Source: Collimonas fungivorans Ter331 (GTDB lineage Bacteria > Pseudomonadota > Gammaproteobacteria > Burkholderiales > Burkholderiaceae_D). Taken from it: a stretch of DNA of 64,000 nt. Position numbers and translations under genes: made by a program. This document shows, one piece after another, positions 1 through 64,000 of the stretch; within the stretch, counting starts at the first letter, position 1; every line of letters begins with the position of its first letter. A model generated the notes under the pieces. That model was not told the DNA's origin. It searched no databases and was given only the letters and a program-made list of their open reading frames with translations. The DNA lies in contig NC_015856.1 of the NCBI RefSeq assembly GCF_000221045.1, positions 4,883,424 to 4,947,423 of the forward strand, written 5' to 3'.

Positions 1-42
1 TTGTTAATTTCCTGGCTTTCGGCAGAGCAGCCCGCAGATAGT

Positions 43-48
43 TATAAT
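43..48 (+). promoter_or_regulatory. -10 box for the tlpA-like gene
   Basis: A perfect TATAAT lies 36 bases before the preferred ATG of the thioredoxin-like gene. I see no good -35 hexamer at 17 bases spacing, so the promoter is only partly supported. Confidence 0.4.
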
Positions 49-84
49 GGGTGCTCTCGGGTATCGCCCGTATTGGATTCTGTC

Positions 85-615
85 ATGCAAGCTCAAGCTG
101 AAAACACCGCCGGCAAACGGCTCTGGATCAAGGTTGCAGGCGCCGCCGCGGTGGTAGCGCTGGCGCTGGCCGGTTACCTGTCGATGTCGAACACGCATGC
201 GGCGCCGGACGTCTCGTTCACCAATATCAAGGGCGAGCAGGTATCGCTGAAGAGCTTGCGCGGCAAGGTGGTGATGGTCAATTTCTGGGCCACCAGCTGC
301 ACCACCTGCGTCGCCGAGATGCCGCAAATGGTGCAGACCTACAATATGTACAAGGACAAGGGCCTCGACTATGTCGCCGTGGCGATGAGCTACGACCCGC
401 CTAACTACGTCATGAATTTTGTGCAAACCCGCAGCCTGCCGTTCCAGGTCGCCTTGGATACACAAAGCAAGCTGGCCGACTCCTTCGGCGACGTCAAGCT
501 GACGCCGACCACCTTCGTGATCGACAAGCAGGGCAATATCATCAAGCGCTACGTGGGCGCGCCCAAGTTTGACGAGTTGCACGCCTTGCTCGACAAGGCG
601 CTTGCAGCAGCATAA
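85..615 (+). CDS. TlpA/ResA-family thiol-disulfide oxidoreductase
   Basis: Exported thioredoxin-fold protein of 176 residues that probably reduces disulfides in periplasmic proteins, as TlpA and ResA do during cytochrome c maturation. A hydrophobic segment at about residues 14-32 is a signal anchor. The redox motif WATSCTTC places the active cysteines at 72 and 75, and a cis-Pro loop (TPTTFVID) follows further on. I start at the ATG at 85. The reading frame stays open upstream to a TTG at base 1, but that would add 28 residues without export or domain character, and a TATAAT at 43-48 lies inside it. The gene stands alone and ends in a terminator. CTTC is an unusual dipeptide between the cysteines, so the redox potential may differ from that of the family models. 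Confidence 0.85.
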   Translation: MQAQAENTAGKRLWIKVAGAAAVVALALAGYLSMSNTHAAPDVSFTNIKGEQVSLKSLRGKVVMVNFWATSCTTCVAEMPQMVQTYNMYKDKGLDYVAVAMSYDPPNYVMNFVQTRSLPFQVALDTQSKLADSFGDVKLTPTTFVIDKQGNIIKRYVGAPKFDELHALLDKALAAA

Positions 616-643
616 AAAAAGGCGCATCAAGCGCCTTTTTTTA
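614..643. terminator. Bidirectional rho-independent terminator
   Basis: The hairpin GGCGC-atcaa-GCGCC is flanked by an A-run on the left and a T-run on the right. It therefore works on both strands, for the tlpA-like gene and for the convergent regulator gene ending at 664. Confidence 0.85.
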
Positions 644-663
644 TGCCTGCCTGTTTTTAAGAC

Positions 664-1176
664 CTACCTCGACGTCGCCGCACGCGAAGCGGTGTCATAC
701 AGGCCGGAGGCCGTACGCAGCAATTTGGCGGTATCGCCCAGCGCCTGGTTCGACAAACCGGTATCGGACAGCACGGTGATCAGGCACTCCTCGCGCATCT
801 CCCGGTATTTGAGGCAAAGCGCATAACCGCTGGCCGTGGCCGAAAAATACGCTTCCTTGCCGACTTTTCCGCTTTGTATGTAACCGGCTTTCACCAGCTT
901 CTTCAGCGCGTAACTGGCGATATGCGTGTCCTCGATATTCAGCACAAAACAGATGTCGGCCAGGCTCTTTTTGCGTTCGCGATGGCAAACATGGTGCAAC
1001 AGGGAAACTTCGACCGGCGTCATGTCCTTCACGCCAGCCGCCGACATGCAGCGCGACATCCAGCGGTTGAACGCGTTGCCGGCAATGATCAAAGCGTACT
1101 CAAGCTCTGACAATTCGACGCTGCTTTCCGAAGCCAGGTGGGCGGATGACAGGATTTTAGGTGGAGCGACGTTCAT
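664..1176 (-). CDS. MarR-like winged-helix DNA-binding protein
   Basis: Predicted one-domain transcriptional regulator of 170 residues. The central part, with TPVEVSLLHHVCH then a helix-turn-helix around SLADICFVLNIEDTHIASYALKKLVKAGYI, followed by a short wing, has the organisation of MarR-type winged helices. The ATG at 1176 is preceded by TAGGA at good spacing. A TTG at 1197 is possible but would skip this ribosome binding site. It is divergent from the pyroglutamate operon across a 346-base AT-rich gap, so it could control itself or that operon, but nothing in the sequence proves a target. Its ligand is unknown. Confidence 0.7.
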   Translation of the reverse strand: MNVAPPKILSSAHLASESSVELSELEYALIIAGNAFNRWMSRCMSAAGVKDMTPVEVSLLHHVCHRERKKSLADICFVLNIEDTHIASYALKKLVKAGYIQSGKVGKEAYFSATASGYALCLKYREMREECLITVLSDTGLSNQALGDTAKLLRTASGLYDTASRAATSR

Positions 1177-1522
1177 ACATTTCCTACAAAACACCAAGAA
1201 AAATCAATCATACAACTACTTGTGCGAAACGCCAGACTGTCTGCATTTCAGCAACAACATAAACTATTTACATACAAATTATTGACATTTTATTTTTGAT
1301 GGACGATATTGCCCTTTGCTTAAGCTCTGGTTAACAAGGGCCAGCTCGTTTTGGGGGTAGACTAATTCGGCACGCTGCGACGGCTGCTAACTTGTTCCGC
1401 CATTTTTCTTTGCAATTCAACGTGTTGTCCCAGCAGTTAGAGAACCGGGCCGTGCACTGCCTTGCGGCAGCTACGCCCTGTGCCGCAATTGCCGACCATT
1501 CTGCCGAAGGAAACCAGCCGCA
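1177..1522. other. Divergent intergenic region, AT-rich
   Basis: This 346-base gap separates the winged-helix regulator from pxpB. It is much richer in A+T than its surroundings, and I find no convincing ORF. It holds one good sigma70-type promoter facing pxpB at 1282-1310. The remainder before the pxpB start would be a leader of about 200 bases in which I recognise no riboswitch. Confidence 0.5.
1282..1310 (+). promoter_or_regulatory. Sigma70-type promoter, pyroglutamate operon
   Basis: A perfect -35 TTGACA (1282-1287) is followed after exactly 17 bases by GATATT (1305-1310, four of six matches to TATAAT). It would give a 5' leader of about 205 bases before pxpB. Confidence 0.5.
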
Positions 1523-2176
1523 ATGACCCAAGCCGTCATACAAGCTCTTGGCGAAAGCGCCCTGATACTGAACACGGGAGCCAGCGCTACCCTGGACTGC
1601 CAGCAGCGCTTGTGGGCCATCGCCGCCAAGGCAGCGCATTGGCCGCACGTGCGCGACGTGGTGCCGGGCATGAATAACCTGACTATCCTGTTCGACCCGC
1701 TGGCGGCCGACGCCGAGCAATTGGCGGACAAGCTGCAGAATGCCTGGGATGCCGCCTCCATTAGCCAGAAGGCCGGACGCAAGATCGAAATCCCGGTTAC
1801 CTACGGCGGCGCCAGCGGTCCCGACCTGGAAGAAGTTGCACGCCATACCGGCCTGTCGCCGGCCGAAATCGTCAAGCGCCACACGGCGGCTGAATACATC
1901 GTCTACTTCATCGGCTTCCAGCCTGGCTTTCCTTACCTGGGCGGACTCGATCCGCAACTGGCCACGCCGCGCCGCAGCGAACCGCGGCTGGTAGTGCCGG
2001 CCGGGTCGGTCGGCATCGGCGGCAGCCAGACCGGGATTTATCCGGCGGCCTCGCCCGGCGGCTGGCAGCTGATCGGCCACAGCACGCTGCGCCTGTTCGA
2101 TCCCGCCGCCGATCCCCCGACCCTGCTGCAGCCGGGCGACCGCGTGCGCTTCGTCGCCAGCGAGGTGATCGCATGA
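1523..2176 (+). CDS. pxpB: 5-oxoprolinase subunit PxpB
   Basis: Subunit of the ATP-dependent PxpABC 5-oxoprolinase, which opens 5-oxo-L-proline (pyroglutamate) to glutamate. The 217-residue protein is a full-length KipI/PxpB cyclophilin-like domain protein. Diagnostic motifs are GFQPGFPYLGG (131-141) and GSVGIGGSQTGIYP (161-174), together with the P-G-M-N-N stretch at 48-52. It is the first gene of a compact plus-strand operon and overlaps pxpC by four bases (ATGA), the usual pairing of these subunits. KipI of Bacillus inhibits a sporulation kinase, but the presence of pxpC and pxpA next door makes the oxoprolinase role the right one here. Confidence 0.93.
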   Translation: MTQAVIQALGESALILNTGASATLDCQQRLWAIAAKAAHWPHVRDVVPGMNNLTILFDPLAADAEQLADKLQNAWDAASISQKAGRKIEIPVTYGGASGPDLEEVARHTGLSPAEIVKRHTAAEYIVYFIGFQPGFPYLGGLDPQLATPRRSEPRLVVPAGSVGIGGSQTGIYPAASPGGWQLIGHSTLRLFDPAADPPTLLQPGDRVRFVASEVIA

Positions 2177-3147
2177 TCAAGATCCTTCGCGCCGGGCGCA
2201 TCAATTCGGTCCAGGACATGGGCCGCAGCGGTTTCCGCCATCTCGGCATCTGCCAGTCGGGGGCGCTCGACCGCACCGCACTGGCCATCGCCAACCTGCT
2301 GGTAGGCAATCCAAGCGACGCCGCCGCCATCGAATTCACGCTCGGCCCCTGTGAGCTGGCGTTCACCGCCGACGGCCGCATCGCCCTGGGCGGCGCCGAC
2401 TTCGCGGCGACGCTGGACGACAAGCCGCTGCCGTCATGGTGGAGCGTGCGGGTATGCGCCGGACAGATCCTGAGGCTGAACGCCGCGCGGCATGGCATGC
2501 GCGCCTACCTGGCGATCGCCGGCGGCATCGATGCCGGCCTGCAGCTCGGTTCGCGCGCCACCGACCTGCAGGCCGGCTTTGGCGGCCATGGCGGCTGCGC
2601 GCTGACGGAAGGCGACAGCCTGCCTGCCGGCGCGCCGGATGACCCGGCCGCAGCGCTGCATGGCGCGGCGTCTTTCGGCGTACGCCCGCCCTCCTGGTAC
2701 GAAGACGATGCCGAAACGCTGGCGATCCGCGTGATCCCTGGTCCCGAATATGAACTGTTCACGCAAGCCGCGCAAAAAACCTTCTGGAACAGCAGCTGGA
2801 CCTTGACGCCGCAAAGCAACCGCATGGGCTTTCGCCTGAGCGGACCGGAACTGAAGATCAAGAAAGGCAGCGACCTGCTGTCCCACGGCGTGCTGCCGGG
2901 CGTGATCCAGGTGCCGCCCGCCGGCCAGCCTATCGTGCTGATGGCCGATGCGCAAACCACCGGCGGTTATCCCAAAATCGGCGTCGTGATCAGCGCCGAC
3001 CTGGCCCGGCTGGCCCAGCTGCGTTTCAACCGCACCATACAGTTTGTCGAATGCGACGTCGTCCAGGCCCGCGCAGCATTGCGCCAGGACGCCTCGTACC
3101 TGCAACAGATCGAAACCGCGATGCACTGGTTGCGTCCGGCCCAATAA
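2173..3147 (+). CDS. pxpC: 5-oxoprolinase subunit PxpC
   Basis: Second subunit of the PxpABC oxoprolinase, 324 residues, belonging to the KipA/biotin-dependent carboxyltransferase-like family. The N-terminal [20 protein letters not shown] and the internal [10 protein letters not shown] and [18 protein letters not shown]-like segment (here [28 protein letters not shown]) are typical of the family. It is translationally coupled to pxpB through an ATGA overlap. pxpA starts 20 bases downstream. There is no biotin carboxylase or biotin carrier gene nearby, so the carboxyltransferase name often given to this family does not describe its role here. Confidence 0.92.
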
Positions 3148-3167
3148 AAACAGACGAGGAGCAGACC

Positions 3168-3965
3168 ATGCCCAAGAAAGAACACAAGCAGGTAGACCTC
3201 AACGCCGACCTCGGCGAACAAAGCAACGGCAGCGACGAAGCATTGCTGGCGCTGGTCAGCTCGGCCAACATCGCTTGCGGCTGGCATGCCGGCAGCGCCC
3301 TGATGATGCAGCAATGCGTGGCCTGGGCGGTGGCGCAAGGGGTGGCCATCGGCGCCCATCCGAGTTTTCCCGACCGCGACAATTTCGGCCGCACCGAAAT
3401 GCAGCTGCCGGCCAACGAAATCTATAGCGGCGTGCAGTACCAGATCGGTGCGCTGGCGGCGATCGCCGGTGCGCACGGCGCCCAGCTGGCGCACGTCAAG
3501 CCGCATGGCGCGCTGTACAACATGGCGGCGCGCGACGCCAAACTGGCCGACACTATCGTCGCCGCTATCCGCGATGTCGATCCGGGCCTGGCCTTGTTCG
3601 GCCTGGCCGGCAGCGAGCTGATCGCCGCCGCCCAGCGCGCCGGCCTGCACGCCGTGGAAGAAGTGTTTGCCGACCGCGGCTACATGGCCGACGGCAGCCT
3701 GGTCAAGCGCGGCACGCCCGGCGCCCTGATCGAAGACGAGGAACAGGCTCTGGCACAAACCATGCATATGATCCGTGAAGGTAAGGTCCACGCAATCGAC
3801 GGCAGCTGGGCCGCAGTCAAGGCGGACACGGTCTGCCTGCACGGCGACGGTGCACACGCGCTGGAATTCGCGCACCGCATCCATGCCGAACTGAAGCAAC
3901 AAGGCATCGCCATCCGTGCGCCGCGTATAACCGCTGCCGATACCTTGTTTCCCCTGCTAGGCTAA
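3168..3965 (+). CDS. pxpA: 5-oxoprolinase subunit PxpA (LamB/YcsF family)
   Basis: Third subunit of the 5-oxoprolinase, 265 residues, of the LamB/YcsF family. Family motifs are DLNADLGE at 10-17, NIACGWHAG at 34-42 and [10 protein letters not shown] further on. The frame is open upstream into pxpC, but the ATG at 3168 has a GACGAGGAG ribosome binding site and begins the protein at the conserved end. With PxpB and PxpC it completes the enzyme that converts 5-oxoproline to glutamate using ATP. Confidence 0.93.
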
Positions 3966-4045
3966 GTTCACCAGAAAGTAATAACACCAAGAAGTCAACA
4001 GAATCGGCGGCGCAGCACCAACCGTCTCAACATTAGGAGATAGCA

Positions 4046-4765
4046 ATGACCGTAACAGAATTATTGCCGCTGATCGGCATACCGATAGTGGTGGCTGGTT
4101 TTGCCTTGAAATTCAATCCCCTGCTGGTGGTGACGGTGGCGGGACTGGCGACCGGCCTGTCGGTCGGCATGGATCTCGGCACCTTGCTGGAAACCTTCGG
4201 CGAGAAATTCATCAACAGCCGTTCGCTGGCGGTGTATGTGCTGATCCTGCCGGTGATCGGCCTGCTCGAAAGCTACGGGCTGAAAGAACGTGCGCAGGAC
4301 TGGATTTCCAGCATGGCGGCCGCTACCTCGGCGCGCATCCTGATGTTGTACTTTGTGTTGCGCCAGGGCCTGGGCGCGCTCGGCCTGACCTATATCGGCG
4401 GCCAGGCGCAAACCGTGCGGCCGCTGCTGGCGCCGATGGTTGAAGGCGCGGCTACCGCGCGTTACGGCGAGCTGCCGCTGCATATCCGCGACAAACTGCG
4501 CGCGCATTCCGCCGCTTGCGACAACGTCGCCGTCTTCTTCGGCGAAGACATTTTTATCGCCTTCGGCGCGGTGCTGCTGATGGATGCCTTCCTCAAGGAA
4601 AACGGCATCCTCGGCATCGAGCCGCTGCATCTCGGGCTGTGGGCCATTCCCACTGCCATCGCCGCGCTGATCATCCACATGTTCCGCCTGGCGCGGCTGG
4701 ACGCCAGCATCGCGCGCGACATCGCCGCCTGGAAAAAAACCCAAGGACAAGAGGTGGCCGCATGA
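4046..4765 (+). CDS. DUF969 membrane protein, putative 5-oxoproline transporter part
   Basis: Integral inner-membrane protein of 239 residues with several hydrophobic segments, of the DUF969 family. That family has no firmly established function. It almost always occurs as a pair with DUF979, and here the next gene is DUF979 with an ATGA overlap. Its place between pxpA and pcp makes import or export of pyroglutamate, or of peptides bearing it, the simplest role; this is inference from context. A TAGGAGATAG ribosome binding site precedes the ATG. Conserved-looking motifs include the loop INSRSLAVYVLILPVIGLLE and the stretch HSAACDNVAVFFGEDIF. Confidence 0.75.
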   Translation: MTVTELLPLIGIPIVVAGFALKFNPLLVVTVAGLATGLSVGMDLGTLLETFGEKFINSRSLAVYVLILPVIGLLESYGLKERAQDWISSMAAATSARILMLYFVLRQGLGALGLTYIGGQAQTVRPLLAPMVEGAATARYGELPLHIRDKLRAHSAACDNVAVFFGEDIFIAFGAVLLMDAFLKENGILGIEPLHLGLWAIPTAIAALIIHMFRLARLDASIARDIAAWKKTQGQEVAA

Positions 4766-5748
4766 GCGCTCTGATCACCATCAACGAAATCTATTACCTG
4801 ATCGGCGTCATCCTGATGCTGCTGGTCGGCATGACCTTGCGCGACAAGGGCAATCCGAAACGCCTGACCACGGCCCTGTTCTGGTTCCTGTTCGGCACGG
4901 TATTCCTGTTCAGCGACCTGCTGGTTGCTTCGCTCGGCAAACCGCTGGCGTATCGCATCATCGGCGTCGTCGTGATCCTGATTTCACTGATCGCCGGCTG
5001 CGGCCTGCTGTCGATCGGTACTTACAAACAGCGCAGCGCCGAACAGCGCCAGGCATCGGCCAACCAGATCGGTAACTGGATTTTCCTGCCAGCGGTGCTG
5101 ATCCCTATCGTCACCGTGCTGTGCACGGTCTTGCTGAAAGGCGTTGCCATCGGCGGCCTCTATCTGCTCGACCAGAAACAGCTGACGCTGGCAGCGCTGT
5201 GCGTGGGCTGCATCTGCGCGATCCTGGCCGGCTGGAAGCTGACCGGCGGCACGCCGCTGCATGCGGTGCGCGAATCGCGCCGCCTGCTCGACGCCATCGG
5301 CTGGGCTTCTGTCCTGCCACAGATGCTGGCGATGCTGGGCGGCGTGTTCGTCGCCGCCCATACCGGCAAATCGGTGCAGGACGTGGTCAGCCTGTTCGTC
5401 AATCCCGACAGCCGCTTCATGCTGGTGGTGATCTACTGCGTCGGCATGGCCCTATTCACCATGATCATGGGCAATGCCTTCGCCGCTTTCCCGGTGCTCA
5501 CCGCCGGCATCGCGCTGCCGTTCCTGATCGTCGGCCACCATGCCGATCCGGCGCCGCTGGTCACCATCGGCATGCTGACCGGTTACTGCGGCACTCTGAT
5601 GACGCCGATGGGCGCCAACTACAACATCGTGCCGGCCGCACTGCTGGAGCTGAAGGACAAATACCTGGTGATCAAGACCCAGATCCCGACCGCACTGACG
5701 TTATTGGCAGCCAATATACTGCTGATGTATTTCCTCGTATTCCGCTAA
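4762..5748 (+). CDS. DUF979 membrane protein, partner of DUF969
   Basis: Polytopic membrane protein of 328 residues with about nine or ten hydrophobic helices, of the DUF979 family. It starts at the ATG inside the ATGA that ends the DUF969 gene, so the two are translationally coupled and probably form one membrane complex. The C-terminal part with GMLTGYCGTLMTPMGANYNIVPAALLELKD looks like a transporter substrate loop with conserved Gly, Pro and Asn, reminiscent of anion-type transporters. The substrate is not known. The operon suggests 5-oxoproline or a related amino acid. Confidence 0.75.
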   Translation: MSALITINEIYYLIGVILMLLVGMTLRDKGNPKRLTTALFWFLFGTVFLFSDLLVASLGKPLAYRIIGVVVILISLIAGCGLLSIGTYKQRSAEQRQASANQIGNWIFLPAVLIPIVTVLCTVLLKGVAIGGLYLLDQKQLTLAALCVGCICAILAGWKLTGGTPLHAVRESRRLLDAIGWASVLPQMLAMLGGVFVAAHTGKSVQDVVSLFVNPDSRFMLVVIYCVGMALFTMIMGNAFAAFPVLTAGIALPFLIVGHHADPAPLVTIGMLTGYCGTLMTPMGANYNIVPAALLELKDKYLVIKTQIPTALTLLAANILLMYFLVFR

Positions 5749-5757
5749 GGAGCAACC

Positions 5758-6768
5758 ATGCATCTGACTCTTGACCAGGTTTCGGCCTTCGTACGCCTGC
5801 CCTTGCGCTCGCTGCGCCACGAATATCCCAACCACATCATGCACGTACTGAACGATGCACAGGATGCGCAAACCCCGCGCGCCCTGCACCCGGTATTCTA
5901 CGGCTGCTACGACTGGCACTCGGCGGTGCACGGCTACTGGCTGCTGGCGCGCTGCGCCCGGCTGTATCCGGCGCTGCCGCAGCAGGACGAGATCGCACAG
6001 ATGTTCGACGACCACTTCACTGCCGCCAACATGCAGCAGGAACTGGCGTATTTCCAGACACCTGGGCGGGTCTCTTTCGAACGTCCCTACGGCTGGGCCT
6101 GGATCATGGCGCTCGCGCAGGAACTGGAAACCTGGCAGCATCCCAAGGCCAAGGCCTGGCTGGCCATGATGGAACCGCTGGTAGCGGAAATACGCAGCCG
6201 CGTGTTCGGCTATTTTGCCAAGCTCGGTTATGCGATCCGCGTCGGCACCCATTACAACAGCGCGTTCGCCTTGAAACTGATACTCGATTTCGCGCGCCAT
6301 CGCAACGATGCGGAACTGGACAGCGCCATCGTCACCGCCTCCTGCCGCTACTTCATGGGCGACAGCAACTATTCGGCGCATTACGAACCGGGCGGCGACG
6401 AATTCCTGTCGGCGGCGCTGACCGAAGCCTTGCTGATGGCCGACGTGCTTGAGGCCGATGTATTCGTCGACTGGTTCGCCCAGTACCTGCCGAAACTGGC
6501 CGATATCGATCGCCTGATGAACCCGGCCGAGGTCAGCGACCATAGCGATCCCAAGATCGCCCACCTGAACGGCTTGAACCTGAGCCGCGCCTGGTGCATG
6601 AAGCGGATTGCCCGGCGCCTGCCGGAAAACGATCCGGCCGCCGCCACGCTGACCGCGGCAGCCCGCCGCCACATCGAAGCCGGGCTGCCGCATGTCGTCA
6701 GCGGCGAATATGCCGGCGAACACTGGCTGGCGACGTTTGCCATGCTGGCGATGGAAACCGTGAACTAA
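5758..6768 (+). CDS. DUF2891 family protein
   Basis: Soluble protein of 336 residues of the DUF2891 family, probably an all-alpha barrel rich in Trp, His and aromatic residues ([35 protein letters not shown]). No function is established. It has no signal peptide, so it should be cytoplasmic. The ATG follows AAGGAGCAACC by a few bases, and the gene sits nine bases after DUF979 and nine before pcp, so it is firmly inside the pyroglutamate operon. A role in handling pyroglutamyl substrates, or a sugar-like or cyclic by-product, is only suggested by this position. Confidence 0.75.
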
Positions 6769-6776
6769 GGCAGATC

Positions 6777-7430
6777 ATGACCCAGCCCATTATTTTGCTC
6801 ACCGGTTTTGAACCGTTCGAACAAGAGCCGCTCAATCCGTCGTGGGAGGCGGTGCGCGCCCTGGACGGCTGGCCATGCGCGGGCGCCAGCGTCACGGCGC
6901 GCCAGTTGCCCTGCGTGTTCGGCAAGGCGTTGCAGGTGCTGGAACAGCTGATGGAAGAACTCAAGCCAGCCTTGGTGATCTGTGTCGGCCAGGCCGGCGG
7001 GCGCAGCCAGATGTCGCTGGAACGGATAGCGATCAATGTCGACGACGCCCGGATTGCCGACAACGCCGGCCGCCAGCCGGTCGACCAGGCCATCTACAAC
7101 GATGGTCCGGCGGCGTATTTTTCGACGCTGCCGATCAAGGGCATGGTCAAGGCGATGCGCGCCGCCGGCGTGCCGGCGGAGGTTTCGCAAACCGCCGGCA
7201 CCTTCGTCTGCAACCACGTGTTTTACGGCTTGATGCACCAGCTGGCGACGCACGCATCCAAGGCGCGCGGCGGCTTCATCCATATCCCGTACATCCCGTC
7301 GCAGGCGGCGCGCCATCCCGGCCAGCCCAGCCTGGCGCTGGAGACGCTGGTCGAAGGTTTGCGCATCGCGCTGCAAAGCGCCATGACCTTGCAGCAGGAT
7401 GTAGCCGAAGGCGGCGGCCAGCTGCATTGA
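6777..7430 (+). CDS. pcp: Pyrrolidone-carboxylate peptidase (pyroglutamyl peptidase I)
   Basis: Cytosolic cysteine peptidase of family C15 that removes N-terminal pyroglutamate from peptides. At 217 residues it is of normal length. The catalytic triad is intact: Glu82 in SLERIAIN, Cys145 in [10 protein letters not shown] and His169 in GFIHIPYIP. The frame is open far upstream, but the ATG at 6777 starts the conserved ILLTGFEPF core. As the last gene of the operon it supplies free 5-oxoproline for PxpABC, so the whole operon forms a route from pyroglutamyl peptides to glutamate. Confidence 0.95.
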
Positions 7431-7546
7431 TTGCAGCCTGTATCGATTCGGTTAATTTCCTGATGCCCGGCGGGCGATCTTGTATCATTGGTTTAACGGG
7501 GTGATGAGACACGCCCTGATGATGCAGCTTTGCCACAGGAAACCGT

Positions 7547-7963
7547 ATGTCGGAAACTCAAGTCGTGGTCGTTAGCCCGGAAGGCGAGTTATACGCCGGC
7601 AGCGCCGGATTGGTCACTCTGCCGGGCATCGCCGGTTCGCTCGGCATCCTGCCCGGCCATACGCCGCTGCTGACCCGCCTGAAGCCGGGCGCGGTCCATA
7701 TCAAGCGCGTGAGCGGCGAAGACGATTATATTTATGTCGCCGGCGGCTATGCCGAAATCCAGCCGCACTCAGTCACCATCCTGGCTGACACCGCGATCCG
7801 CGGCAAGGACCTGGACGAAGCCAAAGCTACCGCGGCCAGGCAGCAGGCCGAGGAACGCCTGCAAAACCTGGCTTCAAATATCGACTACGCCATGGCGCAA
7901 GCCGAACTGGCGGAAGCCACGGCGCAACTGGCGACGCTGGCGCAGATGCGGCGCGGAAAATAA
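7547..7963 (+). CDS. atpC: Stand-alone F1-ATPase epsilon subunit paralogue
   Basis: Full-length homologue of the epsilon subunit of F1Fo ATP synthase, 138 residues, with the N-terminal beta-sandwich ([47 protein letters not shown]) and the C-terminal two-helix domain ([18 protein letters not shown] to the end). In the ATP synthase epsilon couples the rotor and inhibits ATP hydrolysis. Here no other atp gene lies near: pcp is upstream on the same strand and a minus-strand SH3 gene is downstream. It is therefore probably a second copy, the main atpC being in the atp operon elsewhere. It could replace the normal subunit under some condition. A weak promoter-like TATCAT is at 7483-7488. Confidence 0.85.
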
Positions 7964-7997
7964 ATCAGCCGGAGCGACAATTACATCGCCTCCCTAG

Positions 7998-8621
7998 TCA
8001 ACGTGGCTGCGGCCTGTTTTGACCCGGCCGATTGCTGCCCTGCGTCGGCCGTCCACCAGCGCCCGGCGGCCGGACTCCGTTACCTGGCGGCCTGGCGCCG
8101 CCCATTGGCGGACGATTGCCATTCCCCACTCCAGGCCGATGCGGTCGTTGCGGAAATACACCAGGCGGCTTCGGCCTTGGCGGCGGCCGCACGGCTATCG
8201 GCGGACGCGGCCGGATCGGGCGATGCGCCCAGTGCGACTGCTGCCCGTACCAAGGACGCCCGCGATAATTCTGCCCCCAGTAAGTGCCGATGGTGAAAGC
8301 GATGATCGGCAGTCCGATAGCGCTGCCGTAAGTGATCAGCGGCACCTGGTTGCCTTGGTAGGGATAGTTCAGGTTCTGCGCATACACCCAGCCGCGGTTG
8401 CCGTCGGGCAGCGACACATCGCACCAGCTATAGCCGTTGATGCAGCCGGCCACCGTTACCGGGGTGCCGGGCCGCAGCTGCGCCACCAGCGGATAATCGC
8501 GCGCCGGGCCGGCGCGCAGGTTGACGCCCTTGCTGGTGAATGCCTGCTGCTGGGCGAGAGCTGCAGCGGGAACGCTGAAGCAAGCGACTGCAATCAACGG
8601 TAACAGACGGGTGCGAATCAT
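7998..8621 (-). CDS. Secreted SH3-domain protein with Pro/Arg-rich tail
   Basis: Exported protein of 207 residues. A clear signal peptide (residues 1-23, ending AAALAQ) is followed by a bacterial SH3 domain at about 24-85 (GVNLRAGPARDYPLVAQLRPGTPVTV ... CDVSLPDGNRGWVYAQNL), a hydrophobic patch near 98-112, and a long low-complexity tail of Pro, Arg and Gly. It resembles YraI-type proteins of unknown role; SH3b domains usually bind peptidoglycan or peptides. The ATG at 8621 has a strong GGAGGT ribosome binding site, so I reject the open frame upstream. The tail could be a cell-wall-spanning or polyanion-binding region. Confidence 0.75.
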   Translation of the reverse strand: MIRTRLLPLIAVACFSVPAAALAQQQAFTSKGVNLRAGPARDYPLVAQLRPGTPVTVAGCINGYSWCDVSLPDGNRGWVYAQNLNYPYQGNQVPLITYGSAIGLPIIAFTIGTYWGQNYRGRPWYGQQSHWAHRPIRPRPPIAVRPPPRPKPPGVFPQRPHRPGVGNGNRPPMGGARPPGNGVRPPGAGGRPTQGSNRPGQNRPQPR

Positions 8622-8714
8622 GACCACCTCCAATGGATCGGCAATCGTGCCGGGCGCAGCCAAGAATACCGCGAAAACTTACCTCATGGAAATATCTGTT
8701 TCGCTGGTGCCTGC

Positions 8715-9611
8715 TCATTGATATCCACTATCGCGCAGCATGGCGATAAATAAGCGCAAGCTGACCGGCATCTGGCGCCGGCTCGGGTAATAGAGGAAAA
8801 AACCCGACATCGGCGGGCACCACGCATCCAGCACGCGCAGCAAACGGCCCTGCTCTATCGATTCCTGCGCCTGCGCCTCATAGACATAGGCAAGGCCGAT
8901 GCCGTCGAGCGCCGCGCGCAGTATCAGGTCATCGTCGTCCAGCAGTAGCGGGCCGTCAACCGCGACAGCCAGCGATGCGCCACCCTGGCTGAACTCCCAG
9001 GCATACACCGCGCCGCTCGGAAAACGGCGGCCGACGCAGGCATGCTGTTTCAATTCCTGCGGCTGCTGCGGCAGGCCGCGGCGCGCTGCATACATGGGCG
9101 AAGCCACCACGATCAGGCGCACTGGCGGCCCCAGCGGCAAGGCGACCATGTCCTGCGCCAGGCTCTCGCCGAAACGGATACCGGCGTCGAAACCGCCGGC
9201 GACGATATCGACCAGGCCGTCGTCGGTCACCACTTCCAGCCGGATCTGCGGATAAGCCGCCAGGAAACGCGCAAACAGCGGCGCCAACAACAGCCGCGCC
9301 GCCGGCCGCGGCACGTTCAGGCGCAACGTACCGCGCGGCGCATCGCGAAAGTCATTGATCTGGTCCAGTGCATCGCTGATCTCGCGCAGCGCCGGCGCCA
9401 GGCGCTGCAGCAGCTGCTCGCCGGCTTCGGTCGGCGTCACGCTGCGCGTGGTGCGATTCAGCAGCCGCACATCGAGCCGGGTTTCCAGGGTGCGCATGGC
9501 ATGGCTCAGGGCCGACGCCGAGACGCCGCATTCCAGCGCCGCCTTCTTGAAGCTGCGATGGCGGGCGACGCAGGCGAAAGCGTCCAGTTCACTGAGGTCG
9601 GGTTTGTTCAT
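8715..9611 (-). CDS. LysR-family transcriptional regulator
   Basis: Typical 298-residue LysR-type regulator: N-terminal helix-turn-helix (FACVARHRSFKKAALECGVSASALSHAMRTLE) and a C-terminal effector domain (PRGTLRLNVPRPAARLLLAPLF onward). It is divergent from the aldo-keto reductase gene with 102 bases between the starts. In this arrangement LysR proteins normally control the divergent gene and themselves. The region between holds short inverted repeats near its own start codon. The inducer is unknown. Confidence 0.88.
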   Translation of the reverse strand: MNKPDLSELDAFACVARHRSFKKAALECGVSASALSHAMRTLETRLDVRLLNRTTRSVTPTEAGEQLLQRLAPALREISDALDQINDFRDAPRGTLRLNVPRPAARLLLAPLFARFLAAYPQIRLEVVTDDGLVDIVAGGFDAGIRFGESLAQDMVALPLGPPVRLIVVASPMYAARRGLPQQPQELKQHACVGRRFPSGAVYAWEFSQGGASLAVAVDGPLLLDDDDLILRAALDGIGLAYVYEAQAQESIEQGRLLRVLDAWCPPMSGFFLYYPSRRQMPVSLRLFIAMLRDSGYQ

Positions 9612-9640
9612 TCATGAATTTTGTTCAGCATTTCACTGAA
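9610..9640. promoter_or_regulatory. Candidate LysR binding sites
   Basis: Two short palindromes are found in the divergent promoter region: ATTCATGAAT (9610-9619, touching the lysR start) and TTCAG-N7-CTGAA (9624-9640), the latter followed by an AT-rich stretch. They fit the usual placement of LysR sites but are too short for a firm call. Confidence 0.3.
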
Positions 9641-9713
9641 TATAACATGGCTTATCAATGGCAATGATGCGGAGGATACTGTTTCCATGATCACTGACAA
9701 AGGAACCATTCCA

Positions 9714-10712
<999 letters not shown>

Positions 10713-10717
10713 TCAGG

Positions 10718-10749
10718 CCGGCTTGCCCGCCGAGGGCAAGCTGGTTTTT
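10718..10749 (+). terminator. Rho-independent terminator after aldo/keto reductase
   Basis: An 11-base stem (CCGGCTTGCCC with GGGCAAGCTGG, one G:T pair) is followed by a run of T. It lies just before the convergent end of lipA. Confidence 0.8.
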
Positions 10750-10750
10750 A

Positions 10751-11758
10751 TTACTGGCCGTTGACTGCCATGCCGGCGTCGTGCGCCTGCTGGTCGGCAT
10801 GGTAGGAACTGCGCACCATGGCGCCCACCGCGGCGTGCGCGAAACCCATCTTGTAGGCTTCTTCTTCATACATCTTGAACACGTCAGGATGCACATAACG
10901 CCGCACCGGCAGGTGGTTCCCGCTCGGCATCAGGTACTGGCCGATGGTCAGCATGTCGACATCGTGGGCGCGCATGTCGCGCATCACTTGCAGCACTTCT
11001 TCATCGGTTTCGCCGAGGCCGACCATGATGCCGGATTTGGTCGGCGTGTTCGGATGCAGCGCCTTGAAACGTTTCAGCAGGTTCAGCGAATATTCATAGT
11101 CCGAACCTGGGCGCGCTTCCTTGTACAGGCGCGGCGCGGTTTCCAGGTTGTGGTTCATGACGTCAGGCGGCGCCAGGTTGAGGATTTCCAGCGCGCGGTC
11201 CATGCGGCCGCGGAAGTCCGGCACCAGGATTTCGATGCGGGTATTCGGCGACAGCGCGCGCACGTGGCGGATGCACTCGGCAAAGTGGCCGGCGCCGCCG
11301 TCGCGCAGGTCGTCGCGGTCGACGCTGGTGATCACGACGTAATTGAGTTTCAGCGCAGCGATGGTCTTGGCCAGGTTTTCCGGCTCGTTGACGTCAAGCG
11401 GATCGGGACGGCCGTGGCCGACATCGCAGAACGGGCAGCGGCGGGTGCACTTGTCGCCCATGATCATGAAGGTCGCCGTGCCTTTGCCGAAACATTCGCC
11501 GATATTCGGGCAGCTGGCTTCTTCGCACACCGTGACCAGGCTGTTGGCGCGCAGGATATCCTTGATTTCGTAGAAGCGCGAAGACGGCAAGGCGGCCTTG
11601 ACGCGGATCCAGTCCGGCTTTTGCAGGCGCTCGATCGGGATGATCTTGATCGGGATGCGCGCGGTCTTGCTGGCGCCCTTCTGCTTTTCGGACGGATTGT
11701 AGCTGGCGGCGGCAACAGTGGTTTCGGCAGGCAGCGACGGCGTGGTTTCTGTGGTCAT
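10751..11758 (-). CDS. lipA: Lipoyl synthase LipA
   Basis: Radical SAM enzyme that inserts two sulfurs into the octanoyl chain bound to lipoyl domains of 2-oxoacid dehydrogenases and GcvH. The 335-residue protein has both iron-sulfur sites: the auxiliary cluster cysteines at 78, 83 and 89 ([12 protein letters not shown]) and the radical SAM CxxxCxxC at 104, 108 and 111. The C-terminal RSSYHADQQ segment supplies the conserved Ser ligand. It lies 38 bases behind lipB and is probably cotranscribed with it. Confidence 0.97.
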
Positions 11759-11796
11759 GGTCTAGGCGTTTCCTTGCGGCAGTCCCGGAAAGGGAC

Positions 11797-12471
11797 TCAG
11801 TTAAAACGGTCAATCAGTTTGTGAGCAAGCGCTAACTGCATCTCAGAGAGAGCTATATCAACGCCCAGTGTTTTCATATCGACGGTGGCGAGGCCTTCGT
11901 AGCCGCACGGATTGATCCAGGAAAAAGGCTCCAGGTCCATGCTGACATTGAGCGACACACCATGGTAAGTGCAGCCGCTGCCCCTTACTTTCAAGCCAAG
12001 GGCGGCGATCTTTGCACCTTGCCAGGCGCCGTCGGCAATATATATCCCGGGCGCGCCGGCCTTGCGTTCACCGGCCAGATTATACGCTGCCAGCGTGTCG
12101 ATCACCGCCTGCTCGATGCCCTGCACGAATTCCCGCACGAACAGCCGCGCCGCGGGACGCCGGCGGCGCAGGTCCAGCAGCAGGTAAATCACTACCTGGC
12201 CGGGTCCGTGGTAGGTCACCTCGCCGCCGCGGTCGGTCTGTATCACCGGGATCGCATGCGGCGCCAGTACATGGCTCGGATCGGCGCCCAAACCCAGCGT
12301 AAACACTGGAGGATGCTCGACGATCCAGAGCTGGTCCGGGGTATCTGCGGAACGGGAATCGGTGAACGCGCGCATCGCGTCAAAACTGACGGCGTATGGC
12401 TCGACGCCGCGCTGGACAATCTGGGGGCTGGGCGGATGATCGGGGGAACGGAACTGCTGCACACTGGACAT
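11797..12471 (-). CDS. lipB: Octanoyltransferase LipB
   Basis: Transfers octanoate from acyl carrier protein to lipoyl domains, the step before LipA. The catalytic Lys (154, in [12 protein letters not shown]) and Cys (167, in GSGCTYHG) are present, as is [12 protein letters not shown] at 81-91. I use the ATG at 12471, giving 224 residues; the frame is open to a further ATG at 12522, and neither has a strong ribosome binding site. In most relatives ybeD precedes lipB directly. Here three unrelated genes intervene. Confidence 0.93.
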
Positions 12472-12534
12472 AAGCGCAAGTGTAGCGAAAAAAAGCGGCC
12501 GGCGTGCAGAAACGGCTGGCACGCCGGCGCGCGA

Positions 12535-13164
12535 TCAGGACCTCAGGGGACCAAGTAAACTTGTCGGGGATTGCCAGTTCGGTAATTCGCTGATGCGTTG
12601 CAGCCATGCAACGACATGCGGCGGCAGCGTGACTTTGGCGGCGTCGGCCCAGAACAGGTAGCCGCACAGGGAAAAATCGGCCACGGTCGGCAGCTCGTCG
12701 ATGATGAAAGCGCGGCCGTCGGCCAGCTCCGCTTCCAGCCGGGCGATATCCACGTCAAACCGGCTTTGCAGCCAGCTGACGGCGCCGGTGGGGTATTCCT
12801 GCGGGGCAAAGCTGCGCGCCCAGCGCAGCTGCGGCAAGCACATGCCGAGCCGGTTGGCTTCCCAGAACAGCCATTCCTGCACGCGCGCCATGCGGCTCGC
12901 CGATTCGGCGCCGAAGCCGCCGGTGTGCTGGGCCAGGTGACAAAGGATGGCGTCGGATTGCGCGTACGGCTGGCCGTTGTGCACCAGCAACGGCACCTGG
13001 CCGAACCTGGCCAGGCTGCGGAACGGTTCCGGCCGCTGAGCGTGCGGCTGGTCGATGTCGATGGCCTGGTAATCGTGGGCCACGCCGCTGACCGCCAGCA
13101 TCAAGGCGACCTTGTAGGCGTGTCCCGAATTTGCGTTGCCGTAGAGCGTGATCTCGTCCTGCAT
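12535..13164 (-). CDS. Glutathione S-transferase family protein
   Basis: Cytosolic GST-like protein of 209 residues. The thioredoxin-like N-terminal domain (ITLYGNANSGHAYKVALML, with QVPLLVHNGQPYAQSDAILCHLA carrying the cis-Pro and the Ser-Asp that hold glutathione) is followed by an all-helical C-terminal domain with the N-capping segment LPTVADFSLCGYL. The start is a conventional ATG. It lies between DUF2917 and lipB on the same strand, three bases after the DUF2917 stop, so it is probably cotranscribed with DUF2917. Substrate unknown. Confidence 0.85.
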   Translation of the reverse strand: MQDEITLYGNANSGHAYKVALMLAVSGVAHDYQAIDIDQPHAQRPEPFRSLARFGQVPLLVHNGQPYAQSDAILCHLAQHTGGFGAESASRMARVQEWLFWEANRLGMCLPQLRWARSFAPQEYPTGAVSWLQSRFDVDIARLEAELADGRAFIIDELPTVADFSLCGYLFWADAAKVTLPPHVVAWLQRISELPNWQSPTSLLGPLRS

Positions 13165-13167
13165 GGA

Positions 13168-13476
13168 TCAGCAGGCTACGGGACGGGCGCCTAGCGGCTT
13201 GCCGAGGCCGGCGCGTGCGCTCGCAGCCGGCAGGCGGGTCGATTGCCGCTGGACCTGCACCACGCTATTGCCCTTGATCGCTTCGATAACGACATGGCTG
13301 TCGGCGGCAACGTTGAGGAACTGTCCGGCATGCAGCCAATAGTCGTCGCCGTGGCCTGCCACCGTCACCCATACGTGGCCTTGCATGATCTGCAGGGTCT
13401 GGGCCACCGGTGCAGTGACCGACATGGCTTGGCCGGCGCCTATCGACAGTGATTCGTTAGCTAATAATTTTCTCAT
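13168..13476 (-). CDS. DUF2917 family protein (cupin-like)
   Basis: Small protein of 102 residues of the DUF2917 family. The repeated hydrophobic-charged pattern (LQIMQGHVWVTVAGHGDDYWLHAGQFLNV) is that of a small beta-barrel, cupin-like fold, but no function is known. The ATG at 13476 has an AAGGAGTG ribosome binding site, so the longer open frame to 13515 is rejected. It is divergent from a GcvA-like LysR gene; this pairing suggests control by that regulator. Confidence 0.75.
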   Translation of the reverse strand: MRKLLANESLSIGAGQAMSVTAPVAQTLQIMQGHVWVTVAGHGDDYWLHAGQFLNVAADSHVVIEAIKGNSVVQVQRQSTRLPAASARAGLGKPLGARPVAC

Positions 13477-13640
13477 GATGTCACTCCTTGTAACTGCTGG
13501 TATATTGGATGTCACGTCAGCCGTGAACTGCCATTTAGCCGCTTGATATAGACATTCCTTGTTTCTACAGAGTCATTCTAGTCAAGCCGCTGGCCGTTGC
13601 AAAACGAGTAATTTTCCTCCGCCTTGCTAATTTAGCTCAT

Positions 13641-14567
13641 ATGGCCGATCTCAGAAAACTGCCGAATCTCTCTGCCCTGCGCGCCTTCGAGGCCGCCGCG
13701 CGCAATGACAGCTTCTCGCGCGCTGCCGAGGAAATCTTTGTGACGCCGGGCGCGATCAGCCACCAGATCCGGGCCCTGGAGCAGGAACTGGGCATCATGT
13801 TGTTCAGCCGCCACGGCAAGCGCATCACGATCACCGAACAGGGACAGCGTTTTGCCGCCGTCATCCGCAAATCCCTGAATGAAATCGCGTTTGCGGCCGA
13901 AGCCCTGAAAATGGACGCCAAGCAGAAGCGGCTGACGATTTCCGCGCTGCCCTCGTTTGCCGCGCGCTGGCTGGCGCCGCGCTTGTGGAAATTCATCGAC
14001 CTGCACCCGGATACCGAAGTAGTGCTGCAATCGAGCAACCACCTCAACGACCTCGAGCGCGAGCCTATCGATGTCGGCCTGCGCTACGGTCTGGGCCATT
14101 ACCCTGGGCTGGTGGTGGAAAAACTGATGGACGATTTTTATTATCCGGTGGCCAGTCCGAACTACCGCGGCGGCAAGCTGCCGAAAACGCCGCAGGAACT
14201 GGAGCAGTGCAGTCTGCTGCGGATGGATACCGAGTCGTCGTGGCTGCCTTGGTTCGAGGCGGCGGGAATCGACCTGGTGGAGCCTACCGGCGGCTTGCTG
14301 ATCGAGGATGCCTCGATGCTGCTGCGCTCGGCGTCGGATGGTTTGGGGATTGCGTTGACCCGGCACGCGATTGCGCTGCAGGAGATTGCTTCGGGCGAGC
14401 TGGTGCGCCTGTTCGACGTCGTCGCGCGCTGCCCGCTATCGTATTATTTCGCCTGCACCAAGGAAGCGATGAGCAAGCCGCAGGTGCAGGCTTTCCATCG
14501 CTGGCTGCTGGACGAGGTGAGGACGTTCAAGGCGCAAAGCGAATGGCCCGGAGAACCCGAGCCGTAA
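13641..14567 (+). CDS. GcvA-like LysR-family regulator
   Basis: LysR-type regulator of 308 residues with the GcvA-subgroup start (LPNLSALRAFEAAARNDSFSRAAEEIFVTPGAISHQIRALEQELG) and a substrate-binding domain with the group pattern DVGLRYGLGHYPGL and LGIALTRHAI. GcvA itself controls glycine cleavage, but this subgroup is large and the target here is more likely the divergent DUF2917-GST pair. The start lies 164 bases from the DUF2917 start. The gene runs convergently into ybeD with only six bases between stops. Confidence 0.88.
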   Translation: MADLRKLPNLSALRAFEAAARNDSFSRAAEEIFVTPGAISHQIRALEQELGIMLFSRHGKRITITEQGQRFAAVIRKSLNEIAFAAEALKMDAKQKRLTISALPSFAARWLAPRLWKFIDLHPDTEVVLQSSNHLNDLEREPIDVGLRYGLGHYPGLVVEKLMDDFYYPVASPNYRGGKLPKTPQELEQCSLLRMDTESSWLPWFEAAGIDLVEPTGGLLIEDASMLLRSASDGLGIALTRHAIALQEIASGELVRLFDVVARCPLSYYFACTKEAMSKPQVQAFHRWLLDEVRTFKAQSEWPGEPEP

Positions 14568-14573
14568 TCCGCT

Positions 14574-14861
14574 TTACAGGACCATCTTGACCATAGGGTG
14601 CGACGACAGGGCCCGGTACAGGTTATCCAGCTGCTCGCGGTTGACGGCATACACGTTGGCCGTCAGGCCGGTGTAATTGCCCTTGGACGATGGCCGCACT
14701 TCCAGCTTGTCGATGTGGAAAGTAGGATCATGCTGCACCACCACGCCGACGATGGTTTCCGCGAAAGCGTCATGGGTCGGTCCCATGATCTTGATGGGAA
14801 ATACGCTTGGATATTCGATCAGGCTGTCGGCTGGATCGATTGGCTTGGTCAGGTCGGTCAT
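14574..14861 (-). CDS. ybeD: DUF493 (YbeD) family protein
   Basis: Small protein of 95 residues of the YbeD/DUF493 family, an ACT-like alpha/beta fold with the typical YPSVFPIKIMG start and YTGLTANVYAVNREQLDNLYRAL end. Its function is not established; it is commonly placed between the D-alanine carboxypeptidase or D-amino-acid transaminase gene and lipB. Here dat is upstream as expected but a terminator hairpin separates them, and lipB is 2.1 kb further on beyond three inserted genes. Confidence 0.88.
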   Translation of the reverse strand: MTDLTKPIDPADSLIEYPSVFPIKIMGPTHDAFAETIVGVVVQHDPTFHIDKLEVRPSSKGNYTGLTANVYAVNREQLDNLYRALSSHPMVKMVL

Positions 14862-14954
14862 GGTCTTTTACTCTTTAGTGATGTTACTGGCAGGTAGTTT
14901 ACTCTCCTGGCACATCAGCGGCACGCCATTCTCCAAGAATGACTTGTCCAAATG

Positions 14955-14982
14955 AAAACAGGGTGGAGAATTTTCCACCCTG
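14955..14982 (-). terminator. Terminator after dat
   Basis: A 9-base perfect stem, CAGGGTGGA with TCCACCCTG, continues inward with A:T pairs. Read on the minus strand it is followed by TTTTCATTT. It should end the dat transcript before ybeD. Confidence 0.65.
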
Positions 14983-15018
14983 CAACCTCTCCCGCTACCC
15001 GACAGAAACCCGTTCCGT

Positions 15019-15867
15019 TCAGGCAGCGGCCTTGGCCAGCTGATATGCCTCGTATAACTGCTTGTATATGGGGCCGGGAGCGCCATTTCCAATAGCCTTG
15101 CCGTCGATAGATACCACCGGCAGCACTTCCTTGGTGGCCGACGACAGTAGTACTTCGTCAGCCGCAAACACCTCTTCGCGCGCAATCCGGCGCGCTTCGA
15201 ACGGGATGCCGCCGGCAGCGCACAATTCCTCGATCAGGCGATAGCGGATCCCTTCCAGGATCAGGTTGTCCTTGGGCGGCGCCATCAGCTTGCCGTGCTT
15301 GACGATCCAGACATTTGACGACGACGCTTCGGTCAGCCAGCCGTCGCGGAACTGGATCGCTTCCACCACGCCGTGCTCGGCGGCATTCTGCGCCGCCAGC
15401 ACATTGCCCAGCAGCGAGATCGACTTGATTTCGCAATGCAGCCAGCGCTGGTCTTCCATCGACACGCAAGGCACGCCGCTGGCGCGCAAGGCATCGCTCG
15501 GCAATACCAGCGGGTTGGTCATGACGAACACGGTGGGCGTCAGCGCCTCTTTCGGAAACGCATGGCCGCGCTTGGCGACGCCGCGCGTGACGTGGATGTA
15601 GACCATCTGGTCATCCGCCGGATGGGCGTCGATCACGCCCTGGATCAGCGCCAGCCATTGCTGCTTGTCATGCGGATTTGTAATACTGATTTTCGCCAGG
15701 CTGCGGAACAGGCGCGCCAGGTGGTGCTCGGAACGGAACAGCTTGCGGCCGTAGATAGGAATCACCTCATACACGCCGTCGCCGAAAATAAAGCCGCGGT
15801 CGAGTACCGGGATGCGCGCTTCGGACAGCGGCGTCATGCTGCCATTGAGATAGACCAGGTCTTGCAT
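15019..15867 (-). CDS. dat: D-amino acid aminotransferase
   Basis: PLP-dependent fold-type IV aminotransferase of 282 residues, making D-glutamate or D-alanine for the cell wall or degrading D-amino acids. Features are the N-terminal VLDRGFIFGDGVYEVIPIY with the substrate-gate Tyr, the PLP Lys in the middle (HCEIKSISLLGNVLAAQNA) and the Glu-carrying EASSSNVWIV. The ATG at 15867 begins the conserved MQDLVYLNG; the frame is open upstream without homologous-looking sequence. Branched-chain aminotransferase is a possible alternative, but the short length and the ybeD neighbour favour Dat. Confidence 0.88.
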   Translation of the reverse strand: MQDLVYLNGSMTPLSEARIPVLDRGFIFGDGVYEVIPIYGRKLFRSEHHLARLFRSLAKISITNPHDKQQWLALIQGVIDAHPADDQMVYIHVTRGVAKRGHAFPKEALTPTVFVMTNPLVLPSDALRASGVPCVSMEDQRWLHCEIKSISLLGNVLAAQNAAEHGVVEAIQFRDGWLTEASSSNVWIVKHGKLMAPPKDNLILEGIRYRLIEELCAAGGIPFEARRIAREEVFAADEVLLSSATKEVLPVVSIDGKAIGNGAPGPIYKQLYEAYQLAKAAA

Positions 15868-16061
15868 GATCGGATTCCTGAAAAATGTGGGAATCCAATT
15901 CTGGCACAGCGCCAGCTTGCAGGGTATGCAAAAAAAGTATGCGGGAGACGGATGGATGCGGCTCCAGGGAAACCTTGCCGGCATGGCCGGATGATTTCGG
16001 CGCGATGCGGTAGCATGTGCATACTTCAACTTCGAGGAAGCGTTCCTCCCGTGTCCCGACC

Positions 16062-16655
16062 ATGACTGTCACCCCCGCCACCCCCGTCCTTACCCGCTGC
16101 GCCTGGGCCAATCCCGCCAACCCGCGTTACCTGGCCTACCACGACGAGGAATGGGGCAAACCCTGCCATGACGAGGTGCGGCTGTTCGAAATGCTGAACC
16201 TGGAAGGCGCACAGGCCGGCCTCAGCTGGGAAACCATCCTCAACAAGCGCGACAACTACCGGCGCGCCTTCGACAACTGGGACGCCAAGAAAATCGCCCG
16301 CTACGACCAGGACAAGGTGGCCGCCCTGCTGGCCGACGCCGGCATCGTCCGCAACCGCCTGAAGATCGCCGCCGCCATCAGCAACGCCCAGGCCTATCTC
16401 AAGCTGCGCACCGAAACCGGCGGCCTGGCGCCTTTCTTGTGGGCCTATGTGGAGGGCAAGCCGATCCAGAATGAATGGACGCTGCTGGGCGGCAATCCCG
16501 CCACCACGCCCTTGTCCGACCGCATTTCCAAGGACCTGGGCAAGCGCGGCTTCAAATTCGTCGGCTCGACCATCATTTACGCCTACATGCAGGCCATCGG
16601 CATGGTCAACGACCATTGCGTGGAATGCTTCCGGCACCAGGCGGTGGCTGAGTAA
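16062..16655 (+). CDS. tag: DNA-3-methyladenine glycosylase I
   Basis: Base-excision repair enzyme removing 3-methyladenine. The 197-residue protein has RCAWA near the N-terminus, YHDEEWG, the catalytic-region Glu in LFEMLNLEGAQAGLSWETILNKR, and the zinc-binding C-terminal NDHCVECFRHQ together with the early Cys. The ATG at 16062 is chosen over an in-frame ATG at 16017 because homology-like sequence starts after it. It is divergent from dat with 194 bases between starts. Confidence 0.94.
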   Translation: MTVTPATPVLTRCAWANPANPRYLAYHDEEWGKPCHDEVRLFEMLNLEGAQAGLSWETILNKRDNYRRAFDNWDAKKIARYDQDKVAALLADAGIVRNRLKIAAAISNAQAYLKLRTETGGLAPFLWAYVEGKPIQNEWTLLGGNPATTPLSDRISKDLGKRGFKFVGSTIIYAYMQAIGMVNDHCVECFRHQAVAE

Positions 16656-16668
16656 TTCCGATGCCAAT

Positions 16669-17016
16669 CTAACCCTGCGGCGGACCGCTCTGGTCCGCCA
16701 GCAGGTAAGCGACCACATCGGTCAACTGCTCGACCAGCTCCGGATCCATGTACTGGTATTCGTCCGGGATATCCAGTACGTGGATGGTTTTGTGTTCCAG
16801 CAGTCGCCCGAACTCGGCGACGATGCGGTTCTTGTGCTTTTTCTCCATGACAAAGATCACATCGGCCCAGCTGATGTCGCCGGCGCTGATTTTCCTGCGC
16901 GCGTTCGGGCTGGTTCCGGCCGAGCGCGCCTGTATCCCGGGCTGGCGGCGCCATACCTGCTCGCCTGTCGGGCTGCGCCACTGGTTGCGGCTGCAGACAA
17001 AGAGTAATTTAGTCAT
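16669..17016 (-). CDS. Small low-molecular-weight tyrosine phosphatase-like protein
   Basis: Cytosolic protein of 115 residues with the CX5RS phosphatase loop at the N-terminus (FVCSRNQWRSPTGE, Cys8 and Arg14). It is shorter than classical low-molecular-weight phosphatases (about 150 residues), matching the short family of predicted protein tyrosine phosphatases (COG4551-like). The C-terminal Asp-Pro loop of the classical enzymes appears replaced by VLDIPDEYQYMDPEL. Substrate unknown. The ribosome binding site is weak. Confidence 0.75.
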   Translation of the reverse strand: MTKLLFVCSRNQWRSPTGEQVWRRQPGIQARSAGTSPNARRKISAGDISWADVIFVMEKKHKNRIVAEFGRLLEHKTIHVLDIPDEYQYMDPELVEQLTDVVAYLLADQSGPPQG

Positions 17017-17118
17017 TGACCGGTTTGCTGTCTTATTTGTAGGCAGAAATGTTTGAGTCGTAGCCAGCGCCTGCTGCCATGGTTTTCATGCAGGCGCAAA
17101 CACGGAACGACTCCCGGC

Positions 17119-17514
17119 TCACCCGACAAGCCGCATGCCGGCGCTCTTGGCAGCCTTGCTGTCAAAAGTCGCCGTATGCAGGCAGCCGGCATTATTGGCC
17201 GAACGTTCGAGGAGACAATCTGCGAAGTCTGCGTTTGAGCGCGCGTAAACATGCAGCGCCCTTAAGACAATTTCAGCATTTTCGATTTTGAATGTCCGCA
17301 CGCGCAGCAATTTTTCCAATACGGCGACGATTTCGTCTTTTGTCGCCTGGTAGCACCCCTGCATTACCCATACCAGCTCCATCAAAGCGACCAGGCCGAT
17401 AAATCCTGGATCGGCATCGGAAAGCGATTCGATTAATGCTGTCGCCTTGGGCGACTGCTTGGGATCGTCTTGTGCGACATAGCGCACCAGGATGTTGGTA
17501 TCCAGGCCGATCAT
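17119..17514 (-). CDS. vapC: PIN-domain ribonuclease toxin VapC
   Basis: Toxin of a type II toxin-antitoxin pair, 131 residues, a single PIN domain. The acidic metal-binding residues are visible: Asp5 (GLDTNILVR), Glu46 (LMELVWV), Asp96/Asp99 (NADFADC) and Asp118 (TFDSKA). VapC toxins cleave tRNA or rRNA. It overlaps the antitoxin gene by four bases (ATGA), as is normal for coupled synthesis. The organisation and residues all look intact and functional. Confidence 0.9.
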   Translation of the reverse strand: MIGLDTNILVRYVAQDDPKQSPKATALIESLSDADPGFIGLVALMELVWVMQGCYQATKDEIVAVLEKLLRVRTFKIENAEIVLRALHVYARSNADFADCLLERSANNAGCLHTATFDSKAAKSAGMRLVG

Positions 17515-17753
17515 CGTTTGCCGGCGCCACGCTGCGCAATGACTTGATTCATTTGTTCGATACTGACCGGAGCCGCGGGTTTGCGCAGCATTCCCTTCAG
17601 GGACTGCACGGCTTCAGTGGCTGCAACAAACGCATACTGCCCATTCTCGATTTCCACAAATTCAACCCGGCTTCCGGTATCCAGGCCGAGCGCGGCCCGT
17701 ACCGCAGCAGGTATCGTGATCTGGCCTTTGGAAGTCACGGTAGCGGTAGACAT
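17511..17753 (-). CDS. vapB: AbrB/MazE-type antitoxin VapB
   Basis: Antitoxin of 80 residues with a swapped-hairpin AbrB DNA-binding domain at the N-terminus (TATVTSKGQITIPAAVRAALGLDTGSRVEFVE) and a C-terminal toxin-binding tail. The ATG at 17753 has an AAAGGAC ribosome binding site. It would repress its own operon by binding the palindrome at 17776-17797, which overlaps the likely -10 box. Confidence 0.9.
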   Translation of the reverse strand: MSTATVTSKGQITIPAAVRAALGLDTGSRVEFVEIENGQYAFVAATEAVQSLKGMLRKPAAPVSIEQMNQVIAQRGAGKR

Positions 17754-17775
17754 ATCTGTCCTTTCAAATTCATCA

Positions 17776-17797
17776 TTCCTTACTTTATAGTAAGGAA
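17776..17797 (-). promoter_or_regulatory. vapBC operator/promoter palindrome
   Basis: A 9-base inverted repeat, TTCCTTACT with AGTAAGGAA around a four-base centre, lies 23 bases before vapB. On the minus strand its centre reads TATAAA, a probable -10 box, so binding of VapB-VapC there would block transcription. This is the standard autoregulation of such pairs. Confidence 0.7.
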
Positions 17798-17877
17798 AAC
17801 AAAAAATCAAGATTGCCGGCAAGCCAAGCGGGAACGCCGCCCTTCCCGTCGCCACGCGGTTCTGCTACATTGCCGCC

Positions 17878-18594
17878 ATGCCTAAACTGACCTTAGACCG
17901 TATCCTGCAATCGCAGGGTTTCGGCAGCCGAAAATATTGCCGTGAGTTAATTGAGGACGGCGAAGTCGTCATCAACGGCGCCGCCGTCACCGACTACAAG
18001 TCCACGCCCGACACCGACGGCCTGGTGTTTACCCTGTTCGAAGAGGAATGGACCTACCGCGAACACGTCTATATCGTGCTCAACAAGCCGGCCGATATCG
18101 AATGCTCGCGCAAACCCAGCCATCACCCCGGGGTGCTGAGCATCCTGCCGGAGCAGTTCAGCTGGCGCGATGTGCAGCCGGTCGGGCGGCTCGATCACGA
18201 CACTACCGGCCTGCTGCTGATGTCGGACGACGGCAGCTTCATCCATGCCCAGTCGTCGCCCAAGCGGCACGTGCCAAAGCTGTATGTCGCCACTACCCAC
18301 GATCCTGTCACGGAAGAACTGGTGCAGAGCCTGCTGGCCGGCGTCAAGCTGCATGACGAGCCGCAAACGCTGGCGGCCGTCAGCTGCCGCGTGCTGGGCA
18401 CGCATGAAATCGAGATCGTGCTGGAACAAGGCAAATACCACCAGGTCAAGCGCATGCTGGTGGCCGCCGGCAACCATTGCACCGCCTTGCGCCGCACCGC
18501 CATCGGCGGCTTGACGCTGGAAGCGCTGGAACTGGAAATAGGGGAATGGTGCTACCTGGAGCCGGAACACCTGGCCTTGCTGGTGCCCGCTTAA
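17878..18594 (+). CDS. rsuA: RsuA-family rRNA pseudouridine synthase
   Basis: Pseudouridine synthase of 238 residues, probably making pseudouridine 516 in 16S rRNA. An S4 RNA-binding domain is at 3-48 (LDRILQSQGFGSRKYCRELIEDGEVVING) and the catalytic motif GRLDHDTTGLLL carries Asp106. The later EGKYHQVKRM-like motif (EQGKYHQVKRML) is typical of the RsuA/RluB/RluE group; RluE or RluF are alternatives. The gene starts 125 bases from vapB and is divergent from it. It ends at a terminator shared with argB. Confidence 0.88.
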   Translation: MPKLTLDRILQSQGFGSRKYCRELIEDGEVVINGAAVTDYKSTPDTDGLVFTLFEEEWTYREHVYIVLNKPADIECSRKPSHHPGVLSILPEQFSWRDVQPVGRLDHDTTGLLLMSDDGSFIHAQSSPKRHVPKLYVATTHDPVTEELVQSLLAGVKLHDEPQTLAAVSCRVLGTHEIEIVLEQGKYHQVKRMLVAAGNHCTALRRTAIGGLTLEALELEIGEWCYLEPEHLALLVPA

Positions 18595-18602
18595 GACGTA
18601 AA

Positions 18603-18632
18603 AAAAGCGCAGGACCTGAGCCTTGCGCTTTT
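18603..18632. terminator. Bidirectional terminator between rsuA and argB
   Basis: An AAAAGCGCA stem with TGCGCTTTT extends inward with GG/CC and one bulge. A-rich and T-rich flanks serve both converging genes. Confidence 0.75.
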
Positions 18633-18653
18633 GTTGCCAGCGATTGCAGCCGC

Positions 18654-19556
18654 TTAGTGCGAGCGGATCATGGTGCCGAAAGCCTGTTCGGTCAACACTT
18701 CCAGCAGCAGCGAGTGCTCGATCCGGCCATCGATGATGTGCACGGTATTGACGCCCGACTTGGCGGCATCCAGCGCCGACGAAATCTTCGGCAGCATGCC
18801 GCCGGAGATAGTGCCGTCCTTGAACATCTCGTCGATTTCACGGGCTGACAGGTCAGTCACCAGGTTGCCTTGCTTATCCTGCACGCCTGCAATGTTGGTC
18901 ATCATGATCAGCTTTTCCGCATGCAGGATCTCGGCGATCTTGCCGGCCACGACGTCGGCGTTGATGTTGTAGGCCTGGCCGTCGGCGCCAAAGCCGATCG
19001 GCGAAATGATCGGGATAAAAGCGTCGTCCTGCAAGGCCTTGACCACCGCCGGATTGATCGCTTCGATCTCGCCGACAAAACCGATGTCGAGGAATTCGCC
19101 CGGCTTTTCGCGGTCCGGCATGCGGTATTTGCGGGCCCGGATCAGGCCGCCGTCCTTGCCGGTCAGGCCGACTGCCTGGCCGCCGTAGTGATTGATCAGC
19201 ATCACGATATCCTGCTGCACTTCACCGCCCAGCACCCACTCCACCACTTCCATGGTTTCTTCGTCGGTGATGCGCATGCCTTGCACGAAAGTGCCTTGCT
19301 TGCCGATTTTCTTGAGGGCGTTGTCGATCTGCGGGCCGCCGCCATGCACCACCACCGGGTTCATGCCGACCAGCTTGAGCAGGATCACGTCGCGCGCGAA
19401 GCCGTGCTTCAGGCGCTCTTCGGTCATGGCGTTGCCGCCGTATTTGACGACAATGGTTTTACCGTGGAACTGACGGATGTAAGGTAACGCCTCGGCCAGA
19501 ATTTCAGCTTTGATTCCTGGGGCAACGTTGGCAAGATCGTTGGTCAAATCGGCCAT
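18654..19556 (-). CDS. argB: Acetylglutamate kinase ArgB
   Basis: Second enzyme of arginine synthesis, phosphorylating N-acetylglutamate; cytosolic, 300 residues. The amino-acid kinase fold shows the nucleotide motif VVKYGGNAM, substrate loop [10 protein letters not shown], and the C-terminal [22 protein letters not shown]. The N-terminal extension with [14 protein letters not shown] is the feature seen in hexameric, arginine-inhibited kinases. It stands alone, as commonly in betaproteobacteria. Confidence 0.96.
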
Positions 19557-19806
19557 GGACAGTCCTACAAGAGAGGTTTCTGAGCTTGTCAGAAGAGAAT
19601 AAAAGGTGCAAAGACTGCAACTCGATGGAGTTAAAAATCGCTGCGCGATGGATCAGCGCGATTTTACATGGAAATGCGCCCGCTTAGATACGGCAGGCCG
19701 GCCAATAATCTTGCGATGTTGCGTAGCGATGTTGTGTAGATGCATCAATGCCGGGAAGATGGTTATCATGGAGCCGATTCCCCACCGCATTCAAAGGATA
19801 AGCAGA

Positions 19807-19995
19807 ATGGCGCAATGTCCCGCCTGCCGGCAGCAGTTTTCCTGCGGCGCCGGTCAGCATCCGGACCAGCCTTGCTGGTGCAGCCGTCTGCCGCCGCTGG
19901 CCAGCGCCAAACCGGCGGCCACGGCGTGTTATTGCCCGGATTGCCTGCAGCGCTTGCTGCGACAAGAACAGACCGCAGAAAAACCGGCGCCTTAA
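19807..19995 (+). CDS. Cysteine-rich CWC family small protein
   Basis: Protein of 62 residues with a Cys pattern C4xxC7...C13...CWC...C46(x)C48xxC51 (CPAC, SCGAG, PCWC, CYCPDC) that fits the cysteine-rich CWC family, probably a small zinc-binding protein. Function unknown. The ATG at 19807 has an AAAGGATAAG ribosome binding site; the frame is open upstream but without similar character. Confidence 0.75.
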   Translation: MAQCPACRQQFSCGAGQHPDQPCWCSRLPPLASAKPAATACYCPDCLQRLLRQEQTAEKPAP

Positions 19996-20005
19996 AAACT
20001 AAGGA

Positions 20006-20695
20006 CTAAGGGCAGCTGCGCACTTCCTGGGCAGGGAAATCCAGCTTGATCTTGTCGAAGGCAAGCCGGTTGTCGCCGCCGAGGTCGCGCAGCTGGAACG
20101 CCACCTTGCTGGAACTGACGCTGCGCGTGCCGACCTTGGCCCCGCTCAGGCCGCGCTTGGCCAGGCTGGCGACCTGCTTTTGCGCGGCTTCGTCGGTTTT
20201 GAAAATGCCCAGCGAAATGCCATAGCGCAGCGGGCTCGCATCCTGGATCACGAAAAAGTCGCTGATTCCCAGCCGGCGCACCTCGTCGGCCTTGGCGTCG
20301 GCCGCTTCCTTGCTGCCCAGCGACGGCAGGTACACCATATGGCTGGCCACTTCCTGGGTTTCACGGCGGACAAACTTGATGGCCGGCATGCGCTCCGCCA
20401 GCTGGCTCGAAAAGCGCCGCGCTTCGGCCGCGCTGAAATTGCCGACTTCGGTGCAGGCCACCGGCGCCAGATCGGCGGCCGTGGCGGCGGGCGCCAGCGC
20501 GGCGCTGGCGAGCGAGGTAGCCGCCGCAGCCGGCGGGTTCTCGGCCGCCGTCATCCGGATTTTGTCCGGCTGCAGCTGCCTGCCGATGCGCGCCGGCTCC
20601 CTGCCGTCGCTGTAGAGGGCGCCGAGATAGCCTTTTTGCATGGCAAACAAGGCGGCATTCGCCAGTAACAACAGCCAGAAAATGATTTTCAACAT
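20006..20695 (-). CDS. SPOR-domain membrane-anchored protein
   Basis: Bitopic protein of 229 residues: a hydrophobic N-terminal anchor (LKIIFWLLLLANAALFAMQ), an Ala/Pro-rich linker and a C-terminal SPOR-like domain (MVYLPSLGSKEAADAKADEVRRLGISDFFVI ... YGISLGIFKTDEAAQKQVASLAKRG). SPOR domains bind denuded glycan strands at division sites. It overlaps coaX by seven bases and completes the usual birA-coaX-SPOR operon of Burkholderiales. Confidence 0.85.
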   Translation of the reverse strand: MLKIIFWLLLLANAALFAMQKGYLGALYSDGREPARIGRQLQPDKIRMTAAENPPAAAATSLASAALAPAATAADLAPVACTEVGNFSAAEARRFSSQLAERMPAIKFVRRETQEVASHMVYLPSLGSKEAADAKADEVRRLGISDFFVIQDASPLRYGISLGIFKTDEAAQKQVASLAKRGLSGAKVGTRSVSSSKVAFQLRDLGGDNRLAFDKIKLDFPAQEVRSCP

Positions 20696-21462
20696 AGAGT
20701 TGCCGCGGCAGTTTGGAGACCGATCAGTACCAGATTATCAACTGTTTCGTGTGCTATGGACAGATAGGGCGCAATCAGCGCCGCCGAACCGCCGGCCACC
20801 ACGCACAGTACGTGCGCTCCCGGCGCTTGCCGGCCGAGCAAGCCAAATGCCCGTTCGATGGCGCCGACCTGGGCGTTGATGCAGCCGCTGATGATGGCGT
20901 CGTCGGTATTGTCGGCAAACAGCGTATTGACTTGCACATGGTCTGTAATATGCGGCAGCTGCGCGGTGCTGCGCGCCAGCGACGTCGCCATCAGCCCCAG
21001 TCCCGGCAGGATCATGCCGCCGCTGAATACGCCGTCGGCGCTGACCGCGTCGATCGTGGTGGCGGTGCCGCAGGTGGCGACCAGCAGGGTCTGCTGCGGA
21101 AACAGCCGTTGCGCGCCCAGCGCCGCGGCAAAGCGGTCGCAGCCGAGTTGCGCCGGATCGCGATAAGCATTGCGCAGGCCGGCCAGCTGCGGCAGCGAGG
21201 CAAACCAGTGGGGCCGCACGGCAATGCCGAAAACCGTCTCCAGCAGCGTTTGCAAGCGTTCCTGTATATGCTCGCCGGCAACGTTCGAAATCAGTATGCG
21301 CGTCACCGTCAGCTTGCGCCAGCGTTCGCTCAGCGCCACCAGCTCGCCATGCGCCGCCGAACCGCTTTCCAGCCACGCGCCGGCCAGCTCGCCCGCCACC
21401 GGCAAGGCTGTAAGCGCCCATTTGATGCGGGTGTTGCCGACATCGATCAACAGCATGCCCAT
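20689..21462 (-). CDS. coaX: Type III pantothenate kinase CoaX
   Basis: First enzyme of coenzyme A synthesis, phosphorylating pantothenate; 257 residues. The phosphate-binding IDVGNTRIKWA at 6-16, the GCDRFAAALGA (here LGCDRFAAALGAQ) motif and CGTATTIDAVSADGVFSGGMILPGL are typical of the ASKHA-fold type III enzyme. It lies three bases downstream of birA and overlaps the SPOR gene. Confidence 0.95.
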   Translation of the reverse strand: MGMLLIDVGNTRIKWALTALPVAGELAGAWLESGSAAHGELVALSERWRKLTVTRILISNVAGEHIQERLQTLLETVFGIAVRPHWFASLPQLAGLRNAYRDPAQLGCDRFAAALGAQRLFPQQTLLVATCGTATTIDAVSADGVFSGGMILPGLGLMATSLARSTAQLPHITDHVQVNTLFADNTDDAIISGCINAQVGAIERAFGLLGRQAPGAHVLCVVAGGSAALIAPYLSIAHETVDNLVLIGLQTAAATLC

Positions 21463-21465
21463 GGT

Positions 21466-22317
21466 TCAGCCTTCCTTCGGGCGCAATGAAATATCGCCGG
21501 CCATGATCGCAATCGGATTGCTGCCGCCATCCGTTTGCAGCAGCAGGCGTCCGATCTGGTCGATGCCCAGCGCCTTGCCTTCGTGCAGCGTCTTGCCTTG
21601 GTCCAGGATCGCTACCTGCTGGCCGGCAAACGCATGCAGCCGGTTCCAGCGTTCGACAAAAGCCGACAGGCCCTCGCTTTCGAATTGCCACATGTTTTGC
21701 GCCAGCCCGCTCAGCAATGAACCGAGCAGCAAGTCGCGGTCCTGCGCTGCCGCCGCCGGCAGATTGGCGGTGCGGCGTCCGATCTGTTCTTGCAATTTCT
21801 CCGGTATGGAAAGATTGATGCCGATGCCGATCACCGCCCACAGCTGCTGGTCCGGCGCGGTCGCGGTTTCGATCAGGATGCCGGCCAGCTTGCGGCCGCC
21901 CTGCAACACGTCGTTCGGCCATTTCAACTGGACCTCGACGCCGAAATCGGCCAGGGTCTCGGCAATCGTCACGCCTACCGCCAGCGGCAAACCGACCAGC
22001 GCCTGCAGCGGCGAGGCGAACGGCCAGGCCAGCGAAAAAGTCAGCGCCGCCGCCGGCGCCGTCAGCCAGGCGCGGCCGGCGCGGCCACGGCCGGCGGTCT
22101 GCGTCAGCGCTACCAGCAAGGTCGGTGCGCGCAGCGCGTCTTTGCCGCTGTCGCGGCCGTTGCCAGAGACGCGCGCCAGCAGGTCGGCATTGGTCGAACC
22201 GGTTTCGGCGACCACTTCGATCAGGCATTGCTCGGCATGATGGCCGGCAAAAGCGGCGATGCGGGCAGCGGACAACTGGCTCGCGGGCGAAATTGGTGCA
22301 ATAAATTGTGCGGTCAT
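21466..22317 (-). CDS. birA: Biotin--[acetyl-CoA-carboxylase] ligase BirA
   Basis: Attaches biotin to the carboxyl carrier protein of acetyl-CoA carboxylase. The catalytic domain is complete, with the biotinyl-AMP loop GRGRAGRAW at about 76-84 and KWPNDVLQGGRKLAGILIE. No N-terminal helix-turn-helix is seen, so this is a class I ligase without repressor activity. The start is uncertain: ATG codons at 22317, 22326 and 22443 are in frame and none has a strong ribosome binding site; I use 22317, giving 283 residues. Confidence 0.9.
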   Translation of the reverse strand: MTAQFIAPISPASQLSAARIAAFAGHHAEQCLIEVVAETGSTNADLLARVSGNGRDSGKDALRAPTLLVALTQTAGRGRAGRAWLTAPAAALTFSLAWPFASPLQALVGLPLAVGVTIAETLADFGVEVQLKWPNDVLQGGRKLAGILIETATAPDQQLWAVIGIGINLSIPEKLQEQIGRRTANLPAAAAQDRDLLLGSLLSGLAQNMWQFESEGLSAFVERWNRLHAFAGQQVAILDQGKTLHEGKALGIDQIGRLLLQTDGGSNPIAIMAGDISLRPKEG

Positions 22318-22547
22318 GCCGCGCATTGTAGCGGGAGTAACAGGAAAAAGCGGAGAAAAAGCGAGGAAAATGCAGCTCGCAACGCATGGTTTTACCCATG
22401 TAAATACAATAAAAAACAACGACATGGCTAATCCGTATGGCATATTTCTCTAGAAACCGTTAAATCGCCTGGACCGCTGCTGCTTGCCGCCCGCTTTTAT
22501 CACTACTTGTCATAGTGTGGAAAGCAATTCTCCCTTAAACTGATGCG

Positions 22548-23672
22548 ATGCCGAATCCAGATTCCACTACTCCTGTTCTTGATCTCAAAGATGGCAGCCT
22601 GGTAGCCGCCCACGGCAACTGGCAGGTGCATGCCTTGACCCAGCCGGGAGTGATCAAGGCGCTGCAGGCCAAGCTGAAAAACCTGGCCAGGCAAAACGAC
22701 GCGCTGCGCTGGGACCTGTCCGAGATCGGCACGCTGGACCATATCGGCGCGCAATTCCTGTGGAACGCATGGGGCAAGACCCGCCCCAAACAATTGACCG
22801 TGGCGCCGCAGCACCGCGATTTTTTCCAGCGCCTGGCCAGCGCCGGCACCCTGGCCCTGCCGCCCAAGCCGCCGCGCCGCCGCCTGTTCAACGCGATCTA
22901 CGACATGGGCGTCGATGTCTTTGAGCACGTGACCGGCTTCATCACCCTGCTGGGACAGCTGGTGCTGGATTTCCTGCGCATGGTGCAAGCGCCGCAGCGC
23001 GCGCCGTGGAAGGAAATTTCCGCCAATGTCTACCACGTCGGCTACCAGGCTTTGGGGATCACCGCGCTGGTCGGGTTTCTGATCGGCGTGGTGCTGTCGT
23101 TTTTATCCGCACAGCAATTGCATACCTTCGGCGGCGACATCTACCTGGTCAATATCCTCGGCATGAGCATCATCCGCGAACTGGGGCCGCTGCTGGCGGC
23201 GATCCTGGTGGCCGGCCGCTCCGGTTCGGCGATCACCGCGCAGCTGGGCGTGATGCGCGTCACCGAAGAACTCGACGCCATGCTGGTGATGGGTTTGCCG
23301 CACGGCTTCCGCCTGATCCTGCCGCGCGTGCTGGCCTTGCTGGTGGCGATGCCTTTGCTGGTCATCTGGACCGATGCGATTGCCCTGCTGGGCGGCATGG
23401 TCGCCGCGCAATTGCAGCTGGGTTTGTCGCCGACCTATTTCCTGCAGCAGCTGCCGAATGCGGTGCCGCTGCCCAACTACCTGATCGGCCTCGGCAAAGG
23501 CGCGGTGTTCGGCGGCCTGATTGCGATGGTGGCCTGTTATTTCGGCCTGCGCATCGAGCCCAATACCGAAAGCCTGGGGCACGGCACCACCACTTCCGTA
23601 GTGAGCGCGATCACCATCGTGATCGTGGCCGATGCCATATTTGCGATCATTTTCAGCGGCGTGGGATTCTGA
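22548..23672 (+). CDS. MlaE-family ABC permease with N-terminal STAS domain
   Basis: Inner-membrane permease of 374 residues for an MCE-type lipid transporter. The first 105 residues form a STAS-like domain (LRWDLSEIGTLDHIGAQFLWNAWG), which in the E. coli Mla system is the separate protein MlaB. The MlaE domain follows from about 150 (GITALVGFLIGVVLSF, the IRELGPLLAAILVAGRSGSAITAQLG signature, then three or four more helices). It overlaps the ATPase gene at TGATG. The operon is permease, ATPase, MCE protein, lipoprotein, VanZ-like. It is probably a second Mla/Yrb-like or Pqi-like system. Confidence 0.88.
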   Translation: MPNPDSTTPVLDLKDGSLVAAHGNWQVHALTQPGVIKALQAKLKNLARQNDALRWDLSEIGTLDHIGAQFLWNAWGKTRPKQLTVAPQHRDFFQRLASAGTLALPPKPPRRRLFNAIYDMGVDVFEHVTGFITLLGQLVLDFLRMVQAPQRAPWKEISANVYHVGYQALGITALVGFLIGVVLSFLSAQQLHTFGGDIYLVNILGMSIIRELGPLLAAILVAGRSGSAITAQLGVMRVTEELDAMLVMGLPHGFRLILPRVLALLVAMPLLVIWTDAIALLGGMVAAQLQLGLSPTYFLQQLPNAVPLPNYLIGLGKGAVFGGLIAMVACYFGLRIEPNTESLGHGTTTSVVSAITIVIVADAIFAIIFSGVGF

Positions 23673-24454
23673 TGGCCGAATACACACCCAAACCCGCACC
23701 CATCATCGAGATCGACAAGCTCTGGACCCAGTTCGGCCAGGCCGTGATCCACCAGGACCTGGACCTGCGCATCGACGCCGGCGAGATCGTCGGCCTGGTG
23801 GGCGGCTCCGGTTCCGGCAAGACCACGCTGGTGCGTCAGATACTCGGATTGAACCGGCCCACCAAAGGCAAGGTGACCGTATTCGGCACCGATATCAGCC
23901 AGGCCGATGTCGACCAGATGTACGCATTGCAAAACCGCTGGGGCATGCTGTTCCAGCAGGGCGCCCTGTTTTCGGCGCTGACGGTGCTCGACAACGTGGC
24001 GTTGCCGATGCGCGAGTTGCGCGCCCTGCCGGATCGGCTGATCAGGGACGCCGCCTTGCTCAAGCTGCAGATGGCCGGCATCGGCCCCGAACATGCGCTG
24101 AAGATGCCGTCCGACCTGTCCGGCGGCATGATCAAGCGGGTGGCGCTGGCGCGCGCGCTGGCGCTGGAACCTGAGTTGCTGTTCCTGGACGAACCGACCG
24201 CCGGCCTCGATCCGGCCTCGTCGGCGGCGTTCATCGAGCTGATCCGCTCGCTGCACAAGGACATGCACCTGACCGTGGTGATGATCACCCACGACCTGGA
24301 ACCGCTGCTGGCGCTGTCGACCAAGATCGCGGTGCTGGCGGACAGGCACGTGATCGCCTATGACACGCCGGAGCGCGTGATGAAAGTGCGCCATCCGTTC
24401 ATTGAATCATTTTTTCTTACTGCCAACCGTTATGAGCATGAAACTTGCGGATAA
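23672..24454 (+). CDS. MlaF-like ABC transporter ATPase
   Basis: ATPase of 260 residues for the MCE-type transporter. Walker A GGSGSGKTT is at 44-52, the signature is LSGGMIKR and Walker B LLFLDEPTAGLDP, followed by the switch His in MITHDLE. The short SGGM signature is the variant seen in MlaF-type proteins. The ATG overlaps the last base of the permease stop. Confidence 0.9.
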   Translation: MAEYTPKPAPIIEIDKLWTQFGQAVIHQDLDLRIDAGEIVGLVGGSGSGKTTLVRQILGLNRPTKGKVTVFGTDISQADVDQMYALQNRWGMLFQQGALFSALTVLDNVALPMRELRALPDRLIRDAALLKLQMAGIGPEHALKMPSDLSGGMIKRVALARALALEPELLFLDEPTAGLDPASSAAFIELIRSLHKDMHLTVVMITHDLEPLLALSTKIAVLADRHVIAYDTPERVMKVRHPFIESFFLTANRYEHETCG

Positions 24455-24481
24455 ATGCAGAAAGCGTAGATAGGAAGTCTT

Positions 24482-25429
24482 ATGGAAAATAAAGCGCATG
24501 CCCTGATCGCCGGATTGTTCACGGTGGCTTTGCTGATCGCGGCGCTGTTCGGCGTCATGTGGTTCAACAGCGACCGGGTGGAACGGATTCCTTACGAAAT
24601 CGCCACCAAGCTGTCGGTGCCGGGGCTGAACCCGCAAGCCGATGTCCGTTATCGCGGCCTGGATGCCGGCAAGGTCGACGCCATCACCTTCGATCCGAAA
24701 TCGCCGGGGCAGATCCTGATCAAGATCAAGATCAATCCGGATACGCCGATGACGCAGTCCACCTTCGCCACCCTGGGTTACCAGGGCGTGACCGGGATCG
24801 CCTACATCCAGCTCGACGACGACGGCAGCAAGCCGCTCAAGCTCGACAGCAGCAAGCAGCACCTGGCGCGCATAGAACTGCGCCCCAGCCTGTTCGACAA
24901 CCTGCAGACCAAGGGCGCGCTGATTCTGTCGCGCGCCAATGAAATGGTCGACAAGCTCAATGGCTTGCTCGATCCGGAGAACCAGAAAACCATGGTGAAG
25001 GCGTTCAGCGACGTCAGCAAGACCGTCAATGAATACCAAGGCATCCCGCAGCAGCTGCAGCCGACCCTGAAGCAGCTGCCGGCCCTGACCGGCCAGTTGA
25101 ACCAGGCGCTGGCCTCGGTCACGGCGCTGTCCAACAACATGATGATGCTCAGCAAGAACCTCAATACCCTGACCAACAGCCTGCAAGGACCGGACGGCGC
25201 TGTCGCCAACCTGGCCGGAGCGGTGCAGAATATCGGCTCGGTCGCCAACGGCGTCGAATACGATACGCTGCCGCGCTTCAATGTGCTGACCACGGAGGCG
25301 CGTTCGTCGATGCGCAACCTGAACCAGACCATGGACCATTTCAACCAGCAGCCGCAAAGCATCCTGTTCGGCAGCAAGCCGCTGCCTCCGGGTCCTGGCG
25401 AAGCCGGTTTTGTAGCTCCAGGCAAATAA
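24482..25429 (+). CDS. MlaD-family MCE protein
   Basis: Periplasmic lipid-binding subunit anchored by one N-terminal helix (ALIAGLFTVALLIAALFGVMWF), with an MCE domain at about 40-120 (LSVPGLNPQADVRYRGLDAGKVDAITF). A long C-terminal helical part (about 140-260) is rich in Gln, Leu and Asn and has no transmembrane segment. With 315 residues it is of the longer class that forms extended hexamers, unlike E. coli MlaD (183 residues). It follows the ATPase gene by 27 bases. Confidence 0.88.
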   Translation: MENKAHALIAGLFTVALLIAALFGVMWFNSDRVERIPYEIATKLSVPGLNPQADVRYRGLDAGKVDAITFDPKSPGQILIKIKINPDTPMTQSTFATLGYQGVTGIAYIQLDDDGSKPLKLDSSKQHLARIELRPSLFDNLQTKGALILSRANEMVDKLNGLLDPENQKTMVKAFSDVSKTVNEYQGIPQQLQPTLKQLPALTGQLNQALASVTALSNNMMMLSKNLNTLTNSLQGPDGAVANLAGAVQNIGSVANGVEYDTLPRFNVLTTEARSSMRNLNQTMDHFNQQPQSILFGSKPLPPGPGEAGFVAPGK

Positions 25430-25493
25430 ACACACGCAAAAACACAAGCGCGACAGAAAGAGCACCCTGTCGCCAACCGATTAAAGGCATGCC

Positions 25494-26096
25494 ATGACCG
25501 CTATCCTGAAAACCCTGTCGTCCTTCCTTGCGATTGCCCTGGTCGCCGGCTGCGCCAGCAAGATCGACGCCCCGACCCAATACGACCTGGGCCTGCTGCC
25601 GCCCGCAGCGGCAACCGCAGCGCCGTCCTTGCCGGCGGTCAGCCTGGCCGATGTCAATGCGCCGGCCTGGCTGGACAACAACATGATGTATTTTCGCCTG
25701 GCCTACGCCAACCAGCTGCAGCCGCGGCCATACGCCGGCAGCCGCTGGACCATGCCGCCGGCGCAGCTGTTCCAGCAGCGCCTGAAATCGCGCCTGGCGC
25801 AGGCCGGCGGCACGGTGCTGGCGCTGTCGGACGCTGCGCTCAACATTCCGGTGCTGCGCATCGACATGGATGATTTCACGCAAACCTTCGATACGCCGTC
25901 GCACAGCCTGGCGACATTGCAGGTGCGGGCTTCGCTGTTCAACGGCCGCACGCTGCTGGCGCAAAAGAGCTTCAGCCGCCAGGCGGCGACACCCAGCGCC
26001 GACGCCGCCGGCGCCGCCAGCGCGTTCGTGGCGGCCAACGACGGCGTGATCGATGACCTGATGGGCTGGCTGGCGACAGTGGCGCCGAAAAAATAA
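25494..26096 (+). CDS. ABC-type transport auxiliary lipoprotein (PqiC-like)
   Basis: Outer-membrane lipoprotein of 200 residues: signal peptide with lipobox VAGC (Cys at about 20), then a PqiC-type domain starting ASKIDAPTQYDLGLLP. PqiC-type proteins work with long MCE proteins. Together with the permease, ATPase and MCE genes it completes an envelope-spanning lipid transporter more like Pqi/Let than classical Mla. Stop and next start overlap (TAATG). Confidence 0.82.
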   Translation: MTAILKTLSSFLAIALVAGCASKIDAPTQYDLGLLPPAAATAAPSLPAVSLADVNAPAWLDNNMMYFRLAYANQLQPRPYAGSRWTMPPAQLFQQRLKSRLAQAGGTVLALSDAALNIPVLRIDMDDFTQTFDTPSHSLATLQVRASLFNGRTLLAQKSFSRQAATPSADAAGAASAFVAANDGVIDDLMGWLATVAPKK

Positions 26097-27265
26097 TGAC
26101 GCAGCAAGCAATCCCGACCACCTCCTCGGCCGCGTCCTCGTTCGCCCGCGTCAGCCTGCTGATTTACCTGCTGCTGATCGTCTACGCCAGCTGGTATCCG
26201 TTCGCCGGCTGGCGCGACCTCGGCCTGACCGCCTTTGCCTACCTGGACGCGCCGCTGCCGCACTACTGGACAGTGTTCGACGTCTGGACCAACATCGCCG
26301 GCTACCTGCCGCTAGGCATGCTGATGGTGCTGTCGTTGCCGCGTTCGCGCCGCTGGTCGCCGTATTGGGCGGTATTGCTGGCTGCCCTGGCCGGCATCCT
26401 GGTCTCCGGCAGCATGGAAGCGGTGCAGACCTTCCTGCCGACCCGCGTCGCCTCCAACCTCGATTTGATGACCAACAGCGCCGGCGCCCTGCTCGGCGCG
26501 GTGCTGGGCGTGATCCTGCGGCCGCGCTTCGGCCCCGACAGCCGCTTGCTGCAGCTGCGCGAGCACTGGTTCAACCGCGAAGCCAGCCAAGGCATGGTGG
26601 TGGTGGCGCTGTGGCCGCTGGCGCAAATTTATCCGCTCAGCCACTTGTTCGGCTTCGGCCAGTTCACTTCCATGCTGTCGAGCTGGCTGTCGGATTTCCT
26701 GGAACAGCCTATCGACCTGCAAGCCTGGCTGACCAACGATATCCAGTTCAGCGCCGACCAGTACTGGCTGACCGAAACCATCATCACCGCCTGCGGCCTG
26801 ACCGGCGCCGCCCTGACCTTCCTGATCCTGCTGCGCCAGCATGCTCCGAAACTGCCGTTGACCTTGCTGCTGGTGTTTGTCACGCTGATGATCAAGATCC
26901 TGGCGACGGCGCTCCTGTTCGCGCCTGACAACGCCTTCGTCTGGCTGACCCCGGGCTCGTTCGGCGGCCTGCTGATCGGCGGCCTCATGCTGAGCGGCCT
27001 GGCGTATGCGCCGCAGCTAGCGCAACGGCGCCTGGCCGGGCTGACCCTGGCGATATCTTTATTGCTGGTCAATATCATGCCGGACAACCCGTACTACACA
27101 GAAACCGTGCAAACCTGGTCGCAGGGAAAATTCCTGAACTTCAACGGCGTCGCCCAGTTCCTGGCCTTGCTGTGGCCGTTCTGCACGCTGTGGTTCCTGT
27201 TCCATCCCATGCACAAGCGGCGCCGCAAGGCGGCACAGCGGCAGCCGCAGCGCGACTCAAGATAA
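26096..27265 (+). CDS. VanZ-family membrane protein
   Basis: Polytopic membrane protein of 389 residues whose N-terminal half matches VanZ-like proteins (YASWYPFAGWRD, DVWTNIAGYLPLGMLMVL, SGSMEAVQTFLPTRVASNLDLMTNSAGALLGA). VanZ proteins have unclear roles in envelope resistance. The C-terminal half adds six or more helices. It overlaps the lipoprotein stop by one base and so is part of the lipid transporter operon, as in many Burkholderiales. Confidence 0.82.
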   Translation: MTQQAIPTTSSAASSFARVSLLIYLLLIVYASWYPFAGWRDLGLTAFAYLDAPLPHYWTVFDVWTNIAGYLPLGMLMVLSLPRSRRWSPYWAVLLAALAGILVSGSMEAVQTFLPTRVASNLDLMTNSAGALLGAVLGVILRPRFGPDSRLLQLREHWFNREASQGMVVVALWPLAQIYPLSHLFGFGQFTSMLSSWLSDFLEQPIDLQAWLTNDIQFSADQYWLTETIITACGLTGAALTFLILLRQHAPKLPLTLLLVFVTLMIKILATALLFAPDNAFVWLTPGSFGGLLIGGLMLSGLAYAPQLAQRRLAGLTLAISLLLVNIMPDNPYYTETVQTWSQGKFLNFNGVAQFLALLWPFCTLWFLFHPMHKRRRKAAQRQPQRDSR

Positions 27266-27339
27266 GCGGCCGCCTGAAACCAGCATCGCGGCGGTGTATG
27301 ATTCCCGTCTGTATTGGTCAACTATTCCAGAATCCTGCC

Positions 27340-27660
27340 ATGAGCGATAAGCCGTTTTACGAACACCACGTATTTTTTTGCCTGAACCAGCGCGAACCGG
27401 GCGAACGCGTCTGCTGCGCCAACGCTGGCGCCCAGGCTGCACAGGAGCATGCCAAGCGCCGCGTCAAGCAGCTCGGCCTGGCCGGCGAAGGCAAGGTGCG
27501 GATCAACAAGGCCGGCTGCCTCGAGCGCTGCGAAGAAGGACCGGCGCTGGTGATTTATCCGGAAGGCGTCTGGTACACCTACGTCGACAATGAAGATATC
27601 GACGAAATCATCGATGTCCATATCGTCGGCGGCAAGATTGTCGAACGCCTGAAAATCTAA
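27340..27660 (+). CDS. (2Fe-2S) ferredoxin, thioredoxin-like fold
   Basis: Small iron-sulfur protein of 106 residues. Four cysteines in the arrangement CFLN...CC and INKAGCLERCEEGPALVIYPEGVWY are typical of shethna-type/thioredoxin-like [2Fe-2S] ferredoxins. The partner is unknown. The ATG at 27340 begins the family-typical MSDKPFYEHHVFFCLN; the frame is open upstream through vanZ. Confidence 0.85.
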   Translation: MSDKPFYEHHVFFCLNQREPGERVCCANAGAQAAQEHAKRRVKQLGLAGEGKVRINKAGCLERCEEGPALVIYPEGVWYTYVDNEDIDEIIDVHIVGGKIVERLKI

Positions 27661-27702
27661 GCAGCACGCATTCCGCCATCATCACTCAGAATCATCAATG
27701 CA

Positions 27703-28354
27703 ATGAACGCTCAAACGCTTCCCTTTTTCATCGCCGGCGCGGTCGGCCAGCTCGAATGTGCACTCGACCTGCCGGATCCCGCAACCTTCGCCGCGCCGCG
27801 CGGCCTGGCGCTGGTGGCCCATCCCCATCCGCTGTTCGGCGGCACCATGGACAACAAGGTGGTGCATACGCTGGCGCGCGGCTTCCTGGCGCTGGGTTAT
27901 GTCACGGTGCGCATGAATTTCCGCGGCGTCGGCAAATCCGAAGGCACGCATGACGAAGGCCGCGGCGAGACCGACGACATGGCCCTGCTGCTGGCCCACA
28001 TGCGCCGGCAATATCCTGACCTGCCGCTGACGCTGGGCGGTTTTTCGTTCGGCACTTTCGTGCAGGCGCAACTGCAGCAGCGCCTGGAAGCTGCCGGAGC
28101 GCCGGCCGCCGCAACGCCGGCCGAACGGCGTGGTGCTGGTCGGCACCGCTGCCGGCAAGTGGCCGATGCCGACCGTGCCGGCCAACAGCATCCTGATCCA
28201 CGGCGAGCTGGACGATACGATTCCGCTCACCGCGGTATTCGAATGGGCGCGCCCGCAGGACATCCCGGTGATCGTGATTCCCGGCGCCGATCATTTTTTT
28301 CACCGCCGGCTGCAACATATCAAGAATCTCATGGTCGAAATGTGGCGTCGCTAA
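27703..28354 (+). pseudogene. COG2945-type alpha/beta hydrolase, frameshifted
   Basis: Homologue of a small alpha/beta hydrolase family (LVAHPHPLFGGTMDNKVVHTLARGFLALGYVTVRMNFRGVGKSEGTHDEGRGETDD, then the nucleophile elbow GFSFG). The frame breaks near 28129: after PAER the correct continuation VVLVGTAAGKWPMP appears one base later, in frame 2, and runs to the stop at 28352-28354 with the catalytic Asp (HGELDDTIP) and His (GADHFFH). A single extra C at about 28129 would explain it. In frame 1 translation would run on to 28401 without the Asp and His. It could be a real pseudogene or a sequencing error. Confidence 0.75.
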
Positions 28355-28368
28355 CAGACCGCGGTTTG

Positions 28369-28398
28369 AACGCTAAACAGGCAGGCTGGTTTAGCGTT
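28369..28398 (+). terminator. Hairpin terminator after hydrolase gene
   Basis: A perfect 10-base inverted repeat, AACGCTAAAC with GTTTAGCGTT, is separated by 10 bases and lies 15 bases after the hydrolase stop. There is only a short T run, so strength is uncertain. Confidence 0.55.
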
Positions 28399-28424
28399 TA
28401 AGCCGTCCGGGGAGGCGGTGGCGC

Positions 28425-28430
28425 TATAAT
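28425..28430 (+). promoter_or_regulatory. -10 box upstream of dacA
   Basis: A perfect TATAAT lies about 150 bases before the dacA ATG. There is no clear -35 at standard spacing. Confidence 0.35.
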
Positions 28431-28578
28431 TCTGTCGGCATGGTTGTATGCGGTTGTCCATTAACCGCCTCCGCTTACGCATTTTTCAACCCCTTACGCA
28501 GATAAAGTTGCTCATCGTCCACACTCGTTGTTCACATGATGCAGGTTTGTTGCTACTGATTTCATTACTCGATACTCC

Positions 28579-29724
28579 ATGAAAAAAATACTCGCGGCGC
28601 TCGCTGCCACTGTCCTCTCCATATCCGTAGCCTTTGCCCAGACATTGCCGCCGCCGACAGTGGCCGCCAAATCGTGGCTGCTGCTCGACACCACCAGCAA
28701 CCAGGTGGTGGCGTCGCAAGATCCCGACATGCGCATCGAACCGGCTTCGCTGGCCAAGATCATGACCGCCTATGTGGTCTTTGATGCGCTCAAGGACAAG
28801 AAAATCACCCTCGACCAGATGGTCAACGTTTCGGTGCGCGCCTGGAAGGTCGATCCAAGCAGCTCCAAGATGTTCATCGAACCGAATACGCCGGTCTCCA
28901 TCAACGACCTGCTGTACGGCCTGATGGTGGTGTCGGGCAACGACGCCGCGGTGGCGCTGGCGGAAGCCGTGGCCGGCACCGAAGATTCCTTCGTCGCGCT
29001 GATGAACCACGAAGCCGAACGCATGGGCATGAAATCGACCCACTTCGGCAACCCGCACGGCTTGCCGAGCGCGGACACCTACTCGACCGCGCGCGACCTG
29101 GCGACGCTGGCGGCCCACGTGATCGTCGATTTCCCCGAGTTCTACAAGATCGATTCGACCAAGAAATACACCTACAACAAGATCACCCAGCCTAACCGCA
29201 ACCGCCTGCTGTGGCTGGATCCGACCGTCGACGGCATGAAGACCGGCCACACCAGCAGCGCCGGTTATTCCATCATCGCCAGCGCCAAGCGTCCTAACGC
29301 AGGCGGCGACCGCCGTTTGCTGGCGGTCGTGATCGGCACCAACTCCGACGGCACCCGCACCCAGGAAGCGCAAAAGCTGCTGAACTGGGGCTTCCAGAAC
29401 TTCGACGCGGTCAAGCTGTACGCCAAGGGCCAGGCCATCGATACGCCGCAAGTCTGGAAAGGCGCCAAGAGCCAGATCAAGATCGGCTTCACGCATGACG
29501 TCTACGTGACCGTACCAAAGGGCATCGCCGACAAGATCAAGCCGGTGCTGGAACGCACCGATCCGCTGATCGCGCCGATCCAGCAGAACGCCAAGGTCGG
29601 CACCGTCAAGGTGAACGCCGACGGCAAGACCATTGCCGAGTTCCCGGTAGTGGCGCTGGAAGATGTGGCCCAGGCCACCATCTTCGGCCGCGCCTGGGAT
29701 TCGATCCGCTTGCTGTTCAAATAA
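28579..29724 (+). CDS. dacA: D-alanyl-D-alanine carboxypeptidase (PBP5/6)
   Basis: Periplasmic penicillin-binding protein that trims the terminal D-Ala from peptidoglycan peptides; 381 residues. Signal peptide ends at AFAQ (about 20). All three active-site motifs are present: SLAK (57-60), SGN (119-121) and KTG (221-223). A C-terminal PBP5-type domain and an amphipathic terminal helix (ATIFGRAWDSIRLLFK) suggest membrane anchoring. In many relatives dacA precedes dat and ybeD; here it is 13 kb away. Confidence 0.94.
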   Translation: MKKILAALAATVLSISVAFAQTLPPPTVAAKSWLLLDTTSNQVVASQDPDMRIEPASLAKIMTAYVVFDALKDKKITLDQMVNVSVRAWKVDPSSSKMFIEPNTPVSINDLLYGLMVVSGNDAAVALAEAVAGTEDSFVALMNHEAERMGMKSTHFGNPHGLPSADTYSTARDLATLAAHVIVDFPEFYKIDSTKKYTYNKITQPNRNRLLWLDPTVDGMKTGHTSSAGYSIIASAKRPNAGGDRRLLAVVIGTNSDGTRTQEAQKLLNWGFQNFDAVKLYAKGQAIDTPQVWKGAKSQIKIGFTHDVYVTVPKGIADKIKPVLERTDPLIAPIQQNAKVGTVKVNADGKTIAEFPVVALEDVAQATIFGRAWDSIRLLFK

Positions 29725-29751
29725 ACGCGATGGCCCCGACCGGGGCTTGAA

Positions 29752-29784
29752 CAAAAAAAAAGACAGCCGCGGCTGTCTTTTTTT
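29752..29784. terminator. Bidirectional terminator after dacA
   Basis: The 16-base palindrome GACAGCCGCGGCTGTC is flanked by A9 and T7, serving dacA and the convergent nucleosidase-like gene. Confidence 0.85.
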
Positions 29785-29797
29785 ATGAGGGAGCGGA

Positions 29798-30856
29798 TCA
29801 ACGCCGGTTGCGGCGGCTCCAGGCTTCCAGGAAGGCCAGCGTCACGCTGGCCTCGTTGGTCTCCGCCAGGCCGCTGCCGAAGAACGCACCGACATCCTTG
29901 AAATCATTGCCTCCGGCCAGGTCCGACAAGCTGCGGAAAGCGATAAAAGGCACACGGTTGGCATAGGCCACCTGGGCAAAAGCAGCGGTTTCCATATCCA
30001 CCACCTGCGCCTGCAGGTTATCGAACAGATAGGCCCGGTAGCCGGGATTGGCCAGGAAAGCGCTGCCGGAAACACCGCGGCCGCCAACCCGCAACTCAGG
30101 CTGGACGCTGACGCACAGCGATGGATTCTTCGGCCCGCATTTCGCCAGCGCCGGTTTCAGGGTGCGGGCCAGCGCCAGCATCTCGGGATCGGCCTGGAAC
30201 TCGAAGCGGAATTCACCTTGCGGCGCATTAGTCTCGTTCATCACAAAATTGTCGCGCATGAACAGGCCGCTGCTGACCGGGCCGTTGGGCGTATCGAACT
30301 TGAAATCCGGACGCGGCTTGCCGTTGTCGGCCGCCAGCTTGACGCCCAGGCAGCTGACGTCGCCGGCCGCGCCGCACGGCGCAGGCAGGCTGCCGTCGCC
30401 GTTCCAGTAGACTTCCATCGGCATCGCCCAGCTCTCAGGCACGGTGACATCGCCGACATGGCTGGCCGGATCGACGCCGCCGGCGATGCCGCTCATCAGC
30501 AGGCGCTCGACACGGAAATGATCCATCATCAGCTGCGTCACCATGGTGGCGTTCACCACGCTGACGCCGCTCAGCACGATCACCACCTGGTTGCCGCGCA
30601 ATTCACCTGTGGTAAACCGGTTGCCGTTGATTTTCCACTCGCGCTTTTTCTGCGTCTGCTCCAGCAAGATATCGGCCTCGGCGCCGAACGCCGAGACGAT
30701 GCCGATGCGCGGCTTGCATTCGCTCAGGCAATGGCTCTTCGCCTGCGGCGCGGCGCCGGCGGTCGTCATCAAGGCGGCGCCGGCCAGCACAGCGCAAACG
30801 GCCAGGCGCAGCATTTTTAATACAGGAGCAGGAGCAGACAAGGGCTTTCCTTTCAT
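29798..30856 (-). CDS. Exported nucleoside phosphorylase/nucleosidase-like protein
   Basis: Protein of 352 residues with the PNP_UDP_1 fold of MTA/SAH nucleosidases and purine phosphorylases: RIGIVSAFGAEADILLEQ, VVIVLSGVSVVNATMVTQLMMDHF, SGIAGGVDP, and the purine-binding VVDMETAAFAQVAY with FRSLSDLAGG at the end. Unlike cytosolic MTA/SAH nucleosidases (about 230 residues) it carries an N-terminal signal-like helix (LRLAVCAVLAGAALMTTAGAAPQA) and an insertion of about 90 residues in the middle, with several Cys that could form disulfides. It is probably periplasmic. Substrate unknown. Confidence 0.75.
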   Translation of the reverse strand: MKGKPLSAPAPVLKMLRLAVCAVLAGAALMTTAGAAPQAKSHCLSECKPRIGIVSAFGAEADILLEQTQKKREWKINGNRFTTGELRGNQVVIVLSGVSVVNATMVTQLMMDHFRVERLLMSGIAGGVDPASHVGDVTVPESWAMPMEVYWNGDGSLPAPCGAAGDVSCLGVKLAADNGKPRPDFKFDTPNGPVSSGLFMRDNFVMNETNAPQGEFRFEFQADPEMLALARTLKPALAKCGPKNPSLCVSVQPELRVGGRGVSGSAFLANPGYRAYLFDNLQAQVVDMETAAFAQVAYANRVPFIAFRSLSDLAGGNDFKDVGAFFGSGLAETNEASVTLAFLEAWSRRNRR

Positions 30857-30877
30857 TTGGCAAAAAAGATCGGTGGA

Positions 30878-31426
30878 TCAGGTATTTTCCGGCCCAGCAA
30901 CAGGCGCGGCATTGCCCGGCCTGAGGCCATGGCGCCAGCGCAGCAGGCCGATCGCGTAGGTGACGTAATAAGCCGCCAGAATGCCGAATATCAGCAGGGT
31001 CAGCGAACTGCTGGAAAACTGGCTCGGGGTCCAGACCTGCGGCCCGGGCGCCAAGTAGAACTGGACCAGGCGATAGACGATGCGGCCGACGAACAGCAGC
31101 GACAGCGCGATGCCCAGGTGGGCGCTGGGCGTGTAGAACAGGCCTTCAGGCGTTTGTTCGAATTTAGTGAGGCGATGGCCGTAAATACCCAGCCCGATGC
31201 CCAGGGCAATGCCGCCGGCGATCGCCGCCAGATGATCCGCATGCGCCAGGGAAGCCAGGGACAGCACGCCCATCAGCCAGGTAAACAGGCAGATGGTGAT
31301 CCACGGCCTCACATTCGACAGCTTCTGCCGGCCGACCATGCGCCGGATCCGGGAATACAGGCGCCAGACCACCAGCGCGGCGATGCCGAGCGACACAAAC
31401 AGGGAGGGATGAGCGGGAATTGCCAT
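30878..31426 (-). CDS. Hypothetical inner-membrane protein
   Basis: Membrane protein of 182 residues with five or so hydrophobic helices (start to 25, 43-65, 69-85, 103-120, 138-165). The general look, including RLYSRIRRMVGRQKLSNVRPWI near the start, recalls CcdC/DUF1453-type proteins, but I cannot assign it. It lies 67 bases downstream of jetC on the same strand and 21 bases before the exported nucleosidase-like gene; whether it belongs to the Jet operon is open. Confidence 0.55.
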   Translation of the reverse strand: MAIPAHPSLFVSLGIAALVVWRLYSRIRRMVGRQKLSNVRPWITICLFTWLMGVLSLASLAHADHLAAIAGGIALGIGLGIYGHRLTKFEQTPEGLFYTPSAHLGIALSLLFVGRIVYRLVQFYLAPGPQVWTPSQFSSSSLTLLIFGILAAYYVTYAIGLLRWRHGLRPGNAAPVAGPENT

Positions 31427-31493
31427 GAGCTTTTCTCCAAGGTAGCCGATCGCGCCAGTCTAACCCAGTTTAATGTCCGGGTAATCACCCCGT

Positions 31494-34400
31494 TCAGGCA
31501 GCCTGCTCGGCTGCCTCGAAATTGATCTGCGCCTGCTCGCGCACCTGTGCCCGCCGCAATTCCCACAGTTCGCGCAGCTTGTCCGAGCGCAGTTCGCGTT
31601 CGTCCGATTCCGAGACAAACCCGACTTCGCCGTTGCCGTCCGCCACCGTCCGGCTGAAGCTCCATTCGCGCGAGAATTCCGGTTTGATGGCGCCGGCGTG
31701 TTTGGTCGGCATGGCGCAGATCAGCTGCATGCCAAGGTGGTCGCGCAGGAATTTCAAGACATCGCGGGCCCGTCCTTCATCCATCTTGGCAAACGATTCG
31801 TCGTTGACCAGCAGGTGCAGGCTGTTGCCCTTTTCGAAGCGCTTGAGGCGGTTGGTGACGACCGCGGCGTGAATGATATAGGCCGGCGTCTCCAGCTGGC
31901 CGCCGGAACCGGTGCCCCATTCCGACAAGCGGACATGCGACCCGGTATCCGATTCCTTGTAGATTTCGTAGCGGCGGTAGTTGCGGTAGTCGGCGACCCG
32001 CTGCAATTCCTTGACCGCCTTGTCTTCGTCGTCGGACAGCAGCAATTGCACCAGGCGATCGCGCACCTGGCAGTTGTCCGCGCTCAGGACCGGGTCGGCA
32101 AACAGGTTGCCGGCTTCCTGCGTATCCGACATCTCGGAAGTGGCGCAGAAAAAATCGTAGTATGCCTTGAATTCCGGCACCCATTCCGACCAGTCGATGC
32201 GGAACTTGTCGGTGCCGAACTTGAGTTTGTCGAGTTCGGTATTGAGCGTCTTCAAGGTGCGTACGCCGGTATCGACGGCGTTACGGATTTCATAGCAGAA
32301 CTGCTTGGTGAATACATCGTTGAACGAGGCTTCGGCGGTGCGCAGCTGCTCCAGGTTCTTGATCAGGCCGATATCTTTCTGCCGTGTCAGCTGGGCGCGG
32401 GTGCGTTCCTGCAAGGTCACCATCAACGCATACAAGGGCGTGAAATCGCCGTCGCGCAGATCGTCGCCCTGAGTCATTTCAAAGCGCTCGTCGATACGCG
32501 CATGGGCGTGGTATTCGCCCAGCGCATTGCGGGCATCGCCGTACAGCTGCCAGCTGAGCGCCGTCTGTTTGGCGACATTGCTGGATGCCTGCGATTGCGA
32601 ATAGCTGCCCTCATCCGCCCAAGCGGCGACCTGGTCCGTCAGCGCGGTGAAAGACAGGCTGCCGTTGACGATACACAGGTCGCGCAGTCTTTCAGTATCG
32701 CTGTCGACCCTTGCCTGTTTCGCCCCCATGCCGAAATGCAGGCGCGTCAGCGCAGCCTGATGGCCCTGTATGGCTTTTTCGTGGCCGCCGATATTCTTGC
32801 TGCAAGCAGTCTTGCGCGCTTCCAGGGCGGCGATTTCGATGCCCAGGGCTTCGGCTTCATCTTCCAGCTTGCTGACCTGGGTCAGGTCGAGCCGGCTCAG
32901 GTCCTGGCGGGCGGCGTCGAGCTCGCGCACCAGGGCCTCCAGTTCGTCGATCGCGGCAAACGACGGGCATTGCAACTGCCCCATCAGCGCCAGCGCCCCC
33001 TGCAGCTCGCGCAGCTGGCTGCGCACCTGGGTCAGTTCGCGTTCCGCCTGCGCATGCTCCTGCTCGGCGCGCTGCTTGGCCAGACGCTTGGCTTCCTGGC
33101 CGAACACCAGCAGGTCGGTGTCGGCGGTGAACATGGTGCGCGAGCCGCTGCCCTTGCCATCCCTGGTCAGACCGCGCGAGGCATGGCGCAGGGCCTCGGT
33201 ATCGGCGACCTTGACCACCTGGCCGAACTGGTCGTGCAGGTAGGCATGCGCAATCGGGTGCTCGGTGCTGAGTTCGTGCACGATCGAATCGCTCGGGGTT
33301 CTTTCTATCTTCAGGTTCTTCAGGCAGAAGCTGCCCTGGATCACATTGGCGCGCAGTTTTTTCTGCCGCACGAAATCGATGGCTTTGCCTTCCCAAGCCT
33401 GGTCGACCACCAGGTTGAAACGGGCGCCTCCCAGGTAACCTTCGATTGCCGGCTGCCATTCAGCCGAGACCGGTTCTACCAGGTCGCACAGCACCTGGGC
33501 GCGCGCGGCAGCCAGCTCGGAACGGAATTCTTTCAGCGCATGGCGGATATGCTGTGGATAATCGGCGCCGCCTTCGGCCAGGTTCGCTTTGCGCGAAGCG
33601 GTGTCTTTTTCGTGGCGCAAGGCGTCATGCTCGGCCGCACGCAACTGTGCAATCTGGGTATGCAAGGCCGAAACGAAACTGTGTTCGGTGCCGGCCAGCG
33701 CGCCGTGCAGTTTGCCGAGGGCGGCGTCGACGCCCTCAAAGCCGTTGACCAGCATCAGCGATTTCAGCACATCCACTTCTTCCGACTTGGCCAGTTCGCC
33801 TATGCTGCGCAAATGGGTAGCCAGGTCCAGCGTGCCGGCGGCCGCCAGCGCCAGCACTACCTGGCGGGCGGCATCGGCAATTTCTTTCTGCTCCGGCGGA
33901 ATCTGCATGCCGGCCACATTGCGCGCCGCGCTTTCCAGCTGCTGGGCAGCCAGCGCATTGTGCTGCAGCGCGCTGAACACGGTCTTGATCTTGCCGTCGT
34001 TCTGTTCGATCTGGTTCTGGATCCGGGTTTTTTGCTCGGCGGCCGGAATGCCCATCATCTGCGCGTGGATCTGTGTCAGGCTGCGGTTCTTGGCGCCGCG
34101 GTCCTGCTCCAGCTTGTCGGCGCTCTCGGTTTCGTCGCCGATCAGCGCCTGCAATCCTTCGATGGCCGAGCTGGCGGCTTCCAGCTGGCGCTGGTCTTCG
34201 CGCAAGGCCAGCGACGACACCAGCAGTTGCGACTGGCTGGCGGACTGGTGCGCGCGCGCGGTATCGCCGACGGCTTTGCCGAGCAGCTCCAGGCGCTTGA
34301 CGTTGTCGCTCAGGCGCTCGCCTTCCTTGCGCAATTCGTTGACCTGGCGCATCAGCTTGCTAATCTGGCCGATGCGCTGCGACAGCTGGCTGGTGTCGAG

Positions 34401-35114
34401 TTCCAGGATCTGGTGCTTGACCAGGTCGTCGACGCTGCCGATAGGCTTGTGGGCGATCGACTGGCTCCAGGCCCGGGCCGCGCTTTCGGCTTCGGCGAAA
34501 GAGACGGTTTTCTGGCCGCGGAAACGGCCGTACAGCTGGCACAGATACTCGCGCTTGCTGTCGCGGAAATTGGTGATGCCGCGGTATTTCCCGGCCAGGT
34601 GGTGCTCGATCTTTTCCACCGCCACCACCGCCATGCCGCCATCGATCTCGGTCGAGGTCAGGTCGCCCAGCTGCAAGGCGACGCCATCGATGATCAGCAA
34701 GGCCAGCCGTTCCGACACCGCCTGGCGGCGCTCGCCGGCGCCGTCGACACGGGCGGAAGCTGCGACCAGCGCGGTGAACTCGCGCCCTTCTTCGCCCTCG
34801 CTTGGCTTGAATACCGCGGCGATGTAGCCGTGCGCGCCGTCGGGACGGGCGAACAGGTTGTCCTCAGCGCCGACGATGTAAGACCACAAGGTGCGTTTGG
34901 TCTTGCCGTTGCGCGCGCCTTGGGTAGTCTCGTCCTGGCCCGGGTTGTAGCTGAAAATATTCTGGTACACCGCCGTCATCACGGTTTGCAAGGCGTCCAG
35001 CATGGTCGATTTGCCGGAGCCGGTGGGACCGGTCAGCAACGTCATGTTGCCCATCGGGTATTCCTGCGACCGCAGGGCGCCCCAGTTCACCAGGATCAGT
35101 TTATCCAGCTTCAT
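31494..35114 (-). CDS. jetC: SMC-like ATPase JetC/MksB
   Basis: Large SMC-family ATPase of 1206 residues. N-terminal head: Walker A GPTGSGKST at 29-37. Long charged coiled coils fill about 230-480 and 650-1000 with a hinge-like region near 520-640 (EPVSAEWQPAIEGYLGGARFNLVV). The C-terminal head has the ABC signature in EWGTGSGGQLETPAY and a Walker B region LHLLVNDESFAKMDEGRARDVLKFL. These match the JetC subunit of Wadjet and MksB of the MukB-like Mks condensins. It overlaps jetB by four bases (ATGA). Wadjet complexes extrude loops and cut plasmids through JetD; without JetD this protein may act in chromosome organisation. Confidence 0.9.
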   Translation of the reverse strand: MKLDKLILVNWGALRSQEYPMGNMTLLTGPTGSGKSTMLDALQTVMTAVYQNIFSYNPGQDETTQGARNGKTKRTLWSYIVGAEDNLFARPDGAHGYIAAVFKPSEGEEGREFTALVAASARVDGAGERRQAVSERLALLIIDGVALQLGDLTSTEIDGGMAVVAVEKIEHHLAGKYRGITNFRDSKREYLCQLYGRFRGQKTVSFAEAESAARAWSQSIAHKPIGSVDDLVKHQILELDTSQLSQRIGQISKLMRQVNELRKEGERLSDNVKRLELLGKAVGDTARAHQSASQSQLLVSSLALREDQRQLEAASSAIEGLQALIGDETESADKLEQDRGAKNRSLTQIHAQMMGIPAAEQKTRIQNQIEQNDGKIKTVFSALQHNALAAQQLESAARNVAGMQIPPEQKEIADAARQVVLALAAAGTLDLATHLRSIGELAKSEEVDVLKSLMLVNGFEGVDAALGKLHGALAGTEHSFVSALHTQIAQLRAAEHDALRHEKDTASRKANLAEGGADYPQHIRHALKEFRSELAAARAQVLCDLVEPVSAEWQPAIEGYLGGARFNLVVDQAWEGKAIDFVRQKKLRANVIQGSFCLKNLKIERTPSDSIVHELSTEHPIAHAYLHDQFGQVVKVADTEALRHASRGLTRDGKGSGSRTMFTADTDLLVFGQEAKRLAKQRAEQEHAQAERELTQVRSQLRELQGALALMGQLQCPSFAAIDELEALVRELDAARQDLSRLDLTQVSKLEDEAEALGIEIAALEARKTACSKNIGGHEKAIQGHQAALTRLHFGMGAKQARVDSDTERLRDLCIVNGSLSFTALTDQVAAWADEGSYSQSQASSNVAKQTALSWQLYGDARNALGEYHAHARIDERFEMTQGDDLRDGDFTPLYALMVTLQERTRAQLTRQKDIGLIKNLEQLRTAEASFNDVFTKQFCYEIRNAVDTGVRTLKTLNTELDKLKFGTDKFRIDWSEWVPEFKAYYDFFCATSEMSDTQEAGNLFADPVLSADNCQVRDRLVQLLLSDDEDKAVKELQRVADYRNYRRYEIYKESDTGSHVRLSEWGTGSGGQLETPAYIIHAAVVTNRLKRFEKGNSLHLLVNDESFAKMDEGRARDVLKFLRDHLGMQLICAMPTKHAGAIKPEFSREWSFSRTVADGNGEVGFVSESDERELRSDKLRELWELRRAQVREQAQINFEAAEQAA

Positions 35115-35845
35115 TCGAGGTTTCCTTCCATGCCTTGCGCTGTAAATTCGTCTTCCGCCGCGGCTTGCAGGCTGGCTTGCCCTGTCTCGCCCTCGGCGCC
35201 GGCCGGCAGCGGCTCCGATTCCAGCGCCGCTTCCAGCATGTCGTCGCTGATGATGCCGAGAATGGTCGGGCGGATCGCCAGCAAGGCGTCTTCATCGTCC
35301 ATGGAGAAATTCGCCGCCAGCCGGATCAGGCGATGGCGCTTGAGATCGTTGAGGAGGCGTTGCCGTTCGATATTGGTCGGCGGCAGCGCACGCTTCAGCT
35401 GCGTCTGCAGCGTGGCCGACAATTCCTCAAAGCGGGTCAGCACCTCGCCGGAGTCGGTCAGGCGGTTGCCGCCTTCCGACAAACCTTGCTGGTACTGGAA
35501 ACGCAGCGCCAGCGCCGCCGCGACAAAATCCGGCGACAACCGCGCGCGCAATCCCGGCACCGGCTCCAGCCCGTCTTCCGGCAAACCCGGCACTTCGGCG
35601 CCGGGTGCATACAGGCGGAAGAACTCGCCTTTCAGGTTGTGCTCAAGGCGGAAGCCGCCGAGCTGGAAATAATCGCCCAGGCAGGTTTCGATGCGGCGCG
35701 CGTCGTCGTACAGGCGCTGCTCGACGCCGTCTTCCTCGCGCAGCACGATGCCGGCGGCGAACAGGCGCCCGACGATTTCGCGGAAGCGCTCCAGCGACAG
35801 GCTCTGCAGCGCAAGCTGCTCATTCAATGTTTCATTCAGGGTCAT
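35111..35845 (-). CDS. jetB: JetB/MksE-like subunit (DUF4194)
   Basis: Protein of 244 residues of the DUF4194 family, the KITE/MksE-type partner that links the SMC heads to JetA. The central part (FFRLYAPGAEVPGLP ... LSPDFVAAALALRFQYQQGL ... RFEELSATLQTQLKRALP ... RHRLIRLAANFSMDDEDALLAIRPTILGII) has the tandem winged-helix look of the family. It overlaps jetA by 14 bases upstream and jetC by four downstream, so the three are cotranslated in proportion. Confidence 0.85.
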   Translation of the reverse strand: MTLNETLNEQLALQSLSLERFREIVGRLFAAGIVLREEDGVEQRLYDDARRIETCLGDYFQLGGFRLEHNLKGEFFRLYAPGAEVPGLPEDGLEPVPGLRARLSPDFVAAALALRFQYQQGLSEGGNRLTDSGEVLTRFEELSATLQTQLKRALPPTNIERQRLLNDLKRHRLIRLAANFSMDDEDALLAIRPTILGIISDDMLEAALESEPLPAGAEGETGQASLQAAAEDEFTAQGMEGNLE

Positions 35846-37277
35846 GTTTCATCTCGATCTGGTAATCGTCGCCGGCATAAAACTCGTTCCAGAGCTTGCT
35901 CGGCAGTTTTTGCACGGTGAGCCGGTCGTCGCGTGCGCCGCGCACGGCTTCCACCACTTGCATGTTGTTGAGGACGTCGGTAGTGGTCGCCGCCGGCAAG
36001 GTCGACAGCCGGATCGGCCGGTCGCGCAGGCGCAGCTCGGCGCGGATGCGGTGCACGATGTCGTCGTTGGACAAGGCGAAGGCGTCGGCTTCGGCGCGGT
36101 ACATGGCGGCCGCCAGCCGGGCGTCGCGCGTCACTTTCGGCTGCGCCGTCACCGTCAGGGCCTTGCGCCGCTGCGAGGCGCTGCGCAGCTTGAAGCCGGC
36201 CGGATCGAGCAGGCGGATTTCCGCCGGCGCGATGGCGGCGCCGATACGCTCCAGCAAGGCGTCCTGGGCCGCGCCGCTGAGCTTGGCGGTCTGGCTGATG
36301 GCCAGGCTGTAGGCTTGCCGGGTCTGGCCGCCGCGCAGCATCAGCGCCTGCTGCACGATGCTGGCGGCGCGCTGCATGTAGACGCTCATGGCCTTGATCA
36401 GCTCCGGGTGCTTGGTGGTGCAGGCCGCTTCCACCATTTCTTCGATACGGTCCAGCATCCATTCCAGCGTCGACGCTCCTTGCCGTTCCTGGCTAGCCCA
36501 GCGCGCGATATCGTTGAGCTGGTCTTCCAGCGCCTGCGACTTGTCGTGCTCCAGGCTGTGCAAGCGAGCGATCACATCGCGGATCGCCTGCCGGTGGCGT
36601 TCGATGCTGTCGGCGGTCAGCTGCTTCTTGAACTCTTTCTCGAAACGATCGAGGAATTCCATGAAACCGTCCCACGGCGTTTGCGAGGCTTCCAGCATCA
36701 GGCGCCGCACCAGCTCCTGGAAATAATCGACGCCTTCCGACAGGTCGCTGATCACTTTTTCGGCATAGTCGTAGGCATCGATCAGATCGTAGGCGTCGAC
36801 ATTACGCAGCGCGGCGTTGAGCGCATTGCGGCAGCTGCGCACATTGCGCTGGCGGGTGCGCGCGCTGCGCCGGTCTATGGCCCAGAACGCCTCGGCGAAC
36901 AGCTTGCCGGCGCGCGTGAAACGGTAGGCGGTGACCAGCCCGGCGCGGTCGCCGAAGGTTTCCAGCCAGCCGTCCCTGAGCAAGGTGCGCAGCAGCGCGC
37001 TGCTGCTTTGCTGGTCGTCGGCGCCGGCGGGAATCAAATCGTCCTCCGCCGGTTCCATGCTCGCCGCCGCCTCTTCCTGCGCCAGCAAAACCTGGCGCGC
37101 TTCCTGCACCACCGGCAACAGCAGGTCGCGCAAGCCGTCGCGCGTCAGGTTCTGGCAGTAGTCGGCGCTGGGGCCGTGCAGCCGCTCATATAGCGCACGC
37201 ACGCAAGCCACCACCACGCCGCGGTGCTTGCCGGCCAGCGGCCGGAAAAAATTAAGTCGGTCTGGTTCAAAAAACAA
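35832..37277 (-). CDS. jetA: JetA/MksF-like kleisin subunit
   Basis: Kleisin-like subunit of 481 residues, starting FFEPDRLNFFRPLAGKHRG as in the Wadjet JetA family. It is largely helical and has a long middle region with conserved Tyr, Asp and Glu (DAYDLIDAYDYAEKVISDLSEGVDYFQELVRRLMLEAS). The start is a TTG at 37277 with AAGGCAGG as ribosome binding site, so the start is unusual but reasonable. It is the first gene of the jetABC operon. I searched both sides for the fourth gene, jetD (a TOPRIM-like nuclease of about 400 residues): downstream there is a membrane protein and upstream DUF2804 on the other strand, so it is absent. Confidence 0.85.
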   Translation of the reverse strand: MFFEPDRLNFFRPLAGKHRGVVVACVRALYERLHGPSADYCQNLTRDGLRDLLLPVVQEARQVLLAQEEAAASMEPAEDDLIPAGADDQQSSSALLRTLLRDGWLETFGDRAGLVTAYRFTRAGKLFAEAFWAIDRRSARTRQRNVRSCRNALNAALRNVDAYDLIDAYDYAEKVISDLSEGVDYFQELVRRLMLEASQTPWDGFMEFLDRFEKEFKKQLTADSIERHRQAIRDVIARLHSLEHDKSQALEDQLNDIARWASQERQGASTLEWMLDRIEEMVEAACTTKHPELIKAMSVYMQRAASIVQQALMLRGGQTRQAYSLAISQTAKLSGAAQDALLERIGAAIAPAEIRLLDPAGFKLRSASQRRKALTVTAQPKVTRDARLAAAMYRAEADAFALSNDDIVHRIRAELRLRDRPIRLSTLPAATTTDVLNNMQVVEAVRGARDDRLTVQKLPSKLWNEFYAGDDYQIEMKHDPE

Positions 37278-37602
37278 TCGGGTTGCCTGCCTTAACTACG
37301 GAAATGCGTTGCAAAAACGAAAATATATCGGGTATTGGCGCCTGGCGATATTGCCGGCGGCGTAATTGTATAAATTAAAGCCTAACCCGCCATTGTAATG
37401 GGTCGCGCGCGCTATAACGAGCCGGTATCTTATACAGTGGACAGAAAGCCGGGCCATCCGTAACATGCATTGCTAGAATGCAGCAGACATTCCCCGCCTA
37501 TCCGCCAGGAGACACCGTGCCATCGAGCCGCCCCACCAGCCATCCCAGCATGACGATCCAGCGCAAACCAGGCGCCGGCGGCCCGGCAGCCTTGGCGATG
37601 CG
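37278..37602. other. Divergent intergenic region jetA / DUF2804
   Basis: This 325-base gap carries AT-rich patches with -10-like TATAAA (37369-37374) and TATATT (minus strand, near 37330), but no matching -35. It holds no ORF, repeat or RNA that I can support. Confidence 0.4.
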
Positions 37603-38631
37603 GTGCCGCTTTCCATGATCCCCGTGTCCCTGCCCGCGGCTCCGGCCAATGTCATCGCTGCCGACGGCCAGCCTTGCATGGGACGTTATGCCGGCCAGAC
37701 CGGCATCATCGACTGGTCGACCCTGGCTGCGCCTTACGCCCGCGGCAAGCTGTGGCGGCGCTTCCATCACAAGCGCTGGCAATATGTGGCGCTGTCGACG
37801 CCGCGGCTGCTGTGCGGCATCGCGATTGTCGACGTCGGCTGGACCAACACTGCTTTCGCCTATGTCTTCGACCGCCAGCAAGGCAAGCAGATCGCCGGTT
37901 TTTCGCAGGACGGCATACCGGGCCTGAGCGCCAGGGTCAGCGACCGGCCTGGCGGCCCCAGCCGCTTCCATTGTTTCGGCAACCGGATCGACTACCAGCC
38001 GCCGGCCGAGGGCGATCCGGCCGGCGGCATGTACCAGCTCAGCGTGCAGTGCGAACAGTTCGAGCTTGAGGCCGAATTCGAGGCTGGCCAGGCTGCCCCT
38101 TTGTTCCTGGCGGTCGGGCCGATTGTGCACGGCTCGGTGCACGCCACCCAGAAATCGCCCGGCATGCCGCTCACCGGTGAAGTACGCGTGGGCGATGAAC
38201 GATTCACGCTGGATGGCGGCGTCGCCAGCTTCGACTATTCGAACGGCCTGCTGGCGCGCAATACCGAATGGCGCTGGGCTTCGGCCCACGGCCTGGACAT
38301 CGGCTTCAACCTGCAAGCCGGGTATTTCGGCAAGCAGGAAAACGTGCTGTGGCTGGACGGCCAGCTGCATGCGCTCGGCCACGTGCGCTTCGAGTATGAC
38401 CTGGCGGCGCCGCTGGCGCCCTGGCACATCTTTACCGACGACGACCTGCTCGACCTGCAATTCATGCCGGAAGGGGCGCGCCGCGAAAACAAGAACCTGC
38501 TGGTCGCCGCCACCCGCTATATCCAGCCGATAGGCAGTTTCAGCGGCTGGGTCAAGCCGGAACCCGGCGCCGCGCCGCGCCCGGTGGAACACCTGGTGGG
38601 CGTAACCGAGGAACATTTCTCGCGTTGGTGA
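37603..38631 (+). CDS. DUF2804 family protein
   Basis: Protein of 342 residues of the DUF2804 family. It is rich in aromatic residues and has a beta-rich pattern; conserved pieces are GRYAGQTGIIDW, KRWQYVALSTPRLLCGIAIVDVGW, and ASFDYSNGLLARNTEWRWAS. Proteins of this family are linked by analogy to hydrolase-like or lipocalin-like lipid enzymes, but the reaction is unknown. The start is uncertain: GTG at 37603 or ATG at 37615. Confidence 0.72.
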   Translation: MPLSMIPVSLPAAPANVIAADGQPCMGRYAGQTGIIDWSTLAAPYARGKLWRRFHHKRWQYVALSTPRLLCGIAIVDVGWTNTAFAYVFDRQQGKQIAGFSQDGIPGLSARVSDRPGGPSRFHCFGNRIDYQPPAEGDPAGGMYQLSVQCEQFELEAEFEAGQAAPLFLAVGPIVHGSVHATQKSPGMPLTGEVRVGDERFTLDGGVASFDYSNGLLARNTEWRWASAHGLDIGFNLQAGYFGKQENVLWLDGQLHALGHVRFEYDLAAPLAPWHIFTDDDLLDLQFMPEGARRENKNLLVAATRYIQPIGSFSGWVKPEPGAAPRPVEHLVGVTEEHFSRW

Positions 38632-38800
38632 CATTGCCGCACACCAACGTACCGATTCGCAATTTTCCAACACCTGTCGCATTTACCCTGCATCGCCAAT
38701 ATCTTTGGTATACCATTGCCGACCAATTTTTCATTTGTGAGGCATGGAATGTTAAACCTAGATTCGGCAGTTGACCGCTCACATAAATTTAGGAATTCCC
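38632..38800 (+). other. Leader region upstream of uORF and hsp70-like gene
   Basis: A 169-base intergenic stretch before the small upstream ORF. It holds an AT-rich palindrome GGTATACC (38707-38714) whose centre resembles a -10 box, without a good -35. No known riboswitch or sigma32 motif is seen. Confidence 0.35.
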
Positions 38801-38938
38801 ATGCGTGCTGAGCTTCTTTCGCTCGGTAGCCTCCACCTGTTTGATGAGAGCGCTACAGGTGCGATTGCACACTTTTCCGGCCCTCTGCCGTCGTTGCTTC
38901 TCCTAGCGGAATGTAGTCCGCGTCGTCGTCGCGCCTAG
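38801..38938 (+). CDS. Putative 45-residue leader peptide upstream of hsp70-like gene
   Basis: A short ORF with an ATG preceded by TAGGAA at a spacing of about six bases. The peptide is 45 residues long, Leu-rich in the middle (PSLLLLAE), and ends SPRRRRA. Its stop lies 16 bases before the hsp70-like start. The 5' arm of a strong hairpin that masks the hsp70-like ribosome binding site falls within codons 25-29 of this ORF, so its translation must affect the downstream gene. I do not recognise the peptide; it could be a stalling leader or merely a coupling ORF. Confidence 0.5.
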   Translation: MRAELLSLGSLHLFDESATGAIAHFSGPLPSLLLLAECSPRRRRA

Positions 38939-38954
38939 CCAGAGGACCGGAAAA
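38873..38954 (+). promoter_or_regulatory. Hairpin sequestering the RBS of the hsp70-like gene
   Basis: TTTTCCGGCCCTCTG (38873-38887) pairs with CAGAGGACCGGAAAA (38940-38954) in 14 of 15 positions, the one mismatch being C/A. The 3' arm contains the GAGGA ribosome binding site and ends directly at the ATG at 38955. The 52-base loop has a small inner hairpin (GCGGA-atgtag-TCCGC). The 5' arm lies in the leader ORF. This looks like a translation attenuator. Confidence 0.65.
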
Positions 38955-40238
38955 ATGTACACTCACACCAGTTCAACTACCGAATCCAGGTTCAATGCTT
39001 GCGGCGTGGATTTCGGCACGTCCAATTCCACGGTTGGCTGGAGCAGGCCCGGACAAAACGCCTTGCTGCCGCTGGAAGACGGCAAAGTCACTTTGCCGTC
39101 GGTGGTGTTCTTTAACGCGGAAGACGACGCTTTCAGTTTCGGCCGCGCCGCCCTGAGCGCTTACCTGGCCGGTTACGAGGGGCGCCTGATGCGTTCCCTG
39201 AAGAGCTTGCTCGGCTCCAGCCTGATCGATGCCCAGACCGAGGTCGGTGGCCGTGCGCTGCCGTTCCGCGCCCTGCTGACCCATTTCATCGCCGAACTGA
39301 AAATCCGCGCCGAACTCGCGGCCGGCAAGGAATTCCAGAGCGTGGTGCTGGGCCGCCCGGTGTTTTTTGTCGACGACAACCCGGCCGCCGACCAGCGCGC
39401 CGAAGATACGCTGGCGGACATCGCCCGTTCGGTCGGCTTCCAGCACATCGCTTTCCAGTACGAACCTATCGCCGCCGCGTTCGACTATGAATCCAGCATC
39501 GAACGCGAAGAGCTGGTGCTGATCGCCGACATCGGCGGCGGCACTTCCGACTTTTCGCTGGTGCGCCTGTCGCCGCAGCGCGCCGCCAGCAGCGAACGGC
39601 GCGACGATATCCTGGCGACCGGCGGCGTGCACATCGGCGGCACCGATTTCGATAAATACCTGAGCTTGTCGAGCGTGATGCCGATGCTGGGACTGGGCAG
39701 CCGCCTGGTGAACAACAGCGAAGTGCCGTCCAGCTATTATTTCAACCTGGCGACCTGGCACACCATCAACCAGATTTACACGCGCAAGGCCTGGCTGCAG
39801 TTGAAAGACGTGCAGCGCGAAACCGTCGAACGCGAAAAATTCAGTCGCCTGCTGGACCTGGTCGAACAGCGCGCCGGACACTGGCTGGCCTTGCAGGTGG
39901 AACAAGGCAAGATCGGTTTGTCCGACGCCGAAACGGTGCAGCTCAGCCTCGACCGCATCGCTCCCGGCCAGGCCTTGAGCCTGACGCGCCAGCAGTTCAA
40001 CGACAGCATCGGGCATCTGGTCGGCACAGTGGAAGACACCGTCGGCAACCTGCTGCGCGATGCTGGCGTGACGCCGGCGCAAGTCGATACGGTATTTTTT
40101 ACCGGCGGCTCCAGCGGCGTGCAGCTGCTGCGCCACAAGATCGCCGCACTGGTGCCGTCGGCAAAGGCCGTCGAAGGAGATTTGTTCGGCAGCATCGGCG
40201 CCGGCCTGGCGCTGGATGCGGTACGCAAGTTCGGCTGA
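38955..40238 (+). CDS. Hsp70-like chaperone (YegD family)
   Basis: Hsp70-family ATPase of 427 residues, lacking a substrate-binding domain of normal size. The nucleotide-binding signatures are clear: GVDFGTSNSTVGW (15-27), IADIGGGTSDFS and FFTGGSSGVQLL. Without the usual C-terminal peptide-binding domain it belongs to the YegD type, of unknown client range. Its start directly follows the hairpin at 38940-38954 and the leader ORF. It ends two bases before the convergent stop of the CLC gene. Confidence 0.85.
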   Translation: MYTHTSSTTESRFNACGVDFGTSNSTVGWSRPGQNALLPLEDGKVTLPSVVFFNAEDDAFSFGRAALSAYLAGYEGRLMRSLKSLLGSSLIDAQTEVGGRALPFRALLTHFIAELKIRAELAAGKEFQSVVLGRPVFFVDDNPAADQRAEDTLADIARSVGFQHIAFQYEPIAAAFDYESSIEREELVLIADIGGGTSDFSLVRLSPQRAASSERRDDILATGGVHIGGTDFDKYLSLSSVMPMLGLGSRLVNNSEVPSSYYFNLATWHTINQIYTRKAWLQLKDVQRETVEREKFSRLLDLVEQRAGHWLALQVEQGKIGLSDAETVQLSLDRIAPGQALSLTRQQFNDSIGHLVGTVEDTVGNLLRDAGVTPAQVDTVFFTGGSSGVQLLRHKIAALVPSAKAVEGDLFGSIGAGLALDAVRKFG

Positions 40239-40240
40239 TT

Positions 40241-41500
40241 CTATCCAATCCCGCTATCGGTTTTATCCGTCTTGCCGCCGCGCTTGCCATGGCCTATCCG
40301 CTGCGCATGATAAATCCCGGTATGGCCGGAAAACAGATAGCTGACGACGCAGGCAATGCCTGCCAGCACGCCGATTTCCGGCCCGAACAATTCGATCGCC
40401 ATGATGGTCGACGCAATCGGGGTATTGGCAGCGCCGGCGAATACCGCCACGAATCCCAGCCCTGCCAGCACTGGAATCGGCATCGCCAATAACTGCGCCA
40501 GGGCGTTGCCCAGCGTAGCGCCGATATAGAACAGCGGCGTCACTTCCCCGCCCTTGAAACCGGAAGCCAGGGTCACCACCGTGAAAACGATCTTGCCGGC
40601 AAAGTCATACAGCGGCAGCGGTTTCTCGAAAGCCTCGACGATGGTCGGAATCCCCAGCCCCAGGTATTTGTCCGTGCCCGGCAGCAAAGCCAGCAACAGC
40701 ACCGCCACGCCGCCGACGAACGGCCGCAGCGGCGGGAATTTGACGAGGCACTTGACCAGGCGCGACAAACCGTGGGTCGCTTGCGCGAACACCATGCCGA
40801 CCAGGCCGAACACGATGCCGGCCGCCAGCGTCGCGGCGAAGATCCCGATGCTGAAATGGGGCACGAGGGGAATCGCATAATGGGTATGGTGCACCCCCAG
40901 CAAAGCCGGCACCTGGTCGCTGATGATGGCGGCGATGAAGCAAGGCAGGATGGCGTCGTAGCGCAGGCGGCCGATGGCCAGCACTTCCAGTCCGAACACG
41001 GCGCCGGCCAGCGGCGTGCCGAACACCGAAGCAAAACCGGCGCTGATGCCGGCCATCAGCAGGATGCGCCGCTCGTCCGGCCCCAGCCGGCCGATGCGGG
41101 TGACCATGTCGGCCAGGGCGCCGCCCATCTGTACCGCCGTGCCTTCACGGCCGGCGGAACCGCCGAACAGATGGGTGATCACGGTGCCCAGCAAGATCAG
41201 CGGCGCCATGCGCTTGGGCACGATGCGCTGCGGATCGTGGATTTCATCGATCAGCAGGTTGTTGCCGCCTTCCACCGATTTGCCCAGCAGGTGGTAAATC
41301 AGCCCCACCGCAAACCCCGCCAGCGGCAGCAGCCACAACAGCCAGCGATGGGCGTTGCGGGTATCCGTGGCCCATTCCAGCGACAGCAGCAGCACCGCCG
41401 ACGCCAGGCCGGCCAGGGCGCCGACCACGGAAGCCAATATCAGCCAGCGCGCGAGATACACCAGCATCAGCAGCTGTTCAGGGTATTTTGTATTTTTCAT
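40241..41500 (-). CDS. CLC-F-type fluoride/proton antiporter (ClC family)
   Basis: Polytopic CLC protein of 419 residues. The usual GSGIP, GREGP and GxFxP motifs are changed to GGNNLL, GREGT and GGEVTP, which is the pattern of CLC-F fluoride exporters rather than chloride transporters. The gene is preceded on the same strand by a fluoride-riboswitch-like aptamer at 41580-41665, which agrees with fluoride detoxification. The start is the ATG at 41500. Other annotations would call it a voltage-gated chloride channel. Confidence 0.9.
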   Translation of the reverse strand: MKNTKYPEQLLMLVYLARWLILASVVGALAGLASAVLLLSLEWATDTRNAHRWLLWLLPLAGFAVGLIYHLLGKSVEGGNNLLIDEIHDPQRIVPKRMAPLILLGTVITHLFGGSAGREGTAVQMGGALADMVTRIGRLGPDERRILLMAGISAGFASVFGTPLAGAVFGLEVLAIGRLRYDAILPCFIAAIISDQVPALLGVHHTHYAIPLVPHFSIGIFAATLAAGIVFGLVGMVFAQATHGLSRLVKCLVKFPPLRPFVGGVAVLLLALLPGTDKYLGLGIPTIVEAFEKPLPLYDFAGKIVFTVVTLASGFKGGEVTPLFYIGATLGNALAQLLAMPIPVLAGLGFVAVFAGAANTPIASTIMAIELFGPEIGVLAGIACVVSYLFSGHTGIYHAQRIGHGKRGGKTDKTDSGIG

Positions 41501-41556
41501 GGATCAAGGTACGAGATTTGAAGGACTCAAACCTGGATGGCAAGGAAAGCGCGCAC

Positions 41557-41587
41557 GCCTACAAATCCCGTCCAGGAACTTGTAGGC
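41557..41587 (-). promoter_or_regulatory. Riboswitch expression-platform hairpin
   Basis: GCCTACAA on the minus strand at the 3' end of the aptamer (41580-41587) is repeated as an inverted copy, TTGTAGGC, 15 bases later (41557-41564). The resulting hairpin competes with the aptamer for the same strand. It is not followed by a T-run, so it could act on translation or on Rho rather than as an intrinsic terminator. Confidence 0.55.
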
Positions 41588-41665
41588 ATCATCAGCTGCG
41601 TCTGGCCGGCGAACCCGCAAGGATTCAAGGCCAGAAGCGGCGGTTCAGGGAGGAATGCCATCTCC
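41580..41665 (-). promoter_or_regulatory. Fluoride riboswitch (crcB motif)
   Basis: On the minus strand the conserved blocks of the fluoride aptamer occur in order: GGAGATGGCATTCCTCC, then AACCGCC, a variable hairpin around CTGGCC...GGCCAG, and GCTGATGATGCCTAC. The first stem and the GGCAT/ATGCC pairing of the aptamer are both complete. It lies 80 bases upstream of the CLC-F start and should switch the gene on when fluoride is bound. Confidence 0.88.
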
Positions 41666-41670
41666 GAAGC

Positions 41671-41830
41671 GTGTAGTGTTTCGTAAGTAATGGAGCTTCA
41701 GAAATGGTGGATTTTGGTGCCAGGCTAGGCGCAAACCGGAGCGATAGTGGAACTATCGCGAGGATTTGCAACGACGCATGGCGCGAAAATACGCTGTTTA
41801 TGGAGCTTCATTATTTGCGAAATACTACAC
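41671..41830. repeat. 160-bp imperfect palindromic element (MITE/REP-like)
   Basis: The outer ends GTGTAGTGTTTCG (41671-41683) and CGAAATACTACAC (41818-41830) are inverted copies with one difference. Inward, TAATGGAGCTTCAG matches ATGGAGCTTCATTA inverted, ATTTTGG...GCC matches GGCGCGAAAAT, and the centre is GCGATAG-tggaa-CTATCGC. The whole unit folds into one long hairpin. No ORF or transposase is present, and no target duplication is obvious. It ends only 6 bases before the riboswitch and so covers its probable promoter region. Confidence 0.7.
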
Positions 41831-41873
41831 CAACATTGTGCCGGACAGTCAGGCCCGGCGCAAGCCTCAGGCC

Positions 41874-42785
41874 TCAGGCCGGATCGAAGCTGGTCAGCTG
41901 CGCCAATGCATCCAGCCACCAGGCGAGAGCGGGTCCAACTTCACGATCCGGCCGGTACACGCATTGCATCGGCAGCGCTGCCCCTTCCGGCGGATGGCCG
42001 GCAGTCAGGATACGCACCAGCCGGCCGCTCGCCAGGTCATCGGCCACCACGTGCCGCGGCATATAGCCCCAGCCCATGCCGGCACGCAGCAAGGCATGCT
42101 TGGTGCCGAGGTCGCTCATGCGCCATGACAAGGAAGAATGCACCGAAAAATCCTGGTTGGCGGTGAGCGCGCTGCGGTCGCTCAGCACCAGCTGCACCTG
42201 CTGTTCCAGCACATGGCCGGGGATGCGGCCGCTGATCTGCGCCAGCGCATGGGCCGGCGACACCACGCCGACCAGCAACACCGTCGGCAAGCTGATGCGC
42301 AACAGATTGGGGGGAACGATGGGCAAGGTGCCGAGCACACCCAGCATCGCCACGCCGTCGAGCACGCGTTCGGCGACCGAACCCAGCGCTTCAATCTCCA
42401 GGCGCACCGTAACGCCGGGAAACGCCAGCTGGAAATCGGCCAGCAGGGCCACCAGGGCCGAGGTCGGGAAAAACACATCCAGCGCCAGCGTGATCTCCAG
42501 CTCCTGGCCGTGCGCATAGGCGGCGGCGCGCGCCTGCAAGGCATCGACCTGGTCCAGCACCTGGCGCGCATCGCGCAGCAGCTCGATGCCGGCCGCGGTC
42601 AGCTGCGGCCGGTAGCTGCTGCGGTCGAACAGCGGCAGCCCAAGCTGGCTTTCCAAGGTGCTGATCGCATAACTGACCGCCGACTGGGCCCGCTTCAGCG
42701 CCTTTGCCGCGGCCAGGAAACTGCCGCTGTCGGCCACTTGGGCGAATACCCGCAATTGATCCAGCGACAGCCGTTCTATATTCAT
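41874..42785 (-). CDS. LysR-family transcriptional regulator
   Basis: LysR-type regulator of 303 residues (LDQLRVFAQVADSGSFLAAAKALKRAQSAVSYAISTLESQLG; effector domain from about 90). It is divergent from doxX-pirin and separated by 181 bases holding a perfect LysR palindrome. This arrangement is frequent in proteobacteria, where the regulator controls the doxX-pirin pair. The effector is unknown. Confidence 0.88.
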   Translation of the reverse strand: MNIERLSLDQLRVFAQVADSGSFLAAAKALKRAQSAVSYAISTLESQLGLPLFDRSSYRPQLTAAGIELLRDARQVLDQVDALQARAAAYAHGQELEITLALDVFFPTSALVALLADFQLAFPGVTVRLEIEALGSVAERVLDGVAMLGVLGTLPIVPPNLLRISLPTVLLVGVVSPAHALAQISGRIPGHVLEQQVQLVLSDRSALTANQDFSVHSSLSWRMSDLGTKHALLRAGMGWGYMPRHVVADDLASGRLVRILTAGHPPEGAALPMQCVYRPDREVGPALAWWLDALAQLTSFDPA

Positions 42786-42795
42786 GGCGATTCAA

Positions 42796-42818
42796 CTATA
42801 TCCAATGATTGGATATAG
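42796..42818. promoter_or_regulatory. Perfect LysR operator palindrome
   Basis: Arms CTATATCCAAT (42796-42806) and ATTGGATATAG (42808-42818) flank a single G. It includes the T-N11-A form of LysR sites and begins 11 bases before the lysR start codon, so it overlaps its 5' region. A looser GGATAT...ATATCC pair follows to about 42842. Confidence 0.75.
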
Positions 42819-42966
42819 ATTATCTCAAGATTATCAATATCCAGCCAGGAATAAGCGGCATAAGATGGTGTCGTTCGCTGCAACAGATACGCAATCATCA
42901 GCTGATACAGCGACTTGCAAGCAAATGCTTACTTACTTCTAAACCCTTTTAAAGATTGGAATCATC

Positions 42967-43350
42967 ATGCAAATTTCGCCAACACTGTATCGCATCGGCC
43001 GGGTTCTGCTGGCTTCCCTGTTCGTCATTTCCGGCCTCCTGAAGATCACCGCGTTTTCCGGCGTGGTGGGCTACATGAGCAGCCTCGGCATCCCCTTCGC
43101 GACGTTCGCCGTACTGATCACCATCCTGGTCGAAGTCGGCGGCGGACTGGCGATCATGACCGGCTGGAACGCCCGTCCGGCGGCGCTCATAGTGGCGCTG
43201 TTCACTGTGGGCGCCACTCTGTCGGCGCACCGCTTCTGGCAAGCCGATCCGGCCAGCATGCAAAACCAGCTGAATCATTTCCTGAAAAACATCTCGATCA
43301 TCGGCGCCTTGCTGATGCTGGCCGCGGTCGATACGGATTCGAAAAAATAA
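42967..43350 (+). CDS. DoxX family membrane protein
   Basis: Inner-membrane protein of 127 residues with four hydrophobic helices of the DoxX/YphA type (LYRIGRVLLASLFVISGLLKI at the start, EVGGGLAIMTGW, PAALIVALFTVGATLSAHRFW). It is probably linked to redox stress or quinone metabolism. The pirin gene follows after 23 bases. Confidence 0.87.
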   Translation: MQISPTLYRIGRVLLASLFVISGLLKITAFSGVVGYMSSLGIPFATFAVLITILVEVGGGLAIMTGWNARPAALIVALFTVGATLSAHRFWQADPASMQNQLNHFLKNISIIGALLMLAAVDTDSKK

Positions 43351-43373
43351 ACGCAACCTGCACGGAGGATTTT

Positions 43374-44228
43374 ATGAACAAGCCAGTTTTCAACCGCCAG
43401 CTCGAACGCCTGGTCACCGGCATCGATACCCAGGACGGCGCCGGCGTCAGCCTGGTGCGGGTCCTCACCAACGACCTGCAGCGCCGGCTCGATCCGTTCC
43501 TGATGCTCGACAACTTCCATTCGGACAAGCCGGAAGACTACCTCGCCGGTTTTCCCGACCATCCGCACCGCGGCTTCGAAACCGTGACCTACATGCTGGC
43601 GGGGCGCATGCGCCATCGCGACAATGCCGGCAACGAAGGTTTGCTGCAGGCCGGCGGCGTGCAATGGATGACGGCGGGCAGCGGGCTGGTGCATTCCGAA
43701 CTGCCGGAACAGGAAGACGGCCTGATGAGCGGTTTCCAGCTGTGGCTCAACCTGGCTTCGGGCGACAAGATGGTCGCTCCCAGCTACCGCGACCTGCAAG
43801 CCGATGAAATTCCGCAGGTTTCGCCGCAGCCCGGCGTCAAGGTGAAAGTGATTGCCGGTTCCGCTTTCGGCACCGCCGGCGCGGTGCAACGGCCGCATAC
43901 CGAGCCGCTGTACCTGGACGTGCAGCTGGAAAGCGGCCAGCAGCTGGATTTGCCGATCCCGGCCGGCCATAACGCCTTCCTGTATGTGTTCGAAGGCGGG
44001 CTGAGCATCGGTGCCGACAGCCGCAGCGCACCGGCCGGCCGCATGGCGATCCTGAGCAATGTTGCCGATGCCGCCGGCGTCAGCCTGCAGGCGCAAGGCA
44101 ACAGCCGCTTCCTGCTGATTGCAGGCAAGCCGCTCAACGAGCCGATCGCCCAGTGGGGGCCGTTCGTGATGAACACCCGCGAACAGGTGGAACAGGCGAT
44201 CCAGGATTTCCGCGACGGCAAGATCTGA
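43374..44228 (+). CDS. Pirin family protein
   Basis: Bicupin of 284 residues. The first cupin holds the metal-binding motif of pirins (FPDHPHRGFETVTYMLAGRMRHRDNAG and QWMTAGSGLVHSE), with three His and one Glu for iron. Quercetinase activity has been shown for some members. The ATG at 43374 has an ACGGAGGA ribosome binding site. It is cotranscribed with doxX and controlled by the divergent LysR in the usual model. Confidence 0.9.
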   Translation: MNKPVFNRQLERLVTGIDTQDGAGVSLVRVLTNDLQRRLDPFLMLDNFHSDKPEDYLAGFPDHPHRGFETVTYMLAGRMRHRDNAGNEGLLQAGGVQWMTAGSGLVHSELPEQEDGLMSGFQLWLNLASGDKMVAPSYRDLQADEIPQVSPQPGVKVKVIAGSAFGTAGAVQRPHTEPLYLDVQLESGQQLDLPIPAGHNAFLYVFEGGLSIGADSRSAPAGRMAILSNVADAAGVSLQAQGNSRFLLIAGKPLNEPIAQWGPFVMNTREQVEQAIQDFRDGKI

Positions 44229-44235
44229 AGTTAAA

Positions 44236-44268
44236 CAAAGGGGGCGAGCGCCCAACTCGCCCCCTTTG
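44236..44268 (+). terminator. Hairpin terminator after pirin gene
   Basis: A perfect 13-base stem, CAAAGGGGGCGAG with CTCGCCCCCTTTG, and a seven-base loop, eight bases after the stop. There is no strong T-run, so Rho may help. Confidence 0.65.
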
Positions 44269-44332
44269 AACTTGTCCCTCTTAATCCGCCCTTTTGTTAT
44301 GCTTACCGGACCATTCATTATTCCGGCCGGCC

Positions 44333-45007
44333 ATGACCCGCAAGCTCTTCTGGCAAGATCCCTACCGCACCACGCTGACCACCCGAGTCAGCGCCGTCGA
44401 CAATGACCGCATCCGTCTCGCAGAAACCATCTTCTTCGCCTTTTCCGGCGGCCAGGAAAGCGACCATGGCACCCTGGCCGGCCACCCCGTGCTGTCGGCG
44501 GAAAAAGACGGCCTGGAGATTCTCTACACGCTGGCGCCCGGACATGGCCTGCAGGCCGGCAGCGAAGTCGAGATCGTGATCGACTGGGAACGCCGCTATC
44601 GCCTGATGCGGCTGCACTTCGCCGCCGAGATGGTGCTGCAGCTGGTATACAAGCTGCGGCCAGGCATAGAGCGCATCGGCGCCCATATCTCGGCCGACAA
44701 GGGACGTATCGATTTTGCCCATGAAGGCAGCATCGCCGTGCTGCTGCCGCAGGTGGAAACCGAAGTGGCTGCCCTGCTCCAGGCCGACCTGCCTATCGTC
44801 ACCGCGTTTACCGATGAGGCGACGCAACGGCGCTACTGGGAAGTCGCAGGATTCGCCAGGATGGCTTGCGGCGGCACCCATCCGCGCTCGACCGCGGAAG
44901 TCGGCGCGCTCAGGCTGAAACGCAAGAATATCGGCAAGGGCAAGGAGCGCATAGAAATCAGCTTGGGCGGCAATCCGTTGGACGGCACTCTGTTGGCAGC
45001 TATTTAG
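44333..45007 (+). CDS. Alanyl-tRNA editing protein (AlaX family)
   Basis: Free-standing editing domain of 224 residues that hydrolyses mischarged Ser/Gly-tRNA(Ala). The family SGGQESDHGTL motif and CGGTHPRSTAEVG near 183-195 are present. The zinc HxxxH is altered to HFAAE (RLHFAAEMVLQ), so one zinc His is replaced by Glu, which seems to be a subfamily feature. The stop overlaps the convergent lrp gene by eight bases. Confidence 0.82.
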   Translation: MTRKLFWQDPYRTTLTTRVSAVDNDRIRLAETIFFAFSGGQESDHGTLAGHPVLSAEKDGLEILYTLAPGHGLQAGSEVEIVIDWERRYRLMRLHFAAEMVLQLVYKLRPGIERIGAHISADKGRIDFAHEGSIAVLLPQVETEVAALLQADLPIVTAFTDEATQRRYWEVAGFARMACGGTHPRSTAEVGALRLKRKNIGKGKERIEISLGGNPLDGTLLAAI

Positions 45008-45491
45008 TTTCCATCGACAACGCCAGCGTCTCCTTGATTTCTTCCATCACGACATAACTCTTGGACTGCGCCGCTCCGGGCAGCTGCAGCAGCATGTCGC
45101 CCAGCAGCTTGCGGTATTCCGCCATCTCGCGGATGCGGGCCTTGATCAGGTAATCGAAATCGCCGGACACCAGGTGGCACTCGAGCACCTCCGGAATGCG
45201 CAACACTTCGCGCCGGAACTGTTCAAACGCATGCGCCGATTTCTGATTCAGCGTAATCTCAACAAAAACCAGCAGCTTGGCGCCGACCGCGGCCGGGTTG
45301 ACGCGCGCGTAATAACCGTCGATGACGCCGTCGCGTTCCATGCGCTTGACGCGTTCGATGCACGGCGTGATCGACAAGCCGACCTGCTCGCCCAGGTCCT
45401 TCATCGACATGCGGCCGTCCTGCTGCAGCAGACGCAAGATGTGGCGGTCCAGCTTGTCCAGGGTGCGGCTCGATTCCTTGTAGATTCTCAT
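45000..45491 (-). CDS. Lrp/AsnC-family regulator
   Basis: Lrp-type transcriptional regulator of 163 residues: N-terminal helix-turn-helix (LDRHILRLLQQDGRMSMKDLGEQVGLSITPCIERVKRMERDGVI) and a C-terminal RAM amino-acid-sensing domain (PEVLECHLVSGDFDYLIKARI). It is divergent from dadA-dadX across 149 bases, as in alanine-responsive control of dad genes in gammaproteobacteria. Alanine is the likely ligand. Confidence 0.92.
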   Translation of the reverse strand: MRIYKESSRTLDKLDRHILRLLQQDGRMSMKDLGEQVGLSITPCIERVKRMERDGVIDGYYARVNPAAVGAKLLVFVEITLNQKSAHAFEQFRREVLRIPEVLECHLVSGDFDYLIKARIREMAEYRKLLGDMLLQLPGAAQSKSYVVMEEIKETLALSMETK

Positions 45492-45640
45492 GTCCCGAAT
45501 TTTCTGATATTTTTAGTGTTAAATCCTGAATATTTCGATTTATACAGTAACAAATGCTGGAAATTAGCTATTAGCATAGCGCTTATTGCTGCAAATCAAA
45601 AACAATTCAGGCGAATTCAGGTCTACTAAGGGGAATCAAG

Positions 45641-46927
45641 ATGCGGGTGCTCATCCTAGGCAGCGGCGTGGTCGGCGTCACCAGCGCCTATTACCTGGCC
45701 CGTGCCGGCCACGAAGTCACCGTCATCGACCGCCTGCCGGGCCCGGCGCAAGACACCAGTTTTGCCAACGCCGGCCAGATCTCGCCAGGCTACGCCTCGC
45801 CCTGGGCCGCGCCCGGGATTCCGCTGAAAGCACTGAAGTGGATGCTGCAAGAGCATGCACCGCTCTCGATCACCCCCGACGGCACCCTGTTCCAGCTGCG
45901 CTGGATGTGGCAGATGCTGCGCAACTGCAGCGCCGCCCGCTATGCCGTCAACAAGGAACGCATGGTGCGCCTGGCCGAATACAGCCGCGACTGTTTCAAG
46001 GTGTTGCGCGCCGATACCGGCATCGCCTACGAAGGCCGCCAGCTCGGCACCATGCAGGTGTTCCGCAGCCAGCAGCAGCTGGACGACGCCGCCAAGGATA
46101 TCCAGGTGTTGCAAGACACTGGCGTGCCGTTCGAATTGCTGACGCCGGACCAGCTGGCGCTGGCCGAACCCGCGCTGGACGCAGTCAAGCATAAGCTGAG
46201 CGGCGCCCTGCGCCTGCCTAACGATGAGACCGGCGACTGCCAGATGTTCACTACGCGGCTGGCGAAGATGGCCGAAGAACTCGGCGTGCGCTTCCGCTAC
46301 AACCTGCAGATCGATGCGCTGACGCTGGCCAACGGCGAAATCGCCGGCGTCCAGTGCGGTCCGGAGCACCTGCAGGCCGATCGTTACGTGGTGGCGCTGG
46401 GCGCCTATTCCACCGGTTTCCTCGGCTCGCTGGTGGATATCCCGGTGTACCCGCTGAAGGGCTATTCGATCACGGTGCCGATCGTCGACGCCGAAGCGGC
46501 GCCGGTCTCGACCGTGCTCGACGAAACCTACAAGATCGCCATCACCCGTTTCGACGACCGCATCCGGGTCGGCGGCATGGCGGAGATCGTCGGCTTCAAC
46601 AAGACCCTCAAGCCGAAACGCCGCGCGACCCTGGAAATGGTGGTCAACGACCTGTTCCCGGGCGCCGGCAACACCGCCGCCGCCAGTTTCTGGACCGGCT
46701 TGCGGCCGATGACGCCGGACGGCACGCCGATCGTCGGCGCCACCCATATCCGCAACCTGTTCCTCAACACCGGCCACGGCACGCTCGGCTGGACCATGTC
46801 TTGCGGTTCCGCGCAACTGCTGGCGGACCTGATTTCCGGCAAGCGGCCGGCGATTGCCTCGGACGACCTGGCGGTCGGACGCTACAGCAAGCACGGCGCG
46901 CAAAGCGAGCATCCTGCATACGCCTGA
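45641..46927 (+). CDS. dadA: D-amino acid dehydrogenase small subunit DadA
   Basis: FAD-dependent enzyme at the inner membrane that oxidises D-alanine to pyruvate, passing electrons to quinones. The dinucleotide motif [18 protein letters not shown] is at 3-20, a second FAD motif is [13 protein letters not shown] and GFNKTLKP is present; the end [15 protein letters not shown] is typical of DadA. 428 residues, full length. The ribosome binding site is AAGGGGAA. It forms an operon with dadX, 29 bases downstream. Confidence 0.95.
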
Positions 46928-46956
46928 TCCGGTAAACGTTTTTAGCGACACATACT

Positions 46957-48066
46957 ATGCAACCTCAAGCGGCACACGCAGGCGCTATCCTGACGGTCGA
47001 CCTCGGCGCCCTGCGCAGCAACTATCGCCTGCTGCGCAAGCAAGCCGGATCGGCACTATGCGGCGCGGCCGTCAAGGCCGACGCCTACGGCCTGGGCGCA
47101 GCACGGGTCGGACCGGCGCTGGCGGCGGAAGGCTGCCGCCACTTTTTTGTCGCCCATCTCGACGAGGGCATTGCGCTGCGGCCGCATTTGCCGGCCACCG
47201 CACAGATATTCGTATTACACGGGCCGCCGCCCGGCGCAGAGCAGGAATTCATCAGCCACGGCCTGCTGCCGGTGCTCAACAGCCTGCAGCAGATCCAGGG
47301 CTGGCACGCGCTGGCGCAAATGCTGCAGCGGCCATTGCCGGCCATCGTCCAGGTCGACAGCGGCATGTCGCGCATGGGATTGCCGGCGGCCGAAGCCGAA
47401 GCCTGGCTGGCCGATCCGCGTTACCTGCAAACCATCCCGCCGCTGTTCCTGATGAGCCACCTGGCTTGCGCCGAACACCAGGACCATCCGATGAACGCCA
47501 GCCAGCTGGCGCGCTTCAATACATTGCGCCAGCGCTTGCTGCAAGTGCCGGCCAGCCTGGCCAACTCTTCCGGGATTTTCCTCGGCAGCGACTACCAGTT
47601 CGACCTGGTTCGTCCGGGCGCAGCCTTGTACGGCATCGCGCCGGTGGCCGGCGCCGCCAATCCGCTGCAGCCGGTGGCCGCCCTGCACGGCCGCATCCTG
47701 CAAACCCGTAGCATCGAACGCGGCGACCATGTCGGCTACGGCATCAGCTACAGCGCCACCGAACAACGGCAGATCGCCACCGTCGGCGTCGGTTACGCCG
47801 ACGGCTGGCTGCGCGGCATGAGCAACCGCGGCCTGGTGTTCATCGACGGCCGGGCGGTGCCTATGGTCGGCACCGTCTCCATGGATTCGATCACCATCGA
47901 TGTCACCGGCATCGCCGCCGAGCGGCTGCAGGCCGGCGCCCTGGTCGAACTGATCGGCCCGCACCGTCCGGTCGACGACGTCGCGCGGCTGGCCGGCACC
48001 ATCGGCTACGAAATCCTGACCGGCCTCGGCCACCGCTATCACCGCGAATACATCGGCGGATTGTAG
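46957..48066 (+). CDS. dadX: Alanine racemase DadX
   Basis: Catabolic alanine racemase of 369 residues, interconverting L- and D-alanine with PLP. PLP Lys40 is in VKADAYGLG, the catalytic Tyr in GYGISYSA of the C-terminal domain, and CGT-like VGTVSMDSITIDV follows. Together with DadA it takes L-alanine to pyruvate. The stop TAG at 48064-48066 lies within the first bases of a REP-like palindromic repeat, so the last codons border the repeat insertion. Confidence 0.95.
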   Translation: MQPQAAHAGAILTVDLGALRSNYRLLRKQAGSALCGAAVKADAYGLGAARVGPALAAEGCRHFFVAHLDEGIALRPHLPATAQIFVLHGPPPGAEQEFISHGLLPVLNSLQQIQGWHALAQMLQRPLPAIVQVDSGMSRMGLPAAEAEAWLADPRYLQTIPPLFLMSHLACAEHQDHPMNASQLARFNTLRQRLLQVPASLANSSGIFLGSDYQFDLVRPGAALYGIAPVAGAANPLQPVAALHGRILQTRSIERGDHVGYGISYSATEQRQIATVGVGYADGWLRGMSNRGLVFIDGRAVPMVGTVSMDSITIDVTGIAAERLQAGALVELIGPHRPVDDVARLAGTIGYEILTGLGHRYHREYIGGL

Positions 48067-48146
48067 GGTGGGCACCTGTGCCCACGCGGAGTGCCTTGGC
48101 AAATAATCGAGGGCCATTCCGCGTGGGCAGAAATCTGCCCACCTAC
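48063..48146. repeat. REP-like palindromic repeat unit
   Basis: The ends GTAGGGTGGGCA and TGCCCACCTAC are inverted copies, with inner hairpins TGGGCAC-ct-GTGCCCA and GTGGGCAG-aaat-CTGCCCAC. It is the two-hairpin form of REP/BIME elements common in Burkholderiales. It overlaps the dadX stop codon. Confidence 0.65.
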
Positions 48147-48210
48147 GTTTCCCTCTCATGGCGGCAACGTCGTAGAATCAAGTACTCCTGCAACTCTCCT
48201 TTCCACCGCC

Positions 48211-49449
48211 ATGACTAAAACAGCGTTATCCGCACAGCTCGCCAGCTGGATCGACGAACACTTTGACGAAGAAGTCGGATTCCTGCAAACCATCGTCCGC
48301 ATTCCCACCGACACTCCGCCCGGCAACAATGCACCGCACGCCGATGCCGTGGCCGAGCTGGTCACCGCCTGGGGTTGGCAAGCCGAGAAACATCCCGTGC
48401 CGGCAGCCGTCGTCAGGGACTACGGCATGGAAAGCATCACCAACCTGATCATCCGCCGCCAGTATGCCGGCGCCGGCCCGGTGCTGGCGCTGAACGCCCA
48501 TGGCGACGTGGTGCCGCCGGGCGAAGGCTGGACCAAGCAGCCGTACGGTGGAGAAATCGAAAACGGCCGCATCTACGGCCGCGCCACCACGGTGTCGAAA
48601 GGCGATTTTGCTACCTACATTTTTGCCGTGCGCGCGCTGGAAGCGCTCGGCGTGCCGCTCAAGGGCGCGCTGGAACTGCACTTCACCTACGACGAAGAAT
48701 TCGGCGGCTTGCTGGGGCCGGCCTGGCTGCTGGAAAAGCAGCTGACCAAACCCGACCTGGTGATCGGCCCCGGCTTCAGCTACAACGTCGTCATCGCGCA
48801 TAACGCCTGCCTGCAATTCGAGGTGACGGTGCACGGCAAGGCGACCCACGGTTCGATGCCAGAAACCGGCCACGATGCGTTGCAGGCCGCGACCAAGGTT
48901 TTGCAGGCGATCTACGCCAAGCTGCCCGACTTGAAAAAAATCAGCTCGGCAATTCCCGGCATCACCCATCCGACCATGATCGTCGGCCGCATCGACGGCG
49001 GCACCAACACCAATGTGGTGCCGGGCAAAGTGGTGCTGAAGATGGATCGCCGCATGATTCCGGAAGAAGATCCGGTGGCGGTCGAAGCCGAGGTACGGGC
49101 CATGATCGCCGCGGCGGTCGCCGACCTGCCCGGCATCCGCGTCGACATCAAACGCCTGTTGCTGGCGCGCGCCCTACGCCCCTTGCCTGGCCATGAAAAA
49201 CTGCTGGCCAGCGTGCAAAAGAATGCGCAGGCCGTGTTAGGCGAAGCGATCCCGGCCAACGGTTCGGCGCTCTACACCGATGCCCGCCTGTACGGCGAAC
49301 ATGGCATTCCTGTTGTGCTGTACGGCGCCGGTCCGCGCACCCTGATGGAATCGAACGCCAAACAGGCCGATGAGAATCTTGCGCTGGACGATCTGCGCAA
49401 GGCCACCAAAGTGGTGGCGCTGACTTTGCTCGATTTCCTCGCACAGTAA
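48211..49449 (+). CDS. M20-family peptidase-like protein with altered metal site
   Basis: Protein of 412 residues of the M20/ArgE-DapE family, likely an amidohydrolase or peptidase acting on a small amide. The first metal motif HGDVVPP and the catalytic glutamates in YDEEFGG are present. The bridging Asp of the GRGAxD(D/M)KG motif is missing (here GRATTVSKGDFATY), and the C-terminal zinc His is replaced (ESNAKQADENL). A variant of this kind may be a known subfamily with a shifted Asp, or it may have lost catalysis. It starts at the ATG at 48211. Confidence 0.78.
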   Translation: MTKTALSAQLASWIDEHFDEEVGFLQTIVRIPTDTPPGNNAPHADAVAELVTAWGWQAEKHPVPAAVVRDYGMESITNLIIRRQYAGAGPVLALNAHGDVVPPGEGWTKQPYGGEIENGRIYGRATTVSKGDFATYIFAVRALEALGVPLKGALELHFTYDEEFGGLLGPAWLLEKQLTKPDLVIGPGFSYNVVIAHNACLQFEVTVHGKATHGSMPETGHDALQAATKVLQAIYAKLPDLKKISSAIPGITHPTMIVGRIDGGTNTNVVPGKVVLKMDRRMIPEEDPVAVEAEVRAMIAAAVADLPGIRVDIKRLLLARALRPLPGHEKLLASVQKNAQAVLGEAIPANGSALYTDARLYGEHGIPVVLYGAGPRTLMESNAKQADENLALDDLRKATKVVALTLLDFLAQ

Positions 49450-49639
49450 ACCACGGTTGCCGGGCGGCCCCGGGCGCCTCCCGGCAGACATCCCGATGTT
49501 GGTGTAACATTAGCCGTCGCTTTAGCGCACAGATCATGTTTGTGCCGTTTTTTCTGCCTTCGTGCAGTTCCTGCCTGCGCCTCTACCCGCTGTACATATT
49601 TAACCCAGCGCCAGCAACTGGCGCTACTCCAAGCATCCC

Positions 49640-50878
49640 ATGACAAACACACCTGCAACTTCAGCCTCGGAGAAACTGCTCCCGGGCTGGCTTCTTTTAC
49701 TTGGCGCGCTGACCGCCATCGGCTCGCTGTCGATCGACATGTACCTGCCGAGCTTTCCGACCATCGCGCAGCAGTTCGGGGTCGGCAGCAACCTGGTGCA
49801 GCTGACCCTGGCCAGCTTCCTGGTCGGGCTGGCGGTCGGCCAGATGTTTTACGGGCCGCTGAGCGACCGTTTCGGCCGCAAGCCGCCGCTGTATGTCGGC
49901 ATGACGCTGTACCTGCTGGGTTCGCTGGCCTGCATGGTGTCGCAAGACGTGGTTGCGCTGATACTGTTCCGTTTCCTGCAAGGCCTGGGCGGCTGCGCCG
50001 GCATGGTCATCGCGCGCGCCGTGATCCGCGACCGGCTCGGCACCACCGGCGCCGCCAGGGCGTTTTCGCTGATGATGCTGGTGATGGGCCTGGCGCCTAT
50101 CCTGGCGCCGCTGATCGGCGGCAGCGTGCTCAAGTTCTGGGGCTGGCGCGTCATTTTCGGCGGCCTCGCCGCCTTCGGCCTGTTTTGCCTGCTGGCGATC
50201 CACTACACCATGCAGGAAACGCTGGACCGCCACAAGGCCGAGCCGCTGCACCTGGGCCGCACCCTGAAACAATACGGCCGGCTGCTGCTGGACCGCCAGT
50301 TCGTCGCCTACAGCCTGGTCGGCGGCCTGATCCAGGGCGGCATGTTCGCCTATATCACCGGTTCTTCTTTCGTGCTGATCGAGCTGCACGGCATCAAGCC
50401 CGAGCACTTCGGCTTCGTGTTCGGCACCAATGCCTTCGGCCTGATCGCCGCCTCGCAGATCAATGCCCGGCTGGTCGGCAGATATTCACTTGACACCATC
50501 CTCGGCCGCGCCCTCTGGCTGCCGGCGCTGCTGAGCCTGTTCATCGCGCTGCTGGTGGCTTGCGGCGTGAACAACCTGCCTATCCTGCTGGTCGGCTTCT
50601 TCGGCTATCTTGCCTGCTACGGTTTCATCAGTCCGAATGCATCGGCGATCGCCTTGTCGCAGCAAGGCAAGCAGGCCGGCACCGCGTCGGCGCTGATGGG
50701 CACCCTGCAGTTCACGCTCGGCATCACCTCCGGCGTCGGCATGAGCTTGTGGCATGACGGCACCGCCTTGCCGCTGATGGTGGTGATGGCGACCTGCGGC
50801 GTCGGCGGCTTGCTGCTGCATCGTTTCGTGGCGCGCCCTGAACATCGGCGCCAGCTGCAGACGGCAGCGCATTCATGA
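49640..50878 (+). CDS. Bcr/CflA-type MFS drug efflux transporter
   Basis: Inner-membrane antiporter of 412 residues with twelve helices. The N-terminal SIDMYLPSFPTIAQQF, motif A GQMFYGPLSDRFGRKPP and motif C-like GLAPILAPLIGG are those of the DHA1 Bcr/CflA group (bicyclomycin, chloramphenicol). Its stop overlaps the next start by four bases. Confidence 0.88.
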   Translation: MTNTPATSASEKLLPGWLLLLGALTAIGSLSIDMYLPSFPTIAQQFGVGSNLVQLTLASFLVGLAVGQMFYGPLSDRFGRKPPLYVGMTLYLLGSLACMVSQDVVALILFRFLQGLGGCAGMVIARAVIRDRLGTTGAARAFSLMMLVMGLAPILAPLIGGSVLKFWGWRVIFGGLAAFGLFCLLAIHYTMQETLDRHKAEPLHLGRTLKQYGRLLLDRQFVAYSLVGGLIQGGMFAYITGSSFVLIELHGIKPEHFGFVFGTNAFGLIAASQINARLVGRYSLDTILGRALWLPALLSLFIALLVACGVNNLPILLVGFFGYLACYGFISPNASAIALSQQGKQAGTASALMGTLQFTLGITSGVGMSLWHDGTALPLMVVMATCGVGGLLLHRFVARPEHRRQLQTAAHS

Positions 50879-51558
50879 TCCCGCAAACAGCAGGCGCACT
50901 GGTGTCCTGGAGCGGCGGCAAGGATTCCTGCCTGGCGCTGTGGCGCGCGCGCCAGAGCGGCGTGCGGATCGAGCGCCTGGTTACCGCGCTGGATGAAAAC
51001 GGCCAGCGCGCCCGTTCGCACGGCGTGCCGCCGGCCCTGCTGCAAGCGCAGGCGGATGCGCTCGGCTTGCCGCTGGTTTTTTACAGTGCCAGCTGGCAGC
51101 AGTATGAAGAAAAATTCATCGCCGCCTTGCGCGATGCCCATGGCGCCGGCATGCGCCACGCCGTATTCGGCGATATCGATCTGCAGGCGCATCGCGACTG
51201 GGAAGAAAAAGTCTGCGCCCAGGCCGGGTTGCAGGCCAGCCTGCCCTTGTGGAACCAGCCGCGGCGCCGGCTGGTGGATGAATTCCTGGCGCTCGGTTTC
51301 AAGGCGCTGGTGGTATGCGTCAATGGCAGGCACTTGCCGCAGGATTTTTGCGGGCGCGAATTCGATACCGCCTTTCTCGCCGACCTGCCGCCAGAAGTGG
51401 ATGCCTGTGGCGAAAACGGCGAATTCCATACCTTTGTCTATGACGGCCCGGCGTTTGCCCACCCGGTTCCGTTTCGCCGCGACCGCATCAGTCCCTATCA
51501 TTCGCCGCCCGAACTGGGCTCGACCACTTACTACTTTCAAGAATTGCTGGCGGCCTGA
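50875..51558 (+). CDS. DUF71-type ATP-pyrophosphatase (diphthine-ammonia ligase-like)
   Basis: Protein of 227 residues of the adenine nucleotide alpha-hydrolase superfamily, N-type ATP pyrophosphatase. SGGKDS at 13-18 binds ATP, and the region GENGEFHTFVYDGP is the second family motif. Archaeal and eukaryotic members amidate diphthine, but bacteria lack diphthamide, so the bacterial role is unknown; B12-related or tRNA roles are suggested for relatives. Coupled to the MFS gene by ATGA. Confidence 0.85.
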   Translation: MIPQTAGALVSWSGGKDSCLALWRARQSGVRIERLVTALDENGQRARSHGVPPALLQAQADALGLPLVFYSASWQQYEEKFIAALRDAHGAGMRHAVFGDIDLQAHRDWEEKVCAQAGLQASLPLWNQPRRRLVDEFLALGFKALVVCVNGRHLPQDFCGREFDTAFLADLPPEVDACGENGEFHTFVYDGPAFAHPVPFRRDRISPYHSPPELGSTTYYFQELLAA

Positions 51559-51702
51559 ACCGCCGGCCATATGCACGTCCTGAGCGTCAGGCGCGCCGCT
51601 TATGCGTAAAATGCTGGATGTTGTTTAAATGCGCCCGAAACAAGTAGCAGAAACATAACTGAAGACCGGCGCCGTTCCCCCACTTTTTTACAGACCCACA
51701 CC

Positions 51703-52593
51703 ATGCAAGCAGGAATGTTCTATGCGATCGCCTCCTACATCCTGTGGGGCTTGTTCCCGATTTACTTCAAGGCGCTGGAAGCCGAAATTCCGCCGGTCGA
51801 CATCGTCATGCACCGCATGCTGTGGTCGTTCCTGTTCCTGGTGATCGTGCTGACCGTGCGCAAGCAGTGGGCCTGGGTCGGGCCGGTGCTGCGCCAGCCG
51901 CGCGTCATCGGCGGTTTCATCGCCAGCGCGCTGCTGCTGACCGCCAACTGGACTACCTATATCTGGGCCGTCAACAACAACCACATCGTCGAAGCCAGCC
52001 TCGGCTACTTCATCAATCCGATGGTCAGCGTCGCGCTCGGATTCATCTTCCTGCGCGAACGGCCGCGCCTGCTGCAGTGGCTGGCGATCGCGCTGGCCGC
52101 CGCCGCCGTGCTGTGGCTGACCTGGCAAGCCGGCCACCCGCCCTGGATTGCGCTGACCCTGGCCGTGACTTTCGGCAGCTACGGCCTGCTGCGCAAGACC
52201 GCCAGCCTCGGCGCCCTGCCCGGCCTGGCGCTGGAAACGGCGCTGGTGCTGCCGCTGGCGCTGGCTTACCTGGCGTATACTACGGTGCAGGACCACAATA
52301 CCTTCGTCAGCGCCTCGACGTCCACCAAGTGGCTGCTGGTCGCCGCCGGCCCGATCACCTCGATTCCGCTGCTGATGTTCGCCGCCGGCGCCCGCCGCAT
52401 CCCGCTGTCGCTGGTCGGCGTGCTGCAGTACATCACGCCGTCGCTGCAGCTGCTGCTGGGCGTCTGGCTGTATGGCGAGGAACTGGACGGCGCCAGGCTG
52501 ACGGGTTTTGTCGTGATCTGGGTGGCTTTGGCCCTGTATTCGGTCGAAGGCCTGTGGCGCACATTTGCAGCGCGCCCCGGCGCTTCGACTTAA
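51703..52593 (+). CDS. rarD: RarD-type EamA transporter
   Basis: Ten-helix membrane protein of 296 residues of the drug/metabolite transporter superfamily, matching RarD: GMFYAIASYILWGLFPIYFKAL at the start, VEASLGYFINPMVSVALGFIFLRERP, and IPLSLVGVLQYITPSLQLLLGV. RarD mutants in E. coli are tied to chloramphenicol sensitivity, but its substrate is not established. It stands alone. Confidence 0.92.
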   Translation: MQAGMFYAIASYILWGLFPIYFKALEAEIPPVDIVMHRMLWSFLFLVIVLTVRKQWAWVGPVLRQPRVIGGFIASALLLTANWTTYIWAVNNNHIVEASLGYFINPMVSVALGFIFLRERPRLLQWLAIALAAAAVLWLTWQAGHPPWIALTLAVTFGSYGLLRKTASLGALPGLALETALVLPLALAYLAYTTVQDHNTFVSASTSTKWLLVAAGPITSIPLLMFAAGARRIPLSLVGVLQYITPSLQLLLGVWLYGEELDGARLTGFVVIWVALALYSVEGLWRTFAARPGAST

Positions 52594-52670
52594 GAACGCA
52601 CATCGGTTATTCTTGGCAGTCCAGATAGCTCTTTACTGCTTGTCTATTCACTTAAACATCATTGCTCCTC

Positions 52671-54338
52671 ATGGCCCAATACGTCTACACAATGAACAAG
52701 GTCGGCAAGATCGTGCCGCCCAAACGCCAGATCCTGAAAGATATCTCGCTATCGTTTTTCCCCGGCGCCAAAATCGGCGTGCTGGGCCTGAACGGTTCCG
52801 GCAAATCGACCCTGCTGAAAATCATGGCCGGCATCGACAAGGATATCCAGGGCGAAGCGGTGCCCATGCCGGGCCTGAACATCGGCTACCTGCCGCAGGA
52901 ACCGCAGCTCGATCCTGAGCAAACGGTGCGACAGGCGGTCGAAGGAGGCCTGGGCGAAGCGTTTGAAGCGCAAGCCAAGCTCGATGCGGTATACGCCGCC
53001 TATGCCGAAGAAGGCGCCGATTTCGATGCGCTGGCGGCGGAACAGGCGCGGCTGGAAGACATCCTGGCCACCGCCGGCGACGGCAACCTTGATTTGCAAT
53101 TGGAAATGGCGGCCGACGCCTTGCGCCTGCCGCCCTGGGACGCCAAGATCGGCGTGCTGTCCGGCGGCGAGAAGCGGCGCGTGGCGCTGTGCCGCCTGCT
53201 GCTGTCGAAACCCGACATGCTGCTGCTGGACGAACCGACCAACCATCTGGACGCCGAATCGGTCGACTGGCTGGAGCAGTTCCTGCAGCGCTTCCCCGGC
53301 ACCGTGGTCGGCATCACCCATGACCGCTACTTCCTCGACAACGCCGCCGAATGGATCCTGGAGCTGGACCGCGGCCACGGCATCCCGTGGAAGGGCAACT
53401 ACAGCTCGTGGCTGGAACAAAAGGGCAACCGCCTGAAGCAGGAAGAAGCCACCGAATCGTCACGCCAGAAAACCATCGCCAAGGAACTGGAATGGGTGCG
53501 GCAGAATCCGAAAGGCCGCCAGGCCAAGAGCAAGGCCCGCCTGGCGCGCTTCAATGAACTGAGCGAACACGAATACCAGAAGCGCAACGAGACCCAGGAA
53601 ATCTTTATCCCGGTCGCCGAGCGCCTGGGCAATGAAGTGATCGAATTCAAGAACGTTTCGAAGTCGTTCGGTGACCGCATGCTGATCGACAATCTCAGCT
53701 TCCGCATCCCGGCCGGCGCCATCGTTGGCATCATCGGCCCTAACGGCGCCGGTAAATCGACCCTGTTCAAGATGATCACCGGCAAGGAACAGCCGGACAG
53801 CGGCGAAGTGGTGCTCGGCGCCACGGCGCGGGTATCGATCGTCGACCAGTCGCGCGATTCGCTGTCGGACCAGAAGACCGTGTTCGAAGACGTCTCGGGC
53901 GGCGCCGACATCCTCACCGTCGGCCGTTTTGAAATGCCGTCGCGCGCCTACCTGGGCCGTTTCAACTTCAAGGGCGGCGACCAGCAGAAGATCGTCGGTA
54001 ACCTGTCCGGCGGCGAACGCGGCCGCCTGCACCTGGCCAAGACCCTGCTGCAAGGCGGCAACGTGCTGCTGCTGGATGAACCGTCCAACGATCTCGACGT
54101 CGAAACCCTGCGCGCGCTGGAAGACGCCTTGCTGGAGTTCGCTGGCAGCGTGATGGTGATCAGCCATGACCGCTGGTTCCTGGACCGCATCGCCACGCAT
54201 ATCCTGGCGTTCGAAGGCGAATCGCAGGTGTCGTTCTTCGACGGCAACTACCAGGAATATGAAGCCGACAAGCGCAAGCGCCTGGGCGAAGAAGGCGCCA
54301 AGCCGAAGCGGATCCGCTACAAGCCGGTGACGCGCTGA
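52671..54338 (+). CDS. ettA: Energy-dependent translational throttle protein EttA
   Basis: ABC-F ATPase of 555 residues that binds the ribosomal E site and gates the first elongation cycle by ATP level. Two ATP-binding cassettes: Walker A GLNGSGKST and GPNGAGKST, signatures LSGGEKRR and LSGGERGR, Walker B DMLLLDEPT and NVLLLDEPS. The arm and linker region (SSRQKTIAKELEWVRQNPKGRQAKSKARLARF) is typical of EttA. The ATG at 52671 starts the family-typical MAQYVYTMNKVGK. Confidence 0.96.
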   Translation: MAQYVYTMNKVGKIVPPKRQILKDISLSFFPGAKIGVLGLNGSGKSTLLKIMAGIDKDIQGEAVPMPGLNIGYLPQEPQLDPEQTVRQAVEGGLGEAFEAQAKLDAVYAAYAEEGADFDALAAEQARLEDILATAGDGNLDLQLEMAADALRLPPWDAKIGVLSGGEKRRVALCRLLLSKPDMLLLDEPTNHLDAESVDWLEQFLQRFPGTVVGITHDRYFLDNAAEWILELDRGHGIPWKGNYSSWLEQKGNRLKQEEATESSRQKTIAKELEWVRQNPKGRQAKSKARLARFNELSEHEYQKRNETQEIFIPVAERLGNEVIEFKNVSKSFGDRMLIDNLSFRIPAGAIVGIIGPNGAGKSTLFKMITGKEQPDSGEVVLGATARVSIVDQSRDSLSDQKTVFEDVSGGADILTVGRFEMPSRAYLGRFNFKGGDQQKIVGNLSGGERGRLHLAKTLLQGGNVLLLDEPSNDLDVETLRALEDALLEFAGSVMVISHDRWFLDRIATHILAFEGESQVSFFDGNYQEYEADKRKRLGEEGAKPKRIRYKPVTR

Positions 54339-54354
54339 TTGATTTAATGTGACC

Positions 54355-54388
54355 AGAAGAAAGGAGGCGGCAGCGCCTCCTTTCTTCT
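54355..54388. terminator. Bidirectional terminator after ettA
   Basis: A perfect 15-base stem, AGAAGAAAGGAGGCG with CGCCTCCTTTCTTCT, and a GCAG loop, between the convergent ends of ettA and the DUF gene at 54402. Confidence 0.8.
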
Positions 54389-54401
54389 CGCTGCGAGCGG
54401 C

Positions 54402-54620
54402 TTACGCCATTGCCTCGACCATTTTCTTGATCTTCACCGCCTTTTCAAAATGATCCAGCTGATGCGTCATGATCCACCACTGCGCAGCTTCCATCAGCAG
54501 CGGCGGGTTGTCATTCTTGTTCGCAAAGAACGCATAAAACGATAACCCTACATCGGGGCCCTTGTCCTTGATTTTCCTGTCGCAAACGTCAATTATCTTT
54601 TCTTTCAGGCTTGCCCTCAT
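54402..54620 (-). CDS. Small hypothetical protein
   Basis: Protein of 72 residues, mainly helical and highly charged (ASLKEKIIDVCDRKIKDKG ... AVKIKKMVEAMA), with one Trp pair in the middle. I do not recognise a family. The ATG at 54620 has a GAAGGAAG ribosome binding site and is preferred over the open frame to 54641. It follows the DUF4337 gene by 27 bases on the same strand and may be cotranscribed with it. Confidence 0.6.
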   Translation of the reverse strand: MRASLKEKIIDVCDRKIKDKGPDVGLSFYAFFANKNDNPPLLMEAAQWWIMTHQLDHFEKAVKIKKMVEAMA

Positions 54621-54647
54621 TGCACTTCCTTCGTCAGGCAAGGGAAA

Positions 54648-55226
54648 TTAAATGTGCGACCAGGCCAGCACGCCCAGCACCACGCTGACCGCTCCCGCAC
54701 TGTAGGCCATCTTTTTCAGCCACTCCTTGCGTGTCAGCAAAGTAATCGCCGCCAGCGAAATCGCAATCTGGATCGCCGTCATCGCCTGCGCCCAGCGGTG
54801 ATGCTGGTGCAGCGCCAGCTCTGATTTTTCATCCCATTCCCTGGCCTCGGTTTCGAGCGCTTCCGCCTTTTTCTGCACCGCTTCCTTTTCACTCTTGTAG
54901 CGCGCTGCTTCTGCGCTGTAGTGGGCGGCGTCGACGCCGGGAATATGGGTCGCCAGCTCGGCCAGGTTCTGGCGGCTGGACTTGGCCTGGTAATAATTCC
55001 ACTGGTTGGCCGCCTCGGTCTTCTTGATGGCGGCGTCGTTCTTGTTCATCGCGGCGGCGCTCTCGGTGGAACCGGCCTGGTAGCTGAACAAGGCGCCGAC
55101 GGTCGCCATGATTGCTGTCATCACCGCGATCTTGCCGGCGAAATTGTCGCCGCTGCCATGGGCATGTTCAGTGACATGCTCGATATGATGTTCGTGCGGG
55201 CTGGGGACTTCGAATTCTTCGGACAT
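54648..55226 (-). CDS. DUF4337 family membrane protein
   Basis: Membrane protein of 192 residues of the DUF4337 family. A soluble His-rich start (PHEHHIEHVTEHAHGSG) is followed by a helix at 32-50, a long charged coiled-coil-like stretch at about 60-140 (NKNDAAIKKTEAANQWNYYQAKSSRQ ... KKAEALETEAREWDEKS), and two C-terminal helices at about 147-165 and 172-190. Function unknown. It stands alone apart from the small gene downstream. Confidence 0.75.
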   Translation of the reverse strand: MSEEFEVPSPHEHHIEHVTEHAHGSGDNFAGKIAVMTAIMATVGALFSYQAGSTESAAAMNKNDAAIKKTEAANQWNYYQAKSSRQNLAELATHIPGVDAAHYSAEAARYKSEKEAVQKKAEALETEAREWDEKSELALHQHHRWAQAMTAIQIAISLAAITLLTRKEWLKKMAYSAGAVSVVLGVLAWSHI

Positions 55227-55298
55227 GGCGTTTGATCCCTGAAAAAATTGTTTAGCGATTGTATCCGGCGGCGGCCCGGTTGCCGATGCCGCAGACGT

Positions 55299-55344
55299 AA
55301 AAAAGCCGGCTGAATCAGACAGGATGATTCAGCCGGCTTTTTTT
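55299..55344 (-). terminator. Terminator downstream of asparaginase gene
   Basis: A 13-base stem GCCGGCTGAATCA with TGATTCAGCCGGC is flanked by A and T runs, so it works on either strand. It serves the asparaginase gene ending at 55387. Confidence 0.85.
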
Positions 55345-55386
55345 CCTGCCAAGGCGACAAGTATCGCCTCGGCTCACAGCCTGTGA

Positions 55387-56499
55387 TCAGTAGGTATAGA
55401 ACATGCGCTGGATTTCTTTGGTGTTGCTGGTCTTGGTCAGCGCCAGCATCAGCAGGATGCGCGCTTTTTGCGCATTCAGCGTATCGGCCACCACAAAGTC
55501 CAGTTCGTCGTCATTGGCTTCGCCGTTGCGCGCCACGATGCCCTGGCCGACACGGCTGGCGCGGACAATGATCACGCCTTTCTTGCGCGCTTCAACCAGC
55601 GGCGTCTTCATCTGCGCGGCAATGCTGCCGTCGCCGACGCCGGCCTGGATGATGCCCTTGGCGCCGGAAGCGACCTGGGCGTCGAGCGCGGCGCGGGTCA
55701 TGTTGGCGTAGCCGTAGATGATGTCAACCTGCGGCAGCACGTCCAGCTTGCTGACGTCGAATTCGGTGTCGACCGTATTCTTGCGGGTCGACTGGCGGTA
55801 GAAATAGGCCTTGTTGCCCTGGATGTAGCCCAGCATGCCGAGTTCGGTCGACTTGAAGGTGTCGGTGGTCGAGGTGTTGGTCTTGGTTACTTCGCGCGCA
55901 GCGTTGATCTGGTCGTTGAGCGACACCAGCACGCCCTTGCCGATGGCGTCCTTGCTGCCGGCCAGCAGTACCGCGTTGTACAGGTTGATCGGGCCGTCGG
56001 CCGAGATCGCGGTCGAAGGACGCATGGCGCCGACCACCACTACCGGCTTGCGGCTCTTGACGGTCAGGTCAAGGAAGTAGGCGGTTTCTTCGATGGTGTC
56101 AGTGCCGTGGGTGATGACGATGCCGTCCACGTCCGACTGCGCCAGCAAGGCATTGACGCGCTTGGCCAGCTTCAGCCAGTGGTCGTTGGTCATGCTTTCG
56201 CTGGCGATCTGGAATACTTGCTCGCCTTTGACATTGGCGACTTTCTTCAGCTCAGGAACCGCTGCGATCAGTTTTTCCACACCCACCGTAGCCGAGGTAT
56301 ACCCCACTGTAGTGGTGCTGTCGGCGCCGGTGCCGGCAATCGTGCCGCCGGTGGCGAGGATCATGACGTTAGGCAGCTTGGCATGGCTGTCCTGCGCATG
56401 CGCCGCGGAAGCCGACAGCAACAAGGCGCCGAACATCATCAGCGCATAGGAATTGAAACTGCGGTTGAGGGCACGCAGTGAAAGTTTGCGGGTAGACAT
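55387..56499 (-). CDS. ansB: Type II L-asparaginase, periplasmic
   Basis: Periplasmic enzyme that hydrolyses asparagine to aspartate. The 370-residue precursor has a signal peptide with a leading Arg/Lys region and cleavage near AHAQD at about 36. Catalytic motifs are ATGGTIAGTG (catalytic Thr) and ITHGTDT with Lys further on (ARKNGV/GAMRPSTAISADGP present). Type II enzymes have high affinity and are often induced under nitrogen limitation or anaerobic conditions. The region upstream has a tandem repeat at 56632-56653. Confidence 0.93.
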   Translation of the reverse strand: MSTRKLSLRALNRSFNSYALMMFGALLLSASAAHAQDSHAKLPNVMILATGGTIAGTGADSTTTVGYTSATVGVEKLIAAVPELKKVANVKGEQVFQIASESMTNDHWLKLAKRVNALLAQSDVDGIVITHGTDTIEETAYFLDLTVKSRKPVVVVGAMRPSTAISADGPINLYNAVLLAGSKDAIGKGVLVSLNDQINAAREVTKTNTSTTDTFKSTELGMLGYIQGNKAYFYRQSTRKNTVDTEFDVSKLDVLPQVDIIYGYANMTRAALDAQVASGAKGIIQAGVGDGSIAAQMKTPLVEARKKGVIIVRASRVGQGIVARNGEANDDELDFVVADTLNAQKARILLMLALTKTSNTKEIQRMFYTY

Positions 56500-56631
56500 A
56501 AATCTCCTGATCTATTGATAGTTGTGGACCGCTGGCTGAGCTGGAAAGCGGTCACGCGGCAATTCAACGTTCTGCAACGCGTTGCCGCGCCGCGGAACTG
56601 TAGCTAAAGTCGGCAATGCGATCTAATGCAA

Positions 56632-56653
56632 TTTATGCATAGGTTTATGCATA
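56632..56653. promoter_or_regulatory. Direct repeat upstream of ansB
   Basis: TTTATGCATA occurs twice (56632-56641 and 56644-56653), 12 bases apart from start to start, each with the palindromic TATGCATA inside. It lies about 130 bases upstream of ansB in an AT-rich region and may bind a regulator. The rest of the gap 56500-56747 shows no ORF. Confidence 0.4.
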
Positions 56654-56747
56654 ATTATTATATGCCTTCGATCCAGCCAACAGTGCTCGTCCAATCGTTT
56701 GTCTTGCCAAAAACCTATTAGCAAGCAATGAGCAAGAACCAGGCCCG

Positions 56748-57599
56748 TCAGGCGGCGAGCTTGGCTTCCGCTTCGCGCGTGATATGCAGCTCGCGCATCG
56801 GGAACGGGATCGAGCAGTCCACCGCCGCCAGCGTGGCTTGCACTTTTTGCGCAATCGACCAGCGCACGTCCCAGTATTGGGAAGTCGTGGTCCAAGCCCG
56901 CAGGTTGAGCATGACCGCGCTGTCGGCATGGTCGGTGACGACCACGAACGGCGCCGGCGTCGCCAGGATGCGCTCGTCCGCCAGCAGCAGTTCCTTCAGG
57001 GCCTGGATCGCGACCGTCGGATTATCCTTGTAGCTGATGCCGATCGGCATGTCGATGCGGCGCGTATTGTTGCGGCTGAAGTTGGTCAGCGCGCTGTTCC
57101 ACAACTGGTTGTTGGGCGCGAACAGGCAGATGCCGTCAGCCTTGGTCAGCTTGGTGGCAAACAGGCCGATTTCATCGACGGTGCCTTCGATGCTGCCGTT
57201 GGAGATGTATTCGCCGACCTGGAACGGCCGCAGCAACAGCAGCATCATTCCGGCCGCGATGTTTTGCAAAGTCCCTTGCAAAGCCAGGCCGATCGCCAAG
57301 CTGGCGGCGCCCAGGACGGCGACGATGCTGGCGGTCTGCACGCCGAACTGGCCGAGCACCGCGACCAGCGTCACCAGGCGCACCAGCCATAGCAGCACGC
57401 TGCGCAGCACCGGGCGCAAGGTGGCGTCCAGGCTGGCGCGGATCATGACCCGGTCGAGCGCATTGGCGAAACGCGACGACAGCCACCAGCCGACCGCCAG
57501 CGTGAAGATTGCCAGCACCGCATTGAGGCCGTAGTGCAAGGACGATTCGAGCAGGAAATTCCAGATCGAAGAGAGTTGGTTGACGGCTAATATGTTCAA
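56748..57599 (-). CDS. mscS: Small-conductance mechanosensitive channel (MscS type)
   Basis: Inner-membrane channel of 283 residues protecting against hypo-osmotic shock. Three hydrophobic helices at the N-terminus (about 15-40, 62-85, 88-120), the pore helix with Gly/Ala pattern [40 protein letters not shown], and the cytoplasmic beta domain are present. Length is close to E. coli MscS (286). It is transcribed toward the end of the ansB upstream region. Confidence 0.93.
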
Positions 57600-57798
57600 G
57601 GGCAGCTCCTGTTGCTTGTATGAAATAACACGGACTAGTGGACGACAACAGCCGATTCGGTCCGCGTATCGAGCCCTCTATGTTACCAGTTGCTCCCGGC
57701 ACAACCCGCGAATCCCAGCCAGACCGCGCCGGGTTTGCTACCATATGGCTGATTCGCCAACCCGCGCAGCCGTAGCCTTTACCTTCTTTAGCGACACA

Positions 57799-58887
57799 AT
57801 GAGCAAATTCTGGAGTCCCATCGTCAGCCGCCTGACGCCTTACACCCCCGGCGAACAACCGAAGCTGAGCAAGCTGGTCAAGCTCAACACCAATGAAAAC
57901 CCGTACGGCCCGTCGCCGCTGGCGCTGGAAGCCATGCGCAGCGAACTGGGCGACAACCTGCGGCTGTATCCGAACCCGGACGCCGAGCCGCTCAAGCTGG
58001 CGCTGGCCGAACAGAACGCCGCGCACGGCATCACGCCGGCCCATGTATTCGTCGGCAACGGTTCCGACGAGGTGCTGGCGCACGCCTTCCAGGCCTTGCT
58101 GCAGCATGAGCAGGCGATCCTGTTCCCGGACATCAGCTACAGTTTTTACCCGACTTACTGCGGCCTGTACCAGGTCGCCTACCGGACCGTGCCGCTGGCC
58201 GCGGACTTTACGCTGCGGGTCGACGACTACCTGGACACTGCCGCCGGCGGCATCATCTTCCCCAACCCGAACGCCCCTACCGGCTGCCTGCTGCCGCTGG
58301 CCGAAGTCGAACGGCTGGTGGCCGGCCAGCCTGACTGCGTGGTGATCGTGGATGAAGCCTATGTCGACTTCGGCGGCGACAGCGCGATCCCGCTGGTGGC
58401 GCGCTACCCCAACCTGCTGGTGGTGCAGACTTTGTCCAAGTCGCGTTCACTGGCCGGCTTGCGGGTAGGTTTTGCGATCGGCCAGCCGGACCTGATCACG
58501 GCGCTGGAGCGGGTCAAGAACAGTTTCAACTCCTATCCGCTGGACCGCATGGCGATCGTCGGCGCTACCGCGGCGATCAAAGACCAGGCCCATTTCGACC
58601 GGACCCGGCAGGCCGTCATGGCCAGTCGCGAGCACCTGGTCGGCGGCCTGGCGGCGCTCGGTTTCGACGTCCTGCCGTCGGCCGCGAACTTCGTGTTTGC
58701 CCGCCATCCGCGCCACGACGGCGCCAAGCTGGCGGCCCGCCTGCGCACCGACGGCATCATCGTGCGCCATTTCAGCAGCGCCCGCATCGCCCAGTTCCTG
58801 CGCATCACCGTCGGCACTGACGACGCCTGCCAGGCTTTGCTGGACGCCTTGCAGATGCACCTGAAAGACATGCCTGCCGACTTCTGA
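57799..58887 (+). CDS. hisC: Histidinol-phosphate aminotransferase HisC
   Basis: PLP enzyme of histidine synthesis, 362 residues, fold type I. It has the start [31 protein letters not shown] and the PLP Lys in [14 protein letters not shown]. Isolated hisC copies outside the his operon are common and may act on aromatic amino acids instead. The ATG at 57799 starts the family core. Confidence 0.93.
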
Positions 58888-58896
58888 CCGTCGCCG

Positions 58897-58917
58897 TGGG
58901 TGGCGCTGCGCCACCCA
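58897..58917. repeat. Short perfect palindrome after hisC
   Basis: TGGGTGGCG and CGCCACCCA flank a CTG loop, 10 bases past the hisC stop. No T-run follows, so it is either a REP half-site or a weak hairpin. Confidence 0.45.
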
Positions 58918-58959
58918 TCGCCATTTCGCCGTTTCCACCGGTTTTCAACTCCTTCTGCA

Positions 58960-60108
58960 ATGTCCAACCCAATAGCGCCGCTCGCCGTCAATACCCGCAT
59001 GCACCGGGCGGCCTTGCCGCTGCTGTTCCTGTTGCTGGGCGTGATCTATGCCAGCTGGGTCTCGCGCATCCCGGCGCTGCGCGACCACCTGCAGCTCGAT
59101 CCGGCCAGCCTCAGCCTGTTCCTGCTGGGCGGCGGCATCGGCGCGGTCAGCTCTTTCCCGCTGGCGGCATGGCTGATAGGCCATTACGGCGCGCGCCGCG
59201 CCTGCTGGTACGCCGGCCTGGCGCTGCTGCTCGCCATCCCTTGCCTGGCGCTGGCACCGTCGCTGCCATTGCTGATGCTGGCGATGCTGTACCTGGGCGT
59301 CTGCTCCAGCAGCTTCAATGTGGCGATCAATGCGCTCGGCGCCGAAGCGGAAAAGATCGCGGGGCGCTCGATCATGTCGCAGCTGCATGCCTGGTTTTGC
59401 GTCGGCACGCTGTCCGGCGCCTTGCTCGGCAGCGCCATCGCCGGCATGGAGATCAGACCGCTGCTGCATTTCGGCCTGGTCGCCCTGTGCGCGCTGATTC
59501 CGCTGCGCCTGTGCTACCGCGCCTTGCCGAATGACCGGCCGCAATACATCGCCGGCAAAAAACACTTCGCGCTGCCGCACGGCCCGCTGATCGCGCTCGG
59601 CGTAGTCGCCTTCGGCGGCGCCATCGTCGAAGGTTCGGTGGCCGACTGGAGCGGCGTCTACATGAAAGACCGCCTGTTCGCCAGCGACGGCGTGGCGCCG
59701 CTGGCGTTTGCCTTGTTTGCCGGCATGATGCTGCTGACGCGCATGGTCGGCGACAAGCTGAAGGAAGCCTTCGGCGCGCGCCGCGTGGTTGCCGGCGGCG
59801 CCTTGATCGCGGGCCTCGGCATGCTGATCGCCCTGGTCGCCAGCCAGATTCCTTTGGCTATCGCCGGCTTCGCGCTGACCGGGGTCGGCGTCGCCACCAT
59901 CTTCCCTTTCATCTTCAGCGCCGCCGGCCGCCACGGCCCGACCGCGCTGGCCGGCGTCACCACCATGGGCTACACCGGCGGCCTGATCGGTCCGCCCATC
60001 ATCGGTTTCCTGGCGCACGGCTTCGGCCTGCCCGCGGCATTGTCGCTGGTCGGCCTGTTGTGCCTCGCGGTAGCGCTGGCCGCCGGCCGCGCCAGGTGGC
60101 TCGAATGA
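58960..60108 (+). CDS. MFS transporter (YbjJ-like)
   Basis: Inner-membrane protein of 382 residues with twelve helices of the major facilitator superfamily. The start LGVIYASWVSRIPALRDHLQL and the GxFxINxLG-like stretch SFNVAINALGAEAEKIAGRSIMSQLHAWFCVGTL match the YbjJ/FucP-like group of unknown substrate. It starts at the ATG at 58960, 73 bases after hisC. Confidence 0.85.
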   Translation: MSNPIAPLAVNTRMHRAALPLLFLLLGVIYASWVSRIPALRDHLQLDPASLSLFLLGGGIGAVSSFPLAAWLIGHYGARRACWYAGLALLLAIPCLALAPSLPLLMLAMLYLGVCSSSFNVAINALGAEAEKIAGRSIMSQLHAWFCVGTLSGALLGSAIAGMEIRPLLHFGLVALCALIPLRLCYRALPNDRPQYIAGKKHFALPHGPLIALGVVAFGGAIVEGSVADWSGVYMKDRLFASDGVAPLAFALFAGMMLLTRMVGDKLKEAFGARRVVAGGALIAGLGMLIALVASQIPLAIAGFALTGVGVATIFPFIFSAAGRHGPTALAGVTTMGYTGGLIGPPIIGFLAHGFGLPAALSLVGLLCLAVALAAGRARWLE

Positions 60109-60178
60109 TGTCACTACGTTAAAATAGTTGCTCGCGCAGGTGTGCCGACCAGCGCCAACCCACGCACATGGAGTCCAC

Positions 60179-60919
60179 ATGACGCTTGCCTCGTTTCCCC
60201 GTTCCCTGATCCGCTGCCTGGCGCTAGGCGCATCCGCCGGCCTCGCCCTGGCTGCCTGCGCCAGCACTCAGTCCACAGCCAGCAGCGATGCAGCGCTGGC
60301 GGCATCGCGCTGGGAGCTGACCAGCTGGACCGGACATACCGTGCCGCATGGCGACAACGGCGAGCCGGTGATCCTCAACTTCAGCCAGGAGAACGGCAAG
60401 GGCCGGGTCAGCGGCCGCGCCGGCTGCAACCAGTTTTCAGCGCCCTACTCGGTGCGCGGACCGGGCCAGCTGACGATCGTCGAAGCAGTGACCACGCGCA
60501 TGGCTTGCCCTGAACCGGCGATGCAGTTCGAAGCCGATTTCCTCGACAAGCTGCAAGCCGTCGATCAATACAAGATCGCCGGCCAGCAGCTGGAAATGAA
60601 GACGCTGGACGGCCAGACCCTGAGTTTCCATGCGCGCGAAAAACCGGGCGCCGCGGCAAAAATCAAGTTCGTCTATGTGGCTTCGCAAAAAGTGCCGTGC
60701 AGCGCCGGTGTGATGCGCACCACTTGCCTGCAGATCCGCGAACGCAAGGAAGACCCATGGCAGCTCTGGTACGGCAACATCCAGGGTTTCAATTTTGAAC
60801 CTGGCATCGCCTATCGCCTGCGCATCCTGGAAGAACAGGTGGCCAATCCGCCGGCCGACGCCAGCTCCATCAAATGGACGCTCGACATGGTGGTGGAACA
60901 GGAAGTGGTCAAGAAATAA
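60179..60919 (+). CDS. META/DUF4377 domain lipoprotein
   Basis: Lipoprotein of 246 residues: signal peptide with lipobox LAAC (Cys near 27), META domain at about 45-135 (RWELTSWTGHTVPHG ... GRVSGRAGCNQFSAPYSV ... VTTRMACPEPAMQFEADFLDKL) and a C-terminal DUF4377 domain (VYVASQKVPCSAGVMRTTCLQIRERKEDPWQLWYGNIQGFNFEPGI). META-type proteins in HslJ contribute to novobiocin resistance. The ATG at 60179 has no strong ribosome binding site. It ends overlapping the hydrolase start by one base. Confidence 0.82.
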   Translation: MTLASFPRSLIRCLALGASAGLALAACASTQSTASSDAALAASRWELTSWTGHTVPHGDNGEPVILNFSQENGKGRVSGRAGCNQFSAPYSVRGPGQLTIVEAVTTRMACPEPAMQFEADFLDKLQAVDQYKIAGQQLEMKTLDGQTLSFHAREKPGAAAKIKFVYVASQKVPCSAGVMRTTCLQIRERKEDPWQLWYGNIQGFNFEPGIAYRLRILEEQVANPPADASSIKWTLDMVVEQEVVKK

Positions 60920-61662
60920 TGACGCAATCGACGCCGCACGAGCAGAGTTTGCCGCAGCCGCAGTTATCGTTATTACTGTTGCCCGGCTTCATGCTGGACC
61001 AGACCCTGTGGGACGACATGCGCGACGGCCTGGCGCAGCTGGGCCAGCTGCATTTCGGCGATCTCGGCCAGGACGATTCGATCAGTGCGATGGCGGCACG
61101 CGTGCTGCAAAACGCGCCGCCGCGTTTTGTCCTGGTCGGCTTTTCGATGGGTGGTTATGTAGCGCAGGCGATCATGCAGCAAGCGCCCGAACGGGTGATC
61201 GCGCTGGCCTTGCTGAATACCTCGGCGCGCCAGCAGGATCCGCGCGAAATCGCCGGCAACAAGGTGCAGCTGGAACTCGCCCGGCAAGTGCCGTTCAAGG
61301 GACTGACCAGCCGCGCGCTGGCGTCGTCGCTGCATCCGGACCATGCGCATGACAAGGTGCTGCTGGAGCGCCTGCAAGCGATGGCCCTGCGCAACGGCAA
61401 GGAAGTGTTCATCCGCCAGCTGTCGGCGCTGCGCAGCGACGGTTACAGCGAGCTGCAGAACATCCGCTGCCCGACATTGGTGGTGGCCGCTAGCCACGAC
61501 CAGCTCAGCAGCCTGGCAGAAGCGCAGCAGATGGCGGCGCAGATTCCCGGCGCCGCCATGGTGCTGATCGAAGACTGCGGCCACATGACGCCGCTGGAAA
61601 AGCCGGCGCAGCTGCTGCAGATCCTGTCCGGCTGGCTGACGCCGATAGCACCGTCAATGTAA
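60919..61662 (+). CDS. Alpha/beta hydrolase
   Basis: Cytosolic hydrolase of 247 residues with LLPGFMLDQTLWDDM (oxyanion region), nucleophile elbow GFSMGG (Ser at about 76), a C-terminal Asp (ASHDQ) and His (DCGHM). The triad is complete. Substrate unknown. It overlaps the META lipoprotein gene at TAATG. Confidence 0.87.
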   Translation: MTQSTPHEQSLPQPQLSLLLLPGFMLDQTLWDDMRDGLAQLGQLHFGDLGQDDSISAMAARVLQNAPPRFVLVGFSMGGYVAQAIMQQAPERVIALALLNTSARQQDPREIAGNKVQLELARQVPFKGLTSRALASSLHPDHAHDKVLLERLQAMALRNGKEVFIRQLSALRSDGYSELQNIRCPTLVVAASHDQLSSLAEAQQMAAQIPGAAMVLIEDCGHMTPLEKPAQLLQILSGWLTPIAPSM

Positions 61663-61667
61663 GGCGA

Positions 61668-62627
61668 TTACAATGCCAGGCGCTTGCGGGCTGCCTGGTA
61701 TTCGGTCTGCAGGCGATCGACCATCTGCGCCACGCTGGGCACGTCGTCCATCAGGCCGACGCCCTGGCCGGCGCCCCAGATATCGCGCCAGGCCTTGGCG
61801 CCGGTGCCCCCCGAACCGAAATTCATCTTCGATTTATCGGCTTCCGGCAGGTTGTCCGGATCGAGGCCGGCATTGACGATGGATTTCTTCAGGTAGTTGC
61901 CGTGCACGCCGGTGAACAGGTTGGTGTACACCACATCGGCCGCGCTCGATTCCACGATCGCCTGGCGATAAGCATCGTCGACATGGGCTTCCTTGGTCGC
62001 CAGCCAGCGCGAACCGATGTAGGCAAAGTCGGCCCCCATGGCCTGCGCCGCCAGGATCGCGTCGCCGGTGGCGATGGCGCCCGACAAGGCGATCGTTCCC
62101 TTGAAAAATTTACGCACTTCCCCCACCAGCGCAAACGGCGACAACGGTCCGGCATGGCCGCCGGCGCCCGCCGCCACCAGGATCAGACCGTCGACGCCAG
62201 CTTCCAGCGCCTTTTGCGCGTGGCGGATCGAGATCACGTCATGCAGCACGATGCCGCCGTAACCGTGGATCGCATCCATCATTTCCGGCGGCGGCGCGCG
62301 CAGGCTGGAGATGATGATAGGCACCTTGTGCTTGACGCAGACCGCAACGTCGTGCGCCAAGCGGTCGTTCGATTGGTGGACGATCTGGTTGACTGCGATC
62401 GGCCCCACTTTGGCATTCGGGTGTTCCGCCTGGTAGGCAGCCAGCTCGGCTTGCAGGTCAGTCAGCCAGACATCCAACAGCTCCGCCGGCCGCGCGTTCA
62501 GGGCCGGGAACGAACCAACGATGCCAGCCTTGCATTGCGCGGCCACCAAGGCCGGGCCGCTGGCGATGAACATCGGCGAACCGATGACGGGAAGGCTCAG
62601 GTTTTGCAACGCAGCTGGCAGTGCCAT
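61668..62627 (-). CDS. Nitronate monooxygenase
   Basis: FMN enzyme of 319 residues of the 2-nitropropane dioxygenase family, oxidising nitronates such as propionate-3-nitronate. The TIM-barrel FMN motifs are GSPMFIASGPALVAAQCKAGIVG, ILVAAGAGGHAG and GADFAYIGSRWLATKEA. Some relatives are enoyl-ACP reductases (FabK), but the class I/II-like pattern and single gene point to nitronate monooxygenase. It is convergent with the hydrolase gene. Confidence 0.88.
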   Translation of the reverse strand: MALPAALQNLSLPVIGSPMFIASGPALVAAQCKAGIVGSFPALNARPAELLDVWLTDLQAELAAYQAEHPNAKVGPIAVNQIVHQSNDRLAHDVAVCVKHKVPIIISSLRAPPPEMMDAIHGYGGIVLHDVISIRHAQKALEAGVDGLILVAAGAGGHAGPLSPFALVGEVRKFFKGTIALSGAIATGDAILAAQAMGADFAYIGSRWLATKEAHVDDAYRQAIVESSAADVVYTNLFTGVHGNYLKKSIVNAGLDPDNLPEADKSKMNFGSGGTGAKAWRDIWGAGQGVGLMDDVPSVAQMVDRLQTEYQAARKRLAL

Positions 62628-62760
62628 AACGACCTCAGGTAGTGGATATCAAGAGTTTTGATTATAGGGAGAAAACGCCAATAAAAAGTACGATCGTGCT
62701 AGATTTTGTCCTCTAAAACCCGGTGCTAGTCTTGGCTGCTCATTACTTGTCCATGCCGAT

Positions 62761-63678
62761 TTAATGTCGGTTGCACAAGAAACCGTCGCGTATTTCAGCC
62801 GCCCCGGCGCGCACCAGCTGCGCCACCGTCCATGCGCTCAGGTCGGCCTCGCTGAGCTGCAGGTGGCGCTGGTTGGCGACCGCCACCAGCGGCAGGCCGG
62901 TCAATATCTGCTGCACTTCGGTCAATTTGATGCGTTGCCGTTCCAGCAGCAGGAATTTCAGCAGCACCTTGATGGCGTTCTGCGCGTTGCGCCGCGGATC
63001 GGCGGCGAGGTAGTCAAGGCGCGAGAACGCCGTATCGAGCGCTGCGGCGACGCCGCTGAACGGGCCGCCATGGCCGGGAATCACCAGCCGCACATCCAGG
63101 CTGGCAATCAGTTCCAGCGTCGCCCGCTCTTCGGCAAAACCCGATGCGCCGTCCAGCTCCGGAAAAATCACGCCGAAGCCGTTTTCCCACAAGGCGTCGG
63201 CGGAAATCAGGATGCCCTGCTCCTGGCAGTAAAAAATCAGGGAATGCGGATCGTGGCCGGCCGCCGCCAGCACTTCCCACTCCAGGTCGCCCAGCGTCAG
63301 CAGGTCGCCGGCTTGCAGGGTGGCGTCGAAACCGAAAGGTTCGCATTGCTGGCCGGTGCCGCTGTAGCTGAGCGCATCCCTGTCCCATGCGCGCACCTGT
63401 TCGGCTTGCGCCGCCGGAATCGCGGTATGGCAGCCATATGCCTGCTGCAAGGCAGCGTTGCCGCCGCAATGGTCGGAATGCAGGTGGGTGTTCAGCAAAC
63501 GGTCCAGCGGCCGCCCCTGCAAGCCATGCGCCACCAGCGCCACGGTTTGCGCCGCATGGCTCAGGTAGCCGCTGTCGACCAGCGCCGTCTGCTCGCGGCC
63601 CAGGAACAGGATATTGTTGGAGGACAGCCAGCCGCGCTCCAGCACGCGCATGGTCGACGGCAATTGCAGGGCCGTCAT
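62761..63678 (-). CDS. MBL-fold metallo-hydrolase
   Basis: Metallo-beta-lactamase-fold hydrolase of 305 residues. The zinc motif THLHSDHCGG (HxHxDH), a later His in GHDPHS, Asp in ISADAL and His in IPGHGGPF are all present. The extra C-terminal winged-helix-like part (about 230-300) is seen in LACTB2-type members. Substrate unknown; relatives act on glutathione thioesters or RNA. The ATG overlaps the stop of the DUF1289 gene upstream. Confidence 0.85.
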   Translation of the reverse strand: MTALQLPSTMRVLERGWLSSNNILFLGREQTALVDSGYLSHAAQTVALVAHGLQGRPLDRLLNTHLHSDHCGGNAALQQAYGCHTAIPAAQAEQVRAWDRDALSYSGTGQQCEPFGFDATLQAGDLLTLGDLEWEVLAAAGHDPHSLIFYCQEQGILISADALWENGFGVIFPELDGASGFAEERATLELIASLDVRLVIPGHGGPFSGVAAALDTAFSRLDYLAADPRRNAQNAIKVLLKFLLLERQRIKLTEVQQILTGLPLVAVANQRHLQLSEADLSAWTVAQLVRAGAAEIRDGFLCNRH

Positions 63679-63896
63679 GCCAGCTCCCGGCGTAACGCGA
63701 TCTGTTGCCAGATGCTGCGCTTCTGCTCATCGCTGGCGCAGCTCCATGCGGCAATTTCATCCAGCGTGCGCAGGCAGCCGTCGCACAGGCCGCTGGCCGT
63801 GTTCATCACGCACACATTGATGCAGGGCGACGCGCTGTAATCCTGGCCGGGGCCGTCGTTGGCGCTGGCGGCCGGCTTGATTTGCTTGTTTTCCAC
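63675..63896 (-). CDS. DUF1289 domain protein
   Basis: Small protein of 73 residues of the DUF1289 family, with the zinc-binding motif SPCINVCVMNTASGLCDGCLRTLDEIAAW. Function unknown. I use the GTG at 63896, since it begins just before the conserved part; the open frame runs to 63983 with ATG codons. It is coupled by a four-base overlap to the MBL gene. Confidence 0.8.
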   Translation of the reverse strand: MENKQIKPAASANDGPGQDYSASPCINVCVMNTASGLCDGCLRTLDEIAAWSCASDEQKRSIWQQIALRRELA

Positions 63897-63934
63897 GTTG
63901 TCTCGAAATATTCTGTTGTTCTTTCCCTTAATCC

Positions 63935-63940
63935 TATAAT
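63935..63940 (+). promoter_or_regulatory. -10 box for the gene at the right edge
   Basis: A perfect TATAAT is followed 20 bases later by an ATG at 63961. A possible -35 (TTCTGT) lies at 18 bases spacing. This supports a plus-strand gene start here. Confidence 0.4.
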
Positions 63941-63960
63941 ACGCGACACCACTGCTCTCC

Positions 63961-64000
63961 ATGGCGACCACCCGCATGCTCAATATTCTACTGGCTGAAG
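63961..64000 (+). CDS. 5' end of an unidentified gene
   Basis: An open plus-strand frame starts with MATTRMLNILLAE and continues past the window. The start could also be the ATG at 63976. Thirteen residues are too few to assign a family. Confidence 0.35.
   Translation, partial: MATTRMLNILLAE

Follow-up and report, generated by a model that had tools for sequence, protein, structure and literature searches.

A 234-bp MITE-like element inserted just after the start codon of an Hsp70-like gene in Collimonas, from a family in excess at start codons

Introduction

Translational attenuators of the erm type combine a leader ORF with a stem over the SD of the downstream gene. Among insertion sequences, the IS1380 family is defined by tips starting with CCTAG and a short AT-rich target. 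In the account of PMC10969869, Correia elements lie predominantly just upstream of genes, and Rickettsia palindromic elements (RPEs) are mobile palindromes, roughly half of them inserted into genomic ORFs, whose own ORF fuses in frame with unrelated genes. The left repeat of ISEcp1, a member of the IS1380 family, is given as CCTAGATTCTACGT (PMC7864471).

Here we analyze the start of an Hsp70-like gene of Collimonas fungivorans Ter331 in a window of 64,000 nucleotides (the whole stretch of DNA that was analyzed: NC_015856.1, positions 4,883,424 to 4,947,423, forward strand; coordinates below are those of the window). A first-pass annotation had described this start as a translational attenuator, with a leader ORF and a hairpin masking the ribosome binding site of the gene. 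We identify instead a 234-bp MITE-like insertion just after the start codon of the gene in one Collimonas lineage, recognized by the ends of the element, by orthologs lacking it in 13 of 14 genomes and by a fold that is conserved and covaries. Very probably, an accidental insertion gave the gene its 5' region and its start ATG at 38955, and the family of the element is enriched at start codons.

Results

Direct reading of the window confirmed the layout that had been described. The leader ORF starts at ATG 38801, has 45 codons and ends 16 nt before ATG 38955 with TAG at 38936-38938; its own ribosome binding site is AGGA at 38791-38794, six bases before 38801. The 15-base pairing is also present, TTTTCCGGCCCTCTG (38873-38887, codons 25-29) pairing with CAGAGGACCGGAAAA (38940-38954) at 14 of 15 positions, with C-A at 38881/38946 as the sole mismatch, and it sits within a 33-nt inverted repeat (38855-38887 / 38940-38972, 82% complementary). 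A further inverted repeat of 23 nt (38752-38774 / 38973-38995) lies outside the coordinates considered previously and had been missed; this outer repeat marks the whole layout as an insertion, and the leader ORF, the hairpin and ATG 38955 all fall within its 234 bp at 38757-38990. The features of the locus are the following:

38737-38751, + strand: former start region of the Hsp70-like gene, from which it is now severed, with SD-like GTGAGG (38737-38742) and original ATG (38749-38751); direct reading, and the same or a very similar sequence directly 5' of the gene in orthologs
38749-38811, + strand: 20-codon ORF from the original ATG into the element, out of frame with the gene, with stop TGA at 38809-38811; the end of ORF 38716-38811
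38752-38756, + strand: left flank TTAAA, taken to be one copy of an altered 5-bp target duplication; 11 of 13 element-free relatives read ATG-TCAAA at the empty site, junction alignments
38757-38990, + strand: 234-bp MITE-like element; several matches at other sites span exactly positions 6-239 of the query 38752-38995, and the covariance-model match covers 38757-38990
38757-38774, + strand: left terminal inverted repeat CCTAGATTCGGCAGTTGA; 16 of 18 positions pair with 38973-38990, covarying between copies
38801-38938, + strand: leader ORF of the first-pass annotation, 45 codons and stop, entirely in the element; no clear codon-position bias, no Pfam or NCBIfam match
38855-38887, + strand: 5' arm of the long stem, including the previously described arm 38873-38887; inverted repeat, covariation
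38906-38921, + strand: apical hairpin GCGGA / TCCGC (38906-38910 with 38917-38921); 98% of cells paired, both-side changes in 5 of 5 pairs
38940-38972, + strand: 3' arm of the long stem, containing SD-like AGAGGA (38941-38946) and ATG (38955-38957); direct reading, inverted repeat, covariation, fold prediction
38973-38990, + strand: right terminal inverted repeat TCAACTACCGAATCCAGG; pairing with the left repeat
38991-38995, + strand: right flank TTCAA, presumed 5-bp target duplication (changed); ortholog DNA, junctions
38955-40238, + strand: Hsp70-like (YegD-like) gene with predicted element-encoded N-terminus MYTHTSSTTESR replacing the original MS; HSP70 and PRK11678 matches, orthologs aligning from residue 8-15

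The start of the orthologous gene was found to be element-free in 13 of the 14 other genomes of the genus; the fourteenth (G010) gave a partial, diverged match, and the element-free pattern was not found there. TCAAA follows the ATG in 11 of these 13 genomes. The DNA of the nearest orthologs at the start reads ...GTGAGGCATGGAATGTCAAATGCTTGCGGCGTGGATTTC, and the window at the same start has the element between ATG-TTAAA and TTCAA-TGCTTGCGG (junctions were aligned for four of the element-free genomes). The two window flanks differ from each other at one base and from the TCAAA of the relatives at one or two; because they are unequal and unlike TCAAA, the target duplication here is presumed rather than exact. 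The genome carries only one full-length copy. The attenuator arrangement had been attributed to the Hsp70-like gene itself, with conservation of the ORF or the paired arms in close relatives as the proposed check; at the orthologous start, both the leader and the hairpin are missing from 13 of the 14 genomes, close to the result that had been named as refuting the attribution. A gene-specific attenuator is rejected on these grounds: the layout arrived with a mobile element and was not built for Hsp70 control.

The element displays the traits of a MITE, namely, terminal inverted repeats, short length, no transposase gene, a 5-bp target duplication and copies at unrelated sites. A DNA search gave hits in 40 of 294 genomes of the bacterial family, that of the window included, many of the hits covering only part of the element, and a covariance-model search found matches in 201 of 392 genomes, many over the core stem only; the latter search scored no more than five candidates per genome, so that copy numbers are lower bounds. 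The tip pattern was detected in 95 genome stretches, and in 19 of 80 loci examined, the tips span exactly 234 bp. Among 300 genomes of the order, the exact-tip pattern retrieved the window copy only. Plasmids contained no match for the window element; two records carry a relative (one record by protein search). For the analyses of flanks and start sites, we used the best 100 of the full-length matches listed, which come from 41 genomes. The same tips also bound shorter elements of 163-176 bp (L077, L091, L106, L109, L119, and L131), for example in Verrucomicrobia, Limisphaerales and Gammaproteobacteria, and three copies (L373, L384, and L389) are 321-322 bp long, with an extra segment of about 88 bp inside the element.

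Among the 99 copies with scorable flanks, the 5-bp flanks are identical in 44 and differ by one mismatch in 35, and the right flank is ATNAT or TTNAA in 78. An empty site could be read at aceK, where GTGAT occurs once in 11 element-free genomes and ATGAT once in a twelfth, and two genomes have ATGAT-element-ATGAT, the 5-bp duplication covering the inferred start codon. In these two aceK copies (L306 and L329), both flanks carry ATG; for 11 of the 12 element-free genomes, the native start was inferred to be GTG. At another locus (L163), the flanks are off the empty site by one or two bases and no exact duplication is readable; for L179, an element-free version was found with a target region too variable to read. 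Given the unequal flanks at the window locus and at L163, plain exact duplication fails to explain either. Hairpin-templated correction is a possible cause of the altered flanks that fits the window locus but not L163.

No partner transposase with the same tips was recognized around the 80 tip-bearing loci. Long spans between tips contain ordinary genes, and about a dozen recurring or long ORFs near tips, judged by eye from their sequences, were read as response regulators, acyl-CoA ligases, a LysE-like protein and off-frame readings. A PF13701 transposase gene between the tips of the element was found at none of the 30 PF13701 loci examined, among the matches listed; the PF13701 copies carry tips other than those of the element. 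A literature search, largely at the level of abstracts and thus not proof of absence in print, found no description of the 234-bp element.

The fold was analyzed in an almost gap-free alignment of 30 copies, selected from 50 collected elements as being exactly 234 nt long and in register. Over 18 terminal, 33 stem and 5 apical pairs, 83.6% of cells are paired, compared to 27-37% in slid registers and 67.0% in shuffles, and the covariation score (0.372 vs 0.115 in shuffles) was reached in 0 of 500 shuffles; both-side changes occur in 42 of 56 pairs, counts that are not independent events because the copies are related. Further pair types are not unusual in the full fold (215 of 500 shuffles as high). 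In the terminal repeats, 92.6% of cells over the 30 copies are paired. The 15-bp helix has 76.2% of cells paired in the same copies (31-41% slid, 49.2% in shuffles) and a covariation score of 0.506 vs 0.130, with two of five measures unremarkable: 396 of 500 shuffles have at least as many further pair types, and 19 of 500 at least its 13 both-side changes. The folding energy of the window hairpin is modestly better than that of shuffles (z -1.73, 11 of 200 as good). Compensatory changes in both arms, which the first-pass annotation had proposed to look for, are therefore present, though across element copies at unrelated sites, so that the fold is real but belongs to the element.

Co-evolution of DNA ends or templated correction could give the same covariation signal in the tips. 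Accordingly, arm covariation might reflect DNA processes (hairpin-templated correction, or ends co-evolving with a transposase) rather than selection on an RNA fold, a reading that we take seriously and consider slightly disfavored. The terminal repeats change together at the same positions, and the departures of the window flanks from TCAAA improve pairing (4 of 5 vs 2 of 5), although those of the L163 flanks do not. What speaks for the RNA fold is that covariation extends beyond the tips to the 33-bp stem and the apical hairpin, and that the apical module keeps its sequence as well as its shape. This module, approximately CGTTGC..TCCT.GC-hairpin-CGCGCCT(A/T)GCC (within 38855-38972 in the window), recurs with unrelated arms in palindromes of the same genome (L420-L423, L425, and L426), of which L422, L423 and L426 are about 160 bp long and have ends resembling TAGTGT.GTG.TTCG. 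A known RNA family was rejected as the identity of the element: Rfam gave no match at gathering score over it and, at E values up to 10, a single chance-level match (12.9 bits, E 8.3). In an Rfam scan of 20 other loci, an SAH riboswitch (L164) and sX9 (L104) were found, both outside the elements.

The leader ORF does not behave as a conserved coding sequence. In the codon-position test, which used 29 of the 30 aligned copies, differences at positions 1, 2 and 3 were 0.258, 0.297 and 0.310 (11 copies) and 0.243, 0.333 and 0.323 (18 copies); position 2 is more variable than position 1 and near or above position 3, unlike in a typical constrained protein. Over element positions 99-179, position 3 is the most variable in both sets and position 2 nearly as variable; weak constraint may act on this part of the ORF. 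The frame of the ORF is stop-free over element positions 19-216 in 14 of 18 copies of one set, and two further frames lack stops in 11 and 13 of the same 18. Start codon and frame vary between element copies, several Oxalobacteraceae copies having an in-frame stop beyond element position 45, the start of the window ORF. The window ORF had no match in Pfam or NCBIfam; the ORFs of six other copies had none in Pfam and, in NCBIfam, only two chance-level matches, both for one copy. With variable start and frame, no family and no clear codon bias, a conserved small protein is not supported as the identity of the leader.

Taken together, these observations make it very improbable that the locus is an evolved translational attenuator in which the leader senses a signal and stalling opens the hairpin, turning the Hsp70-like gene on. 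An ORF with its own SD, a stop 16 nt before the ATG and a conserved hairpin over the next SD, with predicted access to that SD rising from 0.17 to 0.33 once the 5' arm is open, are what such a device would have. It is, however, absent from the orthologs in 13 of 14 genomes, its leader has no clear coding constraint and no conserved start or frame, and the same element precedes unrelated genes. Leader and hairpin, being features of the element, became the 5' region of this gene by accident.

The identification of the gene from 38955 as Hsp70-like was upheld: it matches HSP70 (87.8 bits), and among NCBIfam models it scores best against PRK11678, molecular chaperone (269.9 bits, short of the cut-off of 331), which we take to be YegD. 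Within the genus, orthologs align with the protein from residue 8-15 onward and not before; the frame runs uninterrupted for 427 codons, and identity to the protein of G004 is 99% over residues 13-427. A fluoride riboswitch (41576-41674, - strand, 44.2 bits) lies ahead of the neighboring ORF 40241-41500 (- strand), which resembles a ClC-type channel.

ATG 38955 is in frame with the gene, and AGAGGA ends eight bases before it. Given that translation from the native SD and ATG would now enter the element and end after 20 codons, at 38811, the element ATG at 38955 is probably the new start of the Hsp70-like gene, and translation from it would place a chimeric N-terminus on the protein. Initiation is probably weakened, as AGAGGA lies in the base of the element stem; in the fold prediction, its mean unpaired probability is 0.168, increasing to 0.327 when the 5' arm 38873-38887 is held open. 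Masking of the ribosome binding site by the hairpin thus stands as a real, conserved structure with predicted reduction of SD access, but not as a device of the gene itself. Likewise, a ribosome on the upstream ORF could open the stem over AGAGGA and aid initiation, as had been suggested for the leader, but as a by-product only. An element start with its SD partly hidden in a stem is possibly an accidental, down-regulating fusion.

An unlikely though conceivable outcome is silencing, with ATG 38955 insufficiently strong or accessible and the gene decaying into a pseudogene. The insertion has split the native SD and ATG from the gene, leaving them with the 20-codon ORF, the SD of the element is mostly paired in the prediction, and there is no native ATG on the right side at the window locus. 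Yet the frame has remained intact over its 427 codons, with near-identity to the G004 protein, and ATG 38955 is in frame and has an SD at suitable spacing.

Statistically, start codons harbor more copies of the family in sense orientation than expected. The right (sense) end lies within two codons of an ATG that opens a frame of 80 codons or more in 26 of the 100 full-length copies (19 genomes), and the left end in 8 of 100, counts that are not fully independent because the copies share ancestry. Orthologous duplicates among them are L306/L329, L309/L312, L333/L358 and L373/L384, each representing the same gene in two genomes of one genus. With the stricter criterion of an additional upstream in-frame stop within 25 codons, for which 95 of the 100 copies were used (five have short flanks), the counts are 18 on the right and 5 on the left vs 2.74 expected from matched 5-mers, a rough expectation as it derives from one 64-kb stretch of one genome. 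The right-left difference is significant (18 vs 5, two-sided p 0.011; 15 vs 5 after collapsing three orthologous pairs); the left-side count is not significantly above expectation (5 vs 2.7, p 0.14). The looser count of 26 compares with 11.9 expected, a value this high because internal ATGs are also counted. The window copy is outside the 26 because it lies after its ATG.

The proteins encoded at 20 of the 26 right-side starts were scanned, leaving out L317, L327 and four orthologous duplicates. Of the 20, 16 received an NCBIfam name at E 1e-5 or better, namely, TssF, AceK, YbbP-like permease, HAD type II, ThiE, AlkB, UbiB (twice), FolB, LpxD, TatB, MacB-like, Ogt-like, PadF/PorD-like, PmbA and hydroxyisourate hydrolase; some of the 16 are below the model cut-off, in part because the sequence ended at the fetched flank. 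The best match begins within the first 14 residues, near the profile start, in 13 of the 16, and that of PmbA has residue 19 at profile position 20. The MacB-like (profile position 257) and Ogt-like (residue 37 or later) matches are uninformative on the start. The match of hydroxyisourate hydrolase (L315) runs from residue 14, two after the second Met, and its true start may be downstream. The ubiB start carries the element in two genomes of different genera (L330 and L382).

An SD-like GAGG, AAGG or GGGG is present in the right terminal repeat, ahead of the flank, in 39 of 100 copies at other sites, and start-site copies have such a tip more frequently (16 of 26 vs 23 of 74 others, Fisher p 0.0096); shared tip types within clades may account for part of this association. 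Start-site copies have an ATG at the position of 38955 no more often than the rest (14 of 26 vs 40 of 74 others).

The excess could result from targeting or from survival of tolerated insertions, and we keep both as candidate causes. The chances seem to us evenly balanced that targeting is not involved, such that the element prefers ATNAT or TTNAA, these sites are frequent at starts and insertions within genes are lost. The right-flank preference (78 of 99), the non-significant left-side count and the looser expectation of 11.9 against 26 are in line with this explanation; the 18 right-side copies against a matched-5-mer expectation of 2.7 are not, and tolerance alone predicts equal counts on the left and right, yet 18 and 5 were found. 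A more far-reaching scheme, which appears rather improbable, is a mobile cassette that inserts in sense orientation at start codons, duplicates the ATG, severs the native ribosome binding site and supplies a new one, either from the terminal repeat (GAGG or AAGG, base-paired to the left repeat and some eight bases 5' of the duplicated ATG) or from the internal stem. Unrelated housekeeping genes would thereby come under one translational control, the sense bias could reflect insertion guided by transcription, by translation or via an RNA intermediate, and the apical module would be the recognition site of a common protein.

Discussion

A supposed gene-specific attenuator becomes a case of a mobile element taking over the start of a gene, and the start-codon excess of its family, which suggests repeated takeover at conserved genes such as aceK, ubiB, tatB, folB, lpxD, tssF and pmbA, is the result worth following. 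If expression is maintained at these sites, the elements rewire translation initiation and add N-terminal residues or change start codons, with promoters uninvolved. Gene starts beside such repeats may be mis-annotated, and leader-plus-hairpin layouts call for comparison with orthologs before regulators are named.

In comparison with known systems, the locus shares a leader ORF and a stem over the SD with erm-type attenuators, the stem over the SD being predicted only for the window; here, however, the leader is not conserved, the structure is part of a mobile element and no inducer is known. The start of CCTAG and the short AT-rich target of IS1380 elements are found, whereas the transposase of that family between identical tips is not. 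ISEcp1 tips begin with CCTAG, and its left repeat, in the form in which PMC7864471 gives it, shares the first nine bases with the window element; the PF13701 element L203, from the same bacterial family, has the tip CCTAGCCCGGATATTTCATGA, with similar tips in L204 and L213. With RPEs, the present element has in common that it is a mobile palindrome whose ORF joins unrelated genes in frame; unlike them, it has its junction at the start codon, touching the initiation region. It resembles bacterial MITEs (the Correia element, ERIC, TIMEs and MITEAba12), which are likewise short, without a transposase gene, and have terminal inverted repeats, target duplication and folding transcripts; it differs from them in its near-fixed length of 234 bp, its covarying 33-bp stem with a conserved apical module, its sense excess at start codons and the SD-like motif that many copies have in their terminal repeat.
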